Assembly (NCBI RefSeq): GCF_000725425.1
Contig: NZ_CP006019.1
Span: 310,001 to 374,000 of the forward strand
Source of the DNA: Palaeococcus pacificus DY20341
GTDB taxonomy: Archaea > Methanobacteriota_B > Thermococci > Thermococcales > Thermococcaceae
DNA length: 64,000 bases
Reading direction: 5' to 3'
Of this stretch, positions 1 to 64,000 are shown piece by piece. The notes under the pieces were generated by a model. That model ran no database searches. It saw nothing but the letters and a program-made list of their open reading frames with translations, and was not told the origin of the DNA. Position 1 is the first letter of the stretch; every line of letters starts with the position of its first letter. The translations under genes were made by a program, and so were the position numbers.

Positions 1-1
1 T

Positions 2-523
2 AAGGACTTCCCGGAGGATAAAATCCCACTCTTGGGACTTTTTGCAGCGGGAGTTTTCGCAGCTCAAATGGTGAACTTCCCGATTATAGGTGGAGTTAGC
101 GGACACCTCTTAGGGGCAACGCTCGTAGCTATCCTACTAGGGCCATACGCAGCTGTTCTTGTGATGACTGCAGTCCTCTTAGTTCAAACGCTCCTCTTCG
201 GGGATGGTGGAGTTACTGCCATAGGAGCAAACATCTTGAACATGGGTATCGTTGGAGCATTTTTGGGATATGCAGTCTACACAAAGCTTAAAAAGACCAA
301 TGAGGCCCTTGCAATAGCAATTGCGTCATGGCTTTCTGTCTTCACTGGAGCGCTTTTGACTGCGGTGGAGATAGGGTTGAGCAAAAGCCTTCCCTTTGGA
401 AAAGTCATATCCTTAATGGCCGGTTATCATGCCATAATAGGAATTGGAGAGGCCATATTGACCGTAATTATCGTACAAGCCGTTAGGACGAGGCTTCCTG
501 AGGTGGGGGGTGTGCCTGCATGA
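2..523 (+). CDS. cbiM: ECF transporter substrate-binding membrane subunit CbiM (5'-truncated)
   Basis: This is the C-terminal 173 residues of a CbiM-type S component, which selects cobalt or nickel in an energy-coupling factor transporter in the cytoplasmic membrane. The reading frame is open to the left window edge, so the true start with the metal-binding N-terminus lies outside. The visible part is highly hydrophobic with about five membrane segments and conserved family stretches such as GGVSGHLLGA near its beginning. It overlaps the next gene by four bases (ATGA), and CbiN-like, CbiQ and CbiO genes follow directly. The identity is strong; the choice between cobalt and nickel cannot be made from this sequence. 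Confidence 0.9.
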   Translation, partial: KDFPEDKIPLLGLFAAGVFAAQMVNFPIIGGVSGHLLGATLVAILLGPYAAVLVMTAVLLVQTLLFGDGGVTAIGANILNMGIVGAFLGYAVYTKLKKTNEALAIAIASWLSVFTGALLTAVEIGLSKSLPFGKVISLMAGYHAIIGIGEAILTVIIVQAVRTRLPEVGGVPA

Positions 524-768
524 GGGCTATACTAAAGGGCTTAATCATTATTATAGTATTACTTGCCATTGCACTTCCATTCGCATCAGAAAACCCCGAC
601 GGCTTAGAGGCTACGATGGAAAAAGTGGGCCTTGAGGAGCATGCATTTTATGAAGCTCCCCTGGACTACGGCGAAACATGGGGACAGAGCTTGGTCATGG
701 GAATGTTGGGTATAGTTTTAGTTTTCGCCCTTAGCTACGGTCTGACAAAGGTTTTCAAGGGGGTTTGA
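520..768 (+). CDS. CbiN-like PDGLE-domain protein of metal ECF transporter
   Basis: This 82-residue protein has an N-terminal membrane segment (about residues 5-22), a short external loop that starts with the diagnostic PDGLE motif (about 27-31), and a C-terminal membrane segment (about 57-78). That is the layout of the small auxiliary subunit associated with CbiM in cobalt/nickel ECF transporters. It overlaps cbiM by 4 nt and cbiQ by 4 nt, so translation is probably coupled. The family assignment rests on the PDGLE motif and the context. In some lineages this domain is fused to CbiM; here it is separate. Confidence 0.85.
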   Translation: MRAILKGLIIIIVLLAIALPFASENPDGLEATMEKVGLEEHAFYEAPLDYGETWGQSLVMGMLGIVLVFALSYGLTKVFKGV

Positions 769-1427
769 GTTTGTACCTCCCTTTCATTTTAGTTTACACT
801 TTTTTGGTGGCGACTAGGAGAAGTTTAATGGAGCTGGCTTACTTTGGAATAATTTTAATTGGGTTAATCATTATACTCAAGCCAAAGAGGAGTATTTTCA
901 AGCACTTGGGCTTTCTGCTCGGCTTTGAGGGCCTCTTGTTTGTACTAGCACTATTCAATCCAGGACAGCCCATTTTGAATACTCCCTTTGGAGTTGTAAC
1001 TCGAGAGGGAGTTTACTCCTTTGTGCTCCTATTCTCGAGGGCGTTTTTAGCTTCTTCCGCTGTCGTAGTTGTATCAAACTCCATCGGCTTTCCGCGGATT
1101 TTGGCGGAGATGGAAGCTTTAAAATTCCCTCGCATTTTAGTGCTGACATTAGCGTTTACCTACCGCTACTTGGACTTGTTTAAGGATGAGGCACTCAGGA
1201 TGAAGCGGGCTTTGGACTCTAGGACTTTTGGGATTGGCAAGAGAGAGTACTACAAAAAGCTTGGGGCTTTGATAAGTGAAATCTTCGTCAGAGCATATTT
1301 AAGGAATGAAAAGATTTATATGGCGATGCTCTCAAGGGGATTTGGAGAGTTTCCGAAGCTTGAGGAGGAGATAAGCTTAACGCCTTTCGCTCTCGCTTTA
1401 GTGACCCTGCTGGGTGTTTTGATATGA
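765..1427 (+). CDS. cbiQ: ECF transporter T component CbiQ
   Basis: A 220-residue integral membrane protein that couples the ATPase to the substrate-binding subunit. Four to five hydrophobic segments fill the first half. The second half carries the charged region typical of CbiQ/EcfT coupling helices, including RMKRALDSR at about 145-153 and an AMLSRGFGE stretch at about 186-194; such Ala-Arg-Gly motifs contact the ATP-binding subunit. The start is a TTG that overlaps the previous stop; a second TTG two codons later is also possible. It overlaps cbiO by 4 nt. It is slightly shorter than many homologues because the C-terminus ends just after the last membrane segment. Confidence 0.88.
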   Translation: MSLYLPFILVYTFLVATRRSLMELAYFGIILIGLIIILKPKRSIFKHLGFLLGFEGLLFVLALFNPGQPILNTPFGVVTREGVYSFVLLFSRAFLASSAVVVVSNSIGFPRILAEMEALKFPRILVLTLAFTYRYLDLFKDEALRMKRALDSRTFGIGKREYYKKLGALISEIFVRAYLRNEKIYMAMLSRGFGEFPKLEEEISLTPFALALVTLLGVLI

Positions 1428-2224
1428 TTGAGCTCATAGATGTTCACTTTTCCTATAGCGGCAGAGAGGTCTTAAAGGGTATAACTCTTGGAATTGAGCA
1501 GGGAGAAGTTTTTGGCCTATTGGGCCCCAATGGGGCAGGTAAATCCACTTTAATAATGCACCTAAATGGTGTTTTGAGGCCTCAAAAAGGTAAAGTCTTA
1601 GTGAATGGCATTGATGCTGCTAGGAGCCCCAGAGAAGTGAGGAAAAAAGTGGGTATAGTATTCCAAGACCCAAATGACCAATTATTTTCCCCTACGGTGT
1701 TTGAGGACGTTGCCTTTGGTCCCTATAACCTCGGGCTTAGAGGAGAAGAGCTTAAGGAGAGAGTCTTTAAAGCGTTAAAGCTCGTGGGCATGGAAAGTTA
1801 TGCAGATAGGGACGTAAAGAGGCTCAGCTTTGGTGAGAAGAAGAGGATTGCCATAGCAACGGTTTTAGCGATGGAGCCCGAGGTTTTGGTATTTGACGAG
1901 CCCTTTGCAAACTTGGACTTTAAGGGGAAAAGAAAGCTTAGAGAGTTAATCGAGCGCTTTAGAGGTGAAAGAACCATAATTTTAGCGTCGCATGAAGCTG
2001 AGTACCTGACCATGTGCGACAGGGTTGCTCTAATGGACGGTGGGAAGGTAATAGCTGTTGGCACTCCGAAGGAAGTCTTCGGCAATGCGGAGCTTTTAAA
2101 ATCACATAATCTGGACGTTCCTCCCCTAATTGAGCTCTTTTTAAGTCTGGGTTTGGATGTTCCAAAGGACATAGGAGAGGCAAAAACAAAAATCGCCAAC
2201 TTTTTAAGCCAAAGCTCGAAGTGA
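1424..2224 (+). CDS. cbiO: ECF transporter ATP-binding protein CbiO
   Basis: A 266-residue ABC ATPase that energises the metal ECF transporter on the cytoplasmic side. The visible motifs are Walker A GPNGAGKST (34-42), Q-loop Gln81, signature LSFGEKKR (134-141), Walker B VLVFDEP (154-160) and the switch His190. The signature LSFGEKKR in place of LSGGQ is common in CbiO/EcfA proteins. The start overlaps the cbiQ stop (ATGA). It is the last recognised gene of the transporter operon; only one ATPase gene is present, so the ATPase is presumably a homodimer. Confidence 0.93.
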   Translation: MIELIDVHFSYSGREVLKGITLGIEQGEVFGLLGPNGAGKSTLIMHLNGVLRPQKGKVLVNGIDAARSPREVRKKVGIVFQDPNDQLFSPTVFEDVAFGPYNLGLRGEELKERVFKALKLVGMESYADRDVKRLSFGEKKRIAIATVLAMEPEVLVFDEPFANLDFKGKRKLRELIERFRGERTIILASHEAEYLTMCDRVALMDGGKVIAVGTPKEVFGNAELLKSHNLDVPPLIELFLSLGLDVPKDIGEAKTKIANFLSQSSK

Positions 2225-2241
2225 AGGTTGGAGGCTTTGGA

Positions 2242-2712
2242 ATGAAAGTTGAAGGATTTGTTGCAAGTTTGAGAAATGCGGAAAGTATAGGGGAGCTCTT
2301 CAAGCTTTTGGAGGATAAAGGCGCTCCAGTGGCGGAGCTCAGCGGTGAGAGATTCCTTATCGTCGTTGAAGGCGATTTTGAGGGAACCAAGTTTTGGACA
2401 GAGGTAAATGGGAAGAAAGCCAACCTAGTTTTAGGCGATGCGATGCTCAACTCTGCAAGCTTTCCATTCAAGTGCAAAAAGCCCTACACGGGTGGAAATG
2501 CCATATTTGTAAAGTTTGAAAACATTGAGAGCAAGGAGTTTCTCATAGCATACAAAAGCGAGGAGATAACAAAGGCATTCCATGTTAAAGACGGAAAGAC
2601 TAGGAAGATTGAATTGGATGAGTACGAGGCTTTGATTGAGAAGATGCCCGAGTTTAAGGTCAAGGGCTTCAGTGAAGAGCAGATGGATATGATGGGAGCA
2701 TTTTTTGGCTAA
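2242..2712 (+). CDS. Unrecognised 156-residue protein downstream of cbiO
   Basis: I do not recognise this protein. It is soluble, with mixed alpha/beta composition, no obvious signal peptide and no membrane segment. An N-terminal helix (about residues 3-25) is followed by beta-rich sequence with alternating hydrophobics (FLIVVEGDFEG, AIFVKFENIE) and an acidic, Met-rich C-terminus (EEQMDMMGAFFG). An upstream GTG overlapping the cbiO stop is possible, but the ATG at 2242 has GGAGG at 2230-2234 with 7 nt spacing, so I chose it. Its position as the last gene of the operon suggests co-expression with metal uptake; any role in metal handling is inference. Confidence 0.6.
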   Translation: MKVEGFVASLRNAESIGELFKLLEDKGAPVAELSGERFLIVVEGDFEGTKFWTEVNGKKANLVLGDAMLNSASFPFKCKKPYTGGNAIFVKFENIESKEFLIAYKSEEITKAFHVKDGKTRKIELDEYEALIEKMPEFKVKGFSEEQMDMMGAFFG

Positions 2713-2850
2713 AGCTTTAATTCTGTGCTCTTTTTATGTTTTTAATGCTTTTGTGGTTTTGTGTTTTATAGTTTACCTGAGTTTACAAGCAAGGGTTACA
2801 CATTGCAAAAATTTTGTATGGTGTGGAAAGGCTGTGAGGGTGGAAAAGTT

Positions 2851-2867
2851 CGAAAGCCTTTTAAAGC
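2851..2867 (+). promoter_or_regulatory. Archaeal BRE/TATA promoter of the ribosomal superoperon
   Basis: Purine-rich BRE-like CGAAAGC followed by TATA-like CTTTTAAAG lies in the 204-nt gap after the metal transporter operon. The expected start site is about 25 nt downstream, near 2888, giving a leader of about 30 nt before the SPOUT methyltransferase gene and the uL3 operon. No better promoter is visible in the gap. Confidence 0.6.
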
Positions 2868-2919
2868 AATCTTTTTTACTCAACATCAGCTTTGATAATA
2901 GAGTAAGTAGTGACCAGTG

Positions 2920-3699
2920 ATGACATGGCACATATTCATCCCCGATTCGCTCCTCGAGGAGAGCAAAGACCAAAAAATTAGAACCTACAAAATAGGGCAG
3001 ATAGCTAGGGCAGCTTCAATATTTGGCGTCGAACACATCTGGATTTACAGGGCAGGCGGAAAAGATGGGAAGTTCATAAAGCTAATCCTTGAGTACGCGG
3101 AAACGCCTCAGTACCTAAGAAGGCACCTTTTCCCCCTCAGGGACGAGCTTAGATACGCTGGGGTCATACCTCCACTCAGAACACCTCACCACAAGCTCAA
3201 GAGCAAACCAAAAGTCGGCGAAATTCGCGAAGGCGTAATAGTTAAAAAGGGAAGAATGTACGCGGACATTGGTCTCGATGAACTTGCCGTTGTGGAGGAC
3301 GGCAAGGGATTGAAAGGAAGGCATACTTTTAGAATTGTCTCCACGAAGCCTTTAAAGGTTGTCTTGGCACAACCAGAGGAGTACTGGGGGTATAAAGTCC
3401 ATCTAACTAAAAAAAGCCTTGCAAAAACACTTAAAAAGGCAAGGCTTGATGTTGCAATAGCAACTTCCCGTAAAGGGGAGGATGTGAGGAGAGTAAAACT
3501 CCCCGAGTTTGAAGGAAATATAGGCTTCGTGTTTGGATCCCCCAGAAAGGGTGTGTTAGAAATATTGAGAGACTTTAATGAGGATTACGAGTTTGATTTA
3601 ATCCTCAATACAATTCCCAATCAAAAAACACAAACCGTTAGAACGGAAGAAGCCGTGCTGGCAACTTTGGCGGTGTTTAATTTCATAAGGAGGGATTGA
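2920..3699 (+). CDS. Putative SPOUT RNA (uridine-N3) methyltransferase, DUF171 family
   Basis: This 259-residue protein matches the archaeal/eukaryotic C9orf114-like SPOUT methyltransferase family, which usually sits just upstream of the uL3 gene in Thermococcales. The N-terminus begins with a Rossmann-like segment (WHIFIPDSL), a central insert resembling an OB/S1-like fold lies at about 95-150, and the C-terminal part carries the Gly-rich [10 protein letters not shown] (about 202-211) and a late [15 protein letters not shown] motif (about 226-240) typical of the SAM-binding trefoil knot. An alternative GTG start lies one codon upstream. It ends 1 nt before the uL3 start, so it heads the ribosomal operon. 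The substrate is inferred to be rRNA or tRNA. Confidence 0.75.
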
Positions 3700-3700
3700 G

Positions 3701-4738
3701 ATGGGAAAAATTAGTAGACCAAGGAGAGGTTCATTGGGCTATGCTCCAAGGAAAAGAGCAAAGAAGATAGTCCCAAGGATTAAGAGTTGGCCACAAACAG
3801 ATGAGACCAGAATATTAGGATTTGCAGGCTACAAAGCCGGAATGACCCACGTCTTAATGATTGACGACTGGCCAGGAAGGCTCACCAACGGCAAGGAGAT
3901 ATTCGTTCCAGTGACTGTAGTGGAAGTCCCACCAATGGTGGTCTATGGAATTAGGGCCTACAAGCAAGGCTACCTTGGCTTAGAGACAGCTACTGAGGTT
4001 TGGGCTCCAAACCTAAACGGCGACCTCAAGAGAAGGATAAAGACTCTTCCAAAGAACTACAATGAGGAAGCATTCCAACAAAAGCTTGGAGAGCTCGAGG
4101 ACATGATTAAAGAGGGAGAAATAGTCGAGGTCAGGGCTTTGGTTCACACCCAACCAAGGCTCATCAAGCTCAAGAAGAAGCCAGACGTCATGGAGTACGC
4201 CGTTGGAGGAAGCAGTGTTGAGGAGAAGTTTGCCTATCTCAAGGAGAAGATAGGCAACGAAATAAGGGCTAGCGAAGTCCTCAAGGAAGGAGAGCTCCTT
4301 GATGCTATAGCCGTTACTAAGGGTAAGGGATTCCAAGGCGTTATCAAGAGGTTTGGCGTCAAGCTCAGGTCACACAAGGACAGCAAGGCAAGAAGGAAGG
4401 TCGCTTCAATAGGTCCATGGCACCCAACTAGGGTCATGTGGACAGTTCCAATGCCAGGTCAAATGGGATTCCACACAAGAACAGAGTACAACAAGAGGCT
4501 CTTGAGAATAGGTGAGAATGGCGTTCTCAAGCTCGGCGACGAGGAGATAGAGATTACACCAAAGGGTGGCTTCCCACACTACGGAATCATTAGGAGTGAC
4601 TTCTTGATGGTTGCAGGAACACTTCCGGGATCAATAAAGAGAATAATTAGGTTTAGGCCAGCTATTAGGCCACCTGCAAGAAAGCCACCTGTTGAAGCTC
4701 CACAAATCACCTACGTTAGTAGGGAGTCAAAGCAATGA
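3701..4738 (+). CDS. rpl3: 50S ribosomal protein uL3
   Basis: A 345-residue archaeal-type L3, which binds the 3' end of 23S rRNA and reaches toward the peptidyl transferase centre. The globular barrel is interrupted by the conserved basic extension with [19 protein letters not shown]-like sequence in the middle (about residues 226-245). The N-terminus is the basic archaeal tail ([13 protein letters not shown]). AAGGAGG just upstream gives a clear start. It opens the canonical uL3-uL4-uL23-uL2 order, with an 11-nt gap to the next gene. Confidence 0.98.
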
Positions 4739-4749
4739 GGTGAGGGATA

Positions 4750-5517
4750 ATGAAAGTTCACGTTTACTCTTTAAATGGCGAGCCAATTGAGGAGATAGAG
4801 CTTCCAAAGGTCTTCCAAACACCATTCAGGCCCGATTTGATTAGGAGGGCTGTAATAGCTTCATGGACTCACAGGATTCAACCATGGGGAACCGACCCAA
4901 TGGCAGGTAAGAGAACAAGCGCTGAGTCAATAGGAAAGGGCCATGGAATGGCTAGAGTTAAGAGGATGAAGACAGCCCCAAGGTTCGCTGCATTCGTCCC
5001 ATTCGCTAGGGGCGGTAGAAGGGCTCACCCACCAAAGGTTGAGAAAATCATTAGGGAAGAGATAAACAAGAAGGAGAGAAGATTGGCTTTGATGAGTGCT
5101 ATAGCAGCAACAGCTAATGCAGACCTCGTCAAGGCAAGGGGTCACATCATAGACGGCCTTCCTCAAGTTCCACTAGTAGTTGATGATGAGCTTGAGAAGG
5201 TCTTCAAGACTGCTCAAACAAGAGAGATATTCAAGAAGCTCGGCGTTTGGGAGGACATAGAGAGGGCAAAGAAGAACACCAAGATAAGAGCTGGTAAGGG
5301 TAAGATGAGAGGAAGGAGATACAAGAAGGGTAAGGGACCACTCATCGTTGTTGCAAAGAACGAGGGAATCATACAAGGTGCAAGGAACCACCCAGGTGTT
5401 GATGTCGTATTAGTGGACAACTTAGGTGTTGAGTTCCTAGCTCCAGGTACACACCCAGGAAGGTTGACAATCTGGACTAAGGGTGCCATAGAGAGGTTGA
5501 GAGAAATTTACGGCTGA
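4750..5517 (+). CDS. rpl4: 50S ribosomal protein uL4 (L4e/L1e type)
   Basis: A 255-residue L4 of the archaeal kind. Its long internal loop, rich in Arg/Gly ([11 protein letters not shown]... RGGRRAHPP, about 75-100), reaches into the peptide exit tunnel wall in known ribosomes. The C-terminal half has the family stretch with [14 protein letters not shown] (about 221-234). The uL3 stop is fused to the Shine-Dalgarno site (TGAGGTGAGG), and the same arrangement leads into uL23, indicating translational coupling along the operon. Confidence 0.98.
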
Positions 5518-5527
5518 GGTGAGATAA

Positions 5528-5788
5528 ATGGACCCATATAAGGTTATTGTAAGACCTGTAGTTACAGAAAAGGCGGTTTCACTAATCGAAACCGAGAACA
5601 AGCTCACATTTATAGTCGACAGAAGAGCTACAAAGAGCGACATCAAGAAAGCCGTGGAAGAAATTTACGGTGTCAAGGTAGACAAGATAAACACACTAAT
5701 CACAATGAAAGGAGAAAAGAAGGCTTACGTTAAGTTGAAGCCTGAATACAACGCAAGTGAAATTGCCGCAAGGATAGGATTATTCTGA
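5528..5788 (+). CDS. rpl23: 50S ribosomal protein uL23
   Basis: An 86-residue compact L23, the usual archaeal length. In the ribosome it sits beside the exit tunnel opening, where signal recognition particle and translocon dock. The sequence starts with the typical [12 protein letters not shown] and contains the conserved [21 protein letters not shown] region (starting about residue 28). It is preceded by TGAGGTGA fused to the uL4 stop and followed by the same arrangement before uL2. Confidence 0.97.
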
Positions 5789-5799
5789 GGTGAGTGAGA

Positions 5800-6519
5800 A
5801 TGGGTAAGAGTTTGATTCAACAAAGGAGAGGTAAAGGAAGCCCAACATTTAGAGCTCCATCTCACAGGTATAGGGGAAAGATTAGGTACATCCCATTCAA
5901 CATAACCAAGGAAAAGACCTTGGTAGGCAAGGTAGTTGAGATACTCCACGACCCTGGAAGGACAGCTCCAGTTGCAAGGGTTAAGTTTGAGAACGGCATG
6001 GAGAAGCTAATAATAGCTTCAGAGGGCCTCTTGGTTGGAGAAGAGGTCTACATTGGGCCAAACGCTCCGGTTAAGATAGGAAATACACTTCCATTGGCTA
6101 TGATACCAGAGGGAACTTACGTTTACGACATTGAGGGCGTCCCAGGTGATGGAGGAAAGTATGTGAGGGCTGGAGGAACATACGCTCTAGTAGTCTCAAG
6201 GGAAGCCGATAGGGTAATAGTCCAACTTCCAAGTGGTGAGCTCAAGCACTTCAAGCCAAACTGTAGGGCAACAATAGGTATTGTTGCTGGCGGTGGAAGG
6301 TTAGAGAAGCCAATAGTTAAAGCCGGTAAGGCCTACTACATCATGAAGGCTAGAAACAGGTTCTGGCCAAAGCCAAGAGGTGTCAAGATGAACGCAGTCA
6401 ACCACCCACACGGTGGTAAGGAGCACCACATTGGAAGGCCAAGCACAGTTGCAAGGAGAGCTGCCCCAGGTCAAAAGGTTGGTCATATAGCTGCGAGAAG
6501 AACTGGAGTGAGGAAGTGA
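5800..6519 (+). CDS. rpl2: 50S ribosomal protein uL2
   Basis: A 239-residue L2, a core protein needed for subunit association and the peptidyl transferase environment. The OB-like and SH3-like domains are followed by the conserved C-terminal [14 protein letters not shown] region (about 200-213), which includes the functionally important histidine. I place the start at ATG 5800 ([13 protein letters not shown]), as in relatives; an in-frame GTG at 5794 is part of the Shine-Dalgarno element. The operon order uL23-uL2-uS19 is conserved. Confidence 0.98.
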
Positions 6520-6530
6520 GGTGGTAGAAA

Positions 6531-6929
6531 ATGGTCAAGAAGGAATTTGTTTATCGCGGTTACAAGCTTGAGGAACTTTTGAACATGCCCCTTGACAAAG
6601 TAGCTGAGCTCTTTCCCTCAAGGCAGAGGAGGAGCCTTAAGAGGGGCTTTACCCAAGACCAGAAGAAACTCATTAGAAAAATTAGACTTGCTAAGAAGGG
6701 TAAGTATAAAAAGCCAATTAGAACCCACAGCAGGGACATGGTTATCCTCCCAGAGATGGTTGGAATGACAATCCACGTCCACAACGGTAAAGAGTTCGTC
6801 CCAATCGAGATTAAGCCTGAGATGATAGGGCACTACTTGGGAGAGTTTGCCCTAACGAGAAAGATAGTCCAACACGGTTCACCTGGTATGGGTGCTACGA
6901 GGTCATCAATGTTCGTAGCGGTCAAGTGA
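6531..6929 (+). CDS. rps19: 30S ribosomal protein uS19
   Basis: A 132-residue S19 of the small-subunit head, with the usual archaeal N-terminal extension. The conserved core [11 protein letters not shown] (about 84-94) is followed by the [13 protein letters not shown] motif and a terminal [12 protein letters not shown] segment. The Shine-Dalgarno site GAGGTGG is fused to the uL2 stop codon. Its neighbours uL2 and uL22 are in the universal S10-operon order. Confidence 0.98.
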
Positions 6930-6940
6930 GGTGAGTGGAG

Positions 6941-7405
6941 ATGGTTAAGCGCTACTACTCTTTCCAAAATTTTGATCCAGAGAGGATGGCAAAGGCTCAA
7001 GCTAGAGATCTTAGGATGTCACCCAAGCTCTCAATTGAGGTGTGCAATGCTATTAAGGGTATGATGCTCAATGATGCAATCAGGTTCCTTGAGGAAGTCA
7101 TCGAGCTAAAGAGACCTGTTCCACTTAGGAGATTCCACGACTCACAAGGACACAAGAGGGGTAAAGGCTTTGGTCCAGGTAGATATCCAGTTAAGGTCTC
7201 AAAGGCCGTACTAAAGCTCCTCCACAACGTTAAGAACAACGCTGAGCAAAAGGGCCTTGACCCAGACAGGCTTAAGATAGTTCACATAAAGGCTGATAGA
7301 GGACCAAAGCTCCCAGGATACATCCCAAGAGCTTTCGGTAGGGCTACACCATTCAATGAGCAAACAACACACCTTGAAGTTGTAGTTGAGGAGATTAGGG
7401 GGTGA
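6941..7405 (+). CDS. rpl22: 50S ribosomal protein uL22
   Basis: A 154-residue L22, whose beta hairpin lines the exit tunnel. The conserved ARDLRMSPK (about 20-28) and hairpin-containing [15 protein letters not shown]-like region (about 70-82) are visible, and the C-terminal [19 protein letters not shown] is typical of archaea. ATG 6941 is preferred over an in-frame GTG two codons upstream, which lies inside the Shine-Dalgarno stretch. Only 4 nt separate it from uS3. Confidence 0.97.
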
Positions 7406-7409
7406 GTGA

Positions 7410-8042
7410 ATGGCAATAGAGAGATATTTCGTTAAGGAAGCAGTTAAGGAAATGCTCATCGATGAATACCTAGAAAAAGAATTAAGGAGAGCTGGCTACG
7501 GAGGTTTGGACATCAAAAAGACACCCTTAGGAACAAAGGTCATCATATTTGCCGCTAATCCAGGTTACGTCATCGGCAGGGGTGGAAGAAAGATAAGACA
7601 GCTTACAAGAATCCTCGAGAGAAGATTTAATTTGGAGAACCCACAAATTGAGGTTGAGGAAATTAAGAACCCCTACTTAAACGCTAAAGTCCAAGCTGTA
7701 AGGTTAGCTCAAGCCTTGGAGAGGGGTATACACTTTAGAAGGGCTGCATACTCAGCTATAAGGGCTATAATGAACAGGGGCGGCGCGAGAGGTGTCGAGA
7801 TTAGGATCAGCGGAAAGCTAACAGGAGAGAGAGCTAAGAGCGTAAGGTTCTACCAAGGCTATCTCGCTAAGGTTGGAAACCCAGCTGAAACACTAGTCTC
7901 AAAGGGCTATGCTCAAGCAATCCTCAAGCTCGGTGTCATGGGTGTGAAGGTTAGCATACTTCCACCAGACGCAAAGCTCCCAGATGAAATTGAAATTGTT
8001 GACAAGCAAGAAGAGATTGTTGAAGAGGTGAGCGAGCAATGA
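7410..8042 (+). CDS. rps3: 30S ribosomal protein uS3
   Basis: A 210-residue S3 of the mRNA entry channel. The N-terminal KH domain carries [14 protein letters not shown] (about 51-64), the RNA-binding GXXG-type loop. The C-terminal domain has the conserved [15 protein letters not shown] (about 128-142). The acidic tail ([10 protein letters not shown]) is usual in archaea. Its last codons overlap the uL29 start by 4 nt (ATGA). Confidence 0.98.
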
Positions 8043-8239
8043 GGCCAAGTGAAATTAGAGAGATGAGCTTAGAAGAGATAGACGCAAAAATCAAGGAAAT
8101 CAGAATGGAACTTGCTAAGGAGAGGGGTATGCTTACCATGGGGACCTCCTTGGAGAACCCCATGAAGATTAGATCCCTTAAGAGGGATTTAGCCAGGCTG
8201 CTTACAATCAGAAATGAGAAGGTTAGAGGAAAAAGGTGA
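8039..8239 (+). CDS. rpl29: 50S ribosomal protein uL29
   Basis: A 66-residue, two-helix L29 near the exit tunnel, with the typical [18 protein letters not shown] start and the [17 protein letters not shown] helix at the end. The start overlaps the uS3 stop. GAGGTAG follows the stop and serves the aIF1 gene 8 nt downstream. The length is normal for the family. Confidence 0.97.
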
Positions 8240-8247
8240 GGTAGATA

Positions 8248-8544
8248 ATGCCGAGAATTGTAAACCCCATAGATGAGATGCTCTTTAAGGAGGTCGTTAA
8301 AGAGCAACAGAGGATTAAGGTTTACCTTGAGAAAGGGCGCTATGGAAAGCTCAAAACAATAATCGATGGCATAGATGAGAGGGAGTTTGATCTCGACCAA
8401 ATTGCAAAAAAACTAAAGGGTAAGCTGGCATGCGGAGGAACAGCAAAAAACGGAAGGATAGAGCTTCAAGGAGATCACAGGGACAAGGTCAAGAAATTGT
8501 TGGTAGATCTTGGATTTTCAGGGGACTTAATAGAAATCGAGTGA
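8248..8544 (+). CDS. Translation initiation factor aIF1 (SUI1 family)
   Basis: A 98-residue SUI1-domain protein that binds the small-subunit P site and controls start-codon selection. The conserved segments are [20 protein letters not shown] (about 23-42) and [24 protein letters not shown] (starting about 53), followed by the C-terminal helix. It lies between uL29 and the RNase P gene, as in other Thermococcales. Its last 115 nt also encode the beginning of Rpp29 in another frame. Confidence 0.96.
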
Positions 8545-8807
8545 CCAGGAAAACCATAATATGGCATGAACTCATAGGACTGAAAGCAAAAATCATAAAA
8601 AGCCCTCATCAGGGGTTTATGCATATAGAGGGATACGTGATTGACGAGACAAAGAACACCCTCAAAATCTTGGGGGATAAGCTCTACATAATCCCCAAGG
8701 ATCAAGTTGAGATTGAGTTTGAGATCGGCGATAAAAAAGTCATAGTTGATGGGAAGGAGTTGATTGGAAGACCCGAGATGAGATTGAAAAAGAGGTGGAG
8801 AAGATGA
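8430..8807 (+). CDS. rnp1: RNase P protein component 1 (Rpp29/Pop4)
   Basis: A 125-residue Rpp29, a protein subunit of archaeal RNase P that processes the 5' ends of tRNA precursors. The Sm-like core holds [14 protein letters not shown] (about 43-56), [13 protein letters not shown] (about 62-74) and the C-terminal [14 protein letters not shown] keep the early ATG because the basic N-terminus ([16 protein letters not shown]) closely resembles what I remember of the Pyrococcus protein. This makes a 115-nt out-of-frame overlap with aIF1. The stop overlaps the uS17 start by 4 nt. Confidence 0.92.
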
Positions 8808-9139
8808 GAGACATTGGATTGGGTGTAAAGCCCCCAGAACAAACTTGCAATGATCCAAAATGCCCATGGCATGGAAAGTTAAGGATTCACGGTAGAGTAT
8901 TCGAGGGAATAGTCGTAAGCGACAAGGCAAAGAAGAGCGTGACAGTTGAGATGCAGCACTATCGCTACCTTAAGAAGTACGAGCGTTACGAGCTTAGAAA
9001 GAGCAGAATACACGCATACAATCCAGAGTGCATTGACGCAAAAACCGGCGACAAGGTTTTGATTGCAGAGACAAGGCCATTGAGCAAGACGAAGAACTTT
9101 GTTGTAGTGGCCATAACACAAAAAGCCGGTGAGAGGTGA
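8804..9139 (+). CDS. rps17: 30S ribosomal protein uS17
   Basis: A 111-residue S17, an OB-fold protein binding 16S rRNA early in assembly. The archaeal N-terminus [15 protein letters not shown] is followed by a [10 protein letters not shown] segment that could bind metal (CX4C), then the OB-fold core with [19 protein letters not shown] (starting about 37). ATG 8804 overlaps the rnp1 stop; the upstream GTG belongs to the ribosome binding site. Confidence 0.96.
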
Positions 9140-9144
9140 TAAGA

Positions 9145-9570
9145 ATGGCAAAGAAGGGTGCTGGTGCTACGAGAGGATTAAGCCCAATCAGGCCAACAAG
9201 GGCTCTCCCAATTGGTGCCTACCTCAAGTGCGCCGACAACTCAGGTGCTAAGATATTGCAGATTATAGGTGTTGTTGGCTACAAGGGAACTAGGAGAAGG
9301 CTTGCTTCAGCAGGCGTGGGAGACATGGTTATAGCGAGGGTCAAGAAAGGAAGGCCAGACATAAGGCACCAAGTTGTTAGGGCTGTTATCGTTAGGCAAA
9401 GAAAGGAATACAAGCGCTTGGATGGCATGCGTGTAAAGTTCGAGGACAACGCTGCTGTGGTGACAACCGAAGAAGGTGTTCCAAGAGGAACTGAAATTAG
9501 AGGCCCAGTTGCGAGGGAAGCTGCTGAGAAGTGGGTTAGGTTGGGAAGTATAGCGAGCACGATATTGTGA
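9145..9570 (+). CDS. rpl14: 50S ribosomal protein uL14
   Basis: A 141-residue L14 located at the subunit interface, where it contacts aIF6 and translational GTPases. The archaeal N-terminal extension ([20 protein letters not shown]) precedes the conserved [18 protein letters not shown] (about 27-44). The start is ATG 9145, with GAGAGGTGA upstream that includes the uS17 stop. The stop TGA is fused to GGTGAG of the uL24 gene. Confidence 0.98.
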
Positions 9571-9580
9571 GGTGAGAAGA

Positions 9581-9943
9581 ATGAAGATTAAGAGTAAGCA
9601 ACCAAAGAAGCAGAGGAAGTTTTTGTATAACGCTCCTCTACACTTGAGACAAAAGATAATGAGTGCAACGCTTTCAAGCGAGCTCAGGAAGAAGTACGGC
9701 TTCAGGACAATGCCAGTTAGGAAAGGCGATAAAGTCAAAATCATGAGGGGAGACTTCAAGGGACATGAAGGAAAGATCGTGGAGATCGACTTGAAACGCT
9801 ACAGAATTCATGTTGAAGGCGCAACACAAAAGAAAGTTAACGGAACAGAGGTTTTCTATCCAATACACCCCTCAAACGTTATGATAATTGAGCTTAATTT
9901 GGAAGATGAGAGAAGAGAAAGAATAATTGAGAGGAGGGCTTGA
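9581..9943 (+). CDS. rpl24: 50S ribosomal protein uL24
   Basis: A 120-residue L24, one of the primary 23S rRNA assembly initiators. The N-terminal basic part ([17 protein letters not shown]) is archaeal/eukaryotic L26-like. The KOW motif is [21 protein letters not shown] (starting about 47). ATG 9581 is preferred; the in-frame GTG at 9572 is within the Shine-Dalgarno sequence. Confidence 0.97.
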
Positions 9944-9945
9944 AT

Positions 9946-10692
9946 ATGGCTAAGAAAGGAGCAAGGAGACATCTTAAGAGATTAGCCGCTCCAACTCAAT
10001 GGTATATTGAGAGAAAGGCATACAAGTGGGCTGTGAGACCATCTCCGGGTCCACACAACATGAGGACTTCAATTCCTCTGCTGTACATCGTTAGAGACTA
10101 CTTGGGCTATGCAAAGACAGGAAGAGAAGCTAAGAAGATCCTCAACGAAGGCAAAGTTCTCGTTGATGGAAAGATAAGAAAGGACTACAGGTTCCCAGTT
10201 GGTATTATGGACGTTGTCTCAATCCCAGCATTAGGCGAGCACTATAGAGTAATACCAAACAGGCTTGGAAAGCTCATTCTCCACAAGATAAGCGAGGAAG
10301 AGGCTAAGGTTAAGCCATTGAAGATCAACAACAAGCGCATGGTTAAGGGAGGAAACCTCCAATTGAACCTTCACGACGGAAGCAACCACCTCATCAAGCT
10401 CAGCTCACTAACAGATGAGACAAAGGATCGCTTTAGGACGTTCGACACAATCCTCATGAAAGTGCCTGAGAGGGAGATCGTTGAGGTCATCCCCTTTGAA
10501 GTTGGAACCTATGTCTTCGTTACCCAAGGTAAGAACGTCGCAAGGAAGGGTAAGATAGTTGAAGTGAGGCACTTCCCAATGGGATGGCCAGATGTCATCA
10601 CAATCGAGGATGAAGAGGGAGAGCTCTTCGATACATTGAAGGAGTATGCAATCGTTATTGGAAAGGAGTCACCAAAGATTTCGTTACCATGA
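9946..10692 (+). CDS. rps4e: 30S ribosomal protein eS4
   Basis: A 248-residue archaeal/eukaryotic S4e. It combines an S4 RNA-binding domain (about 45-100, with [21 protein letters not shown]), a central domain, and a KOW-like C-terminal segment ([16 protein letters not shown], about 190-205). The start is ATG 9946 behind GGAGGG; a TTG two codons upstream is not needed. It has no bacterial counterpart and is a good archaeal marker within the spc-type gene order. Confidence 0.97.
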
Positions 10693-10703
10693 GGTGAAGC
10701 GAG

Positions 10704-11249
10704 ATGAATAGAGAGGCAATTTTAAAGGACTGGGAAGCTCATCCAATGAGGAGGCCCAAAGTGGCTAAAGTTACCATAAACATAGGTGTTGGCGAGAGCG
10801 GAGAGCGCTTAACTAAAGCCGAGAAAATGCTTGAAGACTTAGTCGGCCAAAAGCCAATTAGGAGAAGGGCCAAGCAAACCAACAGGGACTTCGGAATTAG
10901 GAGAGGAGAGCCAATCGCTGTTAAGGTCACCCTTAGAGGCGAGAAGGCTAGAGAGATGCTAAAGAGGCTTTTTGCAGCAGTTGATAACAAAGTAAAGGCT
11001 TCAAACTTTGACAACCACGGAAACTTATGCTTCGGTGTCAACGAGCACATAAACATACCCGGTGTCGAATACGACCCAGAGATTGGTATCTTTGGTATGG
11101 ACGTGTGTGTAACACTTGAAAGACCAGGATTCAGGGTTGCAAAGAGGAGAAGGAGAAGGCACCACATTCCAACAAGGCACAAGCTCACAAAGGATGAAGG
11201 GATTGTTTTCATAGAAGAGGAGTTTGGCGTCCAGGTTGTGGAGGGATGA
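10704..11249 (+). CDS. rpl5: 50S ribosomal protein uL5
   Basis: A 181-residue L5 that binds 5S rRNA and contacts the P-site tRNA. Visible family features are [19 protein letters not shown] (starting about 20), [23 protein letters not shown] (starting about 54) and a C-terminal [13 protein letters not shown] region. It is separated from uS14 by 3 nt, with GGAGGGATGA providing the next ribosome binding site. Confidence 0.97.
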
Positions 11250-11252
11250 TAG

Positions 11253-11423
11253 ATGGCTAAGGCAGACTACAACAAGAGGAAACCCAGAAAGTTTGGTAAG
11301 GGCGCGAGAAGATGTGTTAGGTGCGGCCAATTTGGCCCAGTTATTAGAATTCAAGGCTTGATGTTGTGCAGGCACTGCTTTAGAGAGATGGCTCCTAAGT
11401 TGGGCTTTAAGAAGTACGAGTGA
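11253..11423 (+). CDS. rps14: 30S ribosomal protein uS14, zinc-binding type
   Basis: A 56-residue protein, encoded in a short frame between uL5 and uS8. It contains a complete four-cysteine zinc site: Cys21-X2-Cys24 and Cys39-X2-Cys42. The sequence is strongly basic ([14 protein letters not shown] at the start). S14 lies in the head of the small subunit. The position between uL5 and uS8 is the universal spc order, so identification is secure. Confidence 0.97.
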
Positions 11424-11434
11424 GGTGGTAAAAG

Positions 11435-11827
11435 ATGACTTTACTTGACCCATTGGCAAATGCATTATCACATATGACGAACAGCGAGAAGGTTGGAAAG
11501 GGTGAGGTTTACATAAAGCCTGCCTCAAAACTTATTGGAGAAGTCCTTAGAGTTATGCAGCAGAACGGCTACATCGGTGAATTTGAATTCATCGATGATG
11601 GAAGGGCTGGAATATACAGGGTTCAATTGAAAGGTAAGATAAACAAGACTGGAGCTATAAAGCCAAGATTCCCAGTTAAGGCGAAGGAGTATGAGAAGTG
11701 GGAGAAGCGCTTTTTGCCAGCATTCGACTTCGGTATACTCATTGTCTCCACATCTCAAGGTATTATGACTCACAAAGAAGCTAGAGAAAAGGGCATTGGT
11801 GGAAGGTTGATAGCCTACGTCTACTGA
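11435..11827 (+). CDS. rps8: 30S ribosomal protein uS8
   Basis: A 130-residue S8, a primary binder of the central domain of 16S rRNA. It begins with the typical [21 protein letters not shown] and ends with the conserved [19 protein letters not shown] (starting about 101) followed by GGRLIAYVY. Archaeal length. The stop is fused to TGAGGTGAG before uL6. Confidence 0.98.
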
Positions 11828-11837
11828 GGTGAGAAAA

Positions 11838-12392
11838 ATGCCAGTTGATGCATGGGTAAAGGAAGAGGTTGAGATTCCAGAGGGAGTAACTGTCGAGATT
11901 AACGGTAACCTCGTGAAGGTTAAAGGTCCAAAGGGAGAGCTCGAGAGGGTCTTTGATTATCCTGGAGTTAAGATCCTCGAAGAGGATGGAAAGCTAATAG
12001 TCTACAAGGAGTTCCCAAGGAGGAAGGACATTGCAATCGCAAGAACTTACAAGGCTCACTTGAACAACATGATAAAGGGCGTTACAGAAGGCTTCACCTA
12101 CAAACTCAAGGTAGTTTACAGCCACTTCCCAATGACTGTTAAAGTTCAAGGAGATACAGTCCTAATCGAGAACTTCCTCGGTGAAAAAGCTCCAAGAAAG
12201 GCCAAAATACTCCCAGGTGTTACCGTTAAAGTCATGGGATCAGAAATAATCGTTGAGAGCATTGACAAAGAAAAAGCCGGACAAACAGCGGCAAACATTG
12301 AGCAAGCCACGAGAGTTAAGGGTAGAGATAGAAGAGTCTTCCAAGATGGTATTTACATAGTTGATAAGGCTGGTAAACCTATAAAACTCTGA
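11838..12392 (+). CDS. rpl6: 50S ribosomal protein uL6
   Basis: A 184-residue L6 made of two related domains near the GTPase-associated region. The N-terminal domain contains [23 protein letters not shown] (starting about 11), and the C-terminal domain contains [22 protein letters not shown] (starting about 150), the typical archaeal/eukaryotic L9 ending. ATG 11838 is chosen over an in-frame GTG inside the ribosome binding site. Confidence 0.97.
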
Positions 12393-12402
12393 GGTGTGAG
12401 AG

Positions 12403-12789
12403 ATGAACGAAAAAGCGAGACTCTTAAGATTAAGGGCTAGGATCAAGAGGAAAAAGCCTGACTTTTACAGGCAAGAGTGGTGGAGGTACCCACGCTTTAA
12501 GAACAATCCAAAGTGGAGAAGGCCAAAGGGAATCGACAGCAAAATGAGGATGAGGTGGAAGGGCAAGCCAGCCGTGGTATCAATAGGCTGGAGGTCACCA
12601 AAGCTCGTCAGAGGCTTGCACCCAAGCGGATATGAAGAAGTGTTAGTCCACAACGTCAAGGAACTCGAAGCTTTGAACCCAGAGAGACAAGCAGCTAGAA
12701 TCGCAGCCGCTGTCGGTAAGAAGAAGAGGATCATGATTATTGAGAGAGCTAAAGAATTGGGAATTAAAGTATTGAATGCGAGGGTGTGA
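12403..12789 (+). CDS. rpl32e: 50S ribosomal protein eL32
   Basis: A 128-residue L32e, absent from bacteria. The hallmark is [23 protein letters not shown] (starting about 22) with many basic and aromatic residues, followed by [19 protein letters not shown] and the [11 protein letters not shown] motif. It belongs to the archaeal insert eL32-eL19 between uL6 and uL18. Confidence 0.97.
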
Positions 12790-12795
12790 TGAGCT

Positions 12796-13242
12796 ATGCT
12801 TAAGATGCAAAAGAGAATTGCTGCCGAGCTTTTAAAGTGTGGCGAGAACAGGGTCTGGATAGACCCAGAGAGAATTGAAGACGTCGAGGCTGCAATCACA
12901 AGGGAGGACATAAGAAGGCTCATAGATGAGGGAGTCATTAAGAAGAAAGCCATTAAAGGACAAAGCTCATACAGGGCTAAGATAAGGAAGGAAGCAAGGA
13001 AGAAGGGAAGACACAGGGGACACGGTAGCAGGAAGGGTAAGAAGACTGCAAGGATGGGTAAGAAAGAGAGATGGATGATGACAATAAGGGCTTTGAGAAA
13101 GGAGCTTAGGAAGCTCAAAGCAGAGGGTAAGCTTGACGCACACACCTACCGCCGCTTGTACATCAGGGCAAAGGGTGGACAATTCAAGAGCAAGCACCAA
13201 TTGTACCTCTTCATGGAAGAGAAGGGAATATTAAAGAGGTGA
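12796..13242 (+). CDS. rpl19e: 50S ribosomal protein eL19
   Basis: A 148-residue, highly basic L19e that forms an intersubunit bridge through its long C-terminal helix. The N-terminal domain carries [18 protein letters not shown] (about 13-30). The middle is [20 protein letters not shown]-like and the C-terminus is a long helix. Two ATGs three codons apart are possible starts; I use the first. Confidence 0.96.
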
Positions 13243-13247
13243 TATAG

Positions 13248-13844
13248 ATGGCTCACGGACCAAGATATAGGGTTCCCTTTAGGAGGAGAAGAAGTGGTAA
13301 GACTAACTATCACAAGAGGCTTGCATTACTCAAGTCAGGCAAGCCAAGATTAGTTGTGAGAAAAACATTAAACCATCACGTTGCCCAAATCGTAGTTTAT
13401 GATCCAAACGGCGATAAAACACTCGTTTCAGCTCACACAAGGGAGCTAGTGAGAGACTTTGGGTGGAAGGGTCACTGCGGAAACACTCCAAGTGCATACC
13501 TCCTCGGTTTGCTCATAGGCTACAAAGCTAAGAAAGCGGGCATTGAAGAGGCTATCCTTGACATAGGACTTCACCCACCCACAAAGGGTTCAAGCATATT
13601 CGCAGTGCTTAAGGGTGCAATTGACGCTGGATTGGAGATACCACACAGTGAGGAGATATACCCAAGCGACGAGAGGATTAGAGGAGAAGTAATAGCCGAG
13701 TACGCAAAGGCTCTCAGGGAGGAGGGCGAAGAGAAGTACAGGAAGCAGTTTAGCGGTTACATCGTTAAGGGTTTAGAACCCGAAAAGCTCCCAGAGCACT
13801 TTGATGAGGTAAAAGCGAGAATAGAGGAAAAGTTTGGAGAGTGA
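13248..13844 (+). CDS. rpl18: 50S ribosomal protein uL18
   Basis: A 198-residue archaeal L18 (eukaryotic L5 type), a 5S rRNA partner. It has the [24 protein letters not shown]-terminus, the conserved [21 protein letters not shown] (starting about 80), and the C-terminal extension with [14 protein letters not shown]-like sequence. It is much longer than bacterial L18, as expected in archaea. Six bases separate it from uS5. Confidence 0.97.
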
Positions 13845-13850
13845 TGAGAG

Positions 13851-14558
13851 ATGAGCCAAAACTGGAAGGAGTACGCTCAAAGAGTTTTAGAGGAATGGCA
13901 ACCCAAGACCAAGTTGGGTATGCTCGTCAAGGAAGGACAAATCACAGACATTAGCGAAGTCTTTAGAAAGGGTTACCAAATCAAGGAGCCCGAGATAGTT
14001 GATGTCCTCTTACCAGAAGTCAACGACAGACAAAACCAAGAAGTCCTCGACATAGCTTTGACCGTTAGAATGACTGACAGCGGTAGGAGAATTAGGTTTA
14101 GGGTTTTAGCCGCTGTCGGAAACAGAGATGGTTACGTAGGTCTTGGAATAGGGCACGGTAAAGAAGTTGGTATTGCCATTAGGAAGGCTATCAACTATGC
14201 TAAGATGAACATCATCGAAATCAAGAGAGGCTGTGGCTCTTGGGAGTGCAGGTGCAGGAGGCCACACTCAATTCCATTCGCTGTTGAAGGAAAGGCTGGA
14301 AGCGTTAAAGTTAAGCTAATGCCAGGACCAAGAGGTTTGGGATTGGTCATAGGTGACGTTGGTAAGAAGATACTCACACTTGCAGGAGTTAAGGACGTTT
14401 GGTCACAAACATTGGGTGAGACAAGAACAACAGTGAACTTCGCCCATGCAGTCTTTGACGCACTCTACAACACGAACAGGGTTGCAGTCCAGCCAGATAT
14501 GATTGAGAGGTATGGTATTATAGTGGGAAGGGAGATGCCGCAAAACTTTGAGCTTTGA
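13851..14558 (+). CDS. rps5: 30S ribosomal protein uS5
   Basis: A 235-residue archaeal S5. The double-stranded RNA-binding-like domain includes [25 protein letters not shown] (starting about 81), and the C-terminal ribosomal fold includes the [15 protein letters not shown] segment (about 128-142) with two cysteines. S5 contributes to decoding accuracy at the mRNA entry. The stop is fused to GAGGTGAGC for uL30. Confidence 0.98.
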
Positions 14559-14569
14559 GGTGAGCAAAG

Positions 14570-15034
14570 ATGGCAAAGATGGCTATAATTAGAGTTAGGG
14601 GAAGAGTTGGCGTTAGAAGAGAAGTGAAGGACACTCTCGCAATGCTTAGGCTCCACAAAGTTAACCACCTGGTCATAATTGACGACACACCATCATACAA
14701 GGGCATGATACAAAAGGCTAAGGACTACATCACTTGGGGAGAAATCGATGCTGAAACCCTCGCAAAGCTCCTCAAAAAGAGGGGAAGACTCACAGGCAAC
14801 AAGAAGCTTACAGAAGAATATGTTCAAGAGAAGCTCGGCATGAGCATTGAAGAGTTTGCCCAAGCAGTCATCAACGGTGAGAAGAGCTTAAAAGACCTCG
14901 AAGGCTTAAAGCCTGTCTTTAGACTCCACCCACCAAGGGGAGGCCACAAGACAATAAAGAGGCCATTCAAGGACGGCGGAGCCTTGGGTTATAGAGGCGA
15001 GAAGATTAATGAGCTTATAGAGAGAATGTTGTGA
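14570..15034 (+). CDS. rpl30: 50S ribosomal protein uL30 (long archaeal L7 type)
   Basis: A 154-residue L30. The core at the N-terminus ([23 protein letters not shown]) is shared with bacteria, and the rest is the archaeal/eukaryotic L7-like extension ending in a [23 protein letters not shown] segment (starting about 120). The TGAGGTGAG junction precedes it and TGAGGTGC follows it, matching the operon pattern. Confidence 0.97.
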
Positions 15035-15044
15035 GGTGCTAAAG

Positions 15045-15488
15045 ATGATCAGGAAAAAGAAAAAGGTGAGGAAGCTTAGAGGCTCTCACACTCACGGATG
15101 GGGATGTAAGAAGAAGCACCGCGGCGGCGGTCACAAGGGCGGTAGAGGTATGGCTGGAACTGGTAAGAGAAGCAAAGCCAAGTGGACTTGGGTCATCAAG
15201 TACATGCCAGACCACCTCGGAAAGCACGGCTTCCACAGGCCAAAGGCCGTTCAAAGGGAAGTCATAGCTGTTAACTTAAAGTTCATTGACGAGCACTTAG
15301 ATGAGCTCATGCAAATGGGCATCGCATACGAGGAAGAAGGAAAGATAATTGTTGACACAACCCAATTTGCCGACAAGGTTTTGGGAACTGGAAAGCTCAC
15401 AAAGCCTTTAGTTGTGAAGGCAAAAGCCTTCTCCCCTAAGGCTCAAGAGAGAATTGAAGCCGCTGGGGGAGAGGCTCTCCTCACTTGA
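15045..15488 (+). CDS. rpl15: 50S ribosomal protein uL15
   Basis: A 147-residue L15. The N-terminal Gly/His/Lys-rich tail ([20 protein letters not shown], about 13-32) penetrates the rRNA core in known structures. The C-terminal globular part ends with [21 protein letters not shown]. The start is ATG 15045; GTG 15036 is part of the Shine-Dalgarno site. A 33-nt T-rich gap separates it from secY. Confidence 0.97.
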
Positions 15489-15521
15489 TTTCCTTTTTCA
15501 ACAATTTTTGAGGTGTAACCT

Positions 15522-16919
15522 ATGGGTGCAAGGGATATAATCTATGCCATCGAGAGGGCGTTTCCAGAAATTGATAGGCCTAAAAGGCACGTACCTTTAA
15601 AGGAAAAGCTTGCATGGACCGGAGTTGTTTTGTTGCTATACTTCATATTGGCAGAGATACCTCTTTTTGGATTGCCAGCACAAATACAAGACTACTTTGA
15701 ATCCTTGAGGGTTGTCTTGGCTGGTAGAAGCGGTTCAATTCTAACATTGGGTATAGGTCCAATTGTCACCGCTGGTATCATTATGCAATTGTTGGTCGGT
15801 TCTGAGATTGTGAACTTGGATCTTTCAAATCCAGATGATAGAAGATTTTATCAAGCACTCCAAAAAGTGTTCGCCGTATTCATGTGCTTCTTTGAGGCTG
15901 CTATTTACGTCTTCGCAGGAGCATTCGGTAAAGTAGGCGTCGATATATCCATGAGCATAGCGATATTGTTGCTCTTCCAATTAGCCTTCGGTGGGATAAT
16001 GCTCATGATAATGGACGAACTTGTGAGCAAGTGGGGAATAGGCAGTGGTATAAGTCTCTTCATCGCTGCCGGAGTCTCACAGCAAGTGATTACCCAAACT
16101 TTCAACCCATTAAGAGCACCAGGCTACTTCCTTCCAGGAACCCAAGAGGAGGCATTCATAGGTGCCATACCAGCGTTCTTCCAGTACCTAATGAACGGCG
16201 ACATTAGAGGAGCATTTTATAGGGGCAGCTTGCCAGCTATATGGAACGTGTTGGCGACGCTCATAGTATTTGTAATAGTCGTCTATCTCGAGAGCATGCG
16301 TGTAGAGATACCGTTGAGCTATGGAAGAGTTACAGTGAGAGGAAGGTATCCAATTAGATTCCTTTACGTTTCGAACATACCAATCATCTTGACATTCGCC
16401 CTCTATGCAAACTTCCAACTTTGGGCTAGGTTGTTAGTAAGAATTGGGCACCCATGGCTTGGAACGTTTGATCCAAATACAGGGGCTCCTGTTAGTGGAT
16501 TCATCATGTTTACGAGACCACCAAGGGATATCTTCAGCATAGCAAGCTGGTCGCACTTATTTGGATATGCACTAATGACCATAGGCTTCAGCCTGCTCTT
16601 TGGATGGCTTTGGGTTGAGCTTACAGGCTTAGATGCTAAGAGCATAGCAAGGCAACTCCAGAGAGCTGGAATGCAAATACCTGGATTTAGAAGAGACCCG
16701 AGAATCCTTGAACGTGTCTTGAACAAGTACATCCCATACGTCACAGTAATGGGCTCTTTCGCTGTTGCATCGATTGCAGTACTTGCAGACCTACTCGGTG
16801 CTTTAGGTACGGGAACAGGTATATTGCTGACGGTAGGTATCCTCTATAGGTTCTACGAGGAAATAGCAAGAGAACAAGTAAGCGAAATGTTCCCAATGCT
16901 ACGTAAACTCTTCCAGTGA
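15522..16919 (+). CDS. secY: Preprotein translocase subunit SecY (Sec61 alpha)
   Basis: A 465-residue channel protein of the Sec translocon with about ten membrane segments. The first is at about 27-48. A plug-like region follows ([24 protein letters not shown], starting about 62). The cytosolic loop before TM9 contains [19 protein letters not shown] (starting about 373), and the C-terminal tail follows TM10. Its place immediately after uL15 is universal. A T-rich stretch downstream may end the operon transcript. Confidence 0.98.
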
Positions 16920-16920
16920 C

Positions 16921-16956
16921 GGCTTTTCTTTTTCTCTTGTTTTCCCAACTTTTGAT
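16921..16956 (+). terminator. T-rich terminator candidate after secY
   Basis: Directly after the secY stop lie several pyrimidine runs (CTTTTCTTTTTCTCTTGTTTTCCC). Archaeal intrinsic termination mainly needs oligo-T in the non-template strand, so this is a plausible end or attenuation point of the S10/spc transcript. A TATA box for adkA follows within 10 nt. Confidence 0.5.
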
Positions 16957-16961
16957 AGAAA

Positions 16962-16971
16962 ACTTTTAAAA
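16962..16971 (+). promoter_or_regulatory. TATA box upstream of adkA
   Basis: ACTTTTAAAA with purine-rich flank (AGAAA) resembles an archaeal BRE/TATA pair. The predicted start site near 16990 gives a leader of about 54 nt that contains a perfect hairpin at 17010-17026. Confidence 0.55.
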
Positions 16972-17009
16972 GCATGCTTTCTTCAAATCTGTTGACAAGT
17001 GTAAAATAT

Positions 17010-17026
17010 AGTCATTTTCAATGACT
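17010..17026 (+). promoter_or_regulatory. Perfect hairpin in the adkA leader
   Basis: AGTCATT, loop TTC, AATGACT: seven base pairs without mismatch, ending 5 nt before the Shine-Dalgarno TTAGGTGAG of adkA. Its position in the predicted leader suggests an effect on translation or RNA stability. No known riboswitch is recognised. Confidence 0.4.
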
Positions 17027-17043
17027 GCTCTTAGGTGAGTTTA

Positions 17044-17634
17044 ATGCCATTTGTAGTCGTTATCACTGGTATTCCTGGAGTTGGGAAGAGTACAATAACA
17101 AGGCTTGCCCTAAAGAGGACGAGGGCAAAGTTTAGGTTACTAAACTTTGGAGACCTGATGTTCGAGGAGGCTGTGAGAATAGGCTTAGTCAGGCATAGGG
17201 ATGAGATGAGAAAACTCAGCTTACAAACCCAAAAAAAGCTCCAGCTAAAGGCAGCACAAAAGATAGCGGATCTAGCGAAGAGGGAACCGATTTTACTGGA
17301 TACTCACTGTACGATTAAAACTCCCCTTGGATATCTGTTAGGTCTCCCAAGAGATGTCATAGAAACAATAAGTCCAAACTTTGTCGTTATAATAGAAGCA
17401 TTTCCGAGTGAAATTCTTGGAAGGAGACTTAGAGACTTAAAGAGAGACAGGGATGTTGAGACTGAAGAGCAGATAAAGAGACACCAAGATTTAAATAGGG
17501 CGGCTGCAATTGTTTATGCAATGTACTCAAACGCTTTAATAAAAATCATTGAGAATCATGAGGATAAAGGTTTAGAAGAAGCTGTTGAAGAGTTGGTTAA
17601 AATACTCGATCTGGCGGTGAGGGAAAATGATTGA
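17044..17634 (+). CDS. adkA: Archaeal adenylate kinase AdkA
   Basis: A 196-residue archaeal-type adenylate kinase that interconverts ATP+AMP and 2 ADP in the cytoplasm. The P-loop is GIPGVGKST (9-17), and the protein lacks the bacterial zinc/LID insert, as in archaeal adenylate kinases. A lid-like segment with [13 protein letters not shown] lies at about 128-140. ATG 17044 follows GGTGAG; an upstream GTG is within the binding site. It overlaps the next gene by 8 nt, so the two are probably translated together. Confidence 0.92.
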
Positions 17635-18154
17635 AGTAATCCATAATGCACTTGATGCCGCATTTGGAGGCATCATTTTAAGTCTTCAACCCATATGGGT
17701 GGCTACAATATTTGGAGCGATAATGGGTGTGTTCTACACTTTGGTAAACCGCAAATTTGTTGATCAGGAGAAGATGAAGAAGCTCCAAGAAATGAACAAG
17801 CAGTTCCAAAAGGAATGGAAAGAGGCTCAAAAAAATAAAGATGAGAAGAAGATGAAGAAGCTCCAACAAAAGCAGATAGAGATGTTAAAGCTTCAAAACG
17901 AGGTTATGAAGGATTCAATGTTCAAGCCAATGCTCATAAGTTTTCCAATGTTCATAATCTTCTATGGATGGCTTGCGAGGTATTACGTTGAGACCGCAAT
18001 AGTTAAAATACCCTTTAACTTCTTCCTTGTTGACTGGTTCCACGGAATGTACCACTCATCTCTCCAAGCAAACGAGTTGGGATTCCTTGGCTGGTATTTC
18101 CTAACCACATACATAGTTGGTTCGATATTGAGGAAGATACTTGACATGGCATGA
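17627..18154 (+). CDS. DUF106 membrane insertase of the YidC/Oxa1/EMC3 group
   Basis: A 175-residue membrane protein with an N-terminal segment (about 20-40), a long charged coiled-coil hairpin (about 43-92; Lys/Glu/Gln-rich), and two later membrane segments (about 99-117 and 149-168). This is the architecture of the archaeal DUF106/EMC3_TMCO1 family, evolutionary relatives of YidC that help insert membrane proteins. Its location just after secY and adkA in the ribosomal region supports a role in co-translational insertion. The mechanism is inferred from the family. Confidence 0.85.
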
Positions 18155-18213
18155 GCTAAAGCTAAAATTTAAAAAGCCATTGGCAAAACAAAGCTTAGCA
18201 GGAGGTGTTGTGA

Positions 18214-18486
18214 ATGAAACCAATGTATAGATCAAGGTCATGGAGAAGAAAGTACGTTAGGACACCTGGAGGAAGGGTGACCATACACTTTGAGAGGAAG
18301 AAGCCAAAGATAGCCCACTGTGCAATGTGCGGAAGGCCATTGAACGGTGTTCCAAGGGGAAGGCCAAGCGAGATTAGGAAGCTTGCAAAGACCCAAAAGA
18401 GGCCGGAGAGACCAATGCCACACCTCTGCCCAAGCTGCATGAGGAAGGTCATGAAAGCCCAAGTTAGAGCTCAAATTGCCCTCTGA
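18214..18486 (+). CDS. rpl34e: 50S ribosomal protein eL34
   Basis: A 90-residue, basic L34e found only in archaea and eukaryotes. Two CX2C pairs ([11 protein letters not shown] at about 31-41 and LCPSCMRK at about 70-77) form a probable zinc site. A strong GGAGGTG lies 10 nt upstream of ATG 18214. It is in the archaeal cluster with cytidylate kinase and eL14. A TATA-like AAATTTAAAAAG in the preceding gap could give it a separate promoter. Confidence 0.95.
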
Positions 18487-18503
18487 AAAAATCATCTTGG
18501 CGG

Positions 18504-19088
18504 ATGAAAATGACAAAGAGAGGACTAGTAATAACAGTGAGCGGCTTGGCAGGTAGTGGGACAACTACCCTGTGCAAAAATATAGCGAAGCACTATGGCT
18601 TTAAGCATATCTATGCGGGTTTGATATTCCGCCAAATGGCCCAAGAAATGGGCATGACTCTAAACGAATTTCAAGAGTATGCAGAGCTCCATCCCGAAGT
18701 GGATAGGGAAGTGGACAGGAGACAAATCGAAGCTGCAAAAGAGGGGAACGTTATTATTGAGGGTCGTTTGGCTGGATGGATGGTTAAAGACGCTGACTTA
18801 AAGATTTGGCTCGACGCTCCCTTGAGAGTAAGGGTTGAGCGTGTTGCCCGTAGGGAAAAGAAGCCCTACGATATTGCCTTCATGGAGACTGTCGAGAGGG
18901 AGAAGCAGAATAGGAAAAGATATTTAAACCTCTATAGTATCGACATAGATGACCTTTCAATTTATGATTTGGTCATAAACACTTCAAAATGGAAGCCTGA
19001 TGGCGTCTTCGCTATTGTGAAGGCAGCCATCGACCACCTTGCTCCCGAAGGTGACTCGGGAGCGGGAAAAACTAAGGAGGTGGAATGA
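18504..19088 (+). CDS. cmk: Cytidylate kinase
   Basis: A 194-residue kinase that phosphorylates CMP/dCMP. The P-loop GLAGSGTTTL lies at about 14-23, with Thr in place of the usual Lys-Ser, as in the archaeal Cmk family. The NMP-binding part follows (YAGLIFRQMAQEMG) and a lid Arg cluster (RVARREKKPYD, about 112-122). ATG 18510 is an equally possible start two codons inside. The stop overlaps nothing; the next ATG starts at the very next base (TGAATG). Confidence 0.9.
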   Translation: MKMTKRGLVITVSGLAGSGTTTLCKNIAKHYGFKHIYAGLIFRQMAQEMGMTLNEFQEYAELHPEVDREVDRRQIEAAKEGNVIIEGRLAGWMVKDADLKIWLDAPLRVRVERVARREKKPYDIAFMETVEREKQNRKRYLNLYSIDIDDLSIYDLVINTSKWKPDGVFAIVKAAIDHLAPEGDSGAGKTKEVE

Positions 19089-19337
19089 ATGGTAGCTATG
19101 GATGTTGGAAGGATTGGTGTTATCCTTGCAGGTAGAAGGGCTGGTAAGAAAGTCGTCGTCGTTGACGTTATAGACAGGAACTTCGTCCTCGTTACAGGCG
19201 CTGGGAACGGTGTTAAGAGGAGAAGGATGAACATCAAGCACATCGAGCCACTCCCCGAAAAGATTGACATTCAAAGGGGAGCCAGCGACGAGGAAGTTAA
19301 GCAAGCCCTTGAAGCTGCCGGCATAACACTTGAATGA
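19089..19337 (+). CDS. rpl14e: 50S ribosomal protein eL14
   Basis: An 82-residue L14e with an SH3-like KOW start ([23 protein letters not shown]) and the conserved [17 protein letters not shown] segment. The shorter archaeal form lacks the eukaryotic C-terminal extension. It begins directly after the cmk stop. GGAGGTGGAATGA upstream is a good ribosome binding site. It is the last gene of the conserved superoperon before two genes that interrupt the usual eL14-Cbf5 order. Confidence 0.95.
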
Positions 19338-19350
19338 ACTCTTTAAATAA

Positions 19351-19386
19351 GCGCACGCTTGCGGTGAGGGGCTTAGCCCCTTATTC
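19351..19386 (+). terminator. Double hairpin after eL14
   Basis: CGCA-CGCT-TGCG (19352-19363) is followed by GGGGC-TTA-GCCCC (19368-19380) and TTATTCTATCC. Stable stems with a weak T run could stop transcription or protect the 3' end. A TTTAAATA just upstream (19342-19349) resembles a TATA box, so a short RNA starting near 19372 is an alternative. Role unproven. Confidence 0.4.
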
Positions 19387-19506
19387 TATCCCTGAATTTT
19401 ATTTAAATAATGCAAACTTTTTTGGATTTCACTTTTCATTTTGAAAATCAATAACTATTTAGCTTTTCAATGCGTAATTTGTATAGAGCATTTGGGGATG
19501 AGTTTT

Positions 19507-19800
19507 ATGGTTAAAGCAGTTTGGAATGGAGCTGTTCTTGCAGAAGTTGAGAAAAAGAGACTCATCCTTTTGGAAGGAAACGTTTATTTCCCACCTGACT
19601 CAGTGAATAAAAAATACCTCAAGGAAAGCGATATTCATTCAACATGCCCTTGGAAAGGGGAAGCGAGCTATTATGATATTGTCGTTAATGGCAAGGTGAA
19701 TAAAGATGCTGCTTGGTATTATCCTGAACCTAAAGATGCTGCAAAGCACATAAAAGGCTACGTGGCTTTTTGGAAAGGAGTGGAAATAATAGATGAATGA
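19507..19800 (+). CDS. DUF427-domain protein
   Basis: A 97-residue protein of the DUF427 family, a small beta-rich fold of unknown biochemical role found in many bacteria and some archaea. The typical pattern is visible: KAVWNGAVLAE at the start, EGNVYFPPDSV (about 22-32), STCPWKGEASYYDIVVNG (about 45-62), AAWYYPEPKDAAKHIKGYVAF, with Trp, Cys and Gly conserved. I start at ATG 19507 behind GGGGATGAG; longer versions have no family match. It overlaps the following oxidoreductase by 8 nt, which suggests a functional pair. Confidence 0.8.
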   Translation: MVKAVWNGAVLAEVEKKRLILLEGNVYFPPDSVNKKYLKESDIHSTCPWKGEASYYDIVVNGKVNKDAAWYYPEPKDAAKHIKGYVAFWKGVEIIDE

Positions 19801-21151
19801 GGGATTAACTGTGGTGAGATATTTTGATTTAGTCGTAATTGGGAGTGGTGTGGCTGGGACTTTAGCCGCTCACAAGGCTAAGCAGGCAGGTTTGAATGTT
19901 GCTGTAGTCGATGAGCGCCCTTTTGGAGGTACCTGTGCATTAAGGGGCTGCGATCCAAAGAAGATTTTGGTCGGTGCGGCTGAGCTTGTGGATTGGGCAA
20001 GGAGAATGAAAGGAAATGGAATAGACGGAGAAATAAAAATAGACTGGAAGGAACTAATGAAGTTTAAGAGGAAATTTACTGAGGAGATGTCAAAAAGGAT
20101 TGAACAAGGCTTTGAGAAGGCAGGCATAGAGACTTTTCATGCTCATGCGCGCTTTTTAGATGAAAGAACTCTTGAAGTAGATGGGGAAAAGCTTGAAGCG
20201 AGGTTCTTTTTAATTGCAACGGGAGCAAGGCCGAGAACGCTTAATATTCTCGGAGAAGAATATGTTATAACGAGCGACCAGTTTTTGGAGCTTGATAATC
20301 TTCCCGAAGAGATTATCTTTGTTGGTGGAGGATATATCTCCTTTGAGCTTGCACACATAGCTTCGCGTGCAGGTGCTAAGGTTAAGATACTCCATCGCAG
20401 TGAGAGGCCTTTAAAGAACTTTGAACCCTACTTGGTGGAGAAACTTTTAGAGGCGACAAGAGAGAAGGGGATAGAAGTTATTTTAAACACCCCCGTGGTG
20501 GGAGTCGAGAAGAAAGGGAACAGGTTCATTGTCAATACGGCTCAAAATGAAGCACAATTTGAAGCTGACTTAGTTGTTCATGGAGCAGGGAGAGTGCCAA
20601 ACATCGATGGTCTTGGCTTAGAAAATGCTAATATCGAGCACGATAGTAGGGGCATTATAGTGAACGAATACATGCAAAGCATTTCTAATCCAAGGGTTTA
20701 TGCTGCAGGCGATGTTGCCAAGGGAGGTTTACCTTTAACTCCTGTTGCTGCTGTCGAGGCAAGTATAGCCACGAGCAACATTATAAAAGGCAACAATAGG
20801 AAAATAAACTACAAGGGAATCCCTACAGCAGTTTTTACAATACCTCCTATGGCTTCAGTTGGTTTGAGAGAAGAAGATGCTAAGAGAGATAGTCTAAACT
20901 TCACTGTAAAACAAGGGGACACATCGAGATGGTATACCTCTAAGAGGATAAACCTCAAACACTCTGCATTCAAGATATTGATAGAAAAAGAGACAGGAAA
21001 AATACTAGGCGCCCACTTGTTGGGGCACAACGCTGATGAAGTGATAAACATATTTGCTTTAGCAATCCAACTAGGATTAACTGCTCAAGACCTAAAGCAC
21101 CGCTATTACTCCTATCCAACGAGTTCTTATGACATCCTCTACATGCTTTGA
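19793..21151 (+). CDS. FAD/NAD-dependent disulfide-oxidoreductase homologue (Lpd/Gor family)
   Basis: A 452-residue class I pyridine nucleotide-disulfide oxidoreductase homologue. The FAD-binding GSGVAG lies at about 17-22, and the redox pair Cys48-X4-Cys53 sits in GGTCALRGCDPKK. An NAD(P)-binding GGGYISFELA lies at about 180, the second FAD motif with YAAGDVAKGG at about 303-312, and a dimer domain is at the C-terminus. The usual catalytic His-X-Pro near the C-terminus is replaced: YSYPTSSYD has Tyr where lipoamide dehydrogenase has His. So the natural disulfide substrate is unknown. GTG starts at about 19811-19814 are alternatives. It is co-translated with DUF427. Confidence 0.82.
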   Translation: MNEGLTVVRYFDLVVIGSGVAGTLAAHKAKQAGLNVAVVDERPFGGTCALRGCDPKKILVGAAELVDWARRMKGNGIDGEIKIDWKELMKFKRKFTEEMSKRIEQGFEKAGIETFHAHARFLDERTLEVDGEKLEARFFLIATGARPRTLNILGEEYVITSDQFLELDNLPEEIIFVGGGYISFELAHIASRAGAKVKILHRSERPLKNFEPYLVEKLLEATREKGIEVILNTPVVGVEKKGNRFIVNTAQNEAQFEADLVVHGAGRVPNIDGLGLENANIEHDSRGIIVNEYMQSISNPRVYAAGDVAKGGLPLTPVAAVEASIATSNIIKGNNRKINYKGIPTAVFTIPPMASVGLREEDAKRDSLNFTVKQGDTSRWYTSKRINLKHSAFKILIEKETGKILGAHLLGHNADEVINIFALAIQLGLTAQDLKHRYYSYPTSSYDILYML

Positions 21152-21162
21152 CATTTCTAAAC

Positions 21163-21170
21163 CTTTATAA
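21163..21170 (+). promoter_or_regulatory. TATA box of cbf5
   Basis: CTTTATAA after TCTAAACC in the 64-nt gap between the oxidoreductase and cbf5. The expected start near 21192 leaves a leader of about 24 nt with GGTGATAGC before ATG 21216. Confidence 0.6.
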
Positions 21171-21215
21171 GCTTCGCAGTGAACTCTCCAATATAACGCT
21201 CGCTAGGTGATAGCT

Positions 21216-22229
21216 ATGGTAAAGAAGAAAAAGAGGGAGAGAAAGTACCTTTTGCCTGCGGATACTAAGAGAGAGATTGTGATAAAAGATGATAAGGCCG
21301 AAACGAATCCTAAGTGGGGCTTTTCTCCATATGAAAGGCCAATAGATTTGCACATAAAGTATGGGGTTATCAATTTGGACAAGCCTCCGGGACCTACTTC
21401 CCATGAGGTTGTTGCGTGGGTTAAGAGAATTTTAAACTTAAATAAGGCGGGCCACGGTGGAACCCTTGACCCTAAGGTGAGCGGTATCCTTCCAACAGCT
21501 TTGGAAAATGCTACGAGAGTAGTTCAAGCTCTTTTGCCAGCGGGAAAAGAGTATGTGGCTTTAATGCATCTTCACGGTGATGTTAAGAAGGAGAAAATAC
21601 TTCAAGTAATGAGCGAGTTTGAAGGTGAGATAATTCAGAGGCCGCCTTTGAGAAGTGCTGTTAAAAGGAGATTGAGAACCAGAAAGGTTTACTACATTGA
21701 TGTTTTGGAGATTGATGGTAGGGATGTCCTTTTTAGAGTTGGTGTTGAGGCTGGGACTTACATAAGGTCGCTCATCCACCATATAGGCTTAGCATTGGGA
21801 GTAGGCGCTCACATGGCCGAGCTTAGGAGGACGAGGAGCGGACCCTTCAAGGAGGATGAAACCCTCGTAACGCTTCACGATTTGATTGATGCCTATCACT
21901 TTTGGAAGGACGATGGAATAGAGGATTACTTTAGAAAAGCAATCCAACCGATGGAGAAAGCGGTTGAGCACTTGCCCAAGGTGTGGATTAGGGACTCAGC
22001 GGTTGCTGCCGTAACCTATGGGGCAGACCTAGCAGTTCCCGGAATCGTTAAGCTTCATAAAGGCATTAAGCGCGGTGACCTCGTGGCCATAATGACGCTC
22101 AAAGATGAGCTTGTCGCGTTGGGCAAAGCTATTATGACAAGCGGCGAGATGCTCAACGAAAAGAAGGGTATAGCGGTCGATGTGGAGAAGGTGTTCATGC
22201 CTAGGGATTGGTATCCAAAGATGTGGTAG
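21216..22229 (+). CDS. cbf5: tRNA/rRNA pseudouridine synthase Cbf5 (H/ACA RNP catalytic subunit)
   Basis: A 337-residue Cbf5, the archaeal dyskerin homologue that makes pseudouridines guided by H/ACA RNAs and also modifies tRNA. The TruB catalytic motif GHGGTLDPKVSG (about 79-90) gives catalytic Asp85. The nucleotide-binding YIRSLIHHIG lies at about 187-196. The PUA domain (about 250-330) starts near AAVTYGADLAVPGIVK. The N-terminal charged extension is archaeal. The stop abuts a palindromic repeat. Confidence 0.96.
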   Translation: MVKKKKRERKYLLPADTKREIVIKDDKAETNPKWGFSPYERPIDLHIKYGVINLDKPPGPTSHEVVAWVKRILNLNKAGHGGTLDPKVSGILPTALENATRVVQALLPAGKEYVALMHLHGDVKKEKILQVMSEFEGEIIQRPPLRSAVKRRLRTRKVYYIDVLEIDGRDVLFRVGVEAGTYIRSLIHHIGLALGVGAHMAELRRTRSGPFKEDETLVTLHDLIDAYHFWKDDGIEDYFRKAIQPMEKAVEHLPKVWIRDSAVAAVTYGADLAVPGIVKLHKGIKRGDLVAIMTLKDELVALGKAIMTSGEMLNEKKGIAVDVEKVFMPRDWYPKMW

Positions 22230-22260
22230 CAAACTTCGCCTTCGCGAAGTTTGATCAAGG
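22230..22260 (+). repeat. Palindromic repeat copy 1 (directly after cbf5)
   Basis: CAAACTTCG (22230-22238), loop CCTTCG, CGAAGTTTG (22245-22253), then ATCAAGG. The right arm continues as GTTTGATCAA, matching the outer part of copies 2 and 3. It starts immediately after the cbf5 stop codon and may fold into a stable 3'-end hairpin. Confidence 0.65.
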
Positions 22261-22462
22261 TTTACATGTCCCTTTAAATTTAGCTGTTTTTCAGTGGATT
22301 TCTTTTGGCTATTTTTTACATTATTTTACTCTCATCAGCGTCCTTTGGGTGTTAAAAAGGCAAAAACAACTTCCAAAAGGGACTTGAAGTTGGAAATCCA
22401 ATTCAAAGATTCAACTTGAAGAAGACATGCAAACTCGCTCTGGTCTTTTTGGGAAGTTTACC

Positions 22463-22488
22463 CTTTGATCAAACTTTGCCTTGCAAAT
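22463..22488 (+). repeat. Palindromic repeat copy 2
   Basis: CTTTGATCAAACTTTGCCTTGCAAATT carries the complete left arm of the same element as copies 1 and 3 (TTTGATCAAACTTTG), but its right arm has decayed. The element as a whole appears to be a near-perfect palindrome whose ends contain TTTGATCAAA. Confidence 0.55.
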
Positions 22489-22756
22489 TGCTTGCTGACG
22501 CAAGCGCCGGCGGAAATGGGTTAACTCCTTCATTTTACATCTTTAATGGCATTCTTTTTTTACTTGCCAATTTGTGTGGAATTTCGTGAACAAGTACATC
22601 AATTTTGGATTCACTCTTTTTTGACGCATTTCAGACACAAAATACGGTAAAAATCCGTTACAAGTGTTTAATCTTACTTCAAATGTATAATTAGGGAGTG
22701 AATGTCATTGAAAAAGAGCATTTGCCGGTCTTTCATTTCGGTCATAATCTGAGAAC

Positions 22757-22765
22757 CTTTTTAAA
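22757..22765 (+). promoter_or_regulatory. TATA box giving a nearly leaderless methyltransferase mRNA
   Basis: CTTTTTAAA preceded by GAGAAC. Its centre is about 26 nt before ATG 22788, and no Shine-Dalgarno site is present, so transcription probably starts at or within a few bases of the start codon. Confidence 0.6.
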
Positions 22766-22787
22766 CCCCTTCCCCAAAGCATAACCC

Positions 22788-23375
22788 ATGAGTCATTACT
22801 ACTCCGAGAGCCCAAGCACACCACTAAGGACAAAGACCATTGAGGTAGTGCTTAGAGGAGAGCGCTTTAAATTTATCACAGCGAGCGGAGTTTTTTCCTT
22901 TGGAAAGCTTGATTTAGGAACTAAGCTCTTGATTGAGAGTGTCATATTAGATAAGGATTGGGAAGTTTTAGATTTGGGCTGTGGCTACGGTGTGATTGGA
23001 ATTGTTGCCTCACGTTTCGTTAAGCGCGTTGTCATGGTAGACATCAATAAGAGGGCTGTAAGTATAGCGAAGAAAAATTTAAAAATCAACAACGTGGAGA
23101 ATGCTGAGGTGAGGTGGGGGAGCCTCTACGAACCAGTTGAGGGTAAGAGGTTCCACACCATAATAACCAACCCTCCCGTGCATGCAGGCAAAGAAGTGCT
23201 GAGGGAAATAGTTATAAATGCTCCCAAGCATCTCTACGATGGAGGTTTACTTCAACTCGTCATTCGCACAAATCAAGGCGCAAAATATATTAAGGGTTTG
23301 ATGGAGCAAACCTTTAAAGATGTGCGGGAGCTATCGAAGGGTAGCGGGTATAGAGTGTATGCCGGGATAGCCTAG
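22788..23375 (+). CDS. Class I SAM-dependent methyltransferase, RsmC-like (MTS domain)
   Basis: A 195-residue methyltransferase with SAM motif I DLGCGYGVIG (about 63-72), an acidic end of strand 2 (MVDINKRAV, about 85-93), and the catalytic NPP motif TNPPVHAG (about 128-135) typical of N-methylation of bases in RNA. It resembles the small archaeal relatives of RsmC, without the N-terminal domain of the bacterial enzyme. It appears to be translated from a leaderless message. The last five codons, including the stop, lie inside the tRNA-Ser gene. Substrate unknown; RNA guanine or adenine is inferred. Confidence 0.85.
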   Translation: MSHYYSESPSTPLRTKTIEVVLRGERFKFITASGVFSFGKLDLGTKLLIESVILDKDWEVLDLGCGYGVIGIVASRFVKRVVMVDINKRAVSIAKKNLKINNVENAEVRWGSLYEPVEGKRFHTIITNPPVHAGKEVLREIVINAPKHLYDGGLLQLVIRTNQGAKYIKGLMEQTFKDVRELSKGSGYRVYAGIA

Positions 23376-23447
23376 CCTGGGATGGCGCGGGCCTTGAGAG
23401 CCCGTGGGCGTTTGCCCGCCGGGGTTCAAATCCCCGTCCCGGCGCCA
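23361..23447 (+). tRNA. tRNA-Ser (anticodon TGA)
   Basis: An 87-nt cloverleaf. Acceptor GCCGGGA pairs with TCCCGGC, discriminator G, encoded CCA at 23445-23447. Anticodon stem CGGGC/GCCCG surrounds loop CTTGAGA with TGA anticodon. The long variable arm TGGGCGTTTGCCCG is diagnostic for serine, and the T arm is CGGGG-TTCAAAT-CCCCG. The 5' end overlaps the last 15 nt of the methyltransferase gene, so one transcript cannot yield both a full mRNA and a mature tRNA. Confidence 0.96.
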
Positions 23448-23488
23448 AAATCCTCTTGAAGGATTAACTCTTTGGAGGTGTACTTATA

Positions 23489-23935
23489 ATGGCAGACTTT
23501 AGGCACATAGTGCGTATCGCTGGAACGGATTTAGACGGAAATAAACAAATTAGGTGGGCATTAACAGGTATCAAAGGTATTGGAATAAACTTTGCAACAA
23601 TGGTGTGCAGAGCAGCTGGTATTGACCCATTCCAAAAACTCGGTTACATGGACGAGGAGTCAATTAAAAAGATAGAAGCTGTCTTAGAGAACCCACTAGC
23701 TCACGGTATTCCTGAGTGGGCAGTAAACAGGCCAAAGGACTACGAGACAGGAAGAAACTTGCACCTCATTGGTGCCAAGTTGGCTATGTACTGGAGAGAG
23801 GACTTCAACAGGCTAAGGAGACTAAGGTCATACAGAGGTATCAGACACGAGCTTGGATTGCCTGTTAGAGGGCAAAGAACTAAAGCACACTTCAGGCACG
23901 GCGCTACATTGGGTGTTAGCAGGAGGAAGAAGTGA
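23489..23935 (+). CDS. rps13: 30S ribosomal protein uS13
   Basis: A 148-residue S13 of the head, contacting P-site tRNA. It contains the helix-two-turn-helix region with [21 protein letters not shown] (starting about 25) and the basic C-terminus ([22 protein letters not shown], starting about 112). It starts with GGAGGTG upstream and opens the alpha-type operon uS13-uS4-uS11-RpoD directly after tRNA-Ser. Confidence 0.98.
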
Positions 23936-23945
23936 GGTGGTATAA

Positions 23946-24488
23946 ATGGGAGACCCTAAGAGGCAAAGGAAGAGGTATGAGACTCCCTCTCACCCATGGA
24001 TTAAGGAGAGAATTGAGAGAGAAAAGGTATTGGTGCAAAAGTATGCTTTGAAGAACAAGAAGGAGCTTTGGAAGCACGAGACTCAGCTTAGAAACTTTAG
24101 AAGAAGGGCAAGAAGATTGCTCGCAGCTAGAGGTAAGCAAGCTGAGGTAGAGAGGGAGCAATTGCTCCAAAGATTAAAGAGGCTTGGAATCCTCCCAGAG
24201 AACGCTCACCTTGATGACGTTCTTTCACTTGTCATCGAGGACATTTTAGAGAGGAGACTTCAAACAATTGTCTTCAAGAGAGGTCTGGCTAGGACTCCAA
24301 GACAAGCTAGGCAGTTGATTGTCCACGGTCACATTGAAGTGAACGGTCAGCTCATAAGATCCCCAAGCTACCTCGTGCTCAAGGAGGAGGAAGAGACAAT
24401 AACATACACCAAGAACTCCCCATTTGCTAACTCCCAACACCCGGAGAGGATGGTTATTGAACAAGCTCAAAAGGGTGAGGCACAATGA
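23946..24488 (+). CDS. rps4: 30S ribosomal protein uS4
   Basis: A 180-residue S4, a primary 16S rRNA binder. The archaeal/eukaryotic S9-like form begins [18 protein letters not shown], and the S4 domain lies at about 100-165 ([32 protein letters not shown] region). The uS13 stop is fused to TGAGGTGG. The end overlaps the uS11 start by 4 nt. Confidence 0.98.
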
Positions 24489-24895
24489 GTAATGAGGTTA
24501 ACATTAAAAAGAAGGAGAAGTGGGGAGTTGCCCACATCTACTCCTCATACAACAACACAATAATCCACATCACGGATTTAACCGGTGCTGAAACCATCGC
24601 TAAGTGCAGCGGTGGTATGGTAGTCAAGGCCGATAGAGATGAACCCTCTCCATACGCAGCTATGGTCGCTGCTAAGAGAGTTGCGGAAGAGGCTTTGGAG
24701 AAAGGCATCACAGGTGTTCACATTAAAGTCAGAGCACCAGGAGGAAGCAAGAGCAAAACTCCAGGGCCAGGTGCTCAAGCAGCTATTAGAGCTTTGGCTA
24801 GAGCAGGCCTTAGGATAGGAAGAGTTGAAGATGCAACTCCAATACCGCACGATGGAACAAGGCCAAAGGGCGGTAGGAGAGGCAGAAGGGTTTGA
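24485..24895 (+). CDS. rps11: 30S ribosomal protein uS11
   Basis: A 136-residue S11 on the platform near the mRNA exit. Conserved features are [23 protein letters not shown] (starting about 14), [25 protein letters not shown] (starting about 79) and the terminal [19 protein letters not shown]. The start overlaps the uS4 stop. A T run before rpoD may attenuate transcription. Confidence 0.98.
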
Positions 24896-24928
24896 CTCTC
24901 TTTACAACTTCTTTTTTTGGTGAGAGCA

Positions 24929-25705
24929 ATGAAAATTAAAATTCTTGAAAAGAGAGAGGATGCGATTCGCTTCATAATTGAAGGCGTTGATATAGCCTTT
25001 GCAAACGCCCTAAGGAGAACTGTTATCAGCGAAGTTCCAACATTTGCGGTGGATGAGGTAGAGTTTTACGAAAACAACTCTGCTTTGTTTGATGAGATGA
25101 TATCCCACCGTCTAGGTTTGATACCACTAACCACACCTGCGGATAGGTTTGAGCTCGATGCTTTGGAGTTGGATGATTATACGGTAACACTCTCTTTAGA
25201 GGCTGAAGGACCTGGAGTAATTTACTCCGGCGATTTAAAGAGTGATGATCCGGATATTAAGCCCGCTAATCCAAACATCCCTATAGTTAAGCTTGCCGAA
25301 GGACAGAGGCTCGTCTTTAATGCATATGCGAGGCTTGGTAGAGGAAAAGACCACGCAAAATGGCAACCCGGATTGGCATACTATAAGTACCTAACCAAAA
25401 TCCATGTTAGCAAAGAAGTTCCTAATTGGGAAAAGATAAAAGATCTTGCTGAGAAGAGGGGTTTGCCAGTTGAGGAGAACAAAAATGAATTGATCATTAA
25501 AACTGAAAAGGCATTTTATTTGCCAAGAGAATTCGATGAGTACATTGGCAACCTAATAGTTGAAAAGGTAGTTCCAAACACCTTTGTGTTTACTGTCGAG
25601 AGCAATGGCGAACTTCCTGTAGAAGAAATCATCAGCATTGCCTTAAAGTTGCTCATGAGAAAAGGCGATAAATTTATAAGCGAACTTCATAGATTAGCGG
25701 AATAG
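24929..25705 (+). CDS. rpoD: DNA-directed RNA polymerase subunit D
   Basis: A 258-residue subunit D (Rpb3/alpha homologue) that nucleates polymerase assembly with subunits L, N and P. The dimerisation domain is split by domain 2 (about 48-165). [18 protein letters not shown] (starting about 25) is the hallmark. No cysteine occurs anywhere in the protein, so the 3Fe-4S or 4Fe-4S cluster domain found in some archaeal subunits D is absent here. ATG 24929 is chosen; GTG/TTG upstream are within the ribosome binding site. Next to tRNA-Leu. Confidence 0.97.
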
Positions 25706-25709
25706 CCAC

Positions 25710-25797
25710 GCGGGGGTTGCCGAGCCTGGCCAAAGGCGCGGGATTTAGGGTCCCGTCCCGTAGGGGTTCGCGGGTTCAAATCCCGTCCCCCGCACCA
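25710..25797 (+). tRNA. tRNA-Leu (anticodon TAG)
   Basis: An 88-nt cloverleaf starting 4 nt after the rpoD stop. Acceptor GCGGGGG pairs with CCCCCGC, discriminator A, encoded CCA at 25795-25797. Anticodon stem CGGGA/TCCCG encloses loop TTTAGGG with TAG anticodon. The variable arm is long (class II), and the T arm is GCGGG-TTCAAAT-CCCGT. No intron. Confidence 0.96.
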
Positions 25798-25854
25798 TCA
25801 TGATCACCCCGTCCCTCGGTGCGAGAATGAAAAAACTGTTATGGAGGAATGTTC

Positions 25855-26217
25855 ATGAAGAGAACAGGCCCAACTGACATTAATTTGAGAAGGCTCATAA
25901 GGTATTTAAAGAAAAAGTCTAATGAAGAAAACGTAAATATTTGGAAAGACGTTGCCTGGCGCTTAGAGAGGCCAAGAAGGCAAAGAGCAGAAGTTAACGT
26001 TAGCAAAATCAACAGGTACACCAAAGAGGGCGATTTTGTTATTGTCCCAGGTAAGGTGCTCGGTGCAGGAAGCATTAACCACAAAGTAATAGTTGCAGCA
26101 TGGAGCTTTAGCGAAGAGGCAAAGAAGAAGATAGCAGAGGCTGGTGGAGAGGCCATCAAGATCGAAGAGTTGATTGAGAGAAACCCCAAAGGTAGTGGAG
26201 TAATTATAATGGAGTGA
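25855..26217 (+). CDS. rpl18e: 50S ribosomal protein eL18
   Basis: A 120-residue L18e (related in fold to bacterial L15). It begins [22 protein letters not shown] and contains the [22 protein letters not shown] segment (starting about 30). GGAGG at 25844-25848 favours ATG 25855 over the ATG two codons earlier. It opens the conserved eL18-uL13-uS9-RpoN cluster downstream of tRNA-Leu. Confidence 0.95.
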
Positions 26218-26223
26218 TGAGCC

Positions 26224-26652
26224 ATGAGGATTATTAACGCTGAAGGTCTCATATTGGGTAGGATGGCTTCAAAGATTGCCAAGATGCTCCTTGAAGGTGA
26301 GGACATCATCATAGTTAACGCTGATAAAGCTATCATCACTGGCAACAGGGAGTACATTTTTGCCAAGTACAAGCGCAAAACAGAGTTCAGATCAATCTCA
26401 AACCCACAAAAAGGTCCATTTTATCCAAAGAGGAGCGATGAGATTGTTAGGAGAACAGTTAGGGGAATGCTTCCATGGAAGACAGACAAAGGAAGGAAGG
26501 CATTTAGAAAGTTGAAGGTTTACGCTGGCGTTCCAAAGGAATTCGAAGGCAAAGACTTTGAAACAATAAGTGAAGCGCACATATCAAGGCTCAAGACACC
26601 TAAGTTCGTTACAGTTGGTGAAGTAGCAAAGTATTTGGGTGGAAAGTTCTGA
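26224..26652 (+). CDS. rpl13: 50S ribosomal protein uL13
   Basis: A 142-residue L13, one of the early assembly proteins. It shows [23 protein letters not shown] (starting about 4), [13 protein letters not shown] (about 35-47) and [18 protein letters not shown] (starting about 76). It lies 6 nt after the eL18 stop. The stop is fused to TGAGGTGG before uS9. Confidence 0.98.
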
Positions 26653-26662
26653 GGTGGTATAA

Positions 26663-27073
26663 ATGACCAAGGTTATTCAAACTGCTGGAAAGAGGAAGAG
26701 CGCGATTGCGAGAGCTACAATTAGAGAGGGAAAAGGTAGGGTTAGGATCAACGGAAAACCTGTTGAGATAATCGAACCTGAAATGATCAGGTTTGTTATC
26801 ATCGAGCCATTAGTCTTAGCTGGTGAAGGAATCGTTAACAAGGTTGACATAGACGTCAAGGTTCAAGGTGGAGGAATAGTGGGACAAGCCGAGGCTGCTA
26901 GAGTTGCTATAGCTAGGGCTTTAGTAGAGTGGACAAACGACATGACTTTGAAGGATACTTATATGCAATACGATAGAACGATGCTCGTTGGAGACTCAAG
27001 AAGGACAGAGCCACACAAGCCAAACAGGTCAACAAAGGGTCCAAGAGCAAAGAGGCAAAAGAGTTACCGTTGA
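26663..27073 (+). CDS. rps9: 30S ribosomal protein uS9
   Basis: A 136-residue S9 whose C-terminal tail reaches the P-site tRNA. It begins with the [21 protein letters not shown] motif (starting about 7) and ends with the basic [14 protein letters not shown]; the terminal Arg is the conserved P-site contact. The neighbouring genes uL13 and RpoN are typical for archaea. Confidence 0.98.
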
Positions 27074-27114
27074 GCCTTTCCTTTGTTTAATTTAAAAATT
27101 TGGAAGGTGTAAAC

Positions 27115-27312
27115 ATGATAGTACCCGTAAGGTGCTTCACCTGTGGCAAAGTCATAGGGGACAAATATTATATATTCAAAGAGCGCGTAGAGAAAGGGGA
27201 AGACCCCGAGAAGGTCTTGGACGACCTTGGGTTAGAGAGATACTGCTGTAGAAGGATGATCCTAAGTCACGTTGAACTCATCGACGATGTGATGCACTAC
27301 AGGATATATTAA
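27115..27312 (+). CDS. rpoN: DNA-directed RNA polymerase subunit N
   Basis: A 65-residue zinc-binding Rpb10 homologue that stabilises the D/L platform. Cys7-X2-Cys10 (CFTCGK) and adjacent Cys44-Cys45 (RYCCRRM) form the unusual zinc bundle of the family. ATG 27115 with GGAAGGTG upstream is the start. tRNA-Pro begins 18 nt after its stop. Confidence 0.96.
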
Positions 27313-27330
27313 AAACCACATTTCTTGGCT

Positions 27331-27408
27331 GGGGCCGTGGGGTAGCTTGGTCCATCCTCTCGGCTTGGGGTGCCGGAGACCCGGGTTCAAATCCCGGCGG
27401 CCCCACCA
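27331..27408 (+). tRNA. tRNA-Pro (anticodon GGG)
   Basis: A 78-nt cloverleaf. Acceptor GGGGCCG pairs with CGGCCCC, discriminator A, encoded CCA at 27406-27408. Anticodon arm is CTCGGC-TTGGGGT-GCCGG with GGG anticodon; T arm is CCGGG-TTCAAAT-CCCGG. No intron. It lies between rpoN and rpoK, a place used for a tRNA in related genomes. Confidence 0.96.
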
Positions 27409-27430
27409 AAATTTGCAAAGGTGATGACTA

Positions 27431-27604
27431 ATGTTTAGGTACACGAGGTTTGAAAAGGCGAGAGTTATAGGGGCAAGGGCTTTGCAGATAGCCATGGGTG
27501 CTCCAGTCCTCATTGACGTCCCAAAGAACATAACCCCTTTGGATGCGGCTATCTTAGAGTTTGAAAAAGGAGTAATTCCAATAACCGTTATAAGACCGAG
27601 CTGA
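27431..27604 (+). CDS. rpoK: DNA-directed RNA polymerase subunit K
   Basis: A 57-residue Rpb6/omega homologue that holds the largest subunit in place. It shows the family pattern [21 protein letters not shown] (starting about 3), PVLIDV and the C-terminal [15 protein letters not shown]. It is short and easily missed. AAAGGTGATG precedes ATG 27431. It sits between tRNA-Pro and the enolase-like gene. Confidence 0.96.
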
Positions 27605-27614
27605 AGGTGACGCT

Positions 27615-28646
27615 ATGGACACAGTGATAAACAACATAATTGCAAGGATTTCGATACTCAAAGGCGGAAAATACTCAATTGAAGTAGATGTCATAACGCC
27701 TTCGGGCTTTGGTAGATTTGCTTCACCGTTAGAAGCAGATCCAATGCTCTATCTGGTTGAGGCATATAGAGGAGTTAGCGAAGTGGATGAGATTATAGGG
27801 CCCGAGCTAATAGGCTTTGATTCTCAAGATCAAGAGCTCATAGACAGCTATCTATGGGAAATTGATGGAACAGAAGACTTCAGCCACGTTGGCGCAAATA
27901 CGGCTTTGGCAATCTCAATAGCAGTTGCAAAAGCAGCCTCAAACTCAAAGGGAATCCCGCTTTACCGCTACATTGGAGGAACATTCAGCACTGAAATCCC
28001 CGTCCCTATGGTGGAGTTTGGAAGGGATGAGAACTTTAGATACTTGGCAGTAGTGAGGGATATCACAGAAATAAGGGACGTTTTGGATGGAATAGTGAAG
28101 ATTGAGGAGTTTGCAAAGACATGTACTTTGGAAGAGCTATCAGAAGCATCAGAGCTGGCTAGTGAAGAGCTTGGAATTGATGTGGGATTGGGTTTAGTCC
28201 AGCTCAAACCGTTTGAATTGGAAGAGCTTTTGGGGATAGTTGAAAACAACAACGTTGCTTACATTAAGCCTTTGAGCGACGAAGAGGAGGTTTATCTCGA
28301 GCTTATGGCTGAAACTCATGGGGTATTCATAGATGGAGAAAACCTCTTTAGAGCGAAGGATATTTTAGATAGGCGCTACTACAATGCGCTCTCCATAAAG
28401 CCAATCAACTTTGGAACGCTCACCGACGTTTACAACATAGTTAACGACGCTAAGTCGGAGAAGATAACGCCTATAATGGCGGAAGCCACCTTTGAGTCGG
28501 CTGATGAGGCTTTGGTGCACTTGGCCGTAGGGCTTAAAAGCCCGGCGGTCATCTTGAATAAAGACTCGCTCGTTAAAATGAACGAGCTCATTAGAATTGC
28601 CGAGGATTTAGGTGAAAGAGCAAGGATAATAACATTTGAGGGGTGA
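27615..28646 (+). CDS. Enolase-like protein lacking enolase active-site residues
   Basis: A 343-residue paralogue of enolase, shorter than true archaeal enolases of about 430 residues. Family traces remain: [18 protein letters not shown] (starting about 93) matches the enolase GANAILAVS helix, and [13 protein letters not shown] (about 261-273) matches the K-x-NQ-x-GTLTE segment. The catalytic SHRSGETED stretch is replaced by ATFESADEA, so the substrate His is gone, and other metal ligands are not evident. The conserved place between rpoK and uS2 suggests an information-processing or structural role rather than glycolysis. Function unknown. Confidence 0.8.
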
Positions 28647-28651
28647 AAGAA

Positions 28652-29257
28652 ATGGAAGAGTATTTGGTTCCACTTGACCAATATTTGGCAGCTGGTATTC
28701 ACATAGGAACTCAACAAAAGACGAAGGATATGAAGCGCTTTATATACAGGGTCAGACAAGATGGCCTCTACGTTTTGGATGTTAGGAAAACAGACGAGAG
28801 GTTAAGGGCTGCAGGAAAGTTCTTAGCTAAGTTCGACCCTGAAAGCATCTTAGCGGTAAGCGTTAGGCTCTACGGTCAAAAGCCCGTTAAAAAGTTTGGT
28901 GAAGTTACAGGTGCAAGGTCTATCCCAGGAAGATTCCTCCCAGGAACAATGACAAACCCACAAGTTAAGAACTTCATCGAGCCAGATGTTTTGATTGTTA
29001 CAGATCCAAGAGCAGACCACCAAGCCGTTAAAGAGGCCAAGGAAATAGGCATCCCAATAGTTGCTCTTGTTGATACAGAGAACCTCTTGAGCTTCGTTGA
29101 TTTGGCAATCCCAACAAACAACAAGGGTAGAAAGGCCTTAGCTTTAATCTACTGGATACTCGCTAGGGAAGTTCTCTTCAACAGAGGAGAAATCCAAAGC
29201 AGGGAAGACTTTAACGTCACAGTTGAGGATTTCGAGATGAGGATTATTAGGGGATGA
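28652..29257 (+). CDS. rps2: 30S ribosomal protein uS2
   Basis: A 201-residue S2 (eukaryotic SA type). Conserved parts include [20 protein letters not shown] (starting about 12), the [15 protein letters not shown] segment (about 93-107) and [16 protein letters not shown] (starting about 147). The GTG inside the upstream ribosome binding site is not the start; ATG 28652 is. The enolase-like gene ends just upstream and the Memo gene follows after a promoter. Confidence 0.97.
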
Positions 29258-29292
29258 TCCCCGTTTTCTCTGTTTTCTCTGCTTCTTAGATT
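29258..29292 (+). terminator. T-rich terminator candidate after uS2
   Basis: CCCCGTTTTCTCTGTTTTCTCTGCTTCTT after the rps2 stop contains repeated T runs and no hairpin, as expected for archaeal oligo-T termination. A TATA box for the next unit lies about 20 nt further on. Confidence 0.45.
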
Positions 29293-29310
29293 TTTGACTT
29301 TATCTTAAAG

Positions 29311-29319
29311 TCTATAAAC
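29311..29319 (+). promoter_or_regulatory. TATA box of the Memo-family gene
   Basis: TCTATAAAC preceded by purine-rich TTAAAG. A start near 29340 would leave a very short leader including GGTGATGACC before ATG 29350. Confidence 0.5.
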
Positions 29320-29349
29320 TTCAAATGCTAATTTCTTTTGGTGATGACC

Positions 29350-30222
29350 ATGAGGTATCCAGCCGTTGCGGGAAGTTTTTATCCAGTTGGTGAAGAGTTA
29401 AAAGAGATGCTTGAGAGCTTTTTTGGAGATTTGGGGGAGGTTGGAAGTGAGAGAAAAATAACTGCTGGGGTTTCACCTCACGCGGGCTATATCTTCTCCG
29501 GCTACACTGCCTCTAGAATTTTTAAAGCGATTTATGAAGACGGCCTTCCTGAGACGTTCGTGATAATTGGACCAAATCACACGGGTTTAGGTTCACCTAT
29601 AGCAATTTACCCTAAAGGAAAATGGGCAACACCTTTAGGGGAAATTAATGTTGATAGTGAACTTGCCAAGACAATAGCAAAACACTCTCAGATGGCAGAC
29701 CTAGATGAGACGGCACATACGTATGAACACTCAATTGAAGTCCAATTACCTTTCATTCAATACATAGCAGAAAAAGCAGGAAGTGAAGTAAAAATAGTGC
29801 CCATCACTTTAGGGCTTCAAGATGAGGAAATTGCAGAGGATTTGGGTAAAGCTATATTTGAAGCCTCTCAAGAGTTGGGAAGGGATGTCGTTGTCATAGC
29901 CAGTACGGACATGATGCACTACGGCCCTGTTTACGGATATGTGCCCTTTAGGGCGAGAGCGGATGATTTGCTCGGCAGGATAAAGGAGTGGGACTTCAGG
30001 ATAATAAGACAAATCCTAAACTTGGATTACAAAGAAATGTTCAAAGAACTTAAGGAGATGGATCACACGATGTGCGGCCCTGGAGGAGTTGCAACTGCAA
30101 TAGTTTACTCTCGCTTAGCTAAAGCTGTTGAAGCAGAGCTTTTATACTACACAACGAGCTTTGACGTGAGCAGAAGCACAGATGCAATAGTAGGTTATGC
30201 TTCGATTGTAATGAGGAGATAG
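29350..30222 (+). CDS. Memo-family protein (AmmeMemoRadiSam system protein B)
   Basis: A 290-residue member of the Memo family, related in fold to class III extradiol dioxygenases but with unclear activity. Motifs are [13 protein letters not shown] at the start, [15 protein letters not shown] (about 43-57) with the first conserved His, GPNHTG (about 75-80), [10 protein letters not shown] (about 127-136) and [12 protein letters not shown] near the C-terminus. It stands directly before mevalonate kinase, as in related archaea. The biochemical role is unknown, and its partners (AMMECR1 domain, radical SAM) are not in this window. Confidence 0.85.
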
Positions 30223-30228
30223 CCAAAA

Positions 30229-30237
30229 CATTTTAAC
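30229..30237 (+). promoter_or_regulatory. TATA-like box upstream of mvk
   Basis: CATTTTAAC in the 49-nt gap. A start near 30259 fits the leader with GGAGGGA before ATG 30272. The mvk and ipk genes would form the transcript. Confidence 0.45.
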
Positions 30238-30271
30238 TTCTCTCGGCTTTTAACTTTTGGAGGGAGCTAAA

Positions 30272-31276
30272 ATGAAAGTCCTTGCATCTGCACCTGCTAA
30301 GATTATACTCTTTGGTGAACACAGCGTTGTTTACGGTAAGCCTGCTATTGCAGCGGCAATAGACTTGAGGACTTACGTTTGGGCATCATTTAATGAAAAA
30401 AGAGCTATTAAAATTGAGGCGAAGGATATTAAAGTTCCTGGCTTGACGGTCTCATTTTCCGAAAACGAGATTTACTTTGAGAGTGACTATGGAAAAGCCG
30501 CTGAGGTTTTGAGCTATGTTAAGCAGGCTATTGAAATCGTAAGAGATGAGGCAGACAAAAACGGTAAGGGCATAACCGTTTCGATAACTTCACAAATACC
30601 TGTTGGTGCTGGACTGGGCTCATCAGCGGCTGTGGCAGTTGCCACAATAGGTGCGGTTTCTAAGCTTTTTGGTTTGGAGCTTACACCTGAAGAAGTGGCA
30701 AAGCTCGGTCATAAGGTTGAACTCCTCGTCCAAGGCGCTTCTAGTGGAATCGATCCCACAGTTTCAGCTGTTGGGGGCTTTCTTTACTATCAAAAGGGCT
30801 CGTTTGAAGAGCTGCCTGTTGTTGAGCTCCCTATGGTTGTGGGCTATACCGGCACGAGCGGTTCAACAAAGGAGCTCGTAGCAAAGGTCAGGCGGAACCT
30901 CAACGACATGCCTGATGTGATGCAGCCCATAATTGACTCCATGGGGAAGGTTGTTGAGAGAGCGAAGGAGATTATTTTGGCCAACTATGACAGCAGAATC
31001 AAGTTTGAGCTGCTTGGCAAGCTAATGAACATCAACCACGGTCTCTTAGATGCAATAGGGGTCTCAACTAAAGGTTTAAGTGACCTCGTTTATGCTTCGA
31101 GGGAGGCGGGAGCAATTGGTGCCAAAATTACTGGCGCTGGTGGAGGAGGATGCATGTACGCCCTCGCACCTGGGAAGCAGAGTGAAGTTGCAACGGCCAT
31201 AAGGATTGTCGGTGGAATGCCGATGATAACTAAGATAAGCCGCGAAGGAGTTAGGATTGAGGAGGTCGTCGAATGA
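30272..31276 (+). CDS. mvk: Mevalonate kinase
   Basis: A 334-residue GHMP kinase that phosphorylates mevalonate at the 5 position, the first kinase step of archaeal isoprenoid synthesis. Motifs are [19 protein letters not shown] (starting about 7), the ATP-binding [13 protein letters not shown] (about 110-122) and the C-terminal [16 protein letters not shown] (about 283-298). ATG 30272 follows GGAGGGA. It overlaps ipk by 4 nt, placing two successive pathway genes in one unit. Confidence 0.96.
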
Positions 31277-32052
31277 TAATTATCAAGCTCGGTGGGAGCG
31301 TAATAAGTGACAAGAAAACTCCCTATTCCTTCAACAAGGACATCGTTAAGGGAATAGCGAAAGAAATTGCCGGCTTTTATCCCGAGGAGGGCTTTATTCT
31401 TGTTCACGGCGGCGGCAGCTTTGGACATCCTAATGCAAAAGAATATCGCATTAGGGAAGGCCTTACTAAGGATGTGAAGCGCAAGAGGATAGGCTTCTCA
31501 AAGACCCACCAAGCGATGCTGAAGCTCAACGACTTGATAATCAATGTTTTCCTTGAAGAAGGACTGCCCGCTTACTCTGTCTCGTCTTCTTCGATATTCC
31601 TGATAGAAAAAGGTGATATAGTCTACGGAGAGCTTGAGATTTTGAGGAAGCTCCTTGAGAAGGACTTTATTCCAATTTTGTTCGGAGACACAGCAATAGC
31701 TCTCGACAAGGGGATAGACATCCTCTCTGGAGACCAGATAGTCAGCTATCTAGCGAAGATGCTCAAGTCGAGCAAAGTTATATTCCTTATGGATGTTGAC
31801 GGAATCTACAACAAAAACCCAAAGGGAGAGGATGCTAAGCTTATAGAAGAGCTCAGCAGTGAAGAGATTGAGCATCTCCTCAAAAGCTCAGAATCCTCAG
31901 GAATTGATGTTACGGGTGGAATTGGAAACAAGCTCCGCGAAGCCCTCAAGATTTCTAGCTATTCGGAGGTTTACTTCATAAACGGGAAAGTTAGGGGTAA
32001 CCTGACCAAAGCACTTAAAGGGGAAAAGGTTGGCACGAGGATTAAAGCTTAG
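31273..32052 (+). CDS. Isopentenyl phosphate kinase
   Basis: A 259-residue amino acid kinase-fold enzyme that converts isopentenyl phosphate to isopentenyl diphosphate in the archaeal mevalonate pathway. Visible features are the [11 protein letters not shown] phosphate-binding start (about 4-14), VHGGGSFGH (44-52), whose last His corresponds to the catalytic His of characterised IPKs, [17 protein letters not shown] (about 140-156) and [10 protein letters not shown] (about 215-224). It is co-translated with mvk. Confidence 0.94.
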
Positions 32053-32181
32053 GTTGTGGCCTTTCATTTTTTATCCCTATTTTATCAGACTTTTTTGGCA
32101 AACTGATTCTACAAGATAAGGAGATTCTGCCAAATGATAACTCTAGACGATAAATAATAAACTACTCCTGTGAATAGAAAA

Positions 32182-32190
32182 CTTTAAATA
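32182..32190 (+). promoter_or_regulatory. TATA box upstream of the small membrane protein
   Basis: CTTTAAATA after GAAAA, in the 166-nt gap following ipk. The predicted start near 32212 lies only a few bases before the possible start codons TTG 32219 and ATG 32224. Confidence 0.55.
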
Positions 32191-32218
32191 GATTAACTCA
32201 TAAGTTAACTAGTAGTGG

Positions 32219-32584
32219 TTGCTATGTATAAAAAAACACTCTTTGGATTTTTCTAATATTTTCCTTGGGCTAATAGCTGATTTAGCTGTGATAATCTTCC
32301 TTTCAGCTGTTATAGGTGCATTATTCTATGAAATAGCTACATATATCGGCGCGGCAAAACTCGGAAAGGCCCTCATCTTTTCAACTCTCGCTGTTGTTTC
32401 TGCACTAGTATTCAGCTCAGGAGCCTTTGAAATCTCCGAAAGCTTTCACATGAGCAAGCGTGTAAATTACGCTTTATTGGCCTCTCTCATAACAGGGGTT
32501 GCACTGCTCTTCTATTTTGACCAATACGCTTCAGCAAGCGTACTTTTGGGGGCTTTAATAGCTTTTCTTAACCAAAAGCAATGA
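32219..32584 (+). CDS. Small unrecognised membrane protein, start or frame uncertain
   Basis: A 121-residue frame with four hydrophobic segments (about 13-45, 49-67, 82-100, 101-117). I do not recognise the family. It lies in the isoprenoid cluster between ipk and the IPP isomerase gene. The start is odd: the good ATG at 32224 is in a different frame, reads only [10 protein letters not shown] and then stops, while the long frame must start at TTG 32219. Both frames share a run of seven A (32230-32236); removing one A would join them. So this is either a leaderless TTG start, a frameshift mutation, or a sequence error. Confidence 0.5.
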
Positions 32585-32615
32585 TGAACTCAACATCACT
32601 GCGCCATCCAAAAAC

Positions 32616-32622
32616 CTATTAA
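32616..32622 (+). promoter_or_regulatory. TATA-like box upstream of the IPP isomerase gene
   Basis: CTATTAA preceded by AAAAC. A start near 32645 would give a leader of about 10 nt carrying GGTGGTG before ATG 32655. Confidence 0.4.
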
Positions 32623-32654
32623 CCTCTTCTTCCCTTTTTTCTTTGGTGGTGCTT

Positions 32655-33785
32655 ATGGATTATTTCGATAAGGAAGAGCTCACGGTTATTAGAAAGTTCG
32701 AGCACATAGAGCACTGCTTAAAGAAAGAGGTAGAAGCTCATGTGAGTGCTCAATTTGAGAATATACACTTTGTCCACATGTCATTGCCTGAGATAGACAA
32801 GGAGGAGATTGATCTAAGTGTAGAGTTCCTCGGAAGGAAGTTTGATTATCCGATAATGATTGCGGGAATGACAGGAGGAACTAAAGGTTCGCAGCTTGCG
32901 GGGAAGATAAACAAGACCTTAGCTAAAGCTGCCCAAGAGCTCAACATTCCAATGGGTGTTGGCAGTCAAAGGGCAATGATTAGAAAGCCTGAGACTTGGG
33001 AAAGCTACTACGTTAGAGATGTAGCTCCCGATGTCTTTCTCGTCGGCAACCTAGGCGCACCCCAGTTTTCCGAAACAATGCCCAATCGCTATGGTATTGA
33101 GGAAGCCATCAAAGCTGTCGAGACAATTCAAGCTGACGCTTTGGCCTTTCACATGAATCCTCTCCAAGAGAGTGTCCAACCAGAAGGAGATACCCAATAC
33201 AGGGGCGTTTTGAATGCTTTGGCTGAGCTTAAGAGTGAGTTTCCCTATCCAATAATAGCTAAGGAAACGGGCGCAGGGGTTTCCAAAGAAGTTGCTGTAA
33301 AGCTTGAGAGCATTGGGATTGATGCTGTGGATGTAGGTGGCCTCGGTGGGACTTCATGGAGCGGTGTGGAGTATTATAGAGCTAAAGATGAGAGGAGCAA
33401 AAATCTAGCTTTGAAGTTCTGGGACTGGGGCATTCCAACAGCTCTCAGCGTTGCAGAAGTTAGGTATGCAACAGATTTGCCAATAATTTCAACGGGTGGC
33501 ATTAGGGATGGCATTCAAATAGCCAAAGCCTTAGCCTTGGGAGCTAATTTGGCCGGTGTAGCTTTACCTCTCTTAAAGCCTGCGGCAAAGGGTGATGTTG
33601 AAGGCGTTATAAAGGTTCTTGAGCGCTACATAAACGAGCTCAGGAATGCCATGTTCCTCGTTGGTGCAAAGAATGTGGTCGAGCTTAGAAAAGTGCCCCT
33701 CGTGGTTACAGGCTTTGCGAGGGAGTGGCTTGAGCAGAGGATAGAGTTATGGGAGTTTTTGAGGGAGAGGAGAAGGATCCTTTGA
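32655..33785 (+). CDS. fni: Type II isopentenyl-diphosphate delta-isomerase
   Basis: A 376-residue FMN- and NADPH-dependent isomerase that interconverts IPP and DMAPP. Visible parts are the [12 protein letters not shown] segment (about 70-81), GVGSQRAMI (about 99-107), [15 protein letters not shown] (about 164-178), the [11 protein letters not shown] flavin/phosphate region (about 227-237) and [19 protein letters not shown] near 276. It is the TIM-barrel enzyme used by archaea instead of the type I isomerase. It precedes RNase J and prenyl diphosphate synthase. Confidence 0.96.
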
Positions 33786-33811
33786 CTTTTCTTATATTTG
33801 ATAATGCACAC

Positions 33812-33820
33812 CTTTTTAAA
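33812..33820 (+). promoter_or_regulatory. TATA box of the RNase J gene
   Basis: CTTTTTAAA after GCACAC. The start is expected near 33842, which makes a leader of about 85 nt that begins right at a stable hairpin (33847-33865) and includes a second one (33878-33900). Confidence 0.6.
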
Positions 33821-33846
33821 CCTCTCCTACAAGTATAGATTAACCC

Positions 33847-33900
33847 GATGAGGTTCCGCCTCATCACTTAAAGGGCCGAGGCCGACGAAAAGTCCGCCTC
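33847..33900 (+). promoter_or_regulatory. Two-hairpin structured leader of RNase J
   Basis: Hairpin A: GATGAGG, loop TTCCG, CCTCATC (33847-33865). Hairpin B: GAGGC, C/C mismatch, GAC, loop GAAAA, GTC, GCCTC (33878-33900). Both lie in the predicted mRNA leader, and the Shine-Dalgarno GGAGGAAAGGA follows at 33915-33925. A hairpin near the 5' end could block 5'-to-3' decay, which would be an apt control for an RNase J gene. No known riboswitch class matches. Confidence 0.5.
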
Positions 33901-33926
33901 TCGATAAAATGAATGGAGGAAAGGAA

Positions 33927-35249
33927 ATGATAACAATCTACACAATAGGCGGCTACGAAGAAGTGGGCAAAAACATGACCGCTGTGGAATACAACGGTGA
34001 AGTCGTTATAGTGGATATGGGAATAAGGCTCGATCGTGTTCTAATCCATGAGGATGTGAACTTTCAAAAGATGAGTTCGAGAGACCTTAGAAAGTTGGGT
34101 GCGATACCCGATGATAAGGCGATTAGGAATAAGAAAGTGGTGGCAATTGCCCTCTCGCATGGACACTTAGACCACATTGGAGCTGTTGCTAAATTAGCCC
34201 CCCACTATCCAGACGTTCCTATCTACGGGACGCCATATACGATAAAGCTCACTAAAAATGAGGTTAGGGGTGAGCAGTACTTTGAGGTAAAGAATCCTAT
34301 GTACGAGACGAACTACGGCGAGATAGTCCAAGTTAGTGAGAACCTCGCAATAGAGTTTGTCCAAATTACTCACTCAATTCCACAGTCTTCTATAGTTGTA
34401 ATACATACACCTGAAGGGGCTGTAGTTTATGCCTGCGACTACAAGTTTGATAACAACAATCCCATTGGCGAAAAGCCCGACTACAAGCGTCTGAGGGAGA
34501 TTGGCAAAGAAGGAGTTAAAGTGTTTGTCCCTGAGTCTACGCGTGTTTCCGAACAGACGAAGACACCAAGCGAAGCCGCTGCAAAGCTTCTCTTGGAGGA
34601 CTTCTTCCTTTATGAAGGAATGGAGGAGAAGGGACTAATTACAACGACATTTGCTTCCCACATCGCCCGTTTGCAAGAACTCATTGAGATTGCAAACAAG
34701 ATGGGCAGACAAGCTGTTTTAGTTGGTAGGTCACTCTCAAAATACACGGGAATAGCGAAGCAGCTTGGCCTCATTAAAATGAAGGGAGCAAAGGCTGTTA
34801 GAAGTCCAAATGCTGTCAAAAACACGTTAAAGGAAGTTTCCCAAGCGAAGGAAAACTATCTGCTTATCGTCACGGGTCATCAAGGGGAGCCCGGCGCTGT
34901 TTTAACTAGAATGGCTAACGGAGAGCTCTACAACATAGGAAAGGAAGACACCGTTGTATTCTCCGCTGGAGTTATTCCAAATCCCCTCAACATAGCGCAG
35001 CGCTACGCTTTAGAGATAAAGCTTAGAATGAGAGGGGTTAGACTGGTCAAGGACTTACACGTATCAGGTCATGCATCAAGAGAAGACCACCGCTATTTAA
35101 TTAAGCTCTTAAATCCCGAGAACATTGTCCCAGCTCATGGAGAGTTTAGAATGCTCACCCACTATGCCGAGCTTGCTGAAGAGGAAGGTTATTTAATTGG
35201 AAGGGATGTATTTGTATCAAGAAATGGATATAAGGTTGAGATTAAATGA
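33927..35249 (+). CDS. rnj: RNase J-type beta-CASP exoribonuclease
   Basis: A 440-residue metallo-beta-lactamase/beta-CASP nuclease of the archaeal RNase J group, expected to degrade RNA 5'-to-3'. It has SHGHLDH (77-83) as the HxHxDH zinc motif, VYACDYKFDN (about 165-174) with the metal-bridging Asp, a beta-CASP insert including VLVGRSLSKYTG, and the C-terminal VSGHASREDHRYL and VPAHGEFRML motifs. ATG 33927 follows GGAGGAAAGGA; the ATG at 33909 lies before that site. It is unusually embedded among isoprenoid genes, as in related archaea. Confidence 0.93.
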   Translation: MITIYTIGGYEEVGKNMTAVEYNGEVVIVDMGIRLDRVLIHEDVNFQKMSSRDLRKLGAIPDDKAIRNKKVVAIALSHGHLDHIGAVAKLAPHYPDVPIYGTPYTIKLTKNEVRGEQYFEVKNPMYETNYGEIVQVSENLAIEFVQITHSIPQSSIVVIHTPEGAVVYACDYKFDNNNPIGEKPDYKRLREIGKEGVKVFVPESTRVSEQTKTPSEAAAKLLLEDFFLYEGMEEKGLITTTFASHIARLQELIEIANKMGRQAVLVGRSLSKYTGIAKQLGLIKMKGAKAVRSPNAVKNTLKEVSQAKENYLLIVTGHQGEPGAVLTRMANGELYNIGKEDTVVFSAGVIPNPLNIAQRYALEIKLRMRGVRLVKDLHVSGHASREDHRYLIKLLNPENIVPAHGEFRMLTHYAELAEEEGYLIGRDVFVSRNGYKVEIK

Positions 35250-35258
35250 GGTGGTATC

Positions 35259-36284
35259 ATGAAGTTCGACCCACTCTTTAAAGCCATGAAGGAAAAGGCT
35301 AAGTTTGTTGATGAGGCCATATTTGAGCTTATCCCTGAAAAGGAGCCAAGGAAACTTTATGATGCGGCAAGGCATTACCCATTAGCAGGCGGAAAAAGGG
35401 TAAGGCCCTTTGTAGTCTTAAGCGCTGCAGAGGCAGTTGGTGGAGATTGGCAAAAAGCTCTTTACGGGGCAGTGGCCGTTGAATTGCTCCACAACTACTC
35501 CCTCGTGCACGATGATATAATGGACATGGACGAAAAGAGAAGGGGCAAACCAACTGTCCATAAGGTATGGGGCGTAAACATGGGCATATTAGCCGGAGAC
35601 CTGCTTTTCTCAAAGGTCTTTGAAGCGATAGCGAAGATCCCTGTAGATGCTAAAAAAGTAGTTAGAATTCTCGACGTCATGGCCACAACTTCAAACGAAC
35701 TTTGCGAAGGCCAAGCTATGGACATAGACTTTGAGACGAGAAACGACGTCACTGTAGAGGAGTACATGACGATGATAAGCGGCAAAACAGGAGCGTTGAT
35801 AGACGGTTCAGCTACAATTGGGGCAATCATTGGAACGGACAACGAGGAGTATATACAAGCGCTCTCAAAGTACGGAAGAAACGTGGGAATAGCCTTCCAA
35901 ATTTGGGATGACGTTCTCGACTTGATAGCTGATGAGGAAAAGCTTGGAAAGCCAGTTGGAAGCGACATAAGAAAGGGCAAGAGGACTATAATTGTGGCGC
36001 ACTTCCTTGAGCATGCAAGCGAAGAGGATAAGGCAGAGTTCTTCAAGGTCTTTGGAAAATATGCGGGCGATGTAAAGGGCAACGCAGTCATTGAAGAAGA
36101 TGTTAAGGCAGAAGTTGAGAAAGCTATAGAGCTCCTCAAAAAGTATGGAAGCATTGACTATGCTGCAAAGCTCGCCAAAGATTTAGCCAATGAAGCGAAG
36201 GAAGCTCTTAAAATCCTCCCAGAGAGTGAAGCAAGGAAGAACTTAGAGCTCTTGGCGGACTTCATAGTCGAGAGGGAGTATTAG
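35259..36284 (+). CDS. idsA: Polyprenyl (geranylgeranyl/farnesyl) diphosphate synthase
   Basis: A 341-residue trans-prenyltransferase that condenses IPP with allylic diphosphates to supply archaeal lipid chains. The first Asp-rich motif is DDIMD (85-89), the second is DDVLD (about 217-221), and GGKRVRPF lies near 44-51. The residues preceding the first Asp motif (LLHNYSLVH) limit chain length; bifunctional C15/C20 products are typical of this archaeal type, which is inference here. It ends in a 4-nt tail-to-tail overlap with a gene on the other strand. Confidence 0.95.
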   Translation: MKFDPLFKAMKEKAKFVDEAIFELIPEKEPRKLYDAARHYPLAGGKRVRPFVVLSAAEAVGGDWQKALYGAVAVELLHNYSLVHDDIMDMDEKRRGKPTVHKVWGVNMGILAGDLLFSKVFEAIAKIPVDAKKVVRILDVMATTSNELCEGQAMDIDFETRNDVTVEEYMTMISGKTGALIDGSATIGAIIGTDNEEYIQALSKYGRNVGIAFQIWDDVLDLIADEEKLGKPVGSDIRKGKRTIIVAHFLEHASEEDKAEFFKVFGKYAGDVKGNAVIEEDVKAEVEKAIELLKKYGSIDYAAKLAKDLANEAKEALKILPESEARKNLELLADFIVEREY

Positions 36285-36574
36285 GGTTTAACTAAAAGCC
36301 ATCCCACGGGAGGATGTTCTGTTCCTCTCTTCCACTTTTCATGTGCTTTATCCCGGCGTTCTAGGAGTTCGACACGTTTTTTCTCATCCTTTATCTGTGC
36401 CACATACTCCCTTGGAATATATGCGAGGTAGTGCGGCAAAGCCGGCTCGAAGGTTCCACTTTTGATGATATGTCCCCCGGCTTTCTCCACCAACTCTTCC
36501 AGCTTTTCCAGCGGAAGATAATGCAGGTCATCCTTTTTCCCGAAAAGGGCTTCAAAGAAACTTTGCCTGCGCAA
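36281..36574 (-). CDS. Unrecognised 97-residue protein whose start lies in a palindromic repeat
   Basis: I do not recognise this family. It is a soluble, charged protein with a helical middle (EYVAQIKDEKKRVELLERRDKAHEKWKRG, about 57-85) and a C-terminal PPVGWLLV. The only usable start is TTG 36574, which lies inside the right arm of palindromic repeat copy 3, so the original N-terminus may have been replaced by the repeat. It overlaps the prenyl synthase gene tail-to-tail by 4 nt. Codon use is not obviously foreign. Confidence 0.55.
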   Translation of the reverse strand: MRRQSFFEALFGKKDDLHYLPLEKLEELVEKAGGHIIKSGTFEPALPHYLAYIPREYVAQIKDEKKRVELLERRDKAHEKWKRGTEHPPVGWLLVKP

Positions 36575-36587
36575 AGTTTCATCAAAG
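36557..36587 (+). repeat. Palindromic repeat copy 3
   Basis: GAAACTTTGC (36557-36566), loop CTGC, GCAAAGTTTC (36571-36580), then ATCAAAG: a perfect 10-bp stem. It shares the core AAACTTTGC...GCAAAGTTT and the ATCAA tail with copies 1 and 2 near 22230 and 22463. It sits between two diverging small genes and contains the start codon of the left one. Confidence 0.65.
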
Positions 36588-36617
36588 TTGACAACAAAAA
36601 AGAAGGATTTTAAGCAG

Positions 36618-36935
36618 ATGCAACGTATTAATTATGGGATGCTAATGAACCGTAATTTTAATGAATCGTCTCAAGATATTATGAAGGGAGTGATGATCCC
36701 ATTTTTAATGATAGTGACTGGTGTCGTGCTTCAAGTGCTTCTAAAAGCGGCTAACGTTAGTGATCCTTCTCAATTGCCGATTACAGGGCCAGCATTGGAG
36801 AAATTTGAAATGCTCTTTCCTAAATTATCGACAATTCAGGATATGGGGAATATTATTGGGGCTATAGGATTCTTCATCGGGATATTCGCCCTTACTACTG
36901 CAGGAGCTCTGTATTGGAAACAAAAACAAGAATAA
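36618..36935 (+). CDS. Unrecognised small membrane protein
   Basis: A 105-residue protein with two hydrophobic segments (about 25-42 and 74-97) and a short charged C-terminus (YWKQKQE). I do not recognise the family. An in-frame start ten codons earlier is possible, but it lies close to the palindromic repeat and adds only a Lys-rich stretch. It diverges from the 97-residue gene. The strand-specific neighbour downstream is an ATPase gene in convergent orientation. Confidence 0.55.
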   Translation: MQRINYGMLMNRNFNESSQDIMKGVMIPFLMIVTGVVLQVLLKAANVSDPSQLPITGPALEKFEMLFPKLSTIQDMGNIIGAIGFFIGIFALTTAGALYWKQKQE

Positions 36936-36982
36936 AATCGGTGGAGAAGATAGATACTCAACAAATACAACAGAGAGCGTAA

Positions 36983-38236
36983 CTAAGGCGGGGTCTTGCA
37001 AAGCCTTATCACATTCCTCCAGTCAAGAACTTCGGCATTTTCTGGAGCTCTTGGCAAGACCTCTTTGTCCGGAACTATAAGGAGCTTTATCTTGGCGTTA
37101 AGTTTTTCAAATTTCTCTTCCACATTCCTAATGTCCTTCTCTTTAACCTTCTCCTTCCACTTAACCTCGGCAACCAAGTGCAGCTTTTTATTTCTCAATA
37201 ATGCAATATCTACTTCTAAATCGGGCATCTCAATCCTGACGGGTTGGAGGGAGTAATGTTTTGTCAGCAATCTTTCAAAGAACCTCTCAACGTAGCGCGG
37301 CATTTTCTCCCTAAAAACCCTTTCTACGGTTTCATCTGGAAGTTCGGTTTCAAAGAACCCATATTTGGCGTTCAGATAATATGCGAAATCCACCACAGGG
37401 GACAAATGTCTGTACTTGAATATCTTCTTCCTCTTTCCGAAGAGTGGAATTCTCTCAAGGATTCCCATGTTGACAAGTGTCTCAAGGTAAGGGGCAACTG
37501 CACTGTGGGTTTCCTTTTCTATGAGCCCCCTTGAATACAGCTCCTTAGCTATCTCTCCCGAACTTGACTTCCCATCTGCAACGGTCTCAAGTATTGCGGA
37601 GTATCTCATTGTTAACTCTCTCTCCTCTTCTGTGAATATCTCGCCAATTAAGCTGGGAACGTTCCCCTTCAAAGTTGATCCAAAGGTTGAAAAAACGCTT
37701 ACGCCGAGACTTTCAATGGCTGGAGCTAACCAAGGTTCTTGAACAAGAACGGCGAGTTCTATCATGGCTTTTCCGCTATAGCCTAACTCATTAACAAAGT
37801 TAAGGGCATCCTTTGGATCAACCAAGCCCAGCTCTCTCAGATAGAAAAGTCCCAGCAAAGGGCTGTTGCTTCCTATAAACTTCTTGAAATAGTGCCTTGT
37901 TGAAGTTATGAGGGTGAGCTCACCCCTCCCCGACAATCCCTGAAGGATTGAGAAGAAGGGCTCGCCAAGTCTATGAAACTCGTCAATGACTATTCTTCCC
38001 TGACCCAGAAGGAGTGAGAATACCCGCATGAACTCCGAGAATGAAAGTATTTCACCGCGTTTTACTTCAAATATCTCCCTACCGCTCGTTACAATGAAAT
38101 AATGAGAGTATTCTGCCTTCTCCCTGATGTAGAAGGTCTTTCCCGTTTTTCTTCTTCCATACACCAGCAACCATTTTGCATCCAGAACATCCCTAAGCTC
38201 GCGACGTTCAATAATTTTCATTATGCTAATCACCAT
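36983..38236 (-). CDS. Archaeal ATPase with DUF234 nuclease-like C-terminus
   Basis: A 417-residue member of the archaeal ATPase_2/DUF234 family that is frequent and often lineage-specific in Thermococcales. Walker A is YGRRKTGKT (about 26-34), and a Walker B-like RIVIDEFHRLG lies near 80-90. A winged-helix region follows at about 215-275, and the C-terminal DUF234 part has VDIALL and VAEVKWKEK (about 343-366), the D-x(n)-E-x-K pattern of restriction-like nucleases. ATG 38236 fits a leaderless message; another ATG lies five codons in, made by a short duplication. Biological role unknown. Confidence 0.85.
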   Translation of the reverse strand: MVISIMKIIERRELRDVLDAKWLLVYGRRKTGKTFYIREKAEYSHYFIVTSGREIFEVKRGEILSFSEFMRVFSLLLGQGRIVIDEFHRLGEPFFSILQGLSGRGELTLITSTRHYFKKFIGSNSPLLGLFYLRELGLVDPKDALNFVNELGYSGKAMIELAVLVQEPWLAPAIESLGVSVFSTFGSTLKGNVPSLIGEIFTEEERELTMRYSAILETVADGKSSSGEIAKELYSRGLIEKETHSAVAPYLETLVNMGILERIPLFGKRKKIFKYRHLSPVVDFAYYLNAKYGFFETELPDETVERVFREKMPRYVERFFERLLTKHYSLQPVRIEMPDLEVDIALLRNKKLHLVAEVKWKEKVKEKDIRNVEEKFEKLNAKIKLLIVPDKEVLPRAPENAEVLDWRNVIRLCKTPP

Positions 38237-38245
38237 TATGCTAAT
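38219..38245 (-). repeat. Tandem 15-bp duplication at the ATPase start
   Basis: CATTATGCTAAT occurs at 38219-38230 and again at 38234-38245 with CAC between them. On the coding strand this gives two ATG start codons exactly five codons apart. The unit period is 15 bp, so the reading frame is kept. Confidence 0.6.
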
Positions 38246-38255
38246 TTTAGTTAGT

Positions 38256-38265
38256 GTTATATAAC
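38256..38265 (-). promoter_or_regulatory. TATA box of the ATPase gene
   Basis: GTTATATAAC, itself a perfect palindrome, centred about 25 nt from the first ATG (38236). The start site would fall on the start codon, so a leaderless transcript is expected. Confidence 0.6.
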
Positions 38266-38327
38266 TGTTGCGATAGGAAATACTACATATGTTGAAGTTA
38301 AAAGAATAAAGATAAGGACAGGACTAC

Positions 38328-41189
38328 TCACTCAATAAACACCGCAGGCTTCATGGGCATAGCTTGTCTCTTCTTTCCTCCTTTGTCCTCATCTGGGTTG
38401 ATGATGATCTCCAAGCCTATTTCACTCTCGATGAAGTCCTTTGCCTGCTTTAGGGCCTTCTCCTCGTCAATGCGTTTGAAGTCAAAGGCTCTGTCCTTAA
38501 TCAGCTTCTGGATTAGCTTTGAGACCTCCTTACCGCGCTTGCGCATCTCTGGGTCTTTCATAATCTCACTCATCGAGGCTTTGAAGTCTCTCTTCTCCGC
38601 AACCACTTGGGCAACTTTCCACTTCCACTCCTCGGCGGTGTAGATGTACGCCCTCTTTGCATCTTCAAGCTTCGCCACCTTTATGATTTCTTTGATATCC
38701 TCTATCAGCGCTTTAATGTGGTTCTCCTCGAGCTCTATCGTTTCGTTCCACCACTCTTCTCTCGGCTCGGGCCACTTTGCTAAACTCACGAAGCCCTCTC
38801 CTCCAAGCTTCTCCCAAAGTTCCTCGGCTATGTGTGGTGTGAATGGTGCCATTAGTCTAACCCAAATTTCCGCTAGTTTTCTGAGTGTTGAGCGCTTTGC
38901 TTCATCGTCCCTTCCTTCGGTTCTCCTTAAATACCACTTCAGGTCATTTTGAATGTTGTAGAACGCCCACTGCACTGCAGTCCTTGTTCTAAACTCTTCA
39001 AGGGCCTTCGTGCTCTCTTGGATTGCTTTGTTTAGCCTGTGCAATAACCACTTGTCAATGTCCATCAGCTCAACATCTTTTTCTTCATATTGGGCGAACT
39101 CGCTTATGAGTTCGTAAAATCTCTCAAGCTGCTTCTTTAACTTTCCTACCTCTGCTCTCCTCCAATCAAAGTCGCTGTCGTGCTCCGCTAATCCCATTAT
39201 GTAGAGCCTAACGACATCAGCGCCGTTCTCCTCGATGGCATCTATGAAGTTGAGCACGTTACCCTTGCTCTTGCTCATCTTGGTTCCTTCGAGGGTTCCA
39301 AATCCGTTCACCGCTATGCCCTTTGGCCAGTGCTCCTTCCTAAAGATGGCCACATGGTTGAATATGAAGAACGTCAGGTGGTTTGGAATCAGGTCTTTGG
39401 CGGAGCATCTCCAGTCGAGCGGATACCAGTACTCAAACTCCTCCTTCATCTCCCTTAGCACTTCCTTTGGAATGCCCGTCTTTTCGCTCAGCTCTCTCTC
39501 CTTTTCCTCGCTCCTCTCTTCGAGGAATATGTAGTCGAAGACCTCTGGAATTAGCTGCTCTTCCTTAATGCCGTGCTTGTTTATAGCTCTCGAGATTGTG
39601 TAGTAGGCCATGTAGATGGTTGAGTCGCTCAAGCTCTCAATTACCCACTCTTTATCCCATGGGAGAGGAGTTCCCAGTCCAACCTTTCTCGCACAGGCTT
39701 TCTTGTCGAGCCACTCAATAACGGCCTCGAATTGGTTCCTCCTTGACTCTGGATAAATCGTCATGTTTGCCAAAGCTTCCCTCGCTTTCTCCTTCCACTC
39801 TGGATTTCCATAATCAATGAACCACTGGTCGTGGAGTATCTTGATGACGGCTCTATTTCCAAACCTAGATATGACGTTCTTTTCGGCAAACTCGTGCATT
39901 ACATCAGCTATGCCCTTCTCCTTCATGTCCTTGGCTATCAGCTCTTTAACCTCCCTGACAGGTTTGCCCTTATAGGGCTCAATCTTGAAGACTCCTTTGT
40001 GGAACTCCGCTTTGTAGATGTTCTTTGTAGCCTGCTCAAGTTTTTCTTCGTCCTTTTGGTCTTTAACACCAAGCTTTTCTACCTCTTCAACTGCTGGGAA
40101 CTCGCCGTAGCCCTCGAGCTCTACCAGCGAGACATAAGCAATTTCCTCCAAAATCCTTGGGTCTATGTCATACTTGAGTAAAAGCTCGGTGTTCTTCTTC
40201 AAGTCCTCCAAAGCAACGTGGTCAAATGGGGCATGAGATGGAACGCTCATAACTACGCCCGTTGCATTATCGGGATCAACAAAAGCTGCTGGGAATATTA
40301 TTACTTCATCGCCCGTCACTGGGTTCTTCACCCATTTTCCTATGAGCTTCTCCCCTTTGAACTCCTCGATGACCTCAATTTCCTTGTCTTGGAAGCTTAG
40401 CTTATAAGCGGCCTCTTTGCTTATTATCCACGTTTCTCCATCTACTTTGGCCTTAACGTACGTTGCTTCGGGGTTCAACCACATGTTGGTTACGCCGTAA
40501 ACAGTTTCGGGTCTTAAAGTGGCTGCAGGCAAGTAAACCTCTTCCCCATTCTCCTCAAGGATGAACTTAATCAAAATATACTCTAAGATTTGAACATCCT
40601 CACCTTCCATTATGTCGTGGTCTCCTAGGGCTGTTCCTACAACAGGGTCCCACCTAACGCGGTGCGTTCCTCTTACCACTAAGCCCTTCTCCTTTAGCGT
40701 TAGGAACTGCCACTCTATGAACTTGCTGAATGGTGGGAACAGGTTTGTGGTGTGAAACTCCCTCGTCCAGTCCACAGAAAAGCCTGCCTTCTCAAAGGTC
40801 TCCCTCGCGGTCTTCATGAAGTATTTAACTATGTTCTTTGGGTCTTCGAATGTCCATAGGATGTCCTCTGGGACCTTGTAGACGTCTTTATAAATCCAAA
40901 TGGTCTTGGGATCGCGGTTTTTAATGCGCTCTGCAATTCCAACTATTGGAGAACCTGTTATGTGCCACCCCATTGGGAACAATACGTTATAACCCTGCAT
41001 CCTCTTAAAGCGCGCGATAACGTCTGGGATTGTGTAAGTCCTTGCGTGTCCAACGTGCAAGTGCCCTGATAGGTATGGAAATGCGACGGTTATGAAGAAC
41101 TTAGGTCTTTCATCGATTTGAGGTTCGAATACCTTCTCTTCGCTCCACTTCTTTTGCCACTTTTCTTCAACAGCTTTCCAATCTACCAT
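38328..41189 (-). CDS. leuS: Leucyl-tRNA synthetase
   Basis: A 953-residue class Ia aminoacyl-tRNA synthetase of the archaeal/eukaryotic type. The HIGH motif is HLHVGH (43-48) and the KMSKS motif is TKMSKSKGN (about residue 635). An editing domain is inserted after the first half of the Rossmann fold (roughly 160-470), including a [14 protein letters not shown] segment (about 223-236) typical of the CP1 editing site. The anticodon-binding and C-terminal domains follow, ending in a Lys-rich tail. ATG 41189 is chosen, with GGAGGTT upstream on this strand. Confidence 0.97.
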
Positions 41190-41222
41190 GCTCTAACCTC
41201 CGCAATTTTGTCAAAGTGGGGA

Positions 41223-41230
41223 CTTAAAAG
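41223..41230 (-). promoter_or_regulatory. TATA box of leuS
   Basis: CTTTTAAG on the minus strand, about 34-41 nt before the leuS ATG. A start near 41200 gives a short leader with the GGAGG site. Confidence 0.45.
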
Positions 41231-41387
41231 AGTTGGGATTTCAAAACTTTCAAAAAATAGTCCATAATCATAACTAGGGGGTTCAGCATAAGAATAATGC
41301 CAAGTTCTGGAGAACTCCCTCCCCCCTCATAGGCATCGCCCTTACTTTGAGGTTTTAGTATTTAAAAGTTTTGGATTTCTTCGTGAA

Positions 41388-41397
41388 CTTTTTATAT
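41388..41397 (+). promoter_or_regulatory. TATA box of the tautomerase-amidohydrolase unit
   Basis: CTTTTTATAT preceded by GTGAA. Start expected near 41418, just before GGTGATC and ATG 41428. A second TATA-like TATTTAAAAG lies at 41359-41368. An imperfect palindrome AGTTCT-GG-AGAACT (41303-41316) further upstream could be an operator. Confidence 0.5.
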
Positions 41398-41427
41398 CCT
41401 TTCGATGCAAATCTTAATGGTGATCAC

Positions 41428-41625
41428 ATGCCCACGGTTATTGTTGAAGGTCCAAAAATAGATGTTGAGAAAAAGAGGGAGCTCGTTAGGAGAATAACAG
41501 AGGTCATTAAAGAGGTGTATGAAATACCCCATGTTACTGTTCTAATAAAAGAGAATCCGCCCGAAAATGTCGGCATTGATGGTGAGCTCCTTTTGGATAA
41601 GAAGAGGGGTGAAGGGGTTGATTAG
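41428..41625 (+). CDS. 4-oxalocrotonate tautomerase family protein
   Basis: A 65-residue tautomerase-fold protein. It starts Met-Pro-Thr, so the catalytic Pro is at position 2 (position 1 after Met removal). The usual VEGPKIDVEKKRELVRRITE helix and HVTVLIKENPPENVG segment (about 36-50) follow. Such enzymes carry out keto-enol tautomerisations or related chemistry; the substrate here is unknown. It overlaps the amidohydrolase start by 8 nt, suggesting a joint catabolic role. Confidence 0.85.
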   Translation: MPTVIVEGPKIDVEKKRELVRRITEVIKEVYEIPHVTVLIKENPPENVGIDGELLLDKKRGEGVD

Positions 41626-43213
41626 GGCATTCGTGAATGGGAAAATCTACGTCTCATTTAATCCTAAGAGGACCGCTGAAGCCCTTTTGGTGGCTTTCGG
41701 TAGAGTTCTTTATGTGGGTTCCAGTGAAAAAGTGGAGAAAATTGCCCAAGAGCTCGGTGGGGAGATCATTGATCTTCAAAGTAAGGTTGTCCTTCCAGGG
41801 TTCATTGATTCTCATATGCACCTCGATGAGCTCGGCATGTCTCTCAATATGGTGGATTTGAGGGGCGTTAGAAGCATAGAGGAGCTTAAGGAGAGGGTTA
41901 AGGGGTATGCCATCAATGCAAGCACAACGTGGATTCTCGGCCACGGCTGGGATCAAGAGCTTTTTGAAGAGAAAAGGTGGCCCACGCGCTGGGACTTGGA
42001 TGAAATGGTTAGAGACAAGCCCGTAATGCTCTCACGTGTTTGCCTTCATGCTGCTGTTCTCAACACAAAGGCCATGGAAATGGCAGGGCTTTTGGATTTG
42101 GATTCTCCAGGCATCATGAGAAACGAGGAGGGAGAACCAACCGGAGTTGTGAAGGAAGAAGCCTTTGAGCTCGCCAGGGAGAAGTTTAAGGAAACGCTGA
42201 CTTTGGAGGACTACAAGCGCTTTATTGAAGATGGTGCTAAGTTTGCCCTCTCAAATGGGGTTACCACAGTGGGCTTTGTGAGTGTTGAGGAAAGCTCGAT
42301 AAATGCTTTGGGTGAATTAAACGCCGAAGGAAGGCTCCCAATAAGGGTTAGAGCTTATCTAGACCCTGGGAGAAGGGAAGTTAGTGAAAGGGGCATGTAT
42401 GGCAACACTGACATCCTCCAGGCTCTCAAAAAGTTGGGGATTAGAAGGGGCTCTGGCGGGGAAAAGCTCAAACTAAATGGCATCAAAATCCTGGCGGATG
42501 GTTCCTTAGGTGCGAGAACTGCCTGGCTATCTAAACCTTATAGCGATGCTCAAACAGAGGGATACCCAAACATAAGCAGGGAAACTCTTGAAACCATCGT
42601 TAAAGAGGCTCATGAGGCTGGTCTCCAGGTTGCGGTTCATGCCATAGGAGATGCCACAATGGACATGATCCTCGATGTGTACGAGCACCTCGAAAATGTA
42701 GAAAAGTTGAGACACCGCATAGAGCATGCTTCTATTTTGAGGGAAGATCAAATTGAGCGCATTTCAAAGCTTGGCGTTGTTCTGGGAGTGCAGCCCCACT
42801 TTATCATAACCGACTGGTGGGTTTTAGAGCGCGTTGGCGAGGAGAGAGCTAAGTGGGTATATCCATTTAAGAGTGCTTTGAAAAAGGGCATTGTGCTCGG
42901 CCTGAGCACGGATTCTCCAATAGAGTCTATTAACCCCTGGGAGACAGTCTATGCCGCGGTAACGCGTGGAAAGTATGAAGAAGTTCCCTTATATAAGCAC
43001 ACTCCAAATGAAGCTTTGACACTAGAGGAAGCTCTGCACGCTTATACACATGGCTCGGCCTACATTTTGGGAGAAGAAAGCGAACTCGGTACGTTGGAAG
43101 AAGGTAAGCTGGCCGACTTCATAGTCGTGGATAGAGATCCATTCGAGGTGGAGGAAAAAGAGCTGAGGAGCATAAGGGTGCTTGGCACTTACGTGGGCGG
43201 AGAGGAATTTTGA
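41618..43213 (+). CDS. YtcJ-like amidohydrolase (metal-dependent TIM barrel)
   Basis: A 531-residue amidohydrolase. The metal-binding DSHMHLDE motif lies at about 65-72, and a conserved DGSLGARTAW is at about 294-303. HAIGDATMDM (about 347-356) and HRIEHASILR (about 369-378) supply the further His ligands, and STDSPIE (about 430-436) the metal Asp. The C-terminus returns to the beta-sandwich (GTLEEGKLADFIVVDRDP). TTG 41618 with GGGGTGAAGG upstream is the start. Substrate unknown; relatives act on N-substituted amides or formamides. Coupled to a tautomerase. Confidence 0.85.
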   Translation: MIRAFVNGKIYVSFNPKRTAEALLVAFGRVLYVGSSEKVEKIAQELGGEIIDLQSKVVLPGFIDSHMHLDELGMSLNMVDLRGVRSIEELKERVKGYAINASTTWILGHGWDQELFEEKRWPTRWDLDEMVRDKPVMLSRVCLHAAVLNTKAMEMAGLLDLDSPGIMRNEEGEPTGVVKEEAFELAREKFKETLTLEDYKRFIEDGAKFALSNGVTTVGFVSVEESSINALGELNAEGRLPIRVRAYLDPGRREVSERGMYGNTDILQALKKLGIRRGSGGEKLKLNGIKILADGSLGARTAWLSKPYSDAQTEGYPNISRETLETIVKEAHEAGLQVAVHAIGDATMDMILDVYEHLENVEKLRHRIEHASILREDQIERISKLGVVLGVQPHFIITDWWVLERVGEERAKWVYPFKSALKKGIVLGLSTDSPIESINPWETVYAAVTRGKYEEVPLYKHTPNEALTLEEALHAYTHGSAYILGEESELGTLEEGKLADFIVVDRDPFEVEEKELRSIRVLGTYVGGEEF

Positions 43214-43295
43214 AGTTTTACTCTCGCTCTTTTCTGCCTTTTGTACATGTCTCTGTAAGTTTAATGATTCCACTTTCTATTGTGGAAAATAGTAA

Positions 43296-43304
43296 ATTTT
43301 ATAT
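43296..43304 (+). promoter_or_regulatory. TATA-like box upstream of the AT-rich trio
   Basis: AATTTTATA after GGAAAATAGT. A start near 43325 leaves about 30 nt before GTG 43355, whose Shine-Dalgarno is GAGGTGA at 43343-43349. Confidence 0.45.
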
Positions 43305-43354
43305 GTCTAAGTTGTATTAATTTACCTAAAATTGGTTGCATTGAGGTGATTACG

Positions 43355-43975
43355 GTGTGGAGGAAATTGTTGGGATTGATGCTTAGTCTACTCGTTTTGA
43401 GTACTGGATTGGTAACTGCAAAACCATCGCAAAGCTCAATAGAACCGCAGGCAGTGGTTGCAGCAGCTCTTGAGGCATATATCACAGGGGATATTGTTGA
43501 TAAGACAATTATCCATCTAATATTCTACGACTATAAACACTATAAAGTGAAGCATAATACTTGGGGATCTATTGTAGTGGGAATAGGAAAACTGCCTATT
43601 GGAGGGTATAAAGTATGGATATCCGTGCCAGATCAGTTGCAGATTGAACCATCAAGATTACAATGGAGATCCAATCCTGTAAAATACGAAGGAACTACAA
43701 AAAAGTGGGGTATTACTTTTCACAAATTTGATATCCAAAACAGCGGATGGGCGATGTCATCATTCAGTGTTCCCATAAAGTTTACAGTAGGAAAGGACAA
43801 AAGTTATGGGATTCTATTACTTGGAGCTCAAAGCTATGATGAGATAGACTCGTTTATAGGAAATGCTGGCACAACACTAATCGGAGCAATCGTAGCGGGA
43901 GTTGCAGGTGCAATTTTAGGGCTTCTAGCAGGTTCAGGAATAAGCTATGATTATGTCAAGATAACTGAAGTTTAG
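43355..43975 (+). CDS. Unrecognised secreted or C-terminally anchored protein
   Basis: A 206-residue protein. I do not recognise it. It has a classical signal peptide (WRKLLGLMLSLLVLSTGLVTAK, about 2-23), then a beta-rich extracellular part (about 24-160; for example SIVVGIGKLPIGGYKVWISV), and a Gly/Ala-rich hydrophobic stretch near the C-terminus (about 168-196: GTTLIGAIVAGVAGAILGLLAG). That last part could be a membrane anchor or a pore-like helix. GTG 43355 follows GAGGTGA. Base composition is AT-rich compared with the flanks. It heads a trio with two membrane proteins; a bacteriocin- or surface-protein role is speculation. Confidence 0.6.
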   Translation: MWRKLLGLMLSLLVLSTGLVTAKPSQSSIEPQAVVAAALEAYITGDIVDKTIIHLIFYDYKHYKVKHNTWGSIVVGIGKLPIGGYKVWISVPDQLQIEPSRLQWRSNPVKYEGTTKKWGITFHKFDIQNSGWAMSSFSVPIKFTVGKDKSYGILLLGAQSYDEIDSFIGNAGTTLIGAIVAGVAGAILGLLAGSGISYDYVKITEV

Positions 43976-43995
43976 CTAAACTTGGAGGGAAATTC

Positions 43996-44184
43996 GTGAG
44001 ATGGACTGGTCGCAACAGACTCCTCTTGGTAGTTGAACTTACTACCCTCATATTATACCTTTTGCCCTTGTTTTTTACATATTTTTCTGTTTATACATAC
44101 CTTGTATTGCCGCTTATTGTTTTCTTAGGGAGAGAATATAAAAATGAGATCAAAAAAATAACAAAAAAACAATCTCGAAATTAA
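43996..44184 (+). CDS. Unrecognised 62-residue two-segment membrane protein
   Basis: A very small membrane protein with two hydrophobic segments (about 9-27 and 29-46) followed by a Lys-rich tail (EIKKITKKQSRN). It starts with GTG 43996, preceded by GGAGGGA. It lies 20 nt after the secreted protein and 1 nt before the next membrane protein, so the three genes are probably one operon. Family unknown. Confidence 0.5.
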   Translation: MRWTGRNRLLLVVELTTLILYLLPLFFTYFSVYTYLVLPLIVFLGREYKNEIKKITKKQSRN

Positions 44185-44185
44185 C

Positions 44186-44815
44186 ATGTCCTTGGAAAAG
44201 AGTGTCAGCTATTACAATACGGTAATATTTAGTACTATCATGCTTTATCTATTCTCAATTTTTTCAGGTTTATATGCGTTGAATATAGACATTTATCAAA
44301 AAGGAGGGATTTTGATTTTTCTATGTGCACTCGGGTATTTCACTCTTAATTTCTCCGCGGTTGTTGTTAAACTTTTTATTGTTTCCGCAAGCCTCTACGC
44401 GCCTTATCTCCTTTCAGTTCTGATGGCAGGTTACACTCAGCTGTTATCTGTTTTATTACTAGGAGGTTTTATTAGAGTGACGTTATGGTTTGCAATTGAG
44501 ATAATATTGCTTAAAATTGTTACTATACCAAAGTCAGGATCAAAACTGAATATCAGTAAACTATTTAATTTTATGCCGTTAGCTTTTGGAGGTTGGTTAG
44601 TTTTTTTCCTGAGATTACTCGACTATTTTATGTTCGGTGGTTTTTTATATTATCGTAGAATCTTTGAGCAGATTCTGGTGATTATGGCATGGATTTTCTC
44701 CTATTACCTGCTAAGCAAAAATATCAATGAACAACTTGGCAATACGCTACTGGCATATTCCTTTAGCATATTAACTGGTACAATAACTTTTGTTTTGCTT
44801 CCACCACCTCTTTAG
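44186..44815 (+). CDS. Unrecognised polytopic membrane protein
   Basis: A 209-residue protein with about six hydrophobic segments (about 12-31, 42-58, 60-80, 84-110, 128-148, 160-178, and possibly a seventh at 186-205). It is rich in Leu, Phe and Tyr and has no recognised motif; a Yip1-like layout is possible but not supported. It ends the AT-rich trio. The following 55 nt separate it from the convergent pepQ gene. Confidence 0.55.
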   Translation: MSLEKSVSYYNTVIFSTIMLYLFSIFSGLYALNIDIYQKGGILIFLCALGYFTLNFSAVVVKLFIVSASLYAPYLLSVLMAGYTQLLSVLLLGGFIRVTLWFAIEIILLKIVTIPKSGSKLNISKLFNFMPLAFGGWLVFFLRLLDYFMFGGFLYYRRIFEQILVIMAWIFSYYLLSKNINEQLGNTLLAYSFSILTGTITFVLLPPPL

Positions 44816-44870
44816 AGTTATTGAATATTTAGTGGCGGTAAAGGAAAATGAGCGCTTAATAATCAAAGGC

Positions 44871-45950
44871 TCAAAGCACTATTAACTCCTTCCCTGCTTT
44901 TGTGAGCCTCTTTCCTTTTCCATTGATTATAGCAACGTCATCCTCGATTCTAACCCCAACTTTGCCAGGAATATAAATACCAGGCTCTATCGTGAACGTC
45001 ATGCCTTCTTCCAATATGGTCTCGCTGTGCTGCGCTATGTATGGTTCTTCATGCACATCTAAGCCCAAGCCATGGCCGGTTCTGTGGATGAAGTACTTTC
45101 CATAACCTTTTTTCGTGATTTCCCCTCTTGCCACAGCATCTATTTCTTTTGCAGTGATTCCTTCCCTAACAGCTTGGACTGCTCTTTCTTGGGCTTCTTT
45201 AATGACGTCATAAACTTCTAAAGCTAGCTCAGAAGGTTTTCCAATCGCTATGGTGCGCGTTATGTCGGAGCAGTAGCCCTTGTACTTAGCTCCATAGTCG
45301 AGAATTACCAAATCCCCCTTCTTGAGCTTCCTATCGCTCGGTGTGTGGTGTGGGTTGGCTCCATTTTCACCAGCTGCCACAATTGGCTCGAATGATATTC
45401 CATCGGCTCTCTCATTTATGAGGTATTCTATGAGCGCCGCCACCTGCTTCTCGCTCATTCCCTCCAAGTCTCTCTCGATGAGCTCATAGAATACCTCATC
45501 CACAGCTTGTGCCGCTTTCTCCATTAGCTTGAGCTCTCCTCTGTCCTTCTTTATCCTCAGCTTTGACGTTAGAGCACTCAAAAGGCCGAGCTCGTAGTCC
45601 ATGAGGATATTTTCAATCTTAACGAGCATCATCGCTGGCATAGTGTCTTCCACTAAAATTTTTCCCCTCCTCAAGTTGAGCTCATCTAAAACGCCTTTTA
45701 AAATGAGGTAGGGATTTTCATCATCACCCCAAAAAATAGCCCTTCCCTCCCAGTTCTCTTTTACTTCATTTTCATAGAGCTTGGGGGCTATGATAACGCT
45801 TTCTCCCTCCCTGTTTAGAGCTAATAAAAATAGCCTTTCGCCTGTGGCAGAGGGATTTAAGCCCGTCAAATAATAAAAGTTCGTGCCCGGCGTTATCAGT
45901 GCTCCCATATAATCGTCCATAAGCCCAACGAGCTTATCAAGCCTGTTCAT
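44871..45950 (-). CDS. pepQ: Xaa-Pro dipeptidase (prolidase)
   Basis: A 359-residue M24 metallopeptidase that cleaves dipeptides with C-terminal proline. The pita-bread domain carries the metal ligands: Asp in ILDYGAKYKG and Asp in YCSDITRT (about 215-233), His in HRTGHGLGLDVHE (about 288-300), and Glu in FTIEPGIYI and VRIEDDVAI (about 318-340). The N-terminal domain is about 125 residues. ATG 45950 with AGGTGG upstream is preferred over GTG 45959. It diverges from the eL15 gene. The length equals characterised Pyrococcus prolidases. Confidence 0.93.
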   Translation of the reverse strand: MNRLDKLVGLMDDYMGALITPGTNFYYLTGLNPSATGERLFLLALNREGESVIIAPKLYENEVKENWEGRAIFWGDDENPYLILKGVLDELNLRRGKILVEDTMPAMMLVKIENILMDYELGLLSALTSKLRIKKDRGELKLMEKAAQAVDEVFYELIERDLEGMSEKQVAALIEYLINERADGISFEPIVAAGENGANPHHTPSDRKLKKGDLVILDYGAKYKGYCSDITRTIAIGKPSELALEVYDVIKEAQERAVQAVREGITAKEIDAVARGEITKKGYGKYFIHRTGHGLGLDVHEEPYIAQHSETILEEGMTFTIEPGIYIPGKVGVRIEDDVAIINGKGKRLTKAGKELIVL

Positions 45951-46000
45951 TTCGACCACCTAAATACCTCATCTCTTGGATGTATTAACTCTTCCGCAAC

Positions 46001-46009
46001 CTTTAAAAA
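46001..46009 (+). promoter_or_regulatory. TATA box of the eL15 operon
   Basis: CTTTAAAAA after CCGCAAC, an ideal BRE/TATA pair. The start is expected near 46029, giving a leader of about 75 nt that contains two hairpins (46037-46075). Confidence 0.6.
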
Positions 46010-46036
46010 CTAGAACTCTAAACTCACCACGACTAG

Positions 46037-46075
46037 GCGGGGGAAACCCGCGGGATGTTCCGCTAAGCGGAGAAC
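46037..46075 (+). promoter_or_regulatory. Structured leader upstream of eL15
   Basis: Hairpin A: GCGGG, loop GGAAA, CCCGC (46037-46051). Hairpin B: TCCGC, loop TAA, GCGGA (46059-46071), which can be extended by GTT/AAC around a two-base bulge (46057-46075). The sequence is far more GC-rich than the rest of the intergenic DNA. It may be a binding site for autogenous control of the ribosomal protein, or part of a small RNA. No known family is recognised. Confidence 0.5.
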
Positions 46076-46103
46076 CATAAACAGCAAAAACGAGGTGAAA
46101 AAG

Positions 46104-46688
46104 ATGGGAATGTACAAATACATAAGAGAAGCCTGGAAAGCTCCAAAGAAGAGCTATGTTAAAGACTTGTTGAAAATTAGAATGATTAAGTGGAGAAGGG
46201 AGCCAAGTGTTATTAGGATTGAGAGGCCAACCAGATTGGATAGAGCTAGGAACCTCGGCTATCAAGCAAAGCAAGGCTATGTCGTTGTGAGAGTTAGAGT
46301 TAGGAGAGGAGGAAGAAAGAGGCCAAGGTGGAGGGCCGGAAGAAAGCCAAGTAAGATGGGTCAAGTTAAGTACTCACCAAAGAAGAGCCTTCAATGGATT
46401 GCTGAAGAGAAGGCCGCGAGAAAGTTCCCCAACCTTGAGGTTCTCAACTCCTACTGGGTTGGCGAGGATGGAATGTACAAGTGGTTTGAAGTTATACTGG
46501 TCGACCCACACCACCCTGTTATTAAGAGCGATCCAAAGATCGCTTGGATTGCCGGAAGGGCCCACAAGGGTAGAGTCTTTAGAGGTCTTACCTCAGCCGG
46601 CAAGAAGAGCAGAGGTCTTAGAAACAAGGGTAAGGGTGCTGAGAAGATTAGGCCAAGCATTAGGGCCAACGGCAGAAGAGGTAAGTGA
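46104..46688 (+). CDS. rpl15e: 50S ribosomal protein eL15
   Basis: A 194-residue L15e, absent from bacteria, highly basic. It shows [17 protein letters not shown] at the start, [20 protein letters not shown] (about 71-90), the [19 protein letters not shown] segment (starting about 115), and a basic C-terminus. ATG 46104 has GAGGTGA upstream. It opens the superoperon of RNase P, proteasome and exosome genes, with a T-rich tail and a new TATA box just after it. Confidence 0.96.
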
Positions 46689-46710
46689 TTTTTTCCTTCT
46701 TTTCTCTCTG
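46689..46710 (+). terminator. T-rich terminator candidate after eL15
   Basis: TTTTTTCCTTCTTTTCTCTCTG immediately after the eL15 stop. The run of pyrimidines without a stem fits archaeal oligo-T termination, and a strong TATA box follows. Confidence 0.5.
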
Positions 46711-46716
46711 CATCAA

Positions 46717-46725
46717 CCTTTTAAA
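46717..46725 (+). promoter_or_regulatory. TATA box of the RNase P/exosome superoperon
   Basis: CCTTTTAAA after CATCAA. A start near 46746 leaves GGTGATTAAC before ATG 46758. Confidence 0.55.
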
Positions 46726-46757
46726 CCTAAATTTTGAGTTCTTAAACGGTGATTAAC

Positions 46758-47213
46758 ATGGCAAAACTTCAAGCTCATCACATTAGGGTAAGTACTTTCA
46801 TTCACGCAACCGAAGAGCCTGAGAAGGTTTTAGAGGCCTTGGAAACAATATTTCCGGAAAGCATTTCTCAAGAGGATATAGAATTTGAAATAATCAATAC
46901 TGAAGGCTTCTTTGGGAACCCGATTAAAGTTGTCAACGCTGAGCTAAAGAGGAGCAGGAATGTTAGGGCTTTTCTCGAGAACTTAAAAGCTCTCTTAAGC
47001 GACGAGGATAAGGAATATCTTTTGGAGCATCTTGATGAGAAAGTTGATGACGAGGGAACATTTTACATCCGCTTCAACAAGCAGAAAGCTTATTTGGGCG
47101 AGGTTGAAGTTGGCGAAGGTGAAGATGTCATTCAAGTCAAGATAAAGGTTAAAGCTTTTCCAATGAGGAGAGAAAGCGTAGTTAAAGCCGTTGAGGAGTG
47201 GTTACGAGAATGA
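46758..47213 (+). CDS. Predicted RNA-binding protein, DUF54 family
   Basis: A 151-residue protein of the archaeal RNA_binding (DUF54) family, whose ribosomal L5-like fold suggests binding to structured RNA. It begins with AKLQAHHIRVSTFIHATEEPEKV, contains EIINTEGFFGNPIKVVNAEL (starting about 44), and ends with the VKIKVKAFPMRRESVVKAVEEWL segment. It always travels with the exosome and RNase P genes, which supports a role in RNA processing. The end overlaps rnp3 by 4 nt. Confidence 0.85.
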   Translation: MAKLQAHHIRVSTFIHATEEPEKVLEALETIFPESISQEDIEFEIINTEGFFGNPIKVVNAELKRSRNVRAFLENLKALLSDEDKEYLLEHLDEKVDDEGTFYIRFNKQKAYLGEVEVGEGEDVIQVKIKVKAFPMRRESVVKAVEEWLRE

Positions 47214-47842
47214 TTGAGCTTGATGTGAGGGATGAGAAAGCCTATGAATTAGCAAAAGAGTGGTACGATGATGTAGTCTTTACTAAGAAGCTTGTTTTAG
47301 ATAGGAGTCCTGACTATGGGAAGCTTAAGGCAGAGCTAAAAGAGCTCAGAGAAAAGTACGGAAAAGTTGCCCTTCTTCTGATAACAAAAAAGCCCTCGCT
47401 TATTAGGGAAGTTAAGAACAAGCATTTAAAGGCCTTAATTTATGTCCAAGGAGGCAACTTGAGGATAAACCGCTTTGCTCTCGAGAGCAAGGTTGATGCT
47501 TTAATAAGTCCAGAGCTTGGGAGAAAGGATTCGGGCTTAGATCATATCCTTGCTAGGCTAGCAGCTAAAAACAACGTTGCCATCGGTTTTTCTCTCGCTC
47601 CCCTTTTGAGGGCTAATCCCTATGAGCGCGCTAATATCTTGAAGTTTATGATGAGGAACTGGCGTTTGATTGAGAAGTACAAAGCTCCGCGCTTTCTTAC
47701 AACATCTGCCGAGAATATGTGGGAGATAAGGGCTCCAAGAGATTTGATGAGCCTAGGGATAGCTTTGGGGATGGATATTCCTCAGGCTAAGGCTTCTTTA
47801 AGTTTTTATCCCGAAGGGATTTTAGGGAGGCTTGAAAAGTGA
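47210..47842 (+). CDS. rnp3: RNase P protein component 3 (Rpp30)
   Basis: A 210-residue Rpp30 homologue with a TIM-barrel-like fold, a subunit of archaeal RNase P that forms a complex with Pop5. It begins [20 protein letters not shown] and contains [28 protein letters not shown] (starting about 85) and a terminal [12 protein letters not shown]. The start is ATG 47210, overlapping the preceding stop; it also overlaps the Pop5 gene by 4 nt. The partner being next door fits the known Rpp30-Pop5 pairing. Confidence 0.93.
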
Positions 47843-48201
47843 GTGAGAGACCCAAAACTCTTCCGCCAACTTTAAGAGACAAGCAGAGGTATATAGCGTT
47901 TCAAGTTATTGGGGAGAGGGCGTTTAAAAAAGATGAGATAAAAAGGGCTATTTGGGATGCTTCTCTTAAAACTTTGGGAGAGCTTGGGACGGCTAAAGCC
48001 AAAGTATGGTTCATAAAATTTGACGAAAAAAGTCAAACGGGCATCTTGAGATGTGATAGGAAGTACGTGGAAGAGATGAGGTTTGCCCTAACTATGCTCA
48101 CTCAAATAAACGGTTCAAAGGCAATAGTGAGAACATTGGGAGTTTCGGGGACTATAAGAAGGCTTAAGATGAAGTTTCTAAAAGACTTCGGCTGGAAGTA
48201 G
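47839..48201 (+). CDS. rnp2: RNase P protein component 2 (Pop5)
   Basis: A 120-residue Pop5 homologue of RNase P. The conserved core includes [13 protein letters not shown] (about 13-25), [24 protein letters not shown] (starting about 49) and the [15 protein letters not shown] helix, with an [11 protein letters not shown] segment at the end. It starts with GTG 47839 overlapping the Rpp30 stop. With Rpp29 at 8430 and Rpp30 next to it, three of the RNase P proteins are in this window; Rpp21 is not. Confidence 0.93.
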
Positions 48202-48203
48202 GG

Positions 48204-49214
48204 ATGGCCATGTTTAGGGTGGAAGTTTATTGCGGCAAAGAAGAGTACGAGAAAGTTTTAAATGCCTTGAATAAGTGGGATTTACTCTTTTACTCTTCTA
48301 AAGTGCTATTTGGGGAGGAAGATGTGTACAAGCTTGAAATTTACGCTCCTGACTATGTGATAAATGAGCTCGTAAATGATTTGGTAGGCTCAATAGACTT
48401 AAGAAAGGGCAAAAATTCGATAGTTTGGGAGAAAATTAGTGCAGGAAAGTCCATTAAGTACCAAACGTCCAAGAAAAGCTTAGAGAAATATTCATCAACT
48501 TGGAGCAAAGAGACAATTGAAAAGCTGACGGAAGACGCCGCTTCCAAAGCCAAAGTGGGGCCTATAGAGCTTACATTGGGTGCTGTTGCGTCAATAATAG
48601 CCTTGATTGGACTTGTAAACGACAACATCGTTTTAATAATTTCTGCGATGCTCCTCTCTCCGATATTAAGTCCGCTTTATGGATTTTCTATAAACGTAAT
48701 AATGGGAAAGAAAAAATGGGTTTTTTCTTCTTTGTATTCAATTTTAAAGCTTTTAATAACGATTTTCTTAACCTCAACGCTCATGTCTTTAGTATTGAAG
48801 GCCTTTAGTTTAATTCCCGTAGAGCCTACGGGAGAGATACTCGCTAGGGCAAACACTGGAATAATTTTTATCCTAATGGCAGTTTTGCTGGGCTACGCTG
48901 GTGTAGTAGCCATAGTGAGTAAAATTCCTGAGATACTCGCGGGTATAGCAATAGCAGCAGCATTAGTACCTCCCACTACGGTTATTGGAGTGTCTCTCGT
49001 GATGGGATGGCGAGAAGTTCTGCTGGGCTCTCTTACACTTACTTTGGAAAACGTTGTTGGACTCCTCACAGGCTCCATTTTGGCCCTCTACATTTTGAAT
49101 GTCAGCCCAAGGAGCTACTACGAAAAGAGAGCGGCAAGGATGTACACTAAGAGAACCATAGCTGTCCTGCTAATTCTCGTATTCATGCTCATTTTGATTG
49201 AAGTAGTCTCTTAG
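48204..49214 (+). CDS. DUF389-family membrane protein
   Basis: A 336-residue protein of the TIGR00341/DUF389 family of unknown function. A soluble N-terminal domain (about 1-115, alpha/beta, ACT-like in appearance) precedes about six membrane segments (130-160, 176-200, 217-238, 240-270, 285-300, 312-335). A conserved stretch AMLLSPILSPLYGFS (about 147-161) and LVPPTTVIGVSLVMG (about 254-268) are visible. It starts 2 nt after Pop5, an unexpected insertion in an RNA-processing operon. An alternative ATG lies two codons inside. Confidence 0.82.
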   Translation: MAMFRVEVYCGKEEYEKVLNALNKWDLLFYSSKVLFGEEDVYKLEIYAPDYVINELVNDLVGSIDLRKGKNSIVWEKISAGKSIKYQTSKKSLEKYSSTWSKETIEKLTEDAASKAKVGPIELTLGAVASIIALIGLVNDNIVLIISAMLLSPILSPLYGFSINVIMGKKKWVFSSLYSILKLLITIFLTSTLMSLVLKAFSLIPVEPTGEILARANTGIIFILMAVLLGYAGVVAIVSKIPEILAGIAIAAALVPPTTVIGVSLVMGWREVLLGSLTLTLENVVGLLTGSILALYILNVSPRSYYEKRAARMYTKRTIAVLLILVFMLILIEVVS

Positions 49215-49312
49215 TTTTTTGCATTACTATTAGAGGGATGTCAAAATGAAAACAGAAACGTGCCTCCGGGGGAAAAGCTTAATTATCAACTCATCAATTC
49301 TATCTATCGGAG

Positions 49313-49349
49313 AGTATATAAAGGCAAAAAATTAAGCTTGTTTATAAAA
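49313..49349 (+). promoter_or_regulatory. Two TATA-like boxes upstream of psmA
   Basis: AGTATATAAAG (49313-49322) and TTTATAAAA (49341-49349) lie in the 164-nt gap before the proteasome gene. The first predicts a start near 49343 and a leader of about 36 nt; the second would start right at the Shine-Dalgarno GAGGTGA (49366-49372). The first is more likely. Confidence 0.5.
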
Positions 49350-49378
49350 GATTGCGATAACTTATGAGGTGATGTAAA

Positions 49379-50161
49379 ATGGCGTTTGTACCACCACAAG
49401 CGGGATATGATAGGGCCATAACAGTCTTCAGCCCAGATGGGAGGCTTTTCCAAGTACAATATGCAAGAGAAGCCGTCAAGAGGGGAGCAACGGCCGTCGG
49501 TGTTAAATGCAAAGAGGGTGTTGTCTTGGCCGTTGAAAAAAGAGTAACGAGCCGTTTAATAGAACCCGAGAGCTATGAGAAGATCTTCCAAATTGATGAG
49601 CACATAGCTGCTGCTTCAAGTGGTATAATAGCCGATGCGAGGATTTTAGTCGATAGAGCCCGTTTAGAGGCTCAAATCTACAGGTTGACCTATGGTGAGC
49701 CTGTTCCTCTAACAGTTCTCGTTAAGAAGATCTGCGACCTGAAGCAAATGCACACTCAATACGGCGGTGTAAGACCTTTTGGTGCCGCCCTGCTGATGGC
49801 AGGTGTTAATGAAAAACCCGAGCTCTTTGAGACCGATCCGAGCGGCGCTTACTTCGAGTGGAAGGCTGTTGCAATAGGAAGTGGAAGAAACATAGCTATG
49901 GCAATATTCGAGGAGAAGTACCGTGAAGATATGGACATGGATGAGGCCATAAAGCTGGCAATATTTGCTTTGGCTAAGACAATGGAGAGCCCAACTCCAG
50001 AGAGCATTGAGGTTGCGGTGATAACTCTGGAGAACAAGAGGTTTGAGAAAGTAAGCTCAGAGAAGATCGCTAAATGTTTGGAAGAGGCTATTAAAGAAGC
50101 AGAGGAAGCAGAAGTTGAAGAGGAAAATATGGATTACTCTGACTTAGACAACAACTATTGA
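49379..50161 (+). CDS. psmA: Proteasome alpha subunit
   Basis: A 260-residue alpha subunit forming the gating rings of the 20S proteasome. The N-terminal gate motif [20 protein letters not shown] (starting about 9) with the Tyr-Asp-Arg triad is intact. The [11 protein letters not shown] segment (about 131-141) and GSGRN (about 165) are typical. The C-terminal acidic tail ([19 protein letters not shown]) is common in archaea. The stop is fused to TGAGGTGG for SBDS. The beta subunit is not in this window. Confidence 0.96.
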
Positions 50162-50171
50162 GGTGGCGTTT

Positions 50172-50882
50172 ATGCCAATTGACGTTGATAAGGCAGTAAT
50201 TGCGCGGTTGAAGACTCACGGTGAGACGTTTGAGATACTAGTTGATCCTTATCTGGCAAGGGACTTTAAGGAAGGTAAAGAGGTCCCAATAGATGAGATT
50301 CTCGCTACCCCTTACATTTTTAAGGATGCTCATAAGGGGGATAAGGCGAGCGAACACGAAATGGAAAAGATTTTTGGGACAAGCGATCCCTATGAAGTGG
50401 CCAAAGTTATTTTGAGGAAAGGAGATGTTCAGCTCACAGCACAACAGAGAAGAGAGATGCTCGAGGAGAAGAGGAAACAAGTGGCCACGATAATCCATAG
50501 GAATGGAGTTGATCCGAGAACGGGCTATCCACACCCACCAGAGCGCATACTAAAAGCTATGGACGAGGCAGGGGTTCATGTGGACATCTTCAAAGATGCT
50601 GAAGCTCAAGTACCCAGCATTTTAAAGGCCATAAGAAGAATCCTACCAATAAAGATCGAGACAAAAGTAATAGCTGTAAAAATACCCTCTGACTACACAG
50701 GAAGAGCATTTGGAGAAGTTAGGAAGTTCGGTACGATTAAAAAGGAAGAGTGGGGAAAGGATGGCTCATGGATGTTTTTAATCGAAATTCCCGGTGGAGT
50801 TGAGGAAGAGTTTTATGAGAAGCTTAATGCCCTTACAAAGGGCACTGCTATGACTAAACTTATAGAGAGGAAGGGACTATGA
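50172..50882 (+). CDS. Ribosome maturation protein SBDS homologue
   Basis: A 236-residue archaeal SBDS (Shwachman-Bodian-Diamond) protein that acts with EF-2-like GTPase to release aIF6 from the large subunit. Domain 1 (about 1-85) contains [18 protein letters not shown] and [15 protein letters not shown]. Domain 2 holds [25 protein letters not shown] (starting about 81), and domain 3 lies at about 150-236. ATG 50172 is preferred. The end overlaps rrp4 by 4 nt. Confidence 0.94.
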
Positions 50883-51652
50883 AGAAGGTTTTTGTTAATA
50901 GTAAGGAGTTAGTGGTTCCAGGGACGCTAATAGCACAGGGACCATACAAACCAGGCAAAGGGACATTTAGAGAGGGCAATAGAGTTTACGCGGCAGTTAT
51001 AGGCTTGGTAGAAATTAGAGGAGATATGATAAGAGTAATACCATTAGAAGGACCTTATATTCCAGAGGTCGGGGACAACGTAATAGGAAAGATTGTGGAC
51101 GTCAGATTCTCTAACTGGGCCGTTGATATTGGGGCCCCATATCAAGCGGGATTGAGAATACAGGATGTCACTGACGAGAGAGTAGACCTGTCAAAAACTG
51201 ACTTGAGGAAAATATTCGATATTGGAGACATAATATATGCAAAGGTCAAAGCCTTCAATGAAGTCAACCAAATAGACCTTGCAACCAAAGGAATGCCATT
51301 CAACGGCGGCCCGCTTAGAGGAGGGCAGATAGTGCAGATAACTCCCTCGAAGGTGCCCCGTCTTATAGGAAAGGGCGGCTCAATGATAAACATGATTAAA
51401 CGCCTAACTAACACTCGTATAATCGTTGGTCAGAACGGTTGGGTATGGGTGAGCGGAAGAAAGAAGGAGCTTGAGAACTTAGCGATAGAGGCTATTCTAA
51501 AAGTGAACAGGGAAAGCCACACTCAAGGATTGACAGATAGAGTGAAGGACTACCTTCTCAAGAGGCTGGAAGCTTTGAAAGAGCAAGGAGTAATTGAAGA
51601 GATCCCCCAATTTGAAGTGAAGGGAGGAGAAAACAATGATGGAAAAGCCTGA
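50879..51652 (+). CDS. rrp4: Exosome subunit Rrp4
   Basis: A 257-residue cap protein of the archaeal exosome that binds RNA. The N-terminal domain (about 1-60) is followed by an S1 domain (about 62-135, with [28 protein letters not shown]) and a KH domain (about 145-225, with [19 protein letters not shown], the GKGG loop). It overlaps SBDS by 4 nt and rrp41 by 17 nt, consistent with coordinated production. Confidence 0.96.
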
Positions 51653-52376
51653 AGAATTGAAGTTAATAGATGAGAATGGGTATAGGATTGATGGTAGGAA
51701 AAAGTACGAGCTTAGAAAAGTCAATATGAAAGTAGGAGTTTTAAAGAATGCAAATGGTTCAGCTTACGTAGAATGGGGTAAAAATAAAATTTTGGCTGCA
51801 GTTTATGGCCCTAGGGAAATTCACCCAAAGCACCTTCAAAGGCCCGATAGAGCCATTCTTCGTGTTAGGTACAACATGGCACCATTTAGTGTTGAGGAGA
51901 GAAAGAAGCCTGGGCCGGATAGGAGAAGCGTTGAGATTAGCAAAGTCATTAGAGGAGCCTTAGAGCCTGCTGTAATTTTAGAGCTCTTCCCAAGAACATC
52001 CATAGATGTGTTTATAGAGGTTCTTCAAGCTGATGCTGGAACTAGAGTGGCTGGAATAGTGGCAGCTTCTCTGGCGCTGGCCGATGCAGGAATTCCAATG
52101 AAGGATTTAGTTTCCGCATGTGCGGCAGGGAAGATAGAGGATGAAATAGTCCTCGATCTGAACAAGGAGGAGGACAACTATGGAACCGCTGATGTCCCAG
52201 TTGCCATAATGCCAATCAAGAACGACATAACTCTGCTCCAAATGGATGGTTATTTGACCAAGGAGGAGTTTTTGGAAGCAGTTAGATTAGCAATAAAGGG
52301 CGCAAAAGCAGTGTACCAAAAGCAGAGAGAGGCTTTGAAGGAAAGATACCTCAATGTTCTTCAGGAGGAGGAATGA
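51636..52376 (+). CDS. rrp41: Exosome catalytic subunit Rrp41
   Basis: A 246-residue RNase PH-like phosphorolytic 3'-to-5' exoribonuclease, the catalytic subunit of the exosome ring. Visible parts are [15 protein letters not shown] (about 17-31), the Arg-rich [21 protein letters not shown] region (starting about 69), [23 protein letters not shown] (starting about 112) with phosphate-binding residues, and [15 protein letters not shown] (about 177-191) with the catalytic Asp. GGGAGGAG upstream supports the start; a second ATG is the next codon. Confidence 0.96.
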
Positions 52377-52379
52377 GAG

Positions 52380-53189
52380 ATGGAGATTGTAGCATCAATC
52401 ATGAAGGATTATATTATGGAGTTGCTTAAGGAAGGAAAGAGAGTCGATGGAAGAGGCTTAGAGGACTACAGATCATTGGAGATTAAGACTAATGTAATTA
52501 AAAAAGCAGAAGGTTCAGCATGGGTGAGATTGGGAGATACCCAAGTTCTCGTAGGTATAAAGGCGGATGTTGGAGAGCCTTTCCCAGATTTGCCCAACAT
52601 GGGTGTCATAACTACAAACGTTGAGCTTGTTCCATTAGCTTCACCAACCTTTGAGCCAGGCCCACCAGACGAGCGCTCCATAGAGCTAGCGAGGGTTGTT
52701 GATAGAGGAATTAGAGAAAGCCAAACTATAGACTTAGAAAAGCTCGTAATAGTTCCAGGGAAGCTCGTTAGGGTCGTGTTCATAGACATCCACGTTTTAG
52801 ACCATGACGGAAATCTAGTGGATGCATGTGGAATTGGAGCAATAGCAGCTCTCTTGAGCACGAAGCTTCCAAAAATCGAGTATAATGAGGAAACAGGAGA
52901 AATAACTAAATTAGATGAATATGAACCGCTCCCAGTAACAAAAATCCCAATTCCAGTAAGCTTCGTTAAGATAAGGGACAACCTCTTAGTTGACCCGAAC
53001 CTCGAGGAAGAGCAGGTTATGGATGGAAAGCTAACTATAACAACGGATGAGAATGGATACATCTCTGCTGTTCAGAAGAGTGAGGGTGGAAGCTTCAAGC
53101 TCGAGGAAATCATGTATGCTATTGACGTCGCCCTAAAGAGGGCAGGCGAAATTAGACAAGTTGTCCTCGATGCCATTAAAGAGGAGTGA
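52380..53189 (+). CDS. rrp42: Exosome subunit Rrp42
   Basis: A 269-residue non-catalytic RNase PH-fold partner of Rrp41 in the hexameric ring. It has [16 protein letters not shown] (about 19-34), [24 protein letters not shown] (starting about 44), and [25 protein letters not shown] (starting about 136). Active-site residues of Rrp41 are not conserved. It starts 3 nt after the rrp41 stop. A T-rich region and a TATA box follow before eL43. Confidence 0.96.
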
Positions 53190-53316
53190 GCTTTCCTTTT
53201 TTCCATCTCTTTTGGAAACCTTGTCCTTTGAGAAGAGAGCTACATCAAAAGGCTTATAAATGGCAGGTTAGACCTAAAGACGTAAAAATAAAAACCACTC
53301 AAATTTTAAGGAAAAG

Positions 53317-53325
53317 CCTTTTAAA
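53317..53325 (+). promoter_or_regulatory. TATA box upstream of eL43
   Basis: CCTTTTAAA after GAAAAG. The start is expected near 53347, giving a leader of about 30 nt with GAGGTGA before ATG 53378. This gap of 188 nt contains no other gene. Confidence 0.55.
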
Positions 53326-53377
53326 TGGCCTGTGCATATTGGTCTTCAGCATAATCATCATTAGAGGTGATGCTCAT

Positions 53378-53665
53378 ATGGCTAAAGCTAAAAAGAAAAC
53401 AAGGAAGATAAGCAAGGTTGGTTCCGCTGGAAGGTTTGGTCCAAGGTATGGTCTCAAGATTAGGAGAAGAGTTGCCGCCGTTGAGGCAAGGATGAAGCAA
53501 AAGCACATCTGCCCAGTCTGTGGAAGAAAGGGTGTAAAGAGAATAAGCACTGGAATATGGCAATGCCAAAAGTGCGGCGCAACTTTTGCTGGCGGTGCTT
53601 ACTTGCCATCAACACCTGTTGGAAAGGTTGCTTTGAGAGTTACAGAGAGCAAAGCAAGGGGTTAA
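53378..53665 (+). CDS. rpl37ae: 50S ribosomal protein eL43 (L37Ae)
   Basis: A 95-residue, basic L37Ae with a zinc ribbon: HICPVCGRK (about 44-52) and [13 protein letters not shown] (about 62-74) provide two CX2C pairs. The N-terminus is [22 protein letters not shown] start at ATG 53378 behind GAGGTGA, although the frame stays open for 64 more codons upstream; that upstream part includes the promoter and resembles no protein. It lies between the exosome genes and rpoP. Confidence 0.95.
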
Positions 53666-53694
53666 TCCCCTAAAAACTCTTTTTGGTGAGAAAA

Positions 53695-53844
53695 ATGGTT
53701 GAGGCAGTATATAGATGTGCTAAATGTGGAAAGGAGTTTAAACTTGATTTGGAAACTGTTAGGGAAGTCCGCTGTTCATACTGCGGCAGCAAAATACTCT
53801 ACAAACCAAGGCCAAAGGTAGCTAGAAGAGTTAAGGCTATCTGA
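53695..53844 (+). CDS. rpoP: DNA-directed RNA polymerase subunit P
   Basis: A 49-residue Rpb12/Rpc10 homologue, part of the assembly platform with subunits D and L. The zinc ribbon is Cys8-X2-Cys11 and Cys27-X2-Cys30 (YRCAKCGKEF and RCSYCGSKIL), followed by the basic KPRPKVARRVKAI tail. GGTGAG precedes ATG 53695. It is too short for most frame lists but is complete. Confidence 0.96.
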   Translation: MVEAVYRCAKCGKEFKLDLETVREVRCSYCGSKILYKPRPKVARRVKAI

Positions 53845-53896
53845 TTGCCTTAGTTGTTTTGCTTTCGTTTAAATCAAAACTTAAGCGGTGCAAGCG

Positions 53897-54529
53897 ATGA
53901 TGCTGATTACGACTTCACACAGGCCTACAAGAAGAACTAGAAGTTTTGGACATGACTTAGAGAAGGTCTTCCCCAACTCTACATATCTAACGAGAGGAAA
54001 GAAGACTCTCCAAGACCTCCTCATGGAAGCGTATGAGAGAGGTTATGAGAGGCTTTTGATAATCAATGTCTGGAAAGGGAATCCCCTTAAAATGACTTTT
54101 ATCAAAGTTTCTCCAAATGATTGGGGCTATCTTGGCTATCTCTACCTCCACGGTATTAAACTCCAAAGAGAGATAGGGTTTAGAGAAATAAGGCCTATTA
54201 GGGAGGATATGCCTTTTGTTATAACAACTGCTAAGAGAACAGGGCCGGACCATGTTTCATTTGCCCAAGTTTTTGCTGAGCTAACGAATGGAGAATTCGT
54301 CCCAAGGAGGGATATGAGCCTCCAAACGATAGCCGACAAGCACAACACGGATATTATAGGCGTTGTGGAGAGACATCCTAGGGGAATGGCAATCAACTTC
54401 CACCGCCTTGACGTGGATAAAGAGAGGGCTGTAGGTCCATTAATAAGCGTCAAGATTTGGATAATGGAAGACGGTAGAAGATGGGACTATAAAGAGGCTT
54501 TACTTGTTAAATCCAAGAAGAGAGAATAG
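53897..54529 (+). CDS. Brix-domain ribosome biogenesis protein (Imp4/Rpf2-like)
   Basis: A 210-residue Brix-domain protein, the archaeal relative of eukaryotic pre-rRNA processing factors such as Imp4. The sigma70-like RNA-binding features are TTSHRPTRRTRSFGHDLEKVFP (starting about 5), TRGKKTLQDLLMEAYERGYERLLIINVWKG (starting about 30) and LYLHGIKLQREIG (about 81-93). ATG 53897 or 53900 is the start. The gene lies next to rpoP in the exosome superoperon, where it is usual. Confidence 0.9.
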   Translation: MMLITTSHRPTRRTRSFGHDLEKVFPNSTYLTRGKKTLQDLLMEAYERGYERLLIINVWKGNPLKMTFIKVSPNDWGYLGYLYLHGIKLQREIGFREIRPIREDMPFVITTAKRTGPDHVSFAQVFAELTNGEFVPRRDMSLQTIADKHNTDIIGVVERHPRGMAINFHRLDVDKERAVGPLISVKIWIMEDGRRWDYKEALLVKSKKRE

Positions 54530-54542
54530 TCTTTTCGAAAGG

Positions 54543-54550
54543 GTTTTTAA
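54543..54550 (+). promoter_or_regulatory. TATA box of the Mrp antiporter operon
   Basis: GTTTTTAA followed by CCTTGAAAACC. The centre lies about 26 nt before ATG 54573 and no Shine-Dalgarno site is near, so a leaderless mRNA is expected. It lies just after the Brix stop. Confidence 0.55.
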
Positions 54551-54572
54551 CCTTGAAAACCTAAATTTCTAT

Positions 54573-55178
54573 ATGAGCCGAATTTCCTTTTATCTTAAAG
54601 AGCGAATTAAAGAAATTAGGCACAGGGTTCTACTTGAAAGTTATGAAGCTCAAAAGCTTCCTAAATGGGAGCGAATTGTGCTGACGTGGATGATGCTCTT
54701 TATATTTTGGATAATCGTTAGCAGCAGTATTGTATTGGAAAACTTACTAATTGGGGGGCTGGCAACTTTAATAATTTCCTCTTTTATGTACAACATGCTG
54801 ACGGACGATATAAGGCACAGCGGCCATTTGGTAGAGAAGATATTCTACATAGTGTTCTTTTACATGCCCCAGTACATATTCATAATGATTTTTCGAATTA
54901 TAGAAAGCAACTTTAAAGTGGCTAAGCATGCAGTGCTGATGGACATAAACCCGGGAATAGTTAAGATAAAAACTGATCTACACTCGGACACAGGAATAAC
55001 GATTTTAGCAAACTCCATAACACTAACCCCGGGAACTTTAACGCTTGATGTTGATAGGAAGCTTGGAGAGGCTTATCTTTATGTCCATTGGATTGATGTG
55101 AAGACCCTAAATAGGGAAAAAGCTGGGGAGAGCATAAAGGGGGATATAGAGGAATGGTTAAAGAAAGTCTTTTGGTGA
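54573..55178 (+). CDS. Mrp-type antiporter subunit E (MnhE/MbhA-like)
   Basis: A 201-residue small subunit of a multisubunit cation/proton antiporter. A charged N-terminus (about 1-33) precedes a membrane pair (about 34-68) and another segment (about 85-108). The soluble C-terminal domain carries GITILANSITLTPGTLTLDVD (starting about 142), a clear MnhE signature. The start is a likely leaderless ATG; longer frames run into the Brix gene. It is the first of eight tightly overlapping genes, ending with MnhD. Confidence 0.88.
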   Translation: MSRISFYLKERIKEIRHRVLLESYEAQKLPKWERIVLTWMMLFIFWIIVSSSIVLENLLIGGLATLIISSFMYNMLTDDIRHSGHLVEKIFYIVFFYMPQYIFIMIFRIIESNFKVAKHAVLMDINPGIVKIKTDLHSDTGITILANSITLTPGTLTLDVDRKLGEAYLYVHWIDVKTLNREKAGESIKGDIEEWLKKVFW

Positions 55179-55429
55179 CTCCATTTGGATGGGGAGTTCT
55201 GGTTTTAATGCTTACAAGCTTATTATTGACGTATAGGATTATTCGAGGCCCCACTTTGGCTGATAGGATAGTGGGCCTCAACACAATAACCACAAAAGTT
55301 GTTGTAATAATCGCAATTTTGGCGGTAATAAGTGAGGAATATGCACTGATAGACCTCTCTATTGTTCTCCTCATGGTAAACGCAGTTGGCGGATTGATAT
55401 TGGCGAAGTACATGGAGGTAGAAAGATGA
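55154..55429 (+). CDS. Mrp-type antiporter subunit F (MnhF/MbhB-like)
   Basis: A 91-residue protein with three hydrophobic segments (about 11-28, 43-61, 66-82) and the family motif RIIRGPTLADRIVGLNTIT (starting about 28), which is diagnostic for MnhF. It overlaps MnhE by 25 nt if ATG 55154 is used; a GTG at 55175 overlapping the MnhE stop is an alternative. It overlaps MnhG by 4 nt. Confidence 0.88.
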   Translation: MVKESLLVTPFGWGVLVLMLTSLLLTYRIIRGPTLADRIVGLNTITTKVVVIIAILAVISEEYALIDLSIVLLMVNAVGGLILAKYMEVER

Positions 55430-55740
55430 TTGAGTATCTATTTCTGCTGTTAGGTGAGGCTATAATGGTGTTTGGAGCCTTGGGAATCCTCCGATTTCCC
55501 GATGTTTACACTAGGCTACACGCTGCGACAAAGTGCGACACGGGTGGGGCAATGAATATACTCATAGCTTTGGCGATATATGCAGATACTTCTACTTTAA
55601 TAAAGCTAAAGTTTCTTGTCTTGGCTTTTCTGATAGCTATGATAAACCCTATGGTCTCCCACGCGATAGCTAGAGGTGCGTATAAATATGGGATTAAACC
55701 AGAAGTAGTGGTGGATATGTATGCTTGGGATAATCCATGA
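55426..55740 (+). CDS. Mrp-type antiporter subunit G (MnhG/MbhC-like)
   Basis: A 104-residue membrane protein with three hydrophobic segments. The signature is GILRFPDVYTRLHAATKCDTGGAM (starting about 20), typical of MnhG, followed by NPMVSHAIARGAY (about 75-87). It overlaps its neighbours by 4 nt upstream and 20 nt downstream. Confidence 0.88.
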   Translation: MIEYLFLLLGEAIMVFGALGILRFPDVYTRLHAATKCDTGGAMNILIALAIYADTSTLIKLKFLVLAFLIAMINPMVSHAIARGAYKYGIKPEVVVDMYAWDNP

Positions 55741-55951
55741 GCTCCTCCTTGTGGTTATGATACTCATTGCAGTATCTGTGGTTGAAGATGAGGATTTGGT
55801 TAGTGCTGTTGTTAAATACGCACTTATGAGCTTAGTGTTCGTATTGGTGCTGATCCAACTTAAAGCTCCCGATGTAGCCCTCTCTGCAGTGGTTGTGGGT
55901 GCTGTTATAATTGGAATTTTCCTTTACACTATAAAGGAGGTGGAGGAGTGA
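55721..55951 (+). CDS. DUF4040 antiporter subunit (MbhD-like)
   Basis: A 76-residue protein with three hydrophobic segments and the motif VVKYALMSLVFVLVLIQLKAPDVALSAVVVG-like core (about 30-60). This DUF4040 part corresponds to the piece that in bacterial Mrp is fused to MnhA or lies before MnhB, and to MbhD of the membrane hydrogenase. ATG 55721 lies inside the end of MnhG. Confidence 0.85.
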   Translation: MLGIIHELLLVVMILIAVSVVEDEDLVSAVVKYALMSLVFVLVLIQLKAPDVALSAVVVGAVIIGIFLYTIKEVEE

Positions 55952-56193
55952 AGCGCATCTTGGGAGTCCTCCTTGTCCTCGCCCTCGCATTGACCCTGCT
56001 CCAGCTTGACTACTCTAAAGATCGAGAGGGGAGTTATGAGTATTACGTTTCTCATTGGGAGGAAGTGGGAGTTCCAAACTTGGTAACGGCTGTTTTAGCA
56101 GATTGGAGGGCATACGATAGCTTGGGTGAAGCCACACTCCTGTTCACTTCGGTGGTAGGCTTTTATCTCCTTTTGGGAGGGAAGAAGAAGTGA
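55948..56193 (+). CDS. Small antiporter subunit (MbhE-like)
   Basis: An 81-residue protein with an N-terminal membrane segment (about 4-20), an external loop (YEYYVSHWEEVGVPNLVTAVLADWRAYDS, about 28-57) and a second segment (about 61-76). The NLVTAVLADWRAYDSLGE motif is typical of the MnhA/MnhB junction module. It starts with GTG overlapping the previous stop, with GGAGGTGGAGG upstream. Confidence 0.82.
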   Translation: MKRILGVLLVLALALTLLQLDYSKDREGSYEYYVSHWEEVGVPNLVTAVLADWRAYDSLGEATLLFTSVVGFYLLLGGKKK

Positions 56194-56612
56194 AGATGAC
56201 TACAGTAGTGAGGACAACGACGAAGCTCATAAGTCCATTTTTGGTGACGTATGCGGCATATTTAATGGTCTACGGACATTTAAGCCCTGGAGGGGGTTTC
56301 CAAGCTGGAGTTATCTTGGCTGTGAGTGTTATACTACTCACTACATCGCACGGCTATAAGAAGGTTAAAAAGACTTTCAAGTTTTGGGAAGTTCAGCTCA
56401 TTGAAGGAGCTTCCGCCGTCTTCTTAATAACGTTGGCAGTTATAGGTGCGCTTTTTGGAGGCTTTTTCTACAATTTCCTCAAAGGCGGGCGGTTTGGTTC
56501 TTTAATTAGCGGAGGCATAGTTCCTCTTTTTAACATAAGCGTTGCCCTAAAGGTTGGGGCAGCTTTCACGTTTTTATTTTACATACTGCTGAGGTGGGTT
56601 GAACGTGATTAA
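56190..56612 (+). CDS. Mrp-type antiporter subunit B (MnhB/MbhF-like)
   Basis: A 140-residue membrane protein with four hydrophobic segments. The LISPFLVTYAAYLMVYGHLSPGGGFQAG motif (starting about 13) is the family hallmark. Start GTG 56190 overlaps the stop of the preceding gene (GTGA). MnhC begins before its end. Confidence 0.9.
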   Translation: MKMTTVVRTTTKLISPFLVTYAAYLMVYGHLSPGGGFQAGVILAVSVILLTTSHGYKKVKKTFKFWEVQLIEGASAVFLITLAVIGALFGGFFYNFLKGGRFGSLISGGIVPLFNISVALKVGAAFTFLFYILLRWVERD

Positions 56613-56898
56613 CGTGGAAACTGCTGGAATAGTAATCATGCTCATTGGACTCTACGGGTTGATAACAAAAGAGAACCTGATTAAGCAAGTTTTGGCAATA
56701 AACATAGTATCAACAGGATTAGTCTTGTTCTTTGTTGGGACGGGATACGTCGAGGGCGGTGAGATTCCTATACTGCCGAAGGAGAAGGTAGTTGATCCGT
56801 TGCCTTCAACTTTAATGCTCACTACCCTAGTTGTTGATGTTGCGATAACATCCCTTGCACTGGCTTTGATAATGCGGATTAGGAGGGAAACTCCGTGA
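56605..56898 (+). CDS. Mrp-type antiporter subunit C (MnhC/NuoK-like)
   Basis: A 97-residue NuoK-like protein with three membrane segments (about 4-20, 27-46, 68-88). LIKQVLAINIVSTGLVLFFV (starting about 25) and DPLPSTLMLTTLVVDVAITSLALAL (starting about 63) match MnhC. GTG 56605 with GAGGTGG seven bases upstream is chosen over TTG 56599. It overlaps MnhD by 4 nt. Confidence 0.9.
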   Translation: MINVETAGIVIMLIGLYGLITKENLIKQVLAINIVSTGLVLFFVGTGYVEGGEIPILPKEKVVDPLPSTLMLTTLVVDVAITSLALALIMRIRRETP

Positions 56899-58409
56899 TT
56901 CCTTTGATAGTTGCCTTTCCTCTCCTCTTTGCATTTGTTGTATCTCTAATTCCTGCCCTTAGACTACAGCGAAAGCTAAATAAGCCTGCTTTTTTGATAG
57001 GCATCTTTACGCCTTGGCTCTTTTTTGTTGTAAGTGCAAAGGAGATGCCTATAAGCGAGATTGTGGGCCAATGGAGCAGAGTTTCGGGCATTGAAGTAGC
57101 ATTGGATGCCTACAACTTTTATTTCATCTTGGCAGAGCTCATCCTATTTTCGCTTGTCTCTCTGTACTCCTTAAGTTACTTTGAGCACAGGGACATAAAC
57201 AAGATATACTCTCTAATCCTCTTAATGCATGCTGGCCTCTTAGGGGCGTTTATAAGCCGCGATCTGTTCAACTATTACATCTACTTGGAGATAGCTTCCG
57301 TCGCTGCCTTTGCCTTAGTGGGACTCTCAAGCGAAAAAGGTGCGAAGAGGGCTGCCTATAAATATCTGATGTTCTCCCTTATAGCTTCATATTTCTTTAT
57401 ATTTGCTGTGGGCATAATCTATCTAAAAACGGGTTATCTAAACGTGACGCTTATAAAAGACATTGCTACGCCGTCAAAAGAAATAAGTGCGGCGTTAGGC
57501 GTTGCTTTCACTGCTTTGCTCTTAAAAGCGGGCATCTTTCCTCTCCACTTCTGGCTTCCTGATGCCCACTCAAAGGCTCCGACTCCAATAAGCGCCCTCT
57601 TGTCGGGAATTGTAGTTAAAGCTCCAATTTATGGCATGCTCCTTCTTGCATTGACCTTTCCTCTAAACCATGCTCTAAAGACCATGCTCTTTGTAATTGC
57701 ATTCTTTTCCATGTTCTTTGGCATTGTGATGGCGCTCCTGCAGAAAAACGCTAAAAAGCTTTTGGCTTACCACACTGTCAGCCAAATGGGCTATATTCTC
57801 CTTGGAATGGCAACACTCAACTTCCATGGTGCAATTTACCATGCCTTTGCCCATGCTCTGTTTAAAGGAGGACTCTTTCTAAGCGTTGGCACTATAGTAA
57901 CTGCCCAAAAAACGAAGGACTTAGATAAGCTGAGCTATAGAGGTGACAAAGTGCTAATGCTCTCTATATTAATGTTGAGCTTGGCCATTGGAGGGATATC
58001 GCCCTTTATAGGTGCATTCAGCAAGAAGGAACTTTTAGTGGGTTTAAGCAGGAGCTGGGCATATCTTTTCCAGGCTGCTGGAATTGGAACGCTTATCTCA
58101 TTCATGAAACTCAATTACTACATGATGAAGCCCGGGGAAGTATGGAGCACACTGCCTCGACGGATGGTCTCTTTCGCTATGGCAATCTTAACCCTCGCGT
58201 TTGGACTCTATTTTGGAATGAGTCTAGCTCTAAAGGAAGACTTTGTCGCGATCATTGGGGCTTTGGTGGTTTTTATCTCCCTAAAGAAGCTTGGTGTTTT
58301 TGAGCTTCAACTAAAGCCAAAGTTTGAGGAAAATATGAAAGGGCTTGGGGTGGAAGTGAACTTCTACTCTGCCCTGTTCGCATTTTTCCTTGTGTTATTT
58401 TTACTCTAG
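56895..58409 (+). CDS. Mrp-type antiporter subunit D (MnhD/MbhH-like)
   Basis: A 504-residue proton-conducting transporter subunit with about 14 membrane segments, related to NuoM/NuoN. Conserved ALLLKAGIFPLHFWLPDAHSKAPTPISALLSG (starting about 208) contains the key Lys and His of the channel, and NAKKLLAYHTVSQMGYILLG (starting about 285) the second. It is the last gene of the module. No MnhA-type subunit and no hydrogenase genes follow, so this is a stand-alone Mbh-like antiporter module. It ends in a 9-nt tail-to-tail overlap with the ACT protein. Confidence 0.93.
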   Translation: MIPLIVAFPLLFAFVVSLIPALRLQRKLNKPAFLIGIFTPWLFFVVSAKEMPISEIVGQWSRVSGIEVALDAYNFYFILAELILFSLVSLYSLSYFEHRDINKIYSLILLMHAGLLGAFISRDLFNYYIYLEIASVAAFALVGLSSEKGAKRAAYKYLMFSLIASYFFIFAVGIIYLKTGYLNVTLIKDIATPSKEISAALGVAFTALLLKAGIFPLHFWLPDAHSKAPTPISALLSGIVVKAPIYGMLLLALTFPLNHALKTMLFVIAFFSMFFGIVMALLQKNAKKLLAYHTVSQMGYILLGMATLNFHGAIYHAFAHALFKGGLFLSVGTIVTAQKTKDLDKLSYRGDKVLMLSILMLSLAIGGISPFIGAFSKKELLVGLSRSWAYLFQAAGIGTLISFMKLNYYMMKPGEVWSTLPRRMVSFAMAILTLAFGLYFGMSLALKEDFVAIIGALVVFISLKKLGVFELQLKPKFEENMKGLGVEVNFYSALFAFFLVLFLL

Positions 58410-58808
58410 CTCCCTTAAGGTGATCTCTTTTACTTCTTTTATGCTAAGGAGTTCTTTTTCTAGTTTTTCGAGAGGGATGTTTGATTTGCTCATATCTACA
58501 ACCGCAACTATTGCCGCTAACCCTATCTCATTTAGCTCTTCGCTCTCATTGAAGAGTATGTTCACTTTGTGCTTTCCAAAAAGGCCGCTTACATTTGCCA
58601 AAACACCCGGCTTGTCCTCCACCACAAATTCTACCTCTACGAGCTTCTTTCCTGGTAATGCTATCCTCTCCAGGTGTATCTCTTTTAGGTCCGTGTCAAT
58701 CTCAACTAAGAAATAGGCGTCCTTGACTAGACCGGTCTCATAAGCATATTCTAGTGGAATTTCTACTCTCCCATTTTCCTTAATTTTAATGATTTCGTAG
58801 TGCCTCAT
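58401..58808 (-). CDS. AbrB-like plus ACT-domain protein
   Basis: A 135-residue, probably regulatory protein. The N-terminal part (about 1-40: HYEIIKIKENGRVEIPLEYAYETGLVKD) looks like the swapped-hairpin AbrB/SpoVT fold, with ENGRVEIPLE in place of the usual G-R-I-T-IP pattern. The middle carries an ACT domain (about 56-130: EVEFVVEDKPGVLANVSGLFGKHKVN). ACT domains bind amino acids or other small ligands. ATG 58808 follows TTGAGGG. A role in sensing a metabolite to control neighbouring transport genes is inference. Confidence 0.72.
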   Translation of the reverse strand: MRHYEIIKIKENGRVEIPLEYAYETGLVKDAYFLVEIDTDLKEIHLERIALPGKKLVEVEFVVEDKPGVLANVSGLFGKHKVNILFNESEELNEIGLAAIVAVVDMSKSNIPLEKLEKELLSIKEVKEITLRELE

Positions 58809-58916
58809 AGCCCTCAACTGTATCTTTGTCTAGATCAATAAAAGCCTTGCTAATCATTCCTGGACATTTAGCAAAAGCCAACAACAAATTTTGCACAAAA
58901 ATGCCCCACATACAAA

Positions 58917-58926
58917 AATTTTTTAA
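58917..58926 (+). promoter_or_regulatory. TATA box of the CPA2 antiporter gene
   Basis: AATTTTTTAA preceded by CAAAA. The start is expected near 58947, so the message begins just before GGAGGTG (58949-58955) and the TTG start at 58961. Confidence 0.55.
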
Positions 58927-58960
58927 TGGGCCTATGGCTAAAATGCTTGGAGGTGCAGCG

Positions 58961-60115
58961 TTGCCATTTGATGTCATTGGCTATGTCTTCATAATAATTG
59001 CAATTGCTAGGGTCTTTGCTGAAATCTTCGAGCGCTTAGGCTATCCTGGGTTTCTTGGAGAGATATCGGCTGGTTTATTGCTGGGTGTGTTTCTACAAGA
59101 GCTTCCCCGGGAAGATTTAAACCTTTTAGCTGAGCTTGGAGTATTTTTCCTTATGATGTATGCTGGCTTAGAGCTCACTCCTGAAGAGGTTCACATCGGC
59201 GGAAAGAAGAGTATACCTATTTACATCTTCACTTATGCGGCAATGCTATTCCTAACACTTCCCTTCACAAACTACACTATATTAACGGATAATTTGATAG
59301 TTGCCGCTATATTATCCGTAGCATCTGCCCCAATTGTGATCAGACTAACGAGGTACTTTGGTAGTGACTTCCTCCATATTGCTCTATCCTATGCGGTTAT
59401 CAGTGAAGTAGGGGCTCTTGTGATACTTTACCTTTTAATAAACTTTGAGCTCTATCATTTGAGCTATTGGGGATTATTTTTTGAGCTGTTGAAAGATGGG
59501 GCATTCTTAGGAATTGTATTTGGGATTAACTACTTCATTAGCATTAAGCATAAAATCTGGATAATCAGGGCACTTAGGAAGCTTCAAAGTGATGAGGCGG
59601 TCTTTGGCATTGTAATGATTTTAGCGACATCTTTAGCGTTGATCAGTGAGGAAATTGGCTTACACTTCAGCATTGGGGCGTTTATTGTTGGTTTACTGCT
59701 GCACAGCGATTTAATGGGAACTAAGCAGTATGAAAGGGTGCACACCATAATCTCAGGTGTCACTTATGGAATATTCGCTCCAGTGTTTTTTGCTTGGAGG
59801 GGAATAAACTTTGAGACTGAATTCTCATTGGAGGTTGTTTACTTCTTCGTCCTGATATACCTTATTAGGGTTCTCCTAACGATGGGCTTAGTCTGGAAGG
59901 ACGACATTAAGACGTCTCTTTTAAGGTCTACAGGGGTTTCGAGCTTTGGTGTCTTAGGCTTGCTTGTTGGAGAGGTGGGCTATGAGTTTGGTGTCCTAAG
60001 CCAGCACATGTATGCACTAGCATCCCTTGCGAGCATAATGGGAATCTTTGTCTCAGCAAGCATAGGACGCGTGATAAACTATCTTGAAGGGAGGAGAGAG
60101 GGGTGGACAAAATGA
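58961..60115 (+). CDS. Monovalent cation:proton antiporter, CPA2 (KefB/NapA-like) family
   Basis: A 384-residue transporter with 11-12 membrane segments. Conserved features are RLGYPGFLGEISAGLLLGVFL (starting about 23), [21 protein letters not shown] (starting about 50), SVASAPIVIRLTRYF (about 123-137) and HFSIGAFIVGLLLHSD (about 232-247). TTG 58961 is preceded by GGAGGTG at a 5-nt distance; the open frame upstream overlaps the promoter and is unlikely to be translated. The C-terminal regulatory domain of larger KefB proteins is absent. It overlaps pcc1 by 4 nt. Confidence 0.88.
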   Translation: MPFDVIGYVFIIIAIARVFAEIFERLGYPGFLGEISAGLLLGVFLQELPREDLNLLAELGVFFLMMYAGLELTPEEVHIGGKKSIPIYIFTYAAMLFLTLPFTNYTILTDNLIVAAILSVASAPIVIRLTRYFGSDFLHIALSYAVISEVGALVILYLLINFELYHLSYWGLFFELLKDGAFLGIVFGINYFISIKHKIWIIRALRKLQSDEAVFGIVMILATSLALISEEIGLHFSIGAFIVGLLLHSDLMGTKQYERVHTIISGVTYGIFAPVFFAWRGINFETEFSLEVVYFFVLIYLIRVLLTMGLVWKDDIKTSLLRSTGVSSFGVLGLLVGEVGYEFGVLSQHMYALASLASIMGIFVSASIGRVINYLEGRREGWTK

Positions 60116-60360
60116 AAAAAGCACCAATACAAGGCATGATTGAGATTGAGTTCCCGAGTGAGGATATTGCAAAAGTGGTTTATGAGAGCGTCATCATTGA
60201 GGATAGAACTGTTCCTTATAGGAGAACAAAAACGAAGCTTGAGCTTGAAGGAAAAAAGATCAGGATAGAGTTCACTGCGGAAGACAATTCTGCTTTAAGA
60301 GGGACGCTCAACTCCTATTTGCGCTGGATTAAAGTTGCGATGGATGCTGTGGAGCTTTAA
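60112..60360 (+). CDS. pcc1: KEOPS complex subunit Pcc1
   Basis: An 82-residue Pcc1, the dimerising small subunit of KEOPS that makes the universal t6A modification of tRNAs reading ANN codons. The fold is visible as MIEIEFPSEDIAKVVYESV (starting about 9) and the C-terminal DNSALRGTLNSYLRWIKVAMDAV helix. ATG 60112 follows GGGGTGG. The stop is the end of the plus-strand unit; it overlaps the DUF4389 gene tail-to-tail by 32 nt. Confidence 0.9.
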   Translation: MKKAPIQGMIEIEFPSEDIAKVVYESVIIEDRTVPYRRTKTKLELEGKKIRIEFTAEDNSALRGTLNSYLRWIKVAMDAVEL

Positions 60361-60640
60361 CGTTTTGCTCTAAATCTGTTGGCTCGAGAGTCCTTAACTC
60401 TTTTCCAGCGGGCCAAGCCCTTTCATTTGTGACCAAATAGAGATAGCGGTTGACATCATATTGATATGTCACATACGTGTTTGCAAAATCTGCTAGGCTT
60501 TTGCTTCTTTTTCCAAAGATCAACGCGTAAAACCAGTGGAATATAACAACAATCTCAACGACAAATCCCCATATCCCTAGGATAATGCTGTAGAGTATTG
60601 CTAAGGGCAATCTTACGAGTGCTTCAATCCTTTCTCCCAT
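60329..60640 (-). CDS. DUF4389-domain membrane protein
   Basis: A 103-residue protein. Membrane segments lie at about 11-32 and 34-42, and the family motif RSKSLADFANTYVTYQYDVNRYLYLVTNERA (about 45-75) marks it as DUF4389, whose function is unknown. The C-terminal tail (LEPTDLEQNVKAPQHP) is charged. ATG 60640 has a GGGTGATG upstream. The promoter carries a perfect 10-bp palindrome. It converges on pcc1. Confidence 0.75.
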   Translation of the reverse strand: MGERIEALVRLPLAILYSIILGIWGFVVEIVVIFHWFYALIFGKRSKSLADFANTYVTYQYDVNRYLYLVTNERAWPAGKELRTLEPTDLEQNVKAPQHPSQL

Positions 60641-60653
60641 AACATCACCCTAC

Positions 60654-60663
60654 ATGGTACCAT
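60654..60663 (-). promoter_or_regulatory. Palindromic operator candidate between TATA box and start site
   Basis: ATGGTACCAT is a perfect 10-bp palindrome. It lies between the minus-strand TATA box (ATGTTATATA, 60671-60680) and the expected transcription start of the DUF4389 gene near 60649. A site here is where archaeal repressors often block polymerase recruitment. Confidence 0.4.
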
Positions 60664-60712
60664 TGCATAGTATATAACATTTACGATTTAATGGCGTCAG
60701 CGACGGGTAAAA

Positions 60713-60721
60713 CTATTTAAA
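60713..60721 (+). promoter_or_regulatory. TATA box of the prefoldin beta gene
   Basis: CTATTTAAA preceded by GGGTAAAA. Expected start near 60743; the ribosome binding site GGAGGTG and ATG 60769 follow. Confidence 0.6.
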
Positions 60722-60768
60722 CACGCCAGCAAATTATGGCATGGAATTACGATTATGGAGGTGTTGAT

Positions 60769-61119
60769 ATGCAAAACATTCCACCACAAGTTCAACAGAT
60801 GTTGGGACAGCTTGAGAGCTACCAACAGCAGCTCCAATTGGTAGTTCAACAAAAGCAAAAGGTTCAATTGGATTTGAATGATGCTAAAAAGGCTTTAGAG
60901 GAAATTGAGAAAGCTGAAGAGGGAACAGCGATGTATAAGACTGTTGGAACGCTAATAGTCAAGACAGAGAAGGCCAAAGCGGTTGAGGAACTTAAGGAAA
61001 AAATTGAGACCCTTGAAGTTAGGCTCAAAGCCCTGGAAAGGCAGGAGCAGAAGATAAATGAAGCTATAAAGACATTGACCCAGAAGATACAAAGCTCTCT
61101 CACAGGCGTTGCTGGCTGA
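60769..61119 (+). CDS. pfdB: Prefoldin beta subunit
   Basis: A 116-residue coiled-coil chaperone subunit that delivers unfolded proteins to the thermosome. The first helix (QVQQMLGQLESYQQQLQLVVQQ, starting about 6) and last helix (EKIETLEVRLKALERQEQKINEA) form the coiled coil, joined by a beta hairpin around AMYKTVGTLIVKTEK. GGAGGTG defines ATG 60769; an earlier ATG at 60739 lies close to the predicted transcription start. Confidence 0.95.
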   Translation: MQNIPPQVQQMLGQLESYQQQLQLVVQQKQKVQLDLNDAKKALEEIEKAEEGTAMYKTVGTLIVKTEKAKAVEELKEKIETLEVRLKALERQEQKINEAIKTLTQKIQSSLTGVAG

Positions 61120-61151
61120 TTCCTTTTTCTTTAACGTTTAAAGGTGGTCTT

Positions 61152-61460
61152 ATGGAAAAGAGGGGCGTTATACACATTGGACTTCCGGAGATGAGCGAGG
61201 AAGAGATAATAAAGCTCGGCGACTTAGCCCAAGATGTGGTTTTAAGCCGCATATTCAGTGTTCTACATAAGAGTGAAGTTAAGGATTTGGAGATTACCAC
61301 GAGAATAAACAAGGGCGAGACGCTCGACCTTGAGGTTGAGGCTTACATAGAGGTGCCAATTTTTGTTAAAGTCGATGTGGATAGGCTCATTGAGGATGCC
61401 CTTGACGAGGCATACCAAAGAGTTGAGGAAAAGTTGAGGGAAATTGCAAAGAAAGATTGA
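61152..61460 (+). CDS. DUF3194 protein
   Basis: A 102-residue acidic protein of the archaeal DUF3194 family, which typically accompanies prefoldin beta. It shows GLPEMSEEEIIKLGDLAQDVVL (starting about 10) and a C-terminal EDALDEAYQRVEEKLREIAKK helix. No catalytic motif is visible. The neighbour relation with prefoldin suggests a chaperone-linked role, but that is inference. Confidence 0.8.
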   Translation: MEKRGVIHIGLPEMSEEEIIKLGDLAQDVVLSRIFSVLHKSEVKDLEITTRINKGETLDLEVEAYIEVPIFVKVDVDRLIEDALDEAYQRVEEKLREIAKKD

Positions 61461-61487
61461 TTTTTATTTGGAGTTCTGGTGGTGTTG

Positions 61488-62474
61488 ATGAAAGGCAAAA
61501 TAAAGCTCAAGCGTTTTTTAAATGAAGCGAAAGATAAGAGGTACTCTTTTCTATTGCTGTGTCATCACAATGCAGATCCTGACGCATTGGGTAGTGCCAT
61601 CGCTTTTTCTAGGTATTTGGAAAGCGTGGGGTTAGAGTATAGAATAGGGGTTGCTCAGAGCGTGTCTTCCTATGCTAAGCGCCTTTTGAAGTTTGCAGAT
61701 GTCGAGAAAAACCCCCAAATTGAAGAAGATGTTGTGGTAATTTTTGATACGTCTTCAGCTGAGCAGTTGGAGCCGATAGCTCTTCCAAAGCGAAAGGAGA
61801 AGTTTGTAATAGTCATAGATCACCATATTGAGAAGGAAAATCCTATAAAAGCCGACATAAGTATAATGGATTCCTCAAGAACGTCCACAGCTGAAATCAT
61901 TTGGGAGCTTTTGAAGTATCTAAAATTTTATGATGAAACCGCTGCTAGGGTCCTCTTGGCTGGTATAGTTACCGACACCGCAAACTTTAGATTTGCTAAT
62001 GCAAAAACATTCAAAACTTTAAGTGAGATTCAGAGCACCTTTGAAATACCTATGGGAGAAATATATAATCTTGTAGCTCCAGTGAGCGATGAAAACATTG
62101 ACACCGCTAAAAGGATGGCCATCCTAAAGGCCTGCCAGAGGATGGAGGTTAAAAAGTTCAAGCGCTACATAATAGCCACATCCAGAGTCTCAGCCTATGA
62201 GTCGCTGGCATGCAAAACGTTCCTTCAGCTTGGAGCAGATGTAGCTATAGTTGGTAGCGATAAAGAGGGGGTTAGGATATCTGCGAGGGCCAGGGAGTAT
62301 TTGACTAAGAAAGGCCTTCACTTGGGAAAGCTTATGGAGAAAGTTGGCCCAATCATTGAGGGCTCTGGAGGCGGCCACTCAGGTGCTGCCGGTGCTAACG
62401 GTAAGAAAAATCTTGATAAGGCTATGAAGTTTTTGGTCAGTGAAATTGAGAAGTTTTTAAAGGCCTTGTCTTAG
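61488..62474 (+). CDS. DHH/DHHA1-family phosphoesterase
   Basis: A 328-residue DHH phosphoesterase, with the catalytic motifs CHHNADPDALGSA (about 24-36), VVIFDTSSAEQ (about 84-94) and the eponymous VIDHHIEKEN (about 109-118). The C-terminal DHHA1 part ends with the substrate-binding EGSGGGHSGAAGA (about 289-301). Enzymes of this kind hydrolyse short oligoribonucleotides, pAp or cyclic dinucleotides; the Thermococcales proteins probably act on RNA ends, but the substrate cannot be read from the sequence. ATG 61488 follows GGTGGTG. Confidence 0.85.
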   Translation: MKGKIKLKRFLNEAKDKRYSFLLLCHHNADPDALGSAIAFSRYLESVGLEYRIGVAQSVSSYAKRLLKFADVEKNPQIEEDVVVIFDTSSAEQLEPIALPKRKEKFVIVIDHHIEKENPIKADISIMDSSRTSTAEIIWELLKYLKFYDETAARVLLAGIVTDTANFRFANAKTFKTLSEIQSTFEIPMGEIYNLVAPVSDENIDTAKRMAILKACQRMEVKKFKRYIIATSRVSAYESLACKTFLQLGADVAIVGSDKEGVRISARAREYLTKKGLHLGKLMEKVGPIIEGSGGGHSGAAGANGKKNLDKAMKFLVSEIEKFLKALS

Positions 62475-62489
62475 TGCATGGAAGCTTTA

Positions 62490-62498
62490 GATTTTTAA
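62490..62498 (+). promoter_or_regulatory. TATA box of the zinc-ribbon/repeat pair
   Basis: GATTTTTAA upstream of GGTGAACGAC. The start is expected near 62520, and GGTGG (62522-62526) precedes ATG 62531, so the leader is short. Confidence 0.5.
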
Positions 62499-62530
62499 GG
62501 TGAACGACTAACTTTAGTTAAGGTGGTAGT

Positions 62531-62863
62531 ATGGCAAGATGTCCAATATGCGGAGAGGCTCTGAAGTGGGAGGATTTGATGGAGCAGATGATCGTGCTGG
62601 ATAATTTTAAAGCTCTTTTGGATGACAAGGACGCGTTTTTAAGTACCCTCAGTGAGTTTGTGTTTAAGTGCCCCCATTGTGAGGAGGAGTTTTATGGAAA
62701 GGCTTTGGATATGAAGGAAGCCAGCAGAGTTTTTGAGCTCTTGAATGACTTTAAAGGGAGCATAGACTATGAGAGAGGTAAGGTTAAATTAAAGCTCACC
62801 AACCTCATTGCTCTAGATGTTATGCTTGAGGAGTGGGATAAGAGAGTAGGGCGAGGAAAATGA
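62531..62863 (+). CDS. Unrecognised zinc-ribbon protein
   Basis: A 110-residue protein with a complete zinc-ribbon arrangement: Cys4-X2-Cys7 (RCPICGEAL) and Cys47-X2-Cys50 (FKCPHCEEEF). Between and after them are helical, acidic segments (LDMKEASRVFELLNDFKG at about 59-76). I do not recognise a named family. It overlaps the next gene by 4 nt, so the two products are probably made together and may interact. Confidence 0.65.
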   Translation: MARCPICGEALKWEDLMEQMIVLDNFKALLDDKDAFLSTLSEFVFKCPHCEEEFYGKALDMKEASRVFELLNDFKGSIDYERGKVKLKLTNLIALDVMLEEWDKRVGRGK

Positions 62864-63936
62864 TGTTGGATAATATTAAGGCTCTTTTGGGAAAGGGCGA
62901 TGTTGATGGGGCACTTAAGCTGGTGCTTTCCTTAAAAGATAGGATGCTAAAGATGGAGCTCCTCACATATATGATTCAGGAGCTTGGTGAGGATTATGTA
63001 GAATATCCAATTCTGCTATCTGAGAGCTTAGCGACAATAGCTTCCCTCGCAGAGGATAGAGATAAAGTTAAGGCTTTGGCCTTGTTGAGCTATGCTCTGG
63101 CTAGTGCAGGCGATGAAAAAAAAGCCGAGAAGTTCATTAAAGAAGCACTGAGCGTTGCTAAAAAGATATACTATCCCATATGGAAAGCCGAAGCTTTGGC
63201 ATATGTAGCTTATTACTTGGGTCTTATCGGAGATACAAAAAGTGCATTTTACTATTTTAACATAGCTTTGGAGACTCTTGAAAAGTCAAATGAGGTGTAT
63301 TCGGCTGTTCTGCCAGTTATGTCGCTAATTGCTGACCTATCGCTTGAAGTTGGGGACTCGCTGGAAACTGAAGAAGCTATTGACTTCTATTCACTATCAA
63401 GACAGATATACACGTCAATGAAGAAATTCGTCAGTGCATCTCAAGTTGAAGAAAAAATCCACATGGTGAAAGAGGCCTTCAAAGAGGGCAGTTTAGCTGT
63501 TAAAAGGGCTCTTGAAAAGGGGGATATTGACAGGGCTATTGCAATTGTTAAGTACCTGTCCCCAGAGGAGAAGGTCGCGGCTCTTTTAGATATCTCCTAT
63601 TGGCTCTTCCTTCATGAAAGAGAGGACTTAGCTAGGACGTTGCTCTCGGATGTCTTTGATATTATGCTCATTAAAAAAATTAAGCCTAATGATTTGGAGC
63701 TGTTCGTAGTTGCATACAAGTTTATTAAGATTGGTCTTCTCGATGAAGCTTTGACAGTAGCGGGTGTTATTGAGGATGTGGATGAGGCATCAAAGATACT
63801 CTCTGAGATTGCGTTGGCCTACGCACGCTTTGGAAATGAAAACAAAGCCTTAAGCATTGCTGAGGCTATTCAAAATGAGGCAATTAAGAAAAAGCTGTTA
63901 AAGAGGTTGGGTGGTGAAGATGTGGGATACGAGTAA
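62860..63936 (+). CDS. Unrecognised TPR-like helical-repeat protein
   Basis: A 358-residue, entirely helical protein built of repeated pairs of helices of about 34-40 residues (for example [28 protein letters not shown] at about 69-96 and [29 protein letters not shown] at about 108-136). This TPR-like pattern suggests a scaffold for protein-protein contacts; no catalytic motif is present. The first ATG pair (62860 or 62863) overlaps the zinc-ribbon gene. The last 17 nt overlap the next gene. Function unknown. Confidence 0.7.
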
Positions 63937-64000
63937 GGACTACCGCTTACTGGTTGCCGAAAAGTCGGTAGAGCTCTTCCTCAAGACAATTGAAGGTGCT
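63920..64000 (+). CDS. Start of a further gene, truncated by the window end
   Basis: Twenty-seven codons begin at ATG 63920 behind GGTGGTGA, reading [20 protein letters not shown] onward without a stop to the window end. The sequence resembles, from memory only, the start of a Thermococcales protein with a C-terminal tRNA-binding (EMAPII/OB-fold) domain; that domain would lie beyond the edge, so the identity is tentative. It overlaps the preceding helical-repeat gene by 17 nt. Confidence 0.5.

What the first reader, a model, noticed from the sequence alone, without database searches (positions are those of the whole stretch)
43355..44815. AT-rich trio: secreted protein plus two membrane proteins of no recognised family
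Three closely spaced genes (gaps of 20 and 1 nt) lie between a catabolic amidohydrolase and pepQ. The first has a signal peptide, a beta-rich outer domain and a Gly/Ala-rich hydrophobic helix near its C-terminus; the second is a 62-residue two-segment membrane protein; the third has about six membrane segments. The stretch is visibly richer in A/T than its flanks. The layout (exported protein followed by small and large membrane proteins) is compatible with an exported toxin or archaeocin with immunity/export partners, or with a surface protein and its anchoring partners. It is the best candidate in the window for an undescribed system.
Basis: partly seen in the sequence, partly recalled or inferred. 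Interest (0 to 1): 0.6.

Follow-up and report, generated by a model that had tools for sequence, protein, structure and literature searches.

The report
Archaeal secreted toxin–immunity-like cassette
A small inserted gene block in a heat-loving archaeon encodes an exported protein and a membrane partner that travel together between species like a toxin and its antidote, and it is one member of a large, apparently undescribed, family of exported proteins that share one leader but carry unrelated bodies.

Summary
The block is real, but it is a gene pair, not a trio. In two other Thermococcales genomes the 62-aa and 209-aa ORFs are one 272-aa ORF; in the window a frameshift at a run of seven A's splits it, and the second half lacks a ribosome site. 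The ~1.67-kb block is the most AT-rich stretch of the window. It is absent from the same convergent site in a congener and in another genus. It was acquired horizontally: P1 is 94% identical to its relative in another genus, while pepQ is 60%. P1 (exported β-sandwich plus Gly/Ala-rich C-terminal helix) and P3 (polytopic membrane protein) match no known family. Across 115 genomes P1 occurs in 22 and P3 in 26; every P1 genome has P3, while P3 also occurs alone, sometimes in tandem, once 99% identical to a paired copy. P1 and P3 divergence correlate (Mantel r=0.76). Most P1 relatives carry a near-identical leader (MKWKPLxAVLLGLLMVGVTAGSAxA); leader matches occur in 75 of 94 Thermococcales genomes, on about 19 unrelated exported bodies, and similarity ends sharply at codon 25. 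Best explanation: a secreted, membrane-active archaeocin-like toxin with its membrane immunity protein. No activity has been shown.

The parts
43201..44867 (.). inserted block, ~1.67 kb, absent from the same convergent gene pair in G002 (same genus) and G080
   Evidence: blastn: window 42804-43200 and 44868-44993 are contiguous in L160 (positions 125/126); near-contiguous in L161; GC 0.358, lowest of the window
43280..43310 (+). possible archaeal promoter region (A/T-rich AAATTTTATATG upstream of P1)
   Evidence: read by eye from the sequence; not tested
43355..43975 (+). P1: exported protein, 206 aa; diverged leader, beta-sandwich, Gly/Ala-rich C-terminal helix, ends ..SGISYDYVKITEV; predicted toxin
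43355..43420 (+). leader of P1 (MWRKLLGLMLSLLVLSTGLVTA), a diverged form of the Thermococcales leader MKWKPLFAVLLGLLMVGVTAGSAMA
   Evidence: (E=0.65 in this genome)
43996..44184 (+). P2: 62-aa ORF = N-terminal piece of the membrane protein
   Evidence: 81% identical to residues 1-59 of the 272-aa ORF of G080
44164..44172 (+). A7 run at the frameshift that separates P2 from P3 (coordinates approximate to 1-2 bases)
44186..44815 (+). P3: 209-aa polytopic membrane protein (C-terminal part of the 272-aa protein), ends VLLPPPL; predicted immunity protein

Best explanation
The block is a horizontally moving, two-gene secreted-toxin/immunity cassette (archaeocin-like). P1 is exported through its N-terminal leader; its mature part is a beta-sandwich that probably binds a surface structure of competing Thermococcales, and its Gly/Ala-rich or amphipathic C-terminal helix inserts into and damages their membrane. 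P2P3, a polytopic membrane protein made from the same operon, sits in the producer's membrane and blocks P1. The cassette belongs to an order-wide repertoire in which one leader is joined to many unrelated exported bodies. In this genome P2P3 carries a frameshift, so immunity may be reduced or restored by slippage, or the frameshift may be a sequencing error. Shown: gene order, co-occurrence, orphan P3 copies, horizontal transfer, empty site, shared leader. Inferred: export, killing, membrane damage, protection.
For: All P1-bearing genomes carry P3 (22 of 22); 4 genomes have P3 without a full P1, one of them because a contig ends there (Fisher p=7e-20). All 25 P1 genes compared are followed by a P3 on the same strand, and P1 and P3 divergence correlate (Mantel r=0.76, p=2e-4). 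Orphan intact P3: G080 keeps P2P3 at 99.1% DNA identity to G069 over 1,138 bp with only the last ~26 bp of P1 left; G014, G063, G054 and G081 carry orphan or tandem P3 pairs; G039 has cassettes plus an orphan pair in one array. Horizontal transfer: P1 94% and P3 74% between G000 and G069, pepQ 60%. Empty site in G002 and G080. The leader is shared across ~19 unrelated bodies and similarity drops to chance after nt 75. C-terminal hydrophobic or amphipathic segment in the family. The architecture matches a tested archaeal secreted toxin, a signal-peptide protein followed by a short TM gene (SSV9 B310/C108, PMC8628083).
Against: No toxin domain or fold is recognised: the P1 model is weak (pLDDT 58.5) and its best PDB matches are cohesin and carbohydrate-binding-like beta-sandwiches at E about 1e-3, which would equally fit an adhesin or surface protein. 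P3 has no recognisable fold. The C-terminal segment is only weakly hydrophobic in several relatives. Only 18 of 58 other leader-bearing genes have a clear multi-TM gene directly downstream (19 of 227 controls), so the toxin reading cannot simply be extended to the whole superfamily. In the SSV9 analogue the downstream TM gene was not shown to be the immunity factor.
Confidence: 0.6

Rival explanations
1. Surface-display module: P1 is a variable adhesin or self/non-self recognition protein, anchored or exported by the membrane partner, diversified by recombination at the leader.
For: Beta-sandwich similar to cohesins, CBMs and pilin domains; the hydrophobic C-terminal helix could be an anchor; hypervariable surface modules (VARTIG) are described in the same order (PMC8416519).
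Against: Orphan and tandem P3 genes without P1, including a 99%-identical intact copy, are not expected of an anchor or export factor; the helix is followed by a conserved polar strand (SG..D...EV), not by a short basic tail.
Confidence: 0.2
2. Selfish/addiction cassette: P1 and P3 act inside one cell or lineage (loss of P3 kills or stalls the host through residual P1), spreading between species as a mobile element rather than as a weapon.
For: Patchy, recent cross-genus transfer with no integrase and a clean insertion; P3 retained after loss of P1.
Against: P1 has an export leader, and the many unrelated leader-sharing bodies fit competition better than addiction.
Confidence: 0.1
3. Exported signal and membrane sensor: P1 is a protein signal and P2P3 its receptor or modulator.
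For: Co-divergence of P1 and P3 is also expected of a signal and its receptor.
Against: No regulator, kinase or transcription factor travels consistently with the pair; P3 alone would be an idle receptor.
Confidence: 0.05
4. As read in the first stage: three separate proteins here, an exported protein plus a small and a large membrane protein.
For: In most distant relatives the membrane part is indeed two genes (74-132 aa and ~130-200 aa).
Against: In the close relatives (G069, G080) it is one 272-aa ORF, and the window's break lies within it, with no ribosome site before P3.
Confidence: 0.1

Closest known systems
SSV9 B310/C108 secreted toxin locus of Sulfolobus viruses (PMC8628083)
   Same: Signal-peptide protein of ~300 aa followed by a short three-TM gene on one transcript; alleles differ between relatives; B310 was shown to inhibit other cells
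   Different: Virus-borne, Sulfolobales; TM gene not shown to give immunity; no shared leader reported; no relative of P1 in viral contigs or phage records
VARTIG modules of Thermococcales (PMC8416519)
   Same: Same order, hypervariable secreted first gene followed by membrane genes, recombination between species, patchy; its authors compare it with polymorphic toxin systems
   Different: Large multi-Ig proteins (arCOG07710) with a variable C-terminal Ig domain and DNNxxxGG tail; here a constant ~25-aa leader with wholly different bodies; P1 is ~200 aa without an Ig-family match
Polymorphic toxin systems (bacterial and archaeal)
   Same: Constant N-terminal trafficking part joined to different effector bodies; cognate immunity downstream; orphan immunity arrays
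   Different: The constant part is only a signal peptide, no large trafficking or repeat domain; no known toxin domain
Archaeocins (halocin C8, sulfolobicins)
   Same: Exported archaeal antimicrobial proteins; immunity linked to the toxin gene in halocin C8
   Different: Halocin C8 immunity is part of the same precursor protein (as cited in PMC8628083); no Pfam or PDB relative of P1; none described for Thermococcales in the papers I could search

Membership tests
Polymorphic toxin system | conserved N-terminal trafficking region joined to unrelated C-terminal bodies | tested here: met
   leader shared by ~19 unrelated body clusters, identity falls to chance after nt 75; the window's own leader is diverged
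Polymorphic toxin system | cognate immunity gene directly downstream, co-varying with the toxin | tested here: met
   25 of 25 P1 genes followed by P3; Mantel r=0.76; that P3 confers immunity is not shown
Polymorphic toxin system | orphan immunity genes or arrays | tested here: met
   G080, G014, G063, G054, G081, G039
Polymorphic toxin system | recognisable toxin domain | tested here: not met
   no Pfam, NCBIfam, PADLOC or PDB-sequence match for P1 above threshold; so not filed as a member
Archaeocin | secreted antimicrobial activity against related archaea | not testable with these tools
   needs a bench assay
Archaeocin | export signal | tested here: met
   N-terminal K/R, hydrophobic stretch, AxA-like end; leader conserved in family; no dedicated signal-peptide program was run
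VARTIG | large Ig-domain protein (arCOG07710) as first gene, C-terminal DNNxxxGG motif | tested here: not met
   P1 is 206 aa, no Ig-type Pfam match, ends YDYVKITEV
Yip1 membrane-protein family (for P3) | match to PF04893 | tested here: inconclusive
   one of 28 P3-family members at E=1.4e-4, none for the window's P3

The most novel reading that the evidence does not exclude
Thermococcales carry an order-wide, undescribed arsenal of polymorphic secreted toxins in which recombination at a short, DNA-conserved leader swaps entire, mutually unrelated effector bodies between species and genera, each with its own immunity; the window holds one horizontally acquired, partly decayed copy.
Probability: 0.4. 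Interest if true: 0.85.

Novelty: new variant of a known kind. Interest (0 to 1): 0.62.

Why it matters
Little is known about how hyperthermophilic archaea fight one another, and I found no described secreted toxin for Thermococcales in the papers I could search. A compact, testable toxin–immunity pair, in an order that includes genetically tractable laboratory species such as Thermococcus kodakarensis and Pyrococcus furiosus (own knowledge), would open that question to direct experiment. The shared leader gives a simple search handle (MKWKPLxAVLLGLLMVGVTAGSAxA) for more than 150 further genes, nearly all without a known family.

Tried and rejected
Three-gene system: rejected for this locus, since P2 and P3 are one ORF in the close relatives. 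Known family for P1 or P3: Pfam, NCBIfam, PADLOC, PDB sequences and PDB folds gave nothing above threshold; the PdsO (E=0.003) and LeoB (E=0.067) matches to P1 cover the Gly/Ala helix and are probably compositional. Viral or plasmid carriage: no relative in viral contigs, phages or plasmids. VARTIG membership: defining features not met. Spread outside Thermococcales: none among the other genomes of the phylum held. Makarova et al. 2019 (mBio, archaeal toxins) is not in the library, so an earlier mention there cannot be excluded.

Full report
What is there. The window lies at 310001-374000 of a 1,859,370-bp, single-contig genome; from its size and small genus it is probably Palaeococcus pacificus, order Thermococcales (my recollection, not tested; all relatives with names are Thermococcus or Thermococcales). 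Between an amidohydrolase (41567-43213, +) and pepQ (44871-45959, -) are three ORFs: P1 43355-43975 (206 aa, GTG start), P2 43996-44184 (62 aa) and P3 44186-44815 (209 aa). The block has GC 0.358 against 0.440 for the window and is the most AT-rich 1,657-bp stretch in it. None of the three matches Pfam.

P2 and P3 are one gene. The closest relatives, in G069 and G080, have a single 272-aa ORF where the window has P2 and P3. Reading the window with one +1 step at CAAT after the A7 run gives ...ITKKHLEINMSLEKSVSYYN..., collinear with ...ITKRHLETNVSLEKTVGYYN.... P1 and P2 have clear ribosome-binding sites (GAGGTG, GGAGGG); P3's ATG has none. In most more distant relatives the membrane part is two genes, a small 74-132-aa protein and a protein of about 130-200 aa, and in a few it is one gene of 269-372 aa; the window's break lies within the fused form of its own subfamily. 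Sequencing error, mutation and slippage cannot be separated here.

It is an acquired insertion. In G002 (same genus) the same flanks are contiguous: window 42804-43200 and 44868-44993 meet at L160 positions 125/126, so ~1.67 kb is extra in the window. G080 (another genus) is also empty at this site. P1 is 94% and P3 74% identical between the window and G069, although pepQ is only 60% identical and no amidohydrolase match was found there, which means recent transfer between genera. G069 and G080, themselves of different genera, share 1,138 bp of the cassette at 99.1% DNA identity. I saw no integrase next to the block; viral contigs, phages and plasmids hold no relative.

P1 and P3 travel together, with an asymmetry. 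A profile of P1 finds full bodies (E<1e-20) in 22 of 115 genomes of the phylum, and a profile of P3 finds 26; all 22 P1 genomes have P3 (Fisher p=7e-20). The remaining P3 genomes are G014, G054, G063 and G035; in G035 the contig ends inside P1. All hits lie in one family, over five genera. All 25 P1 genes compared are followed by P3 on the same strand, and their divergences correlate (Mantel r=0.76, p=2e-4). P3 also occurs alone: in G080 an intact P2P3 with only the last ~26 bp of P1 left; pairs without P1 in G014; two orphan copies next to an unrelated leader-bearing gene in G063; an orphan in G054; an orphan pair behind a complete cassette in G081; and in G039 two cassettes plus an orphan pair in one array. 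Many lone P3 but no lone P1 is what immunity genes look like, and not what an export factor or anchor would look like.

The leader. Most P1 relatives begin with MKWKPLxAVLLGLLMVGVTAGSAxA; in the window/G069 pair the leader is diverged. Searching that 25-residue leader finds matches in 75 of 94 Thermococcales genomes (E<=1), up to 11 per genome. Of 83 leader genes examined, the mature parts fall into 19 clusters without detectable similarity to one another. Between clusters the leader DNA averages 54 of 75 identical bases (up to 71), against 26 of 75 for pairs of other signal-like ORFs; identity is 0.75 over nt 0-66, 0.28 after nt 75, and somewhat raised upstream to about -100 (0.4-0.6). Third codon positions are less conserved (0.60) than first and second (0.78, 0.88), so protein-level constraint contributes, but pairs such as L056 and L124 are nearly identical through the 5' region as well, which suggests recombination at the leader. 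Of 20 representative proteins scanned, one matches a Pfam family above its cut-off (C39-like peptidase, L136) and one a Gly-zipper below it. Only 18 of 58 leader genes outside the P1 cluster have a clear multi-TM gene immediately downstream (controls 19 of 227, p=3e-5; P1 cluster 19 of 20), so what is argued for P1 is only a lead for the others.

Structure. P1 is predicted as a ten-stranded beta-sandwich followed by two helices and a last strand (mean pLDDT 58.5, pTM 0.59, three sequences). Foldseek's best matches are cohesin, carbohydrate-binding and pilin-like sandwiches at E about 1e-3 or worse: a binding-type fold, weakly supported. The C-terminal helix is Gly/Ala-rich and strongly hydrophobic in the window (max 19-residue hydropathy 2.32) and more amphipathic in other branches. 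P3 is all-helical (seven helices, pLDDT 60.7), without a PDB match; one family member touches Yip1 at E=1.4e-4.

Interpretation. The anatomy fits a secreted, membrane-active protein and a membrane immunity protein. The nearest tested system by architecture is the Sulfolobus SSV9 B310 toxin with its downstream three-TM gene (PMC8628083); the nearest described module by taxon is VARTIG (PMC8416519), whose defining features are not met. Main rival: a variable surface or recognition protein. The deciding evidence would be a lawn assay with and without P2P3.

Limits. ORFs were called mechanically; signal peptides and TM segments were judged from hydropathy, not by dedicated predictors; structures rest on three sequences each; the main survey of archaeal toxins (Makarova et al. 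2019) could not be read, so 'undescribed' means not found in what I could search.

Noticed in passing
L060-L149 (leader loci), e.g. L136:497-1765: More than 150 leader matches in Thermococcales; 83 genes read, with ~19 unrelated bodies; one body carries a C39-like peptidase domain (E=4.9e-9), another a Gly-zipper match (L108)
   Followed up: partly
L044, L091, L108, L112, L116, L129, L130, L143: Many leader cassettes sit directly upstream of the same 2'-5' RNA ligase-like gene (ends IYETVARFELAE): a recurrent insertion spot without an obvious integrase
   Followed up: no
L041, L049, L194, L195: A second recurrent spot lies next to a glycine C-acetyltransferase-like gene and/or a GNAT plus tRNA-endonuclease-like pair
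   Followed up: no
L131, L141, L144: A different leader body (176-185 aa) is followed by a conserved set of genes of ~274 and ~262 aa (6 TM), and in two loci ~154 aa: a larger operon of its own
   Followed up: no
L160 and (G002): pepQ pieces are 98% identical to the window while the adjacent amidohydrolase is only 71%: a mosaic or local replacement in one of the two genomes
   Followed up: no
L040, reverse strand 6666-7341: A broken transposase-like gene lies just upstream of the P1 cassette in G069
   Followed up: no
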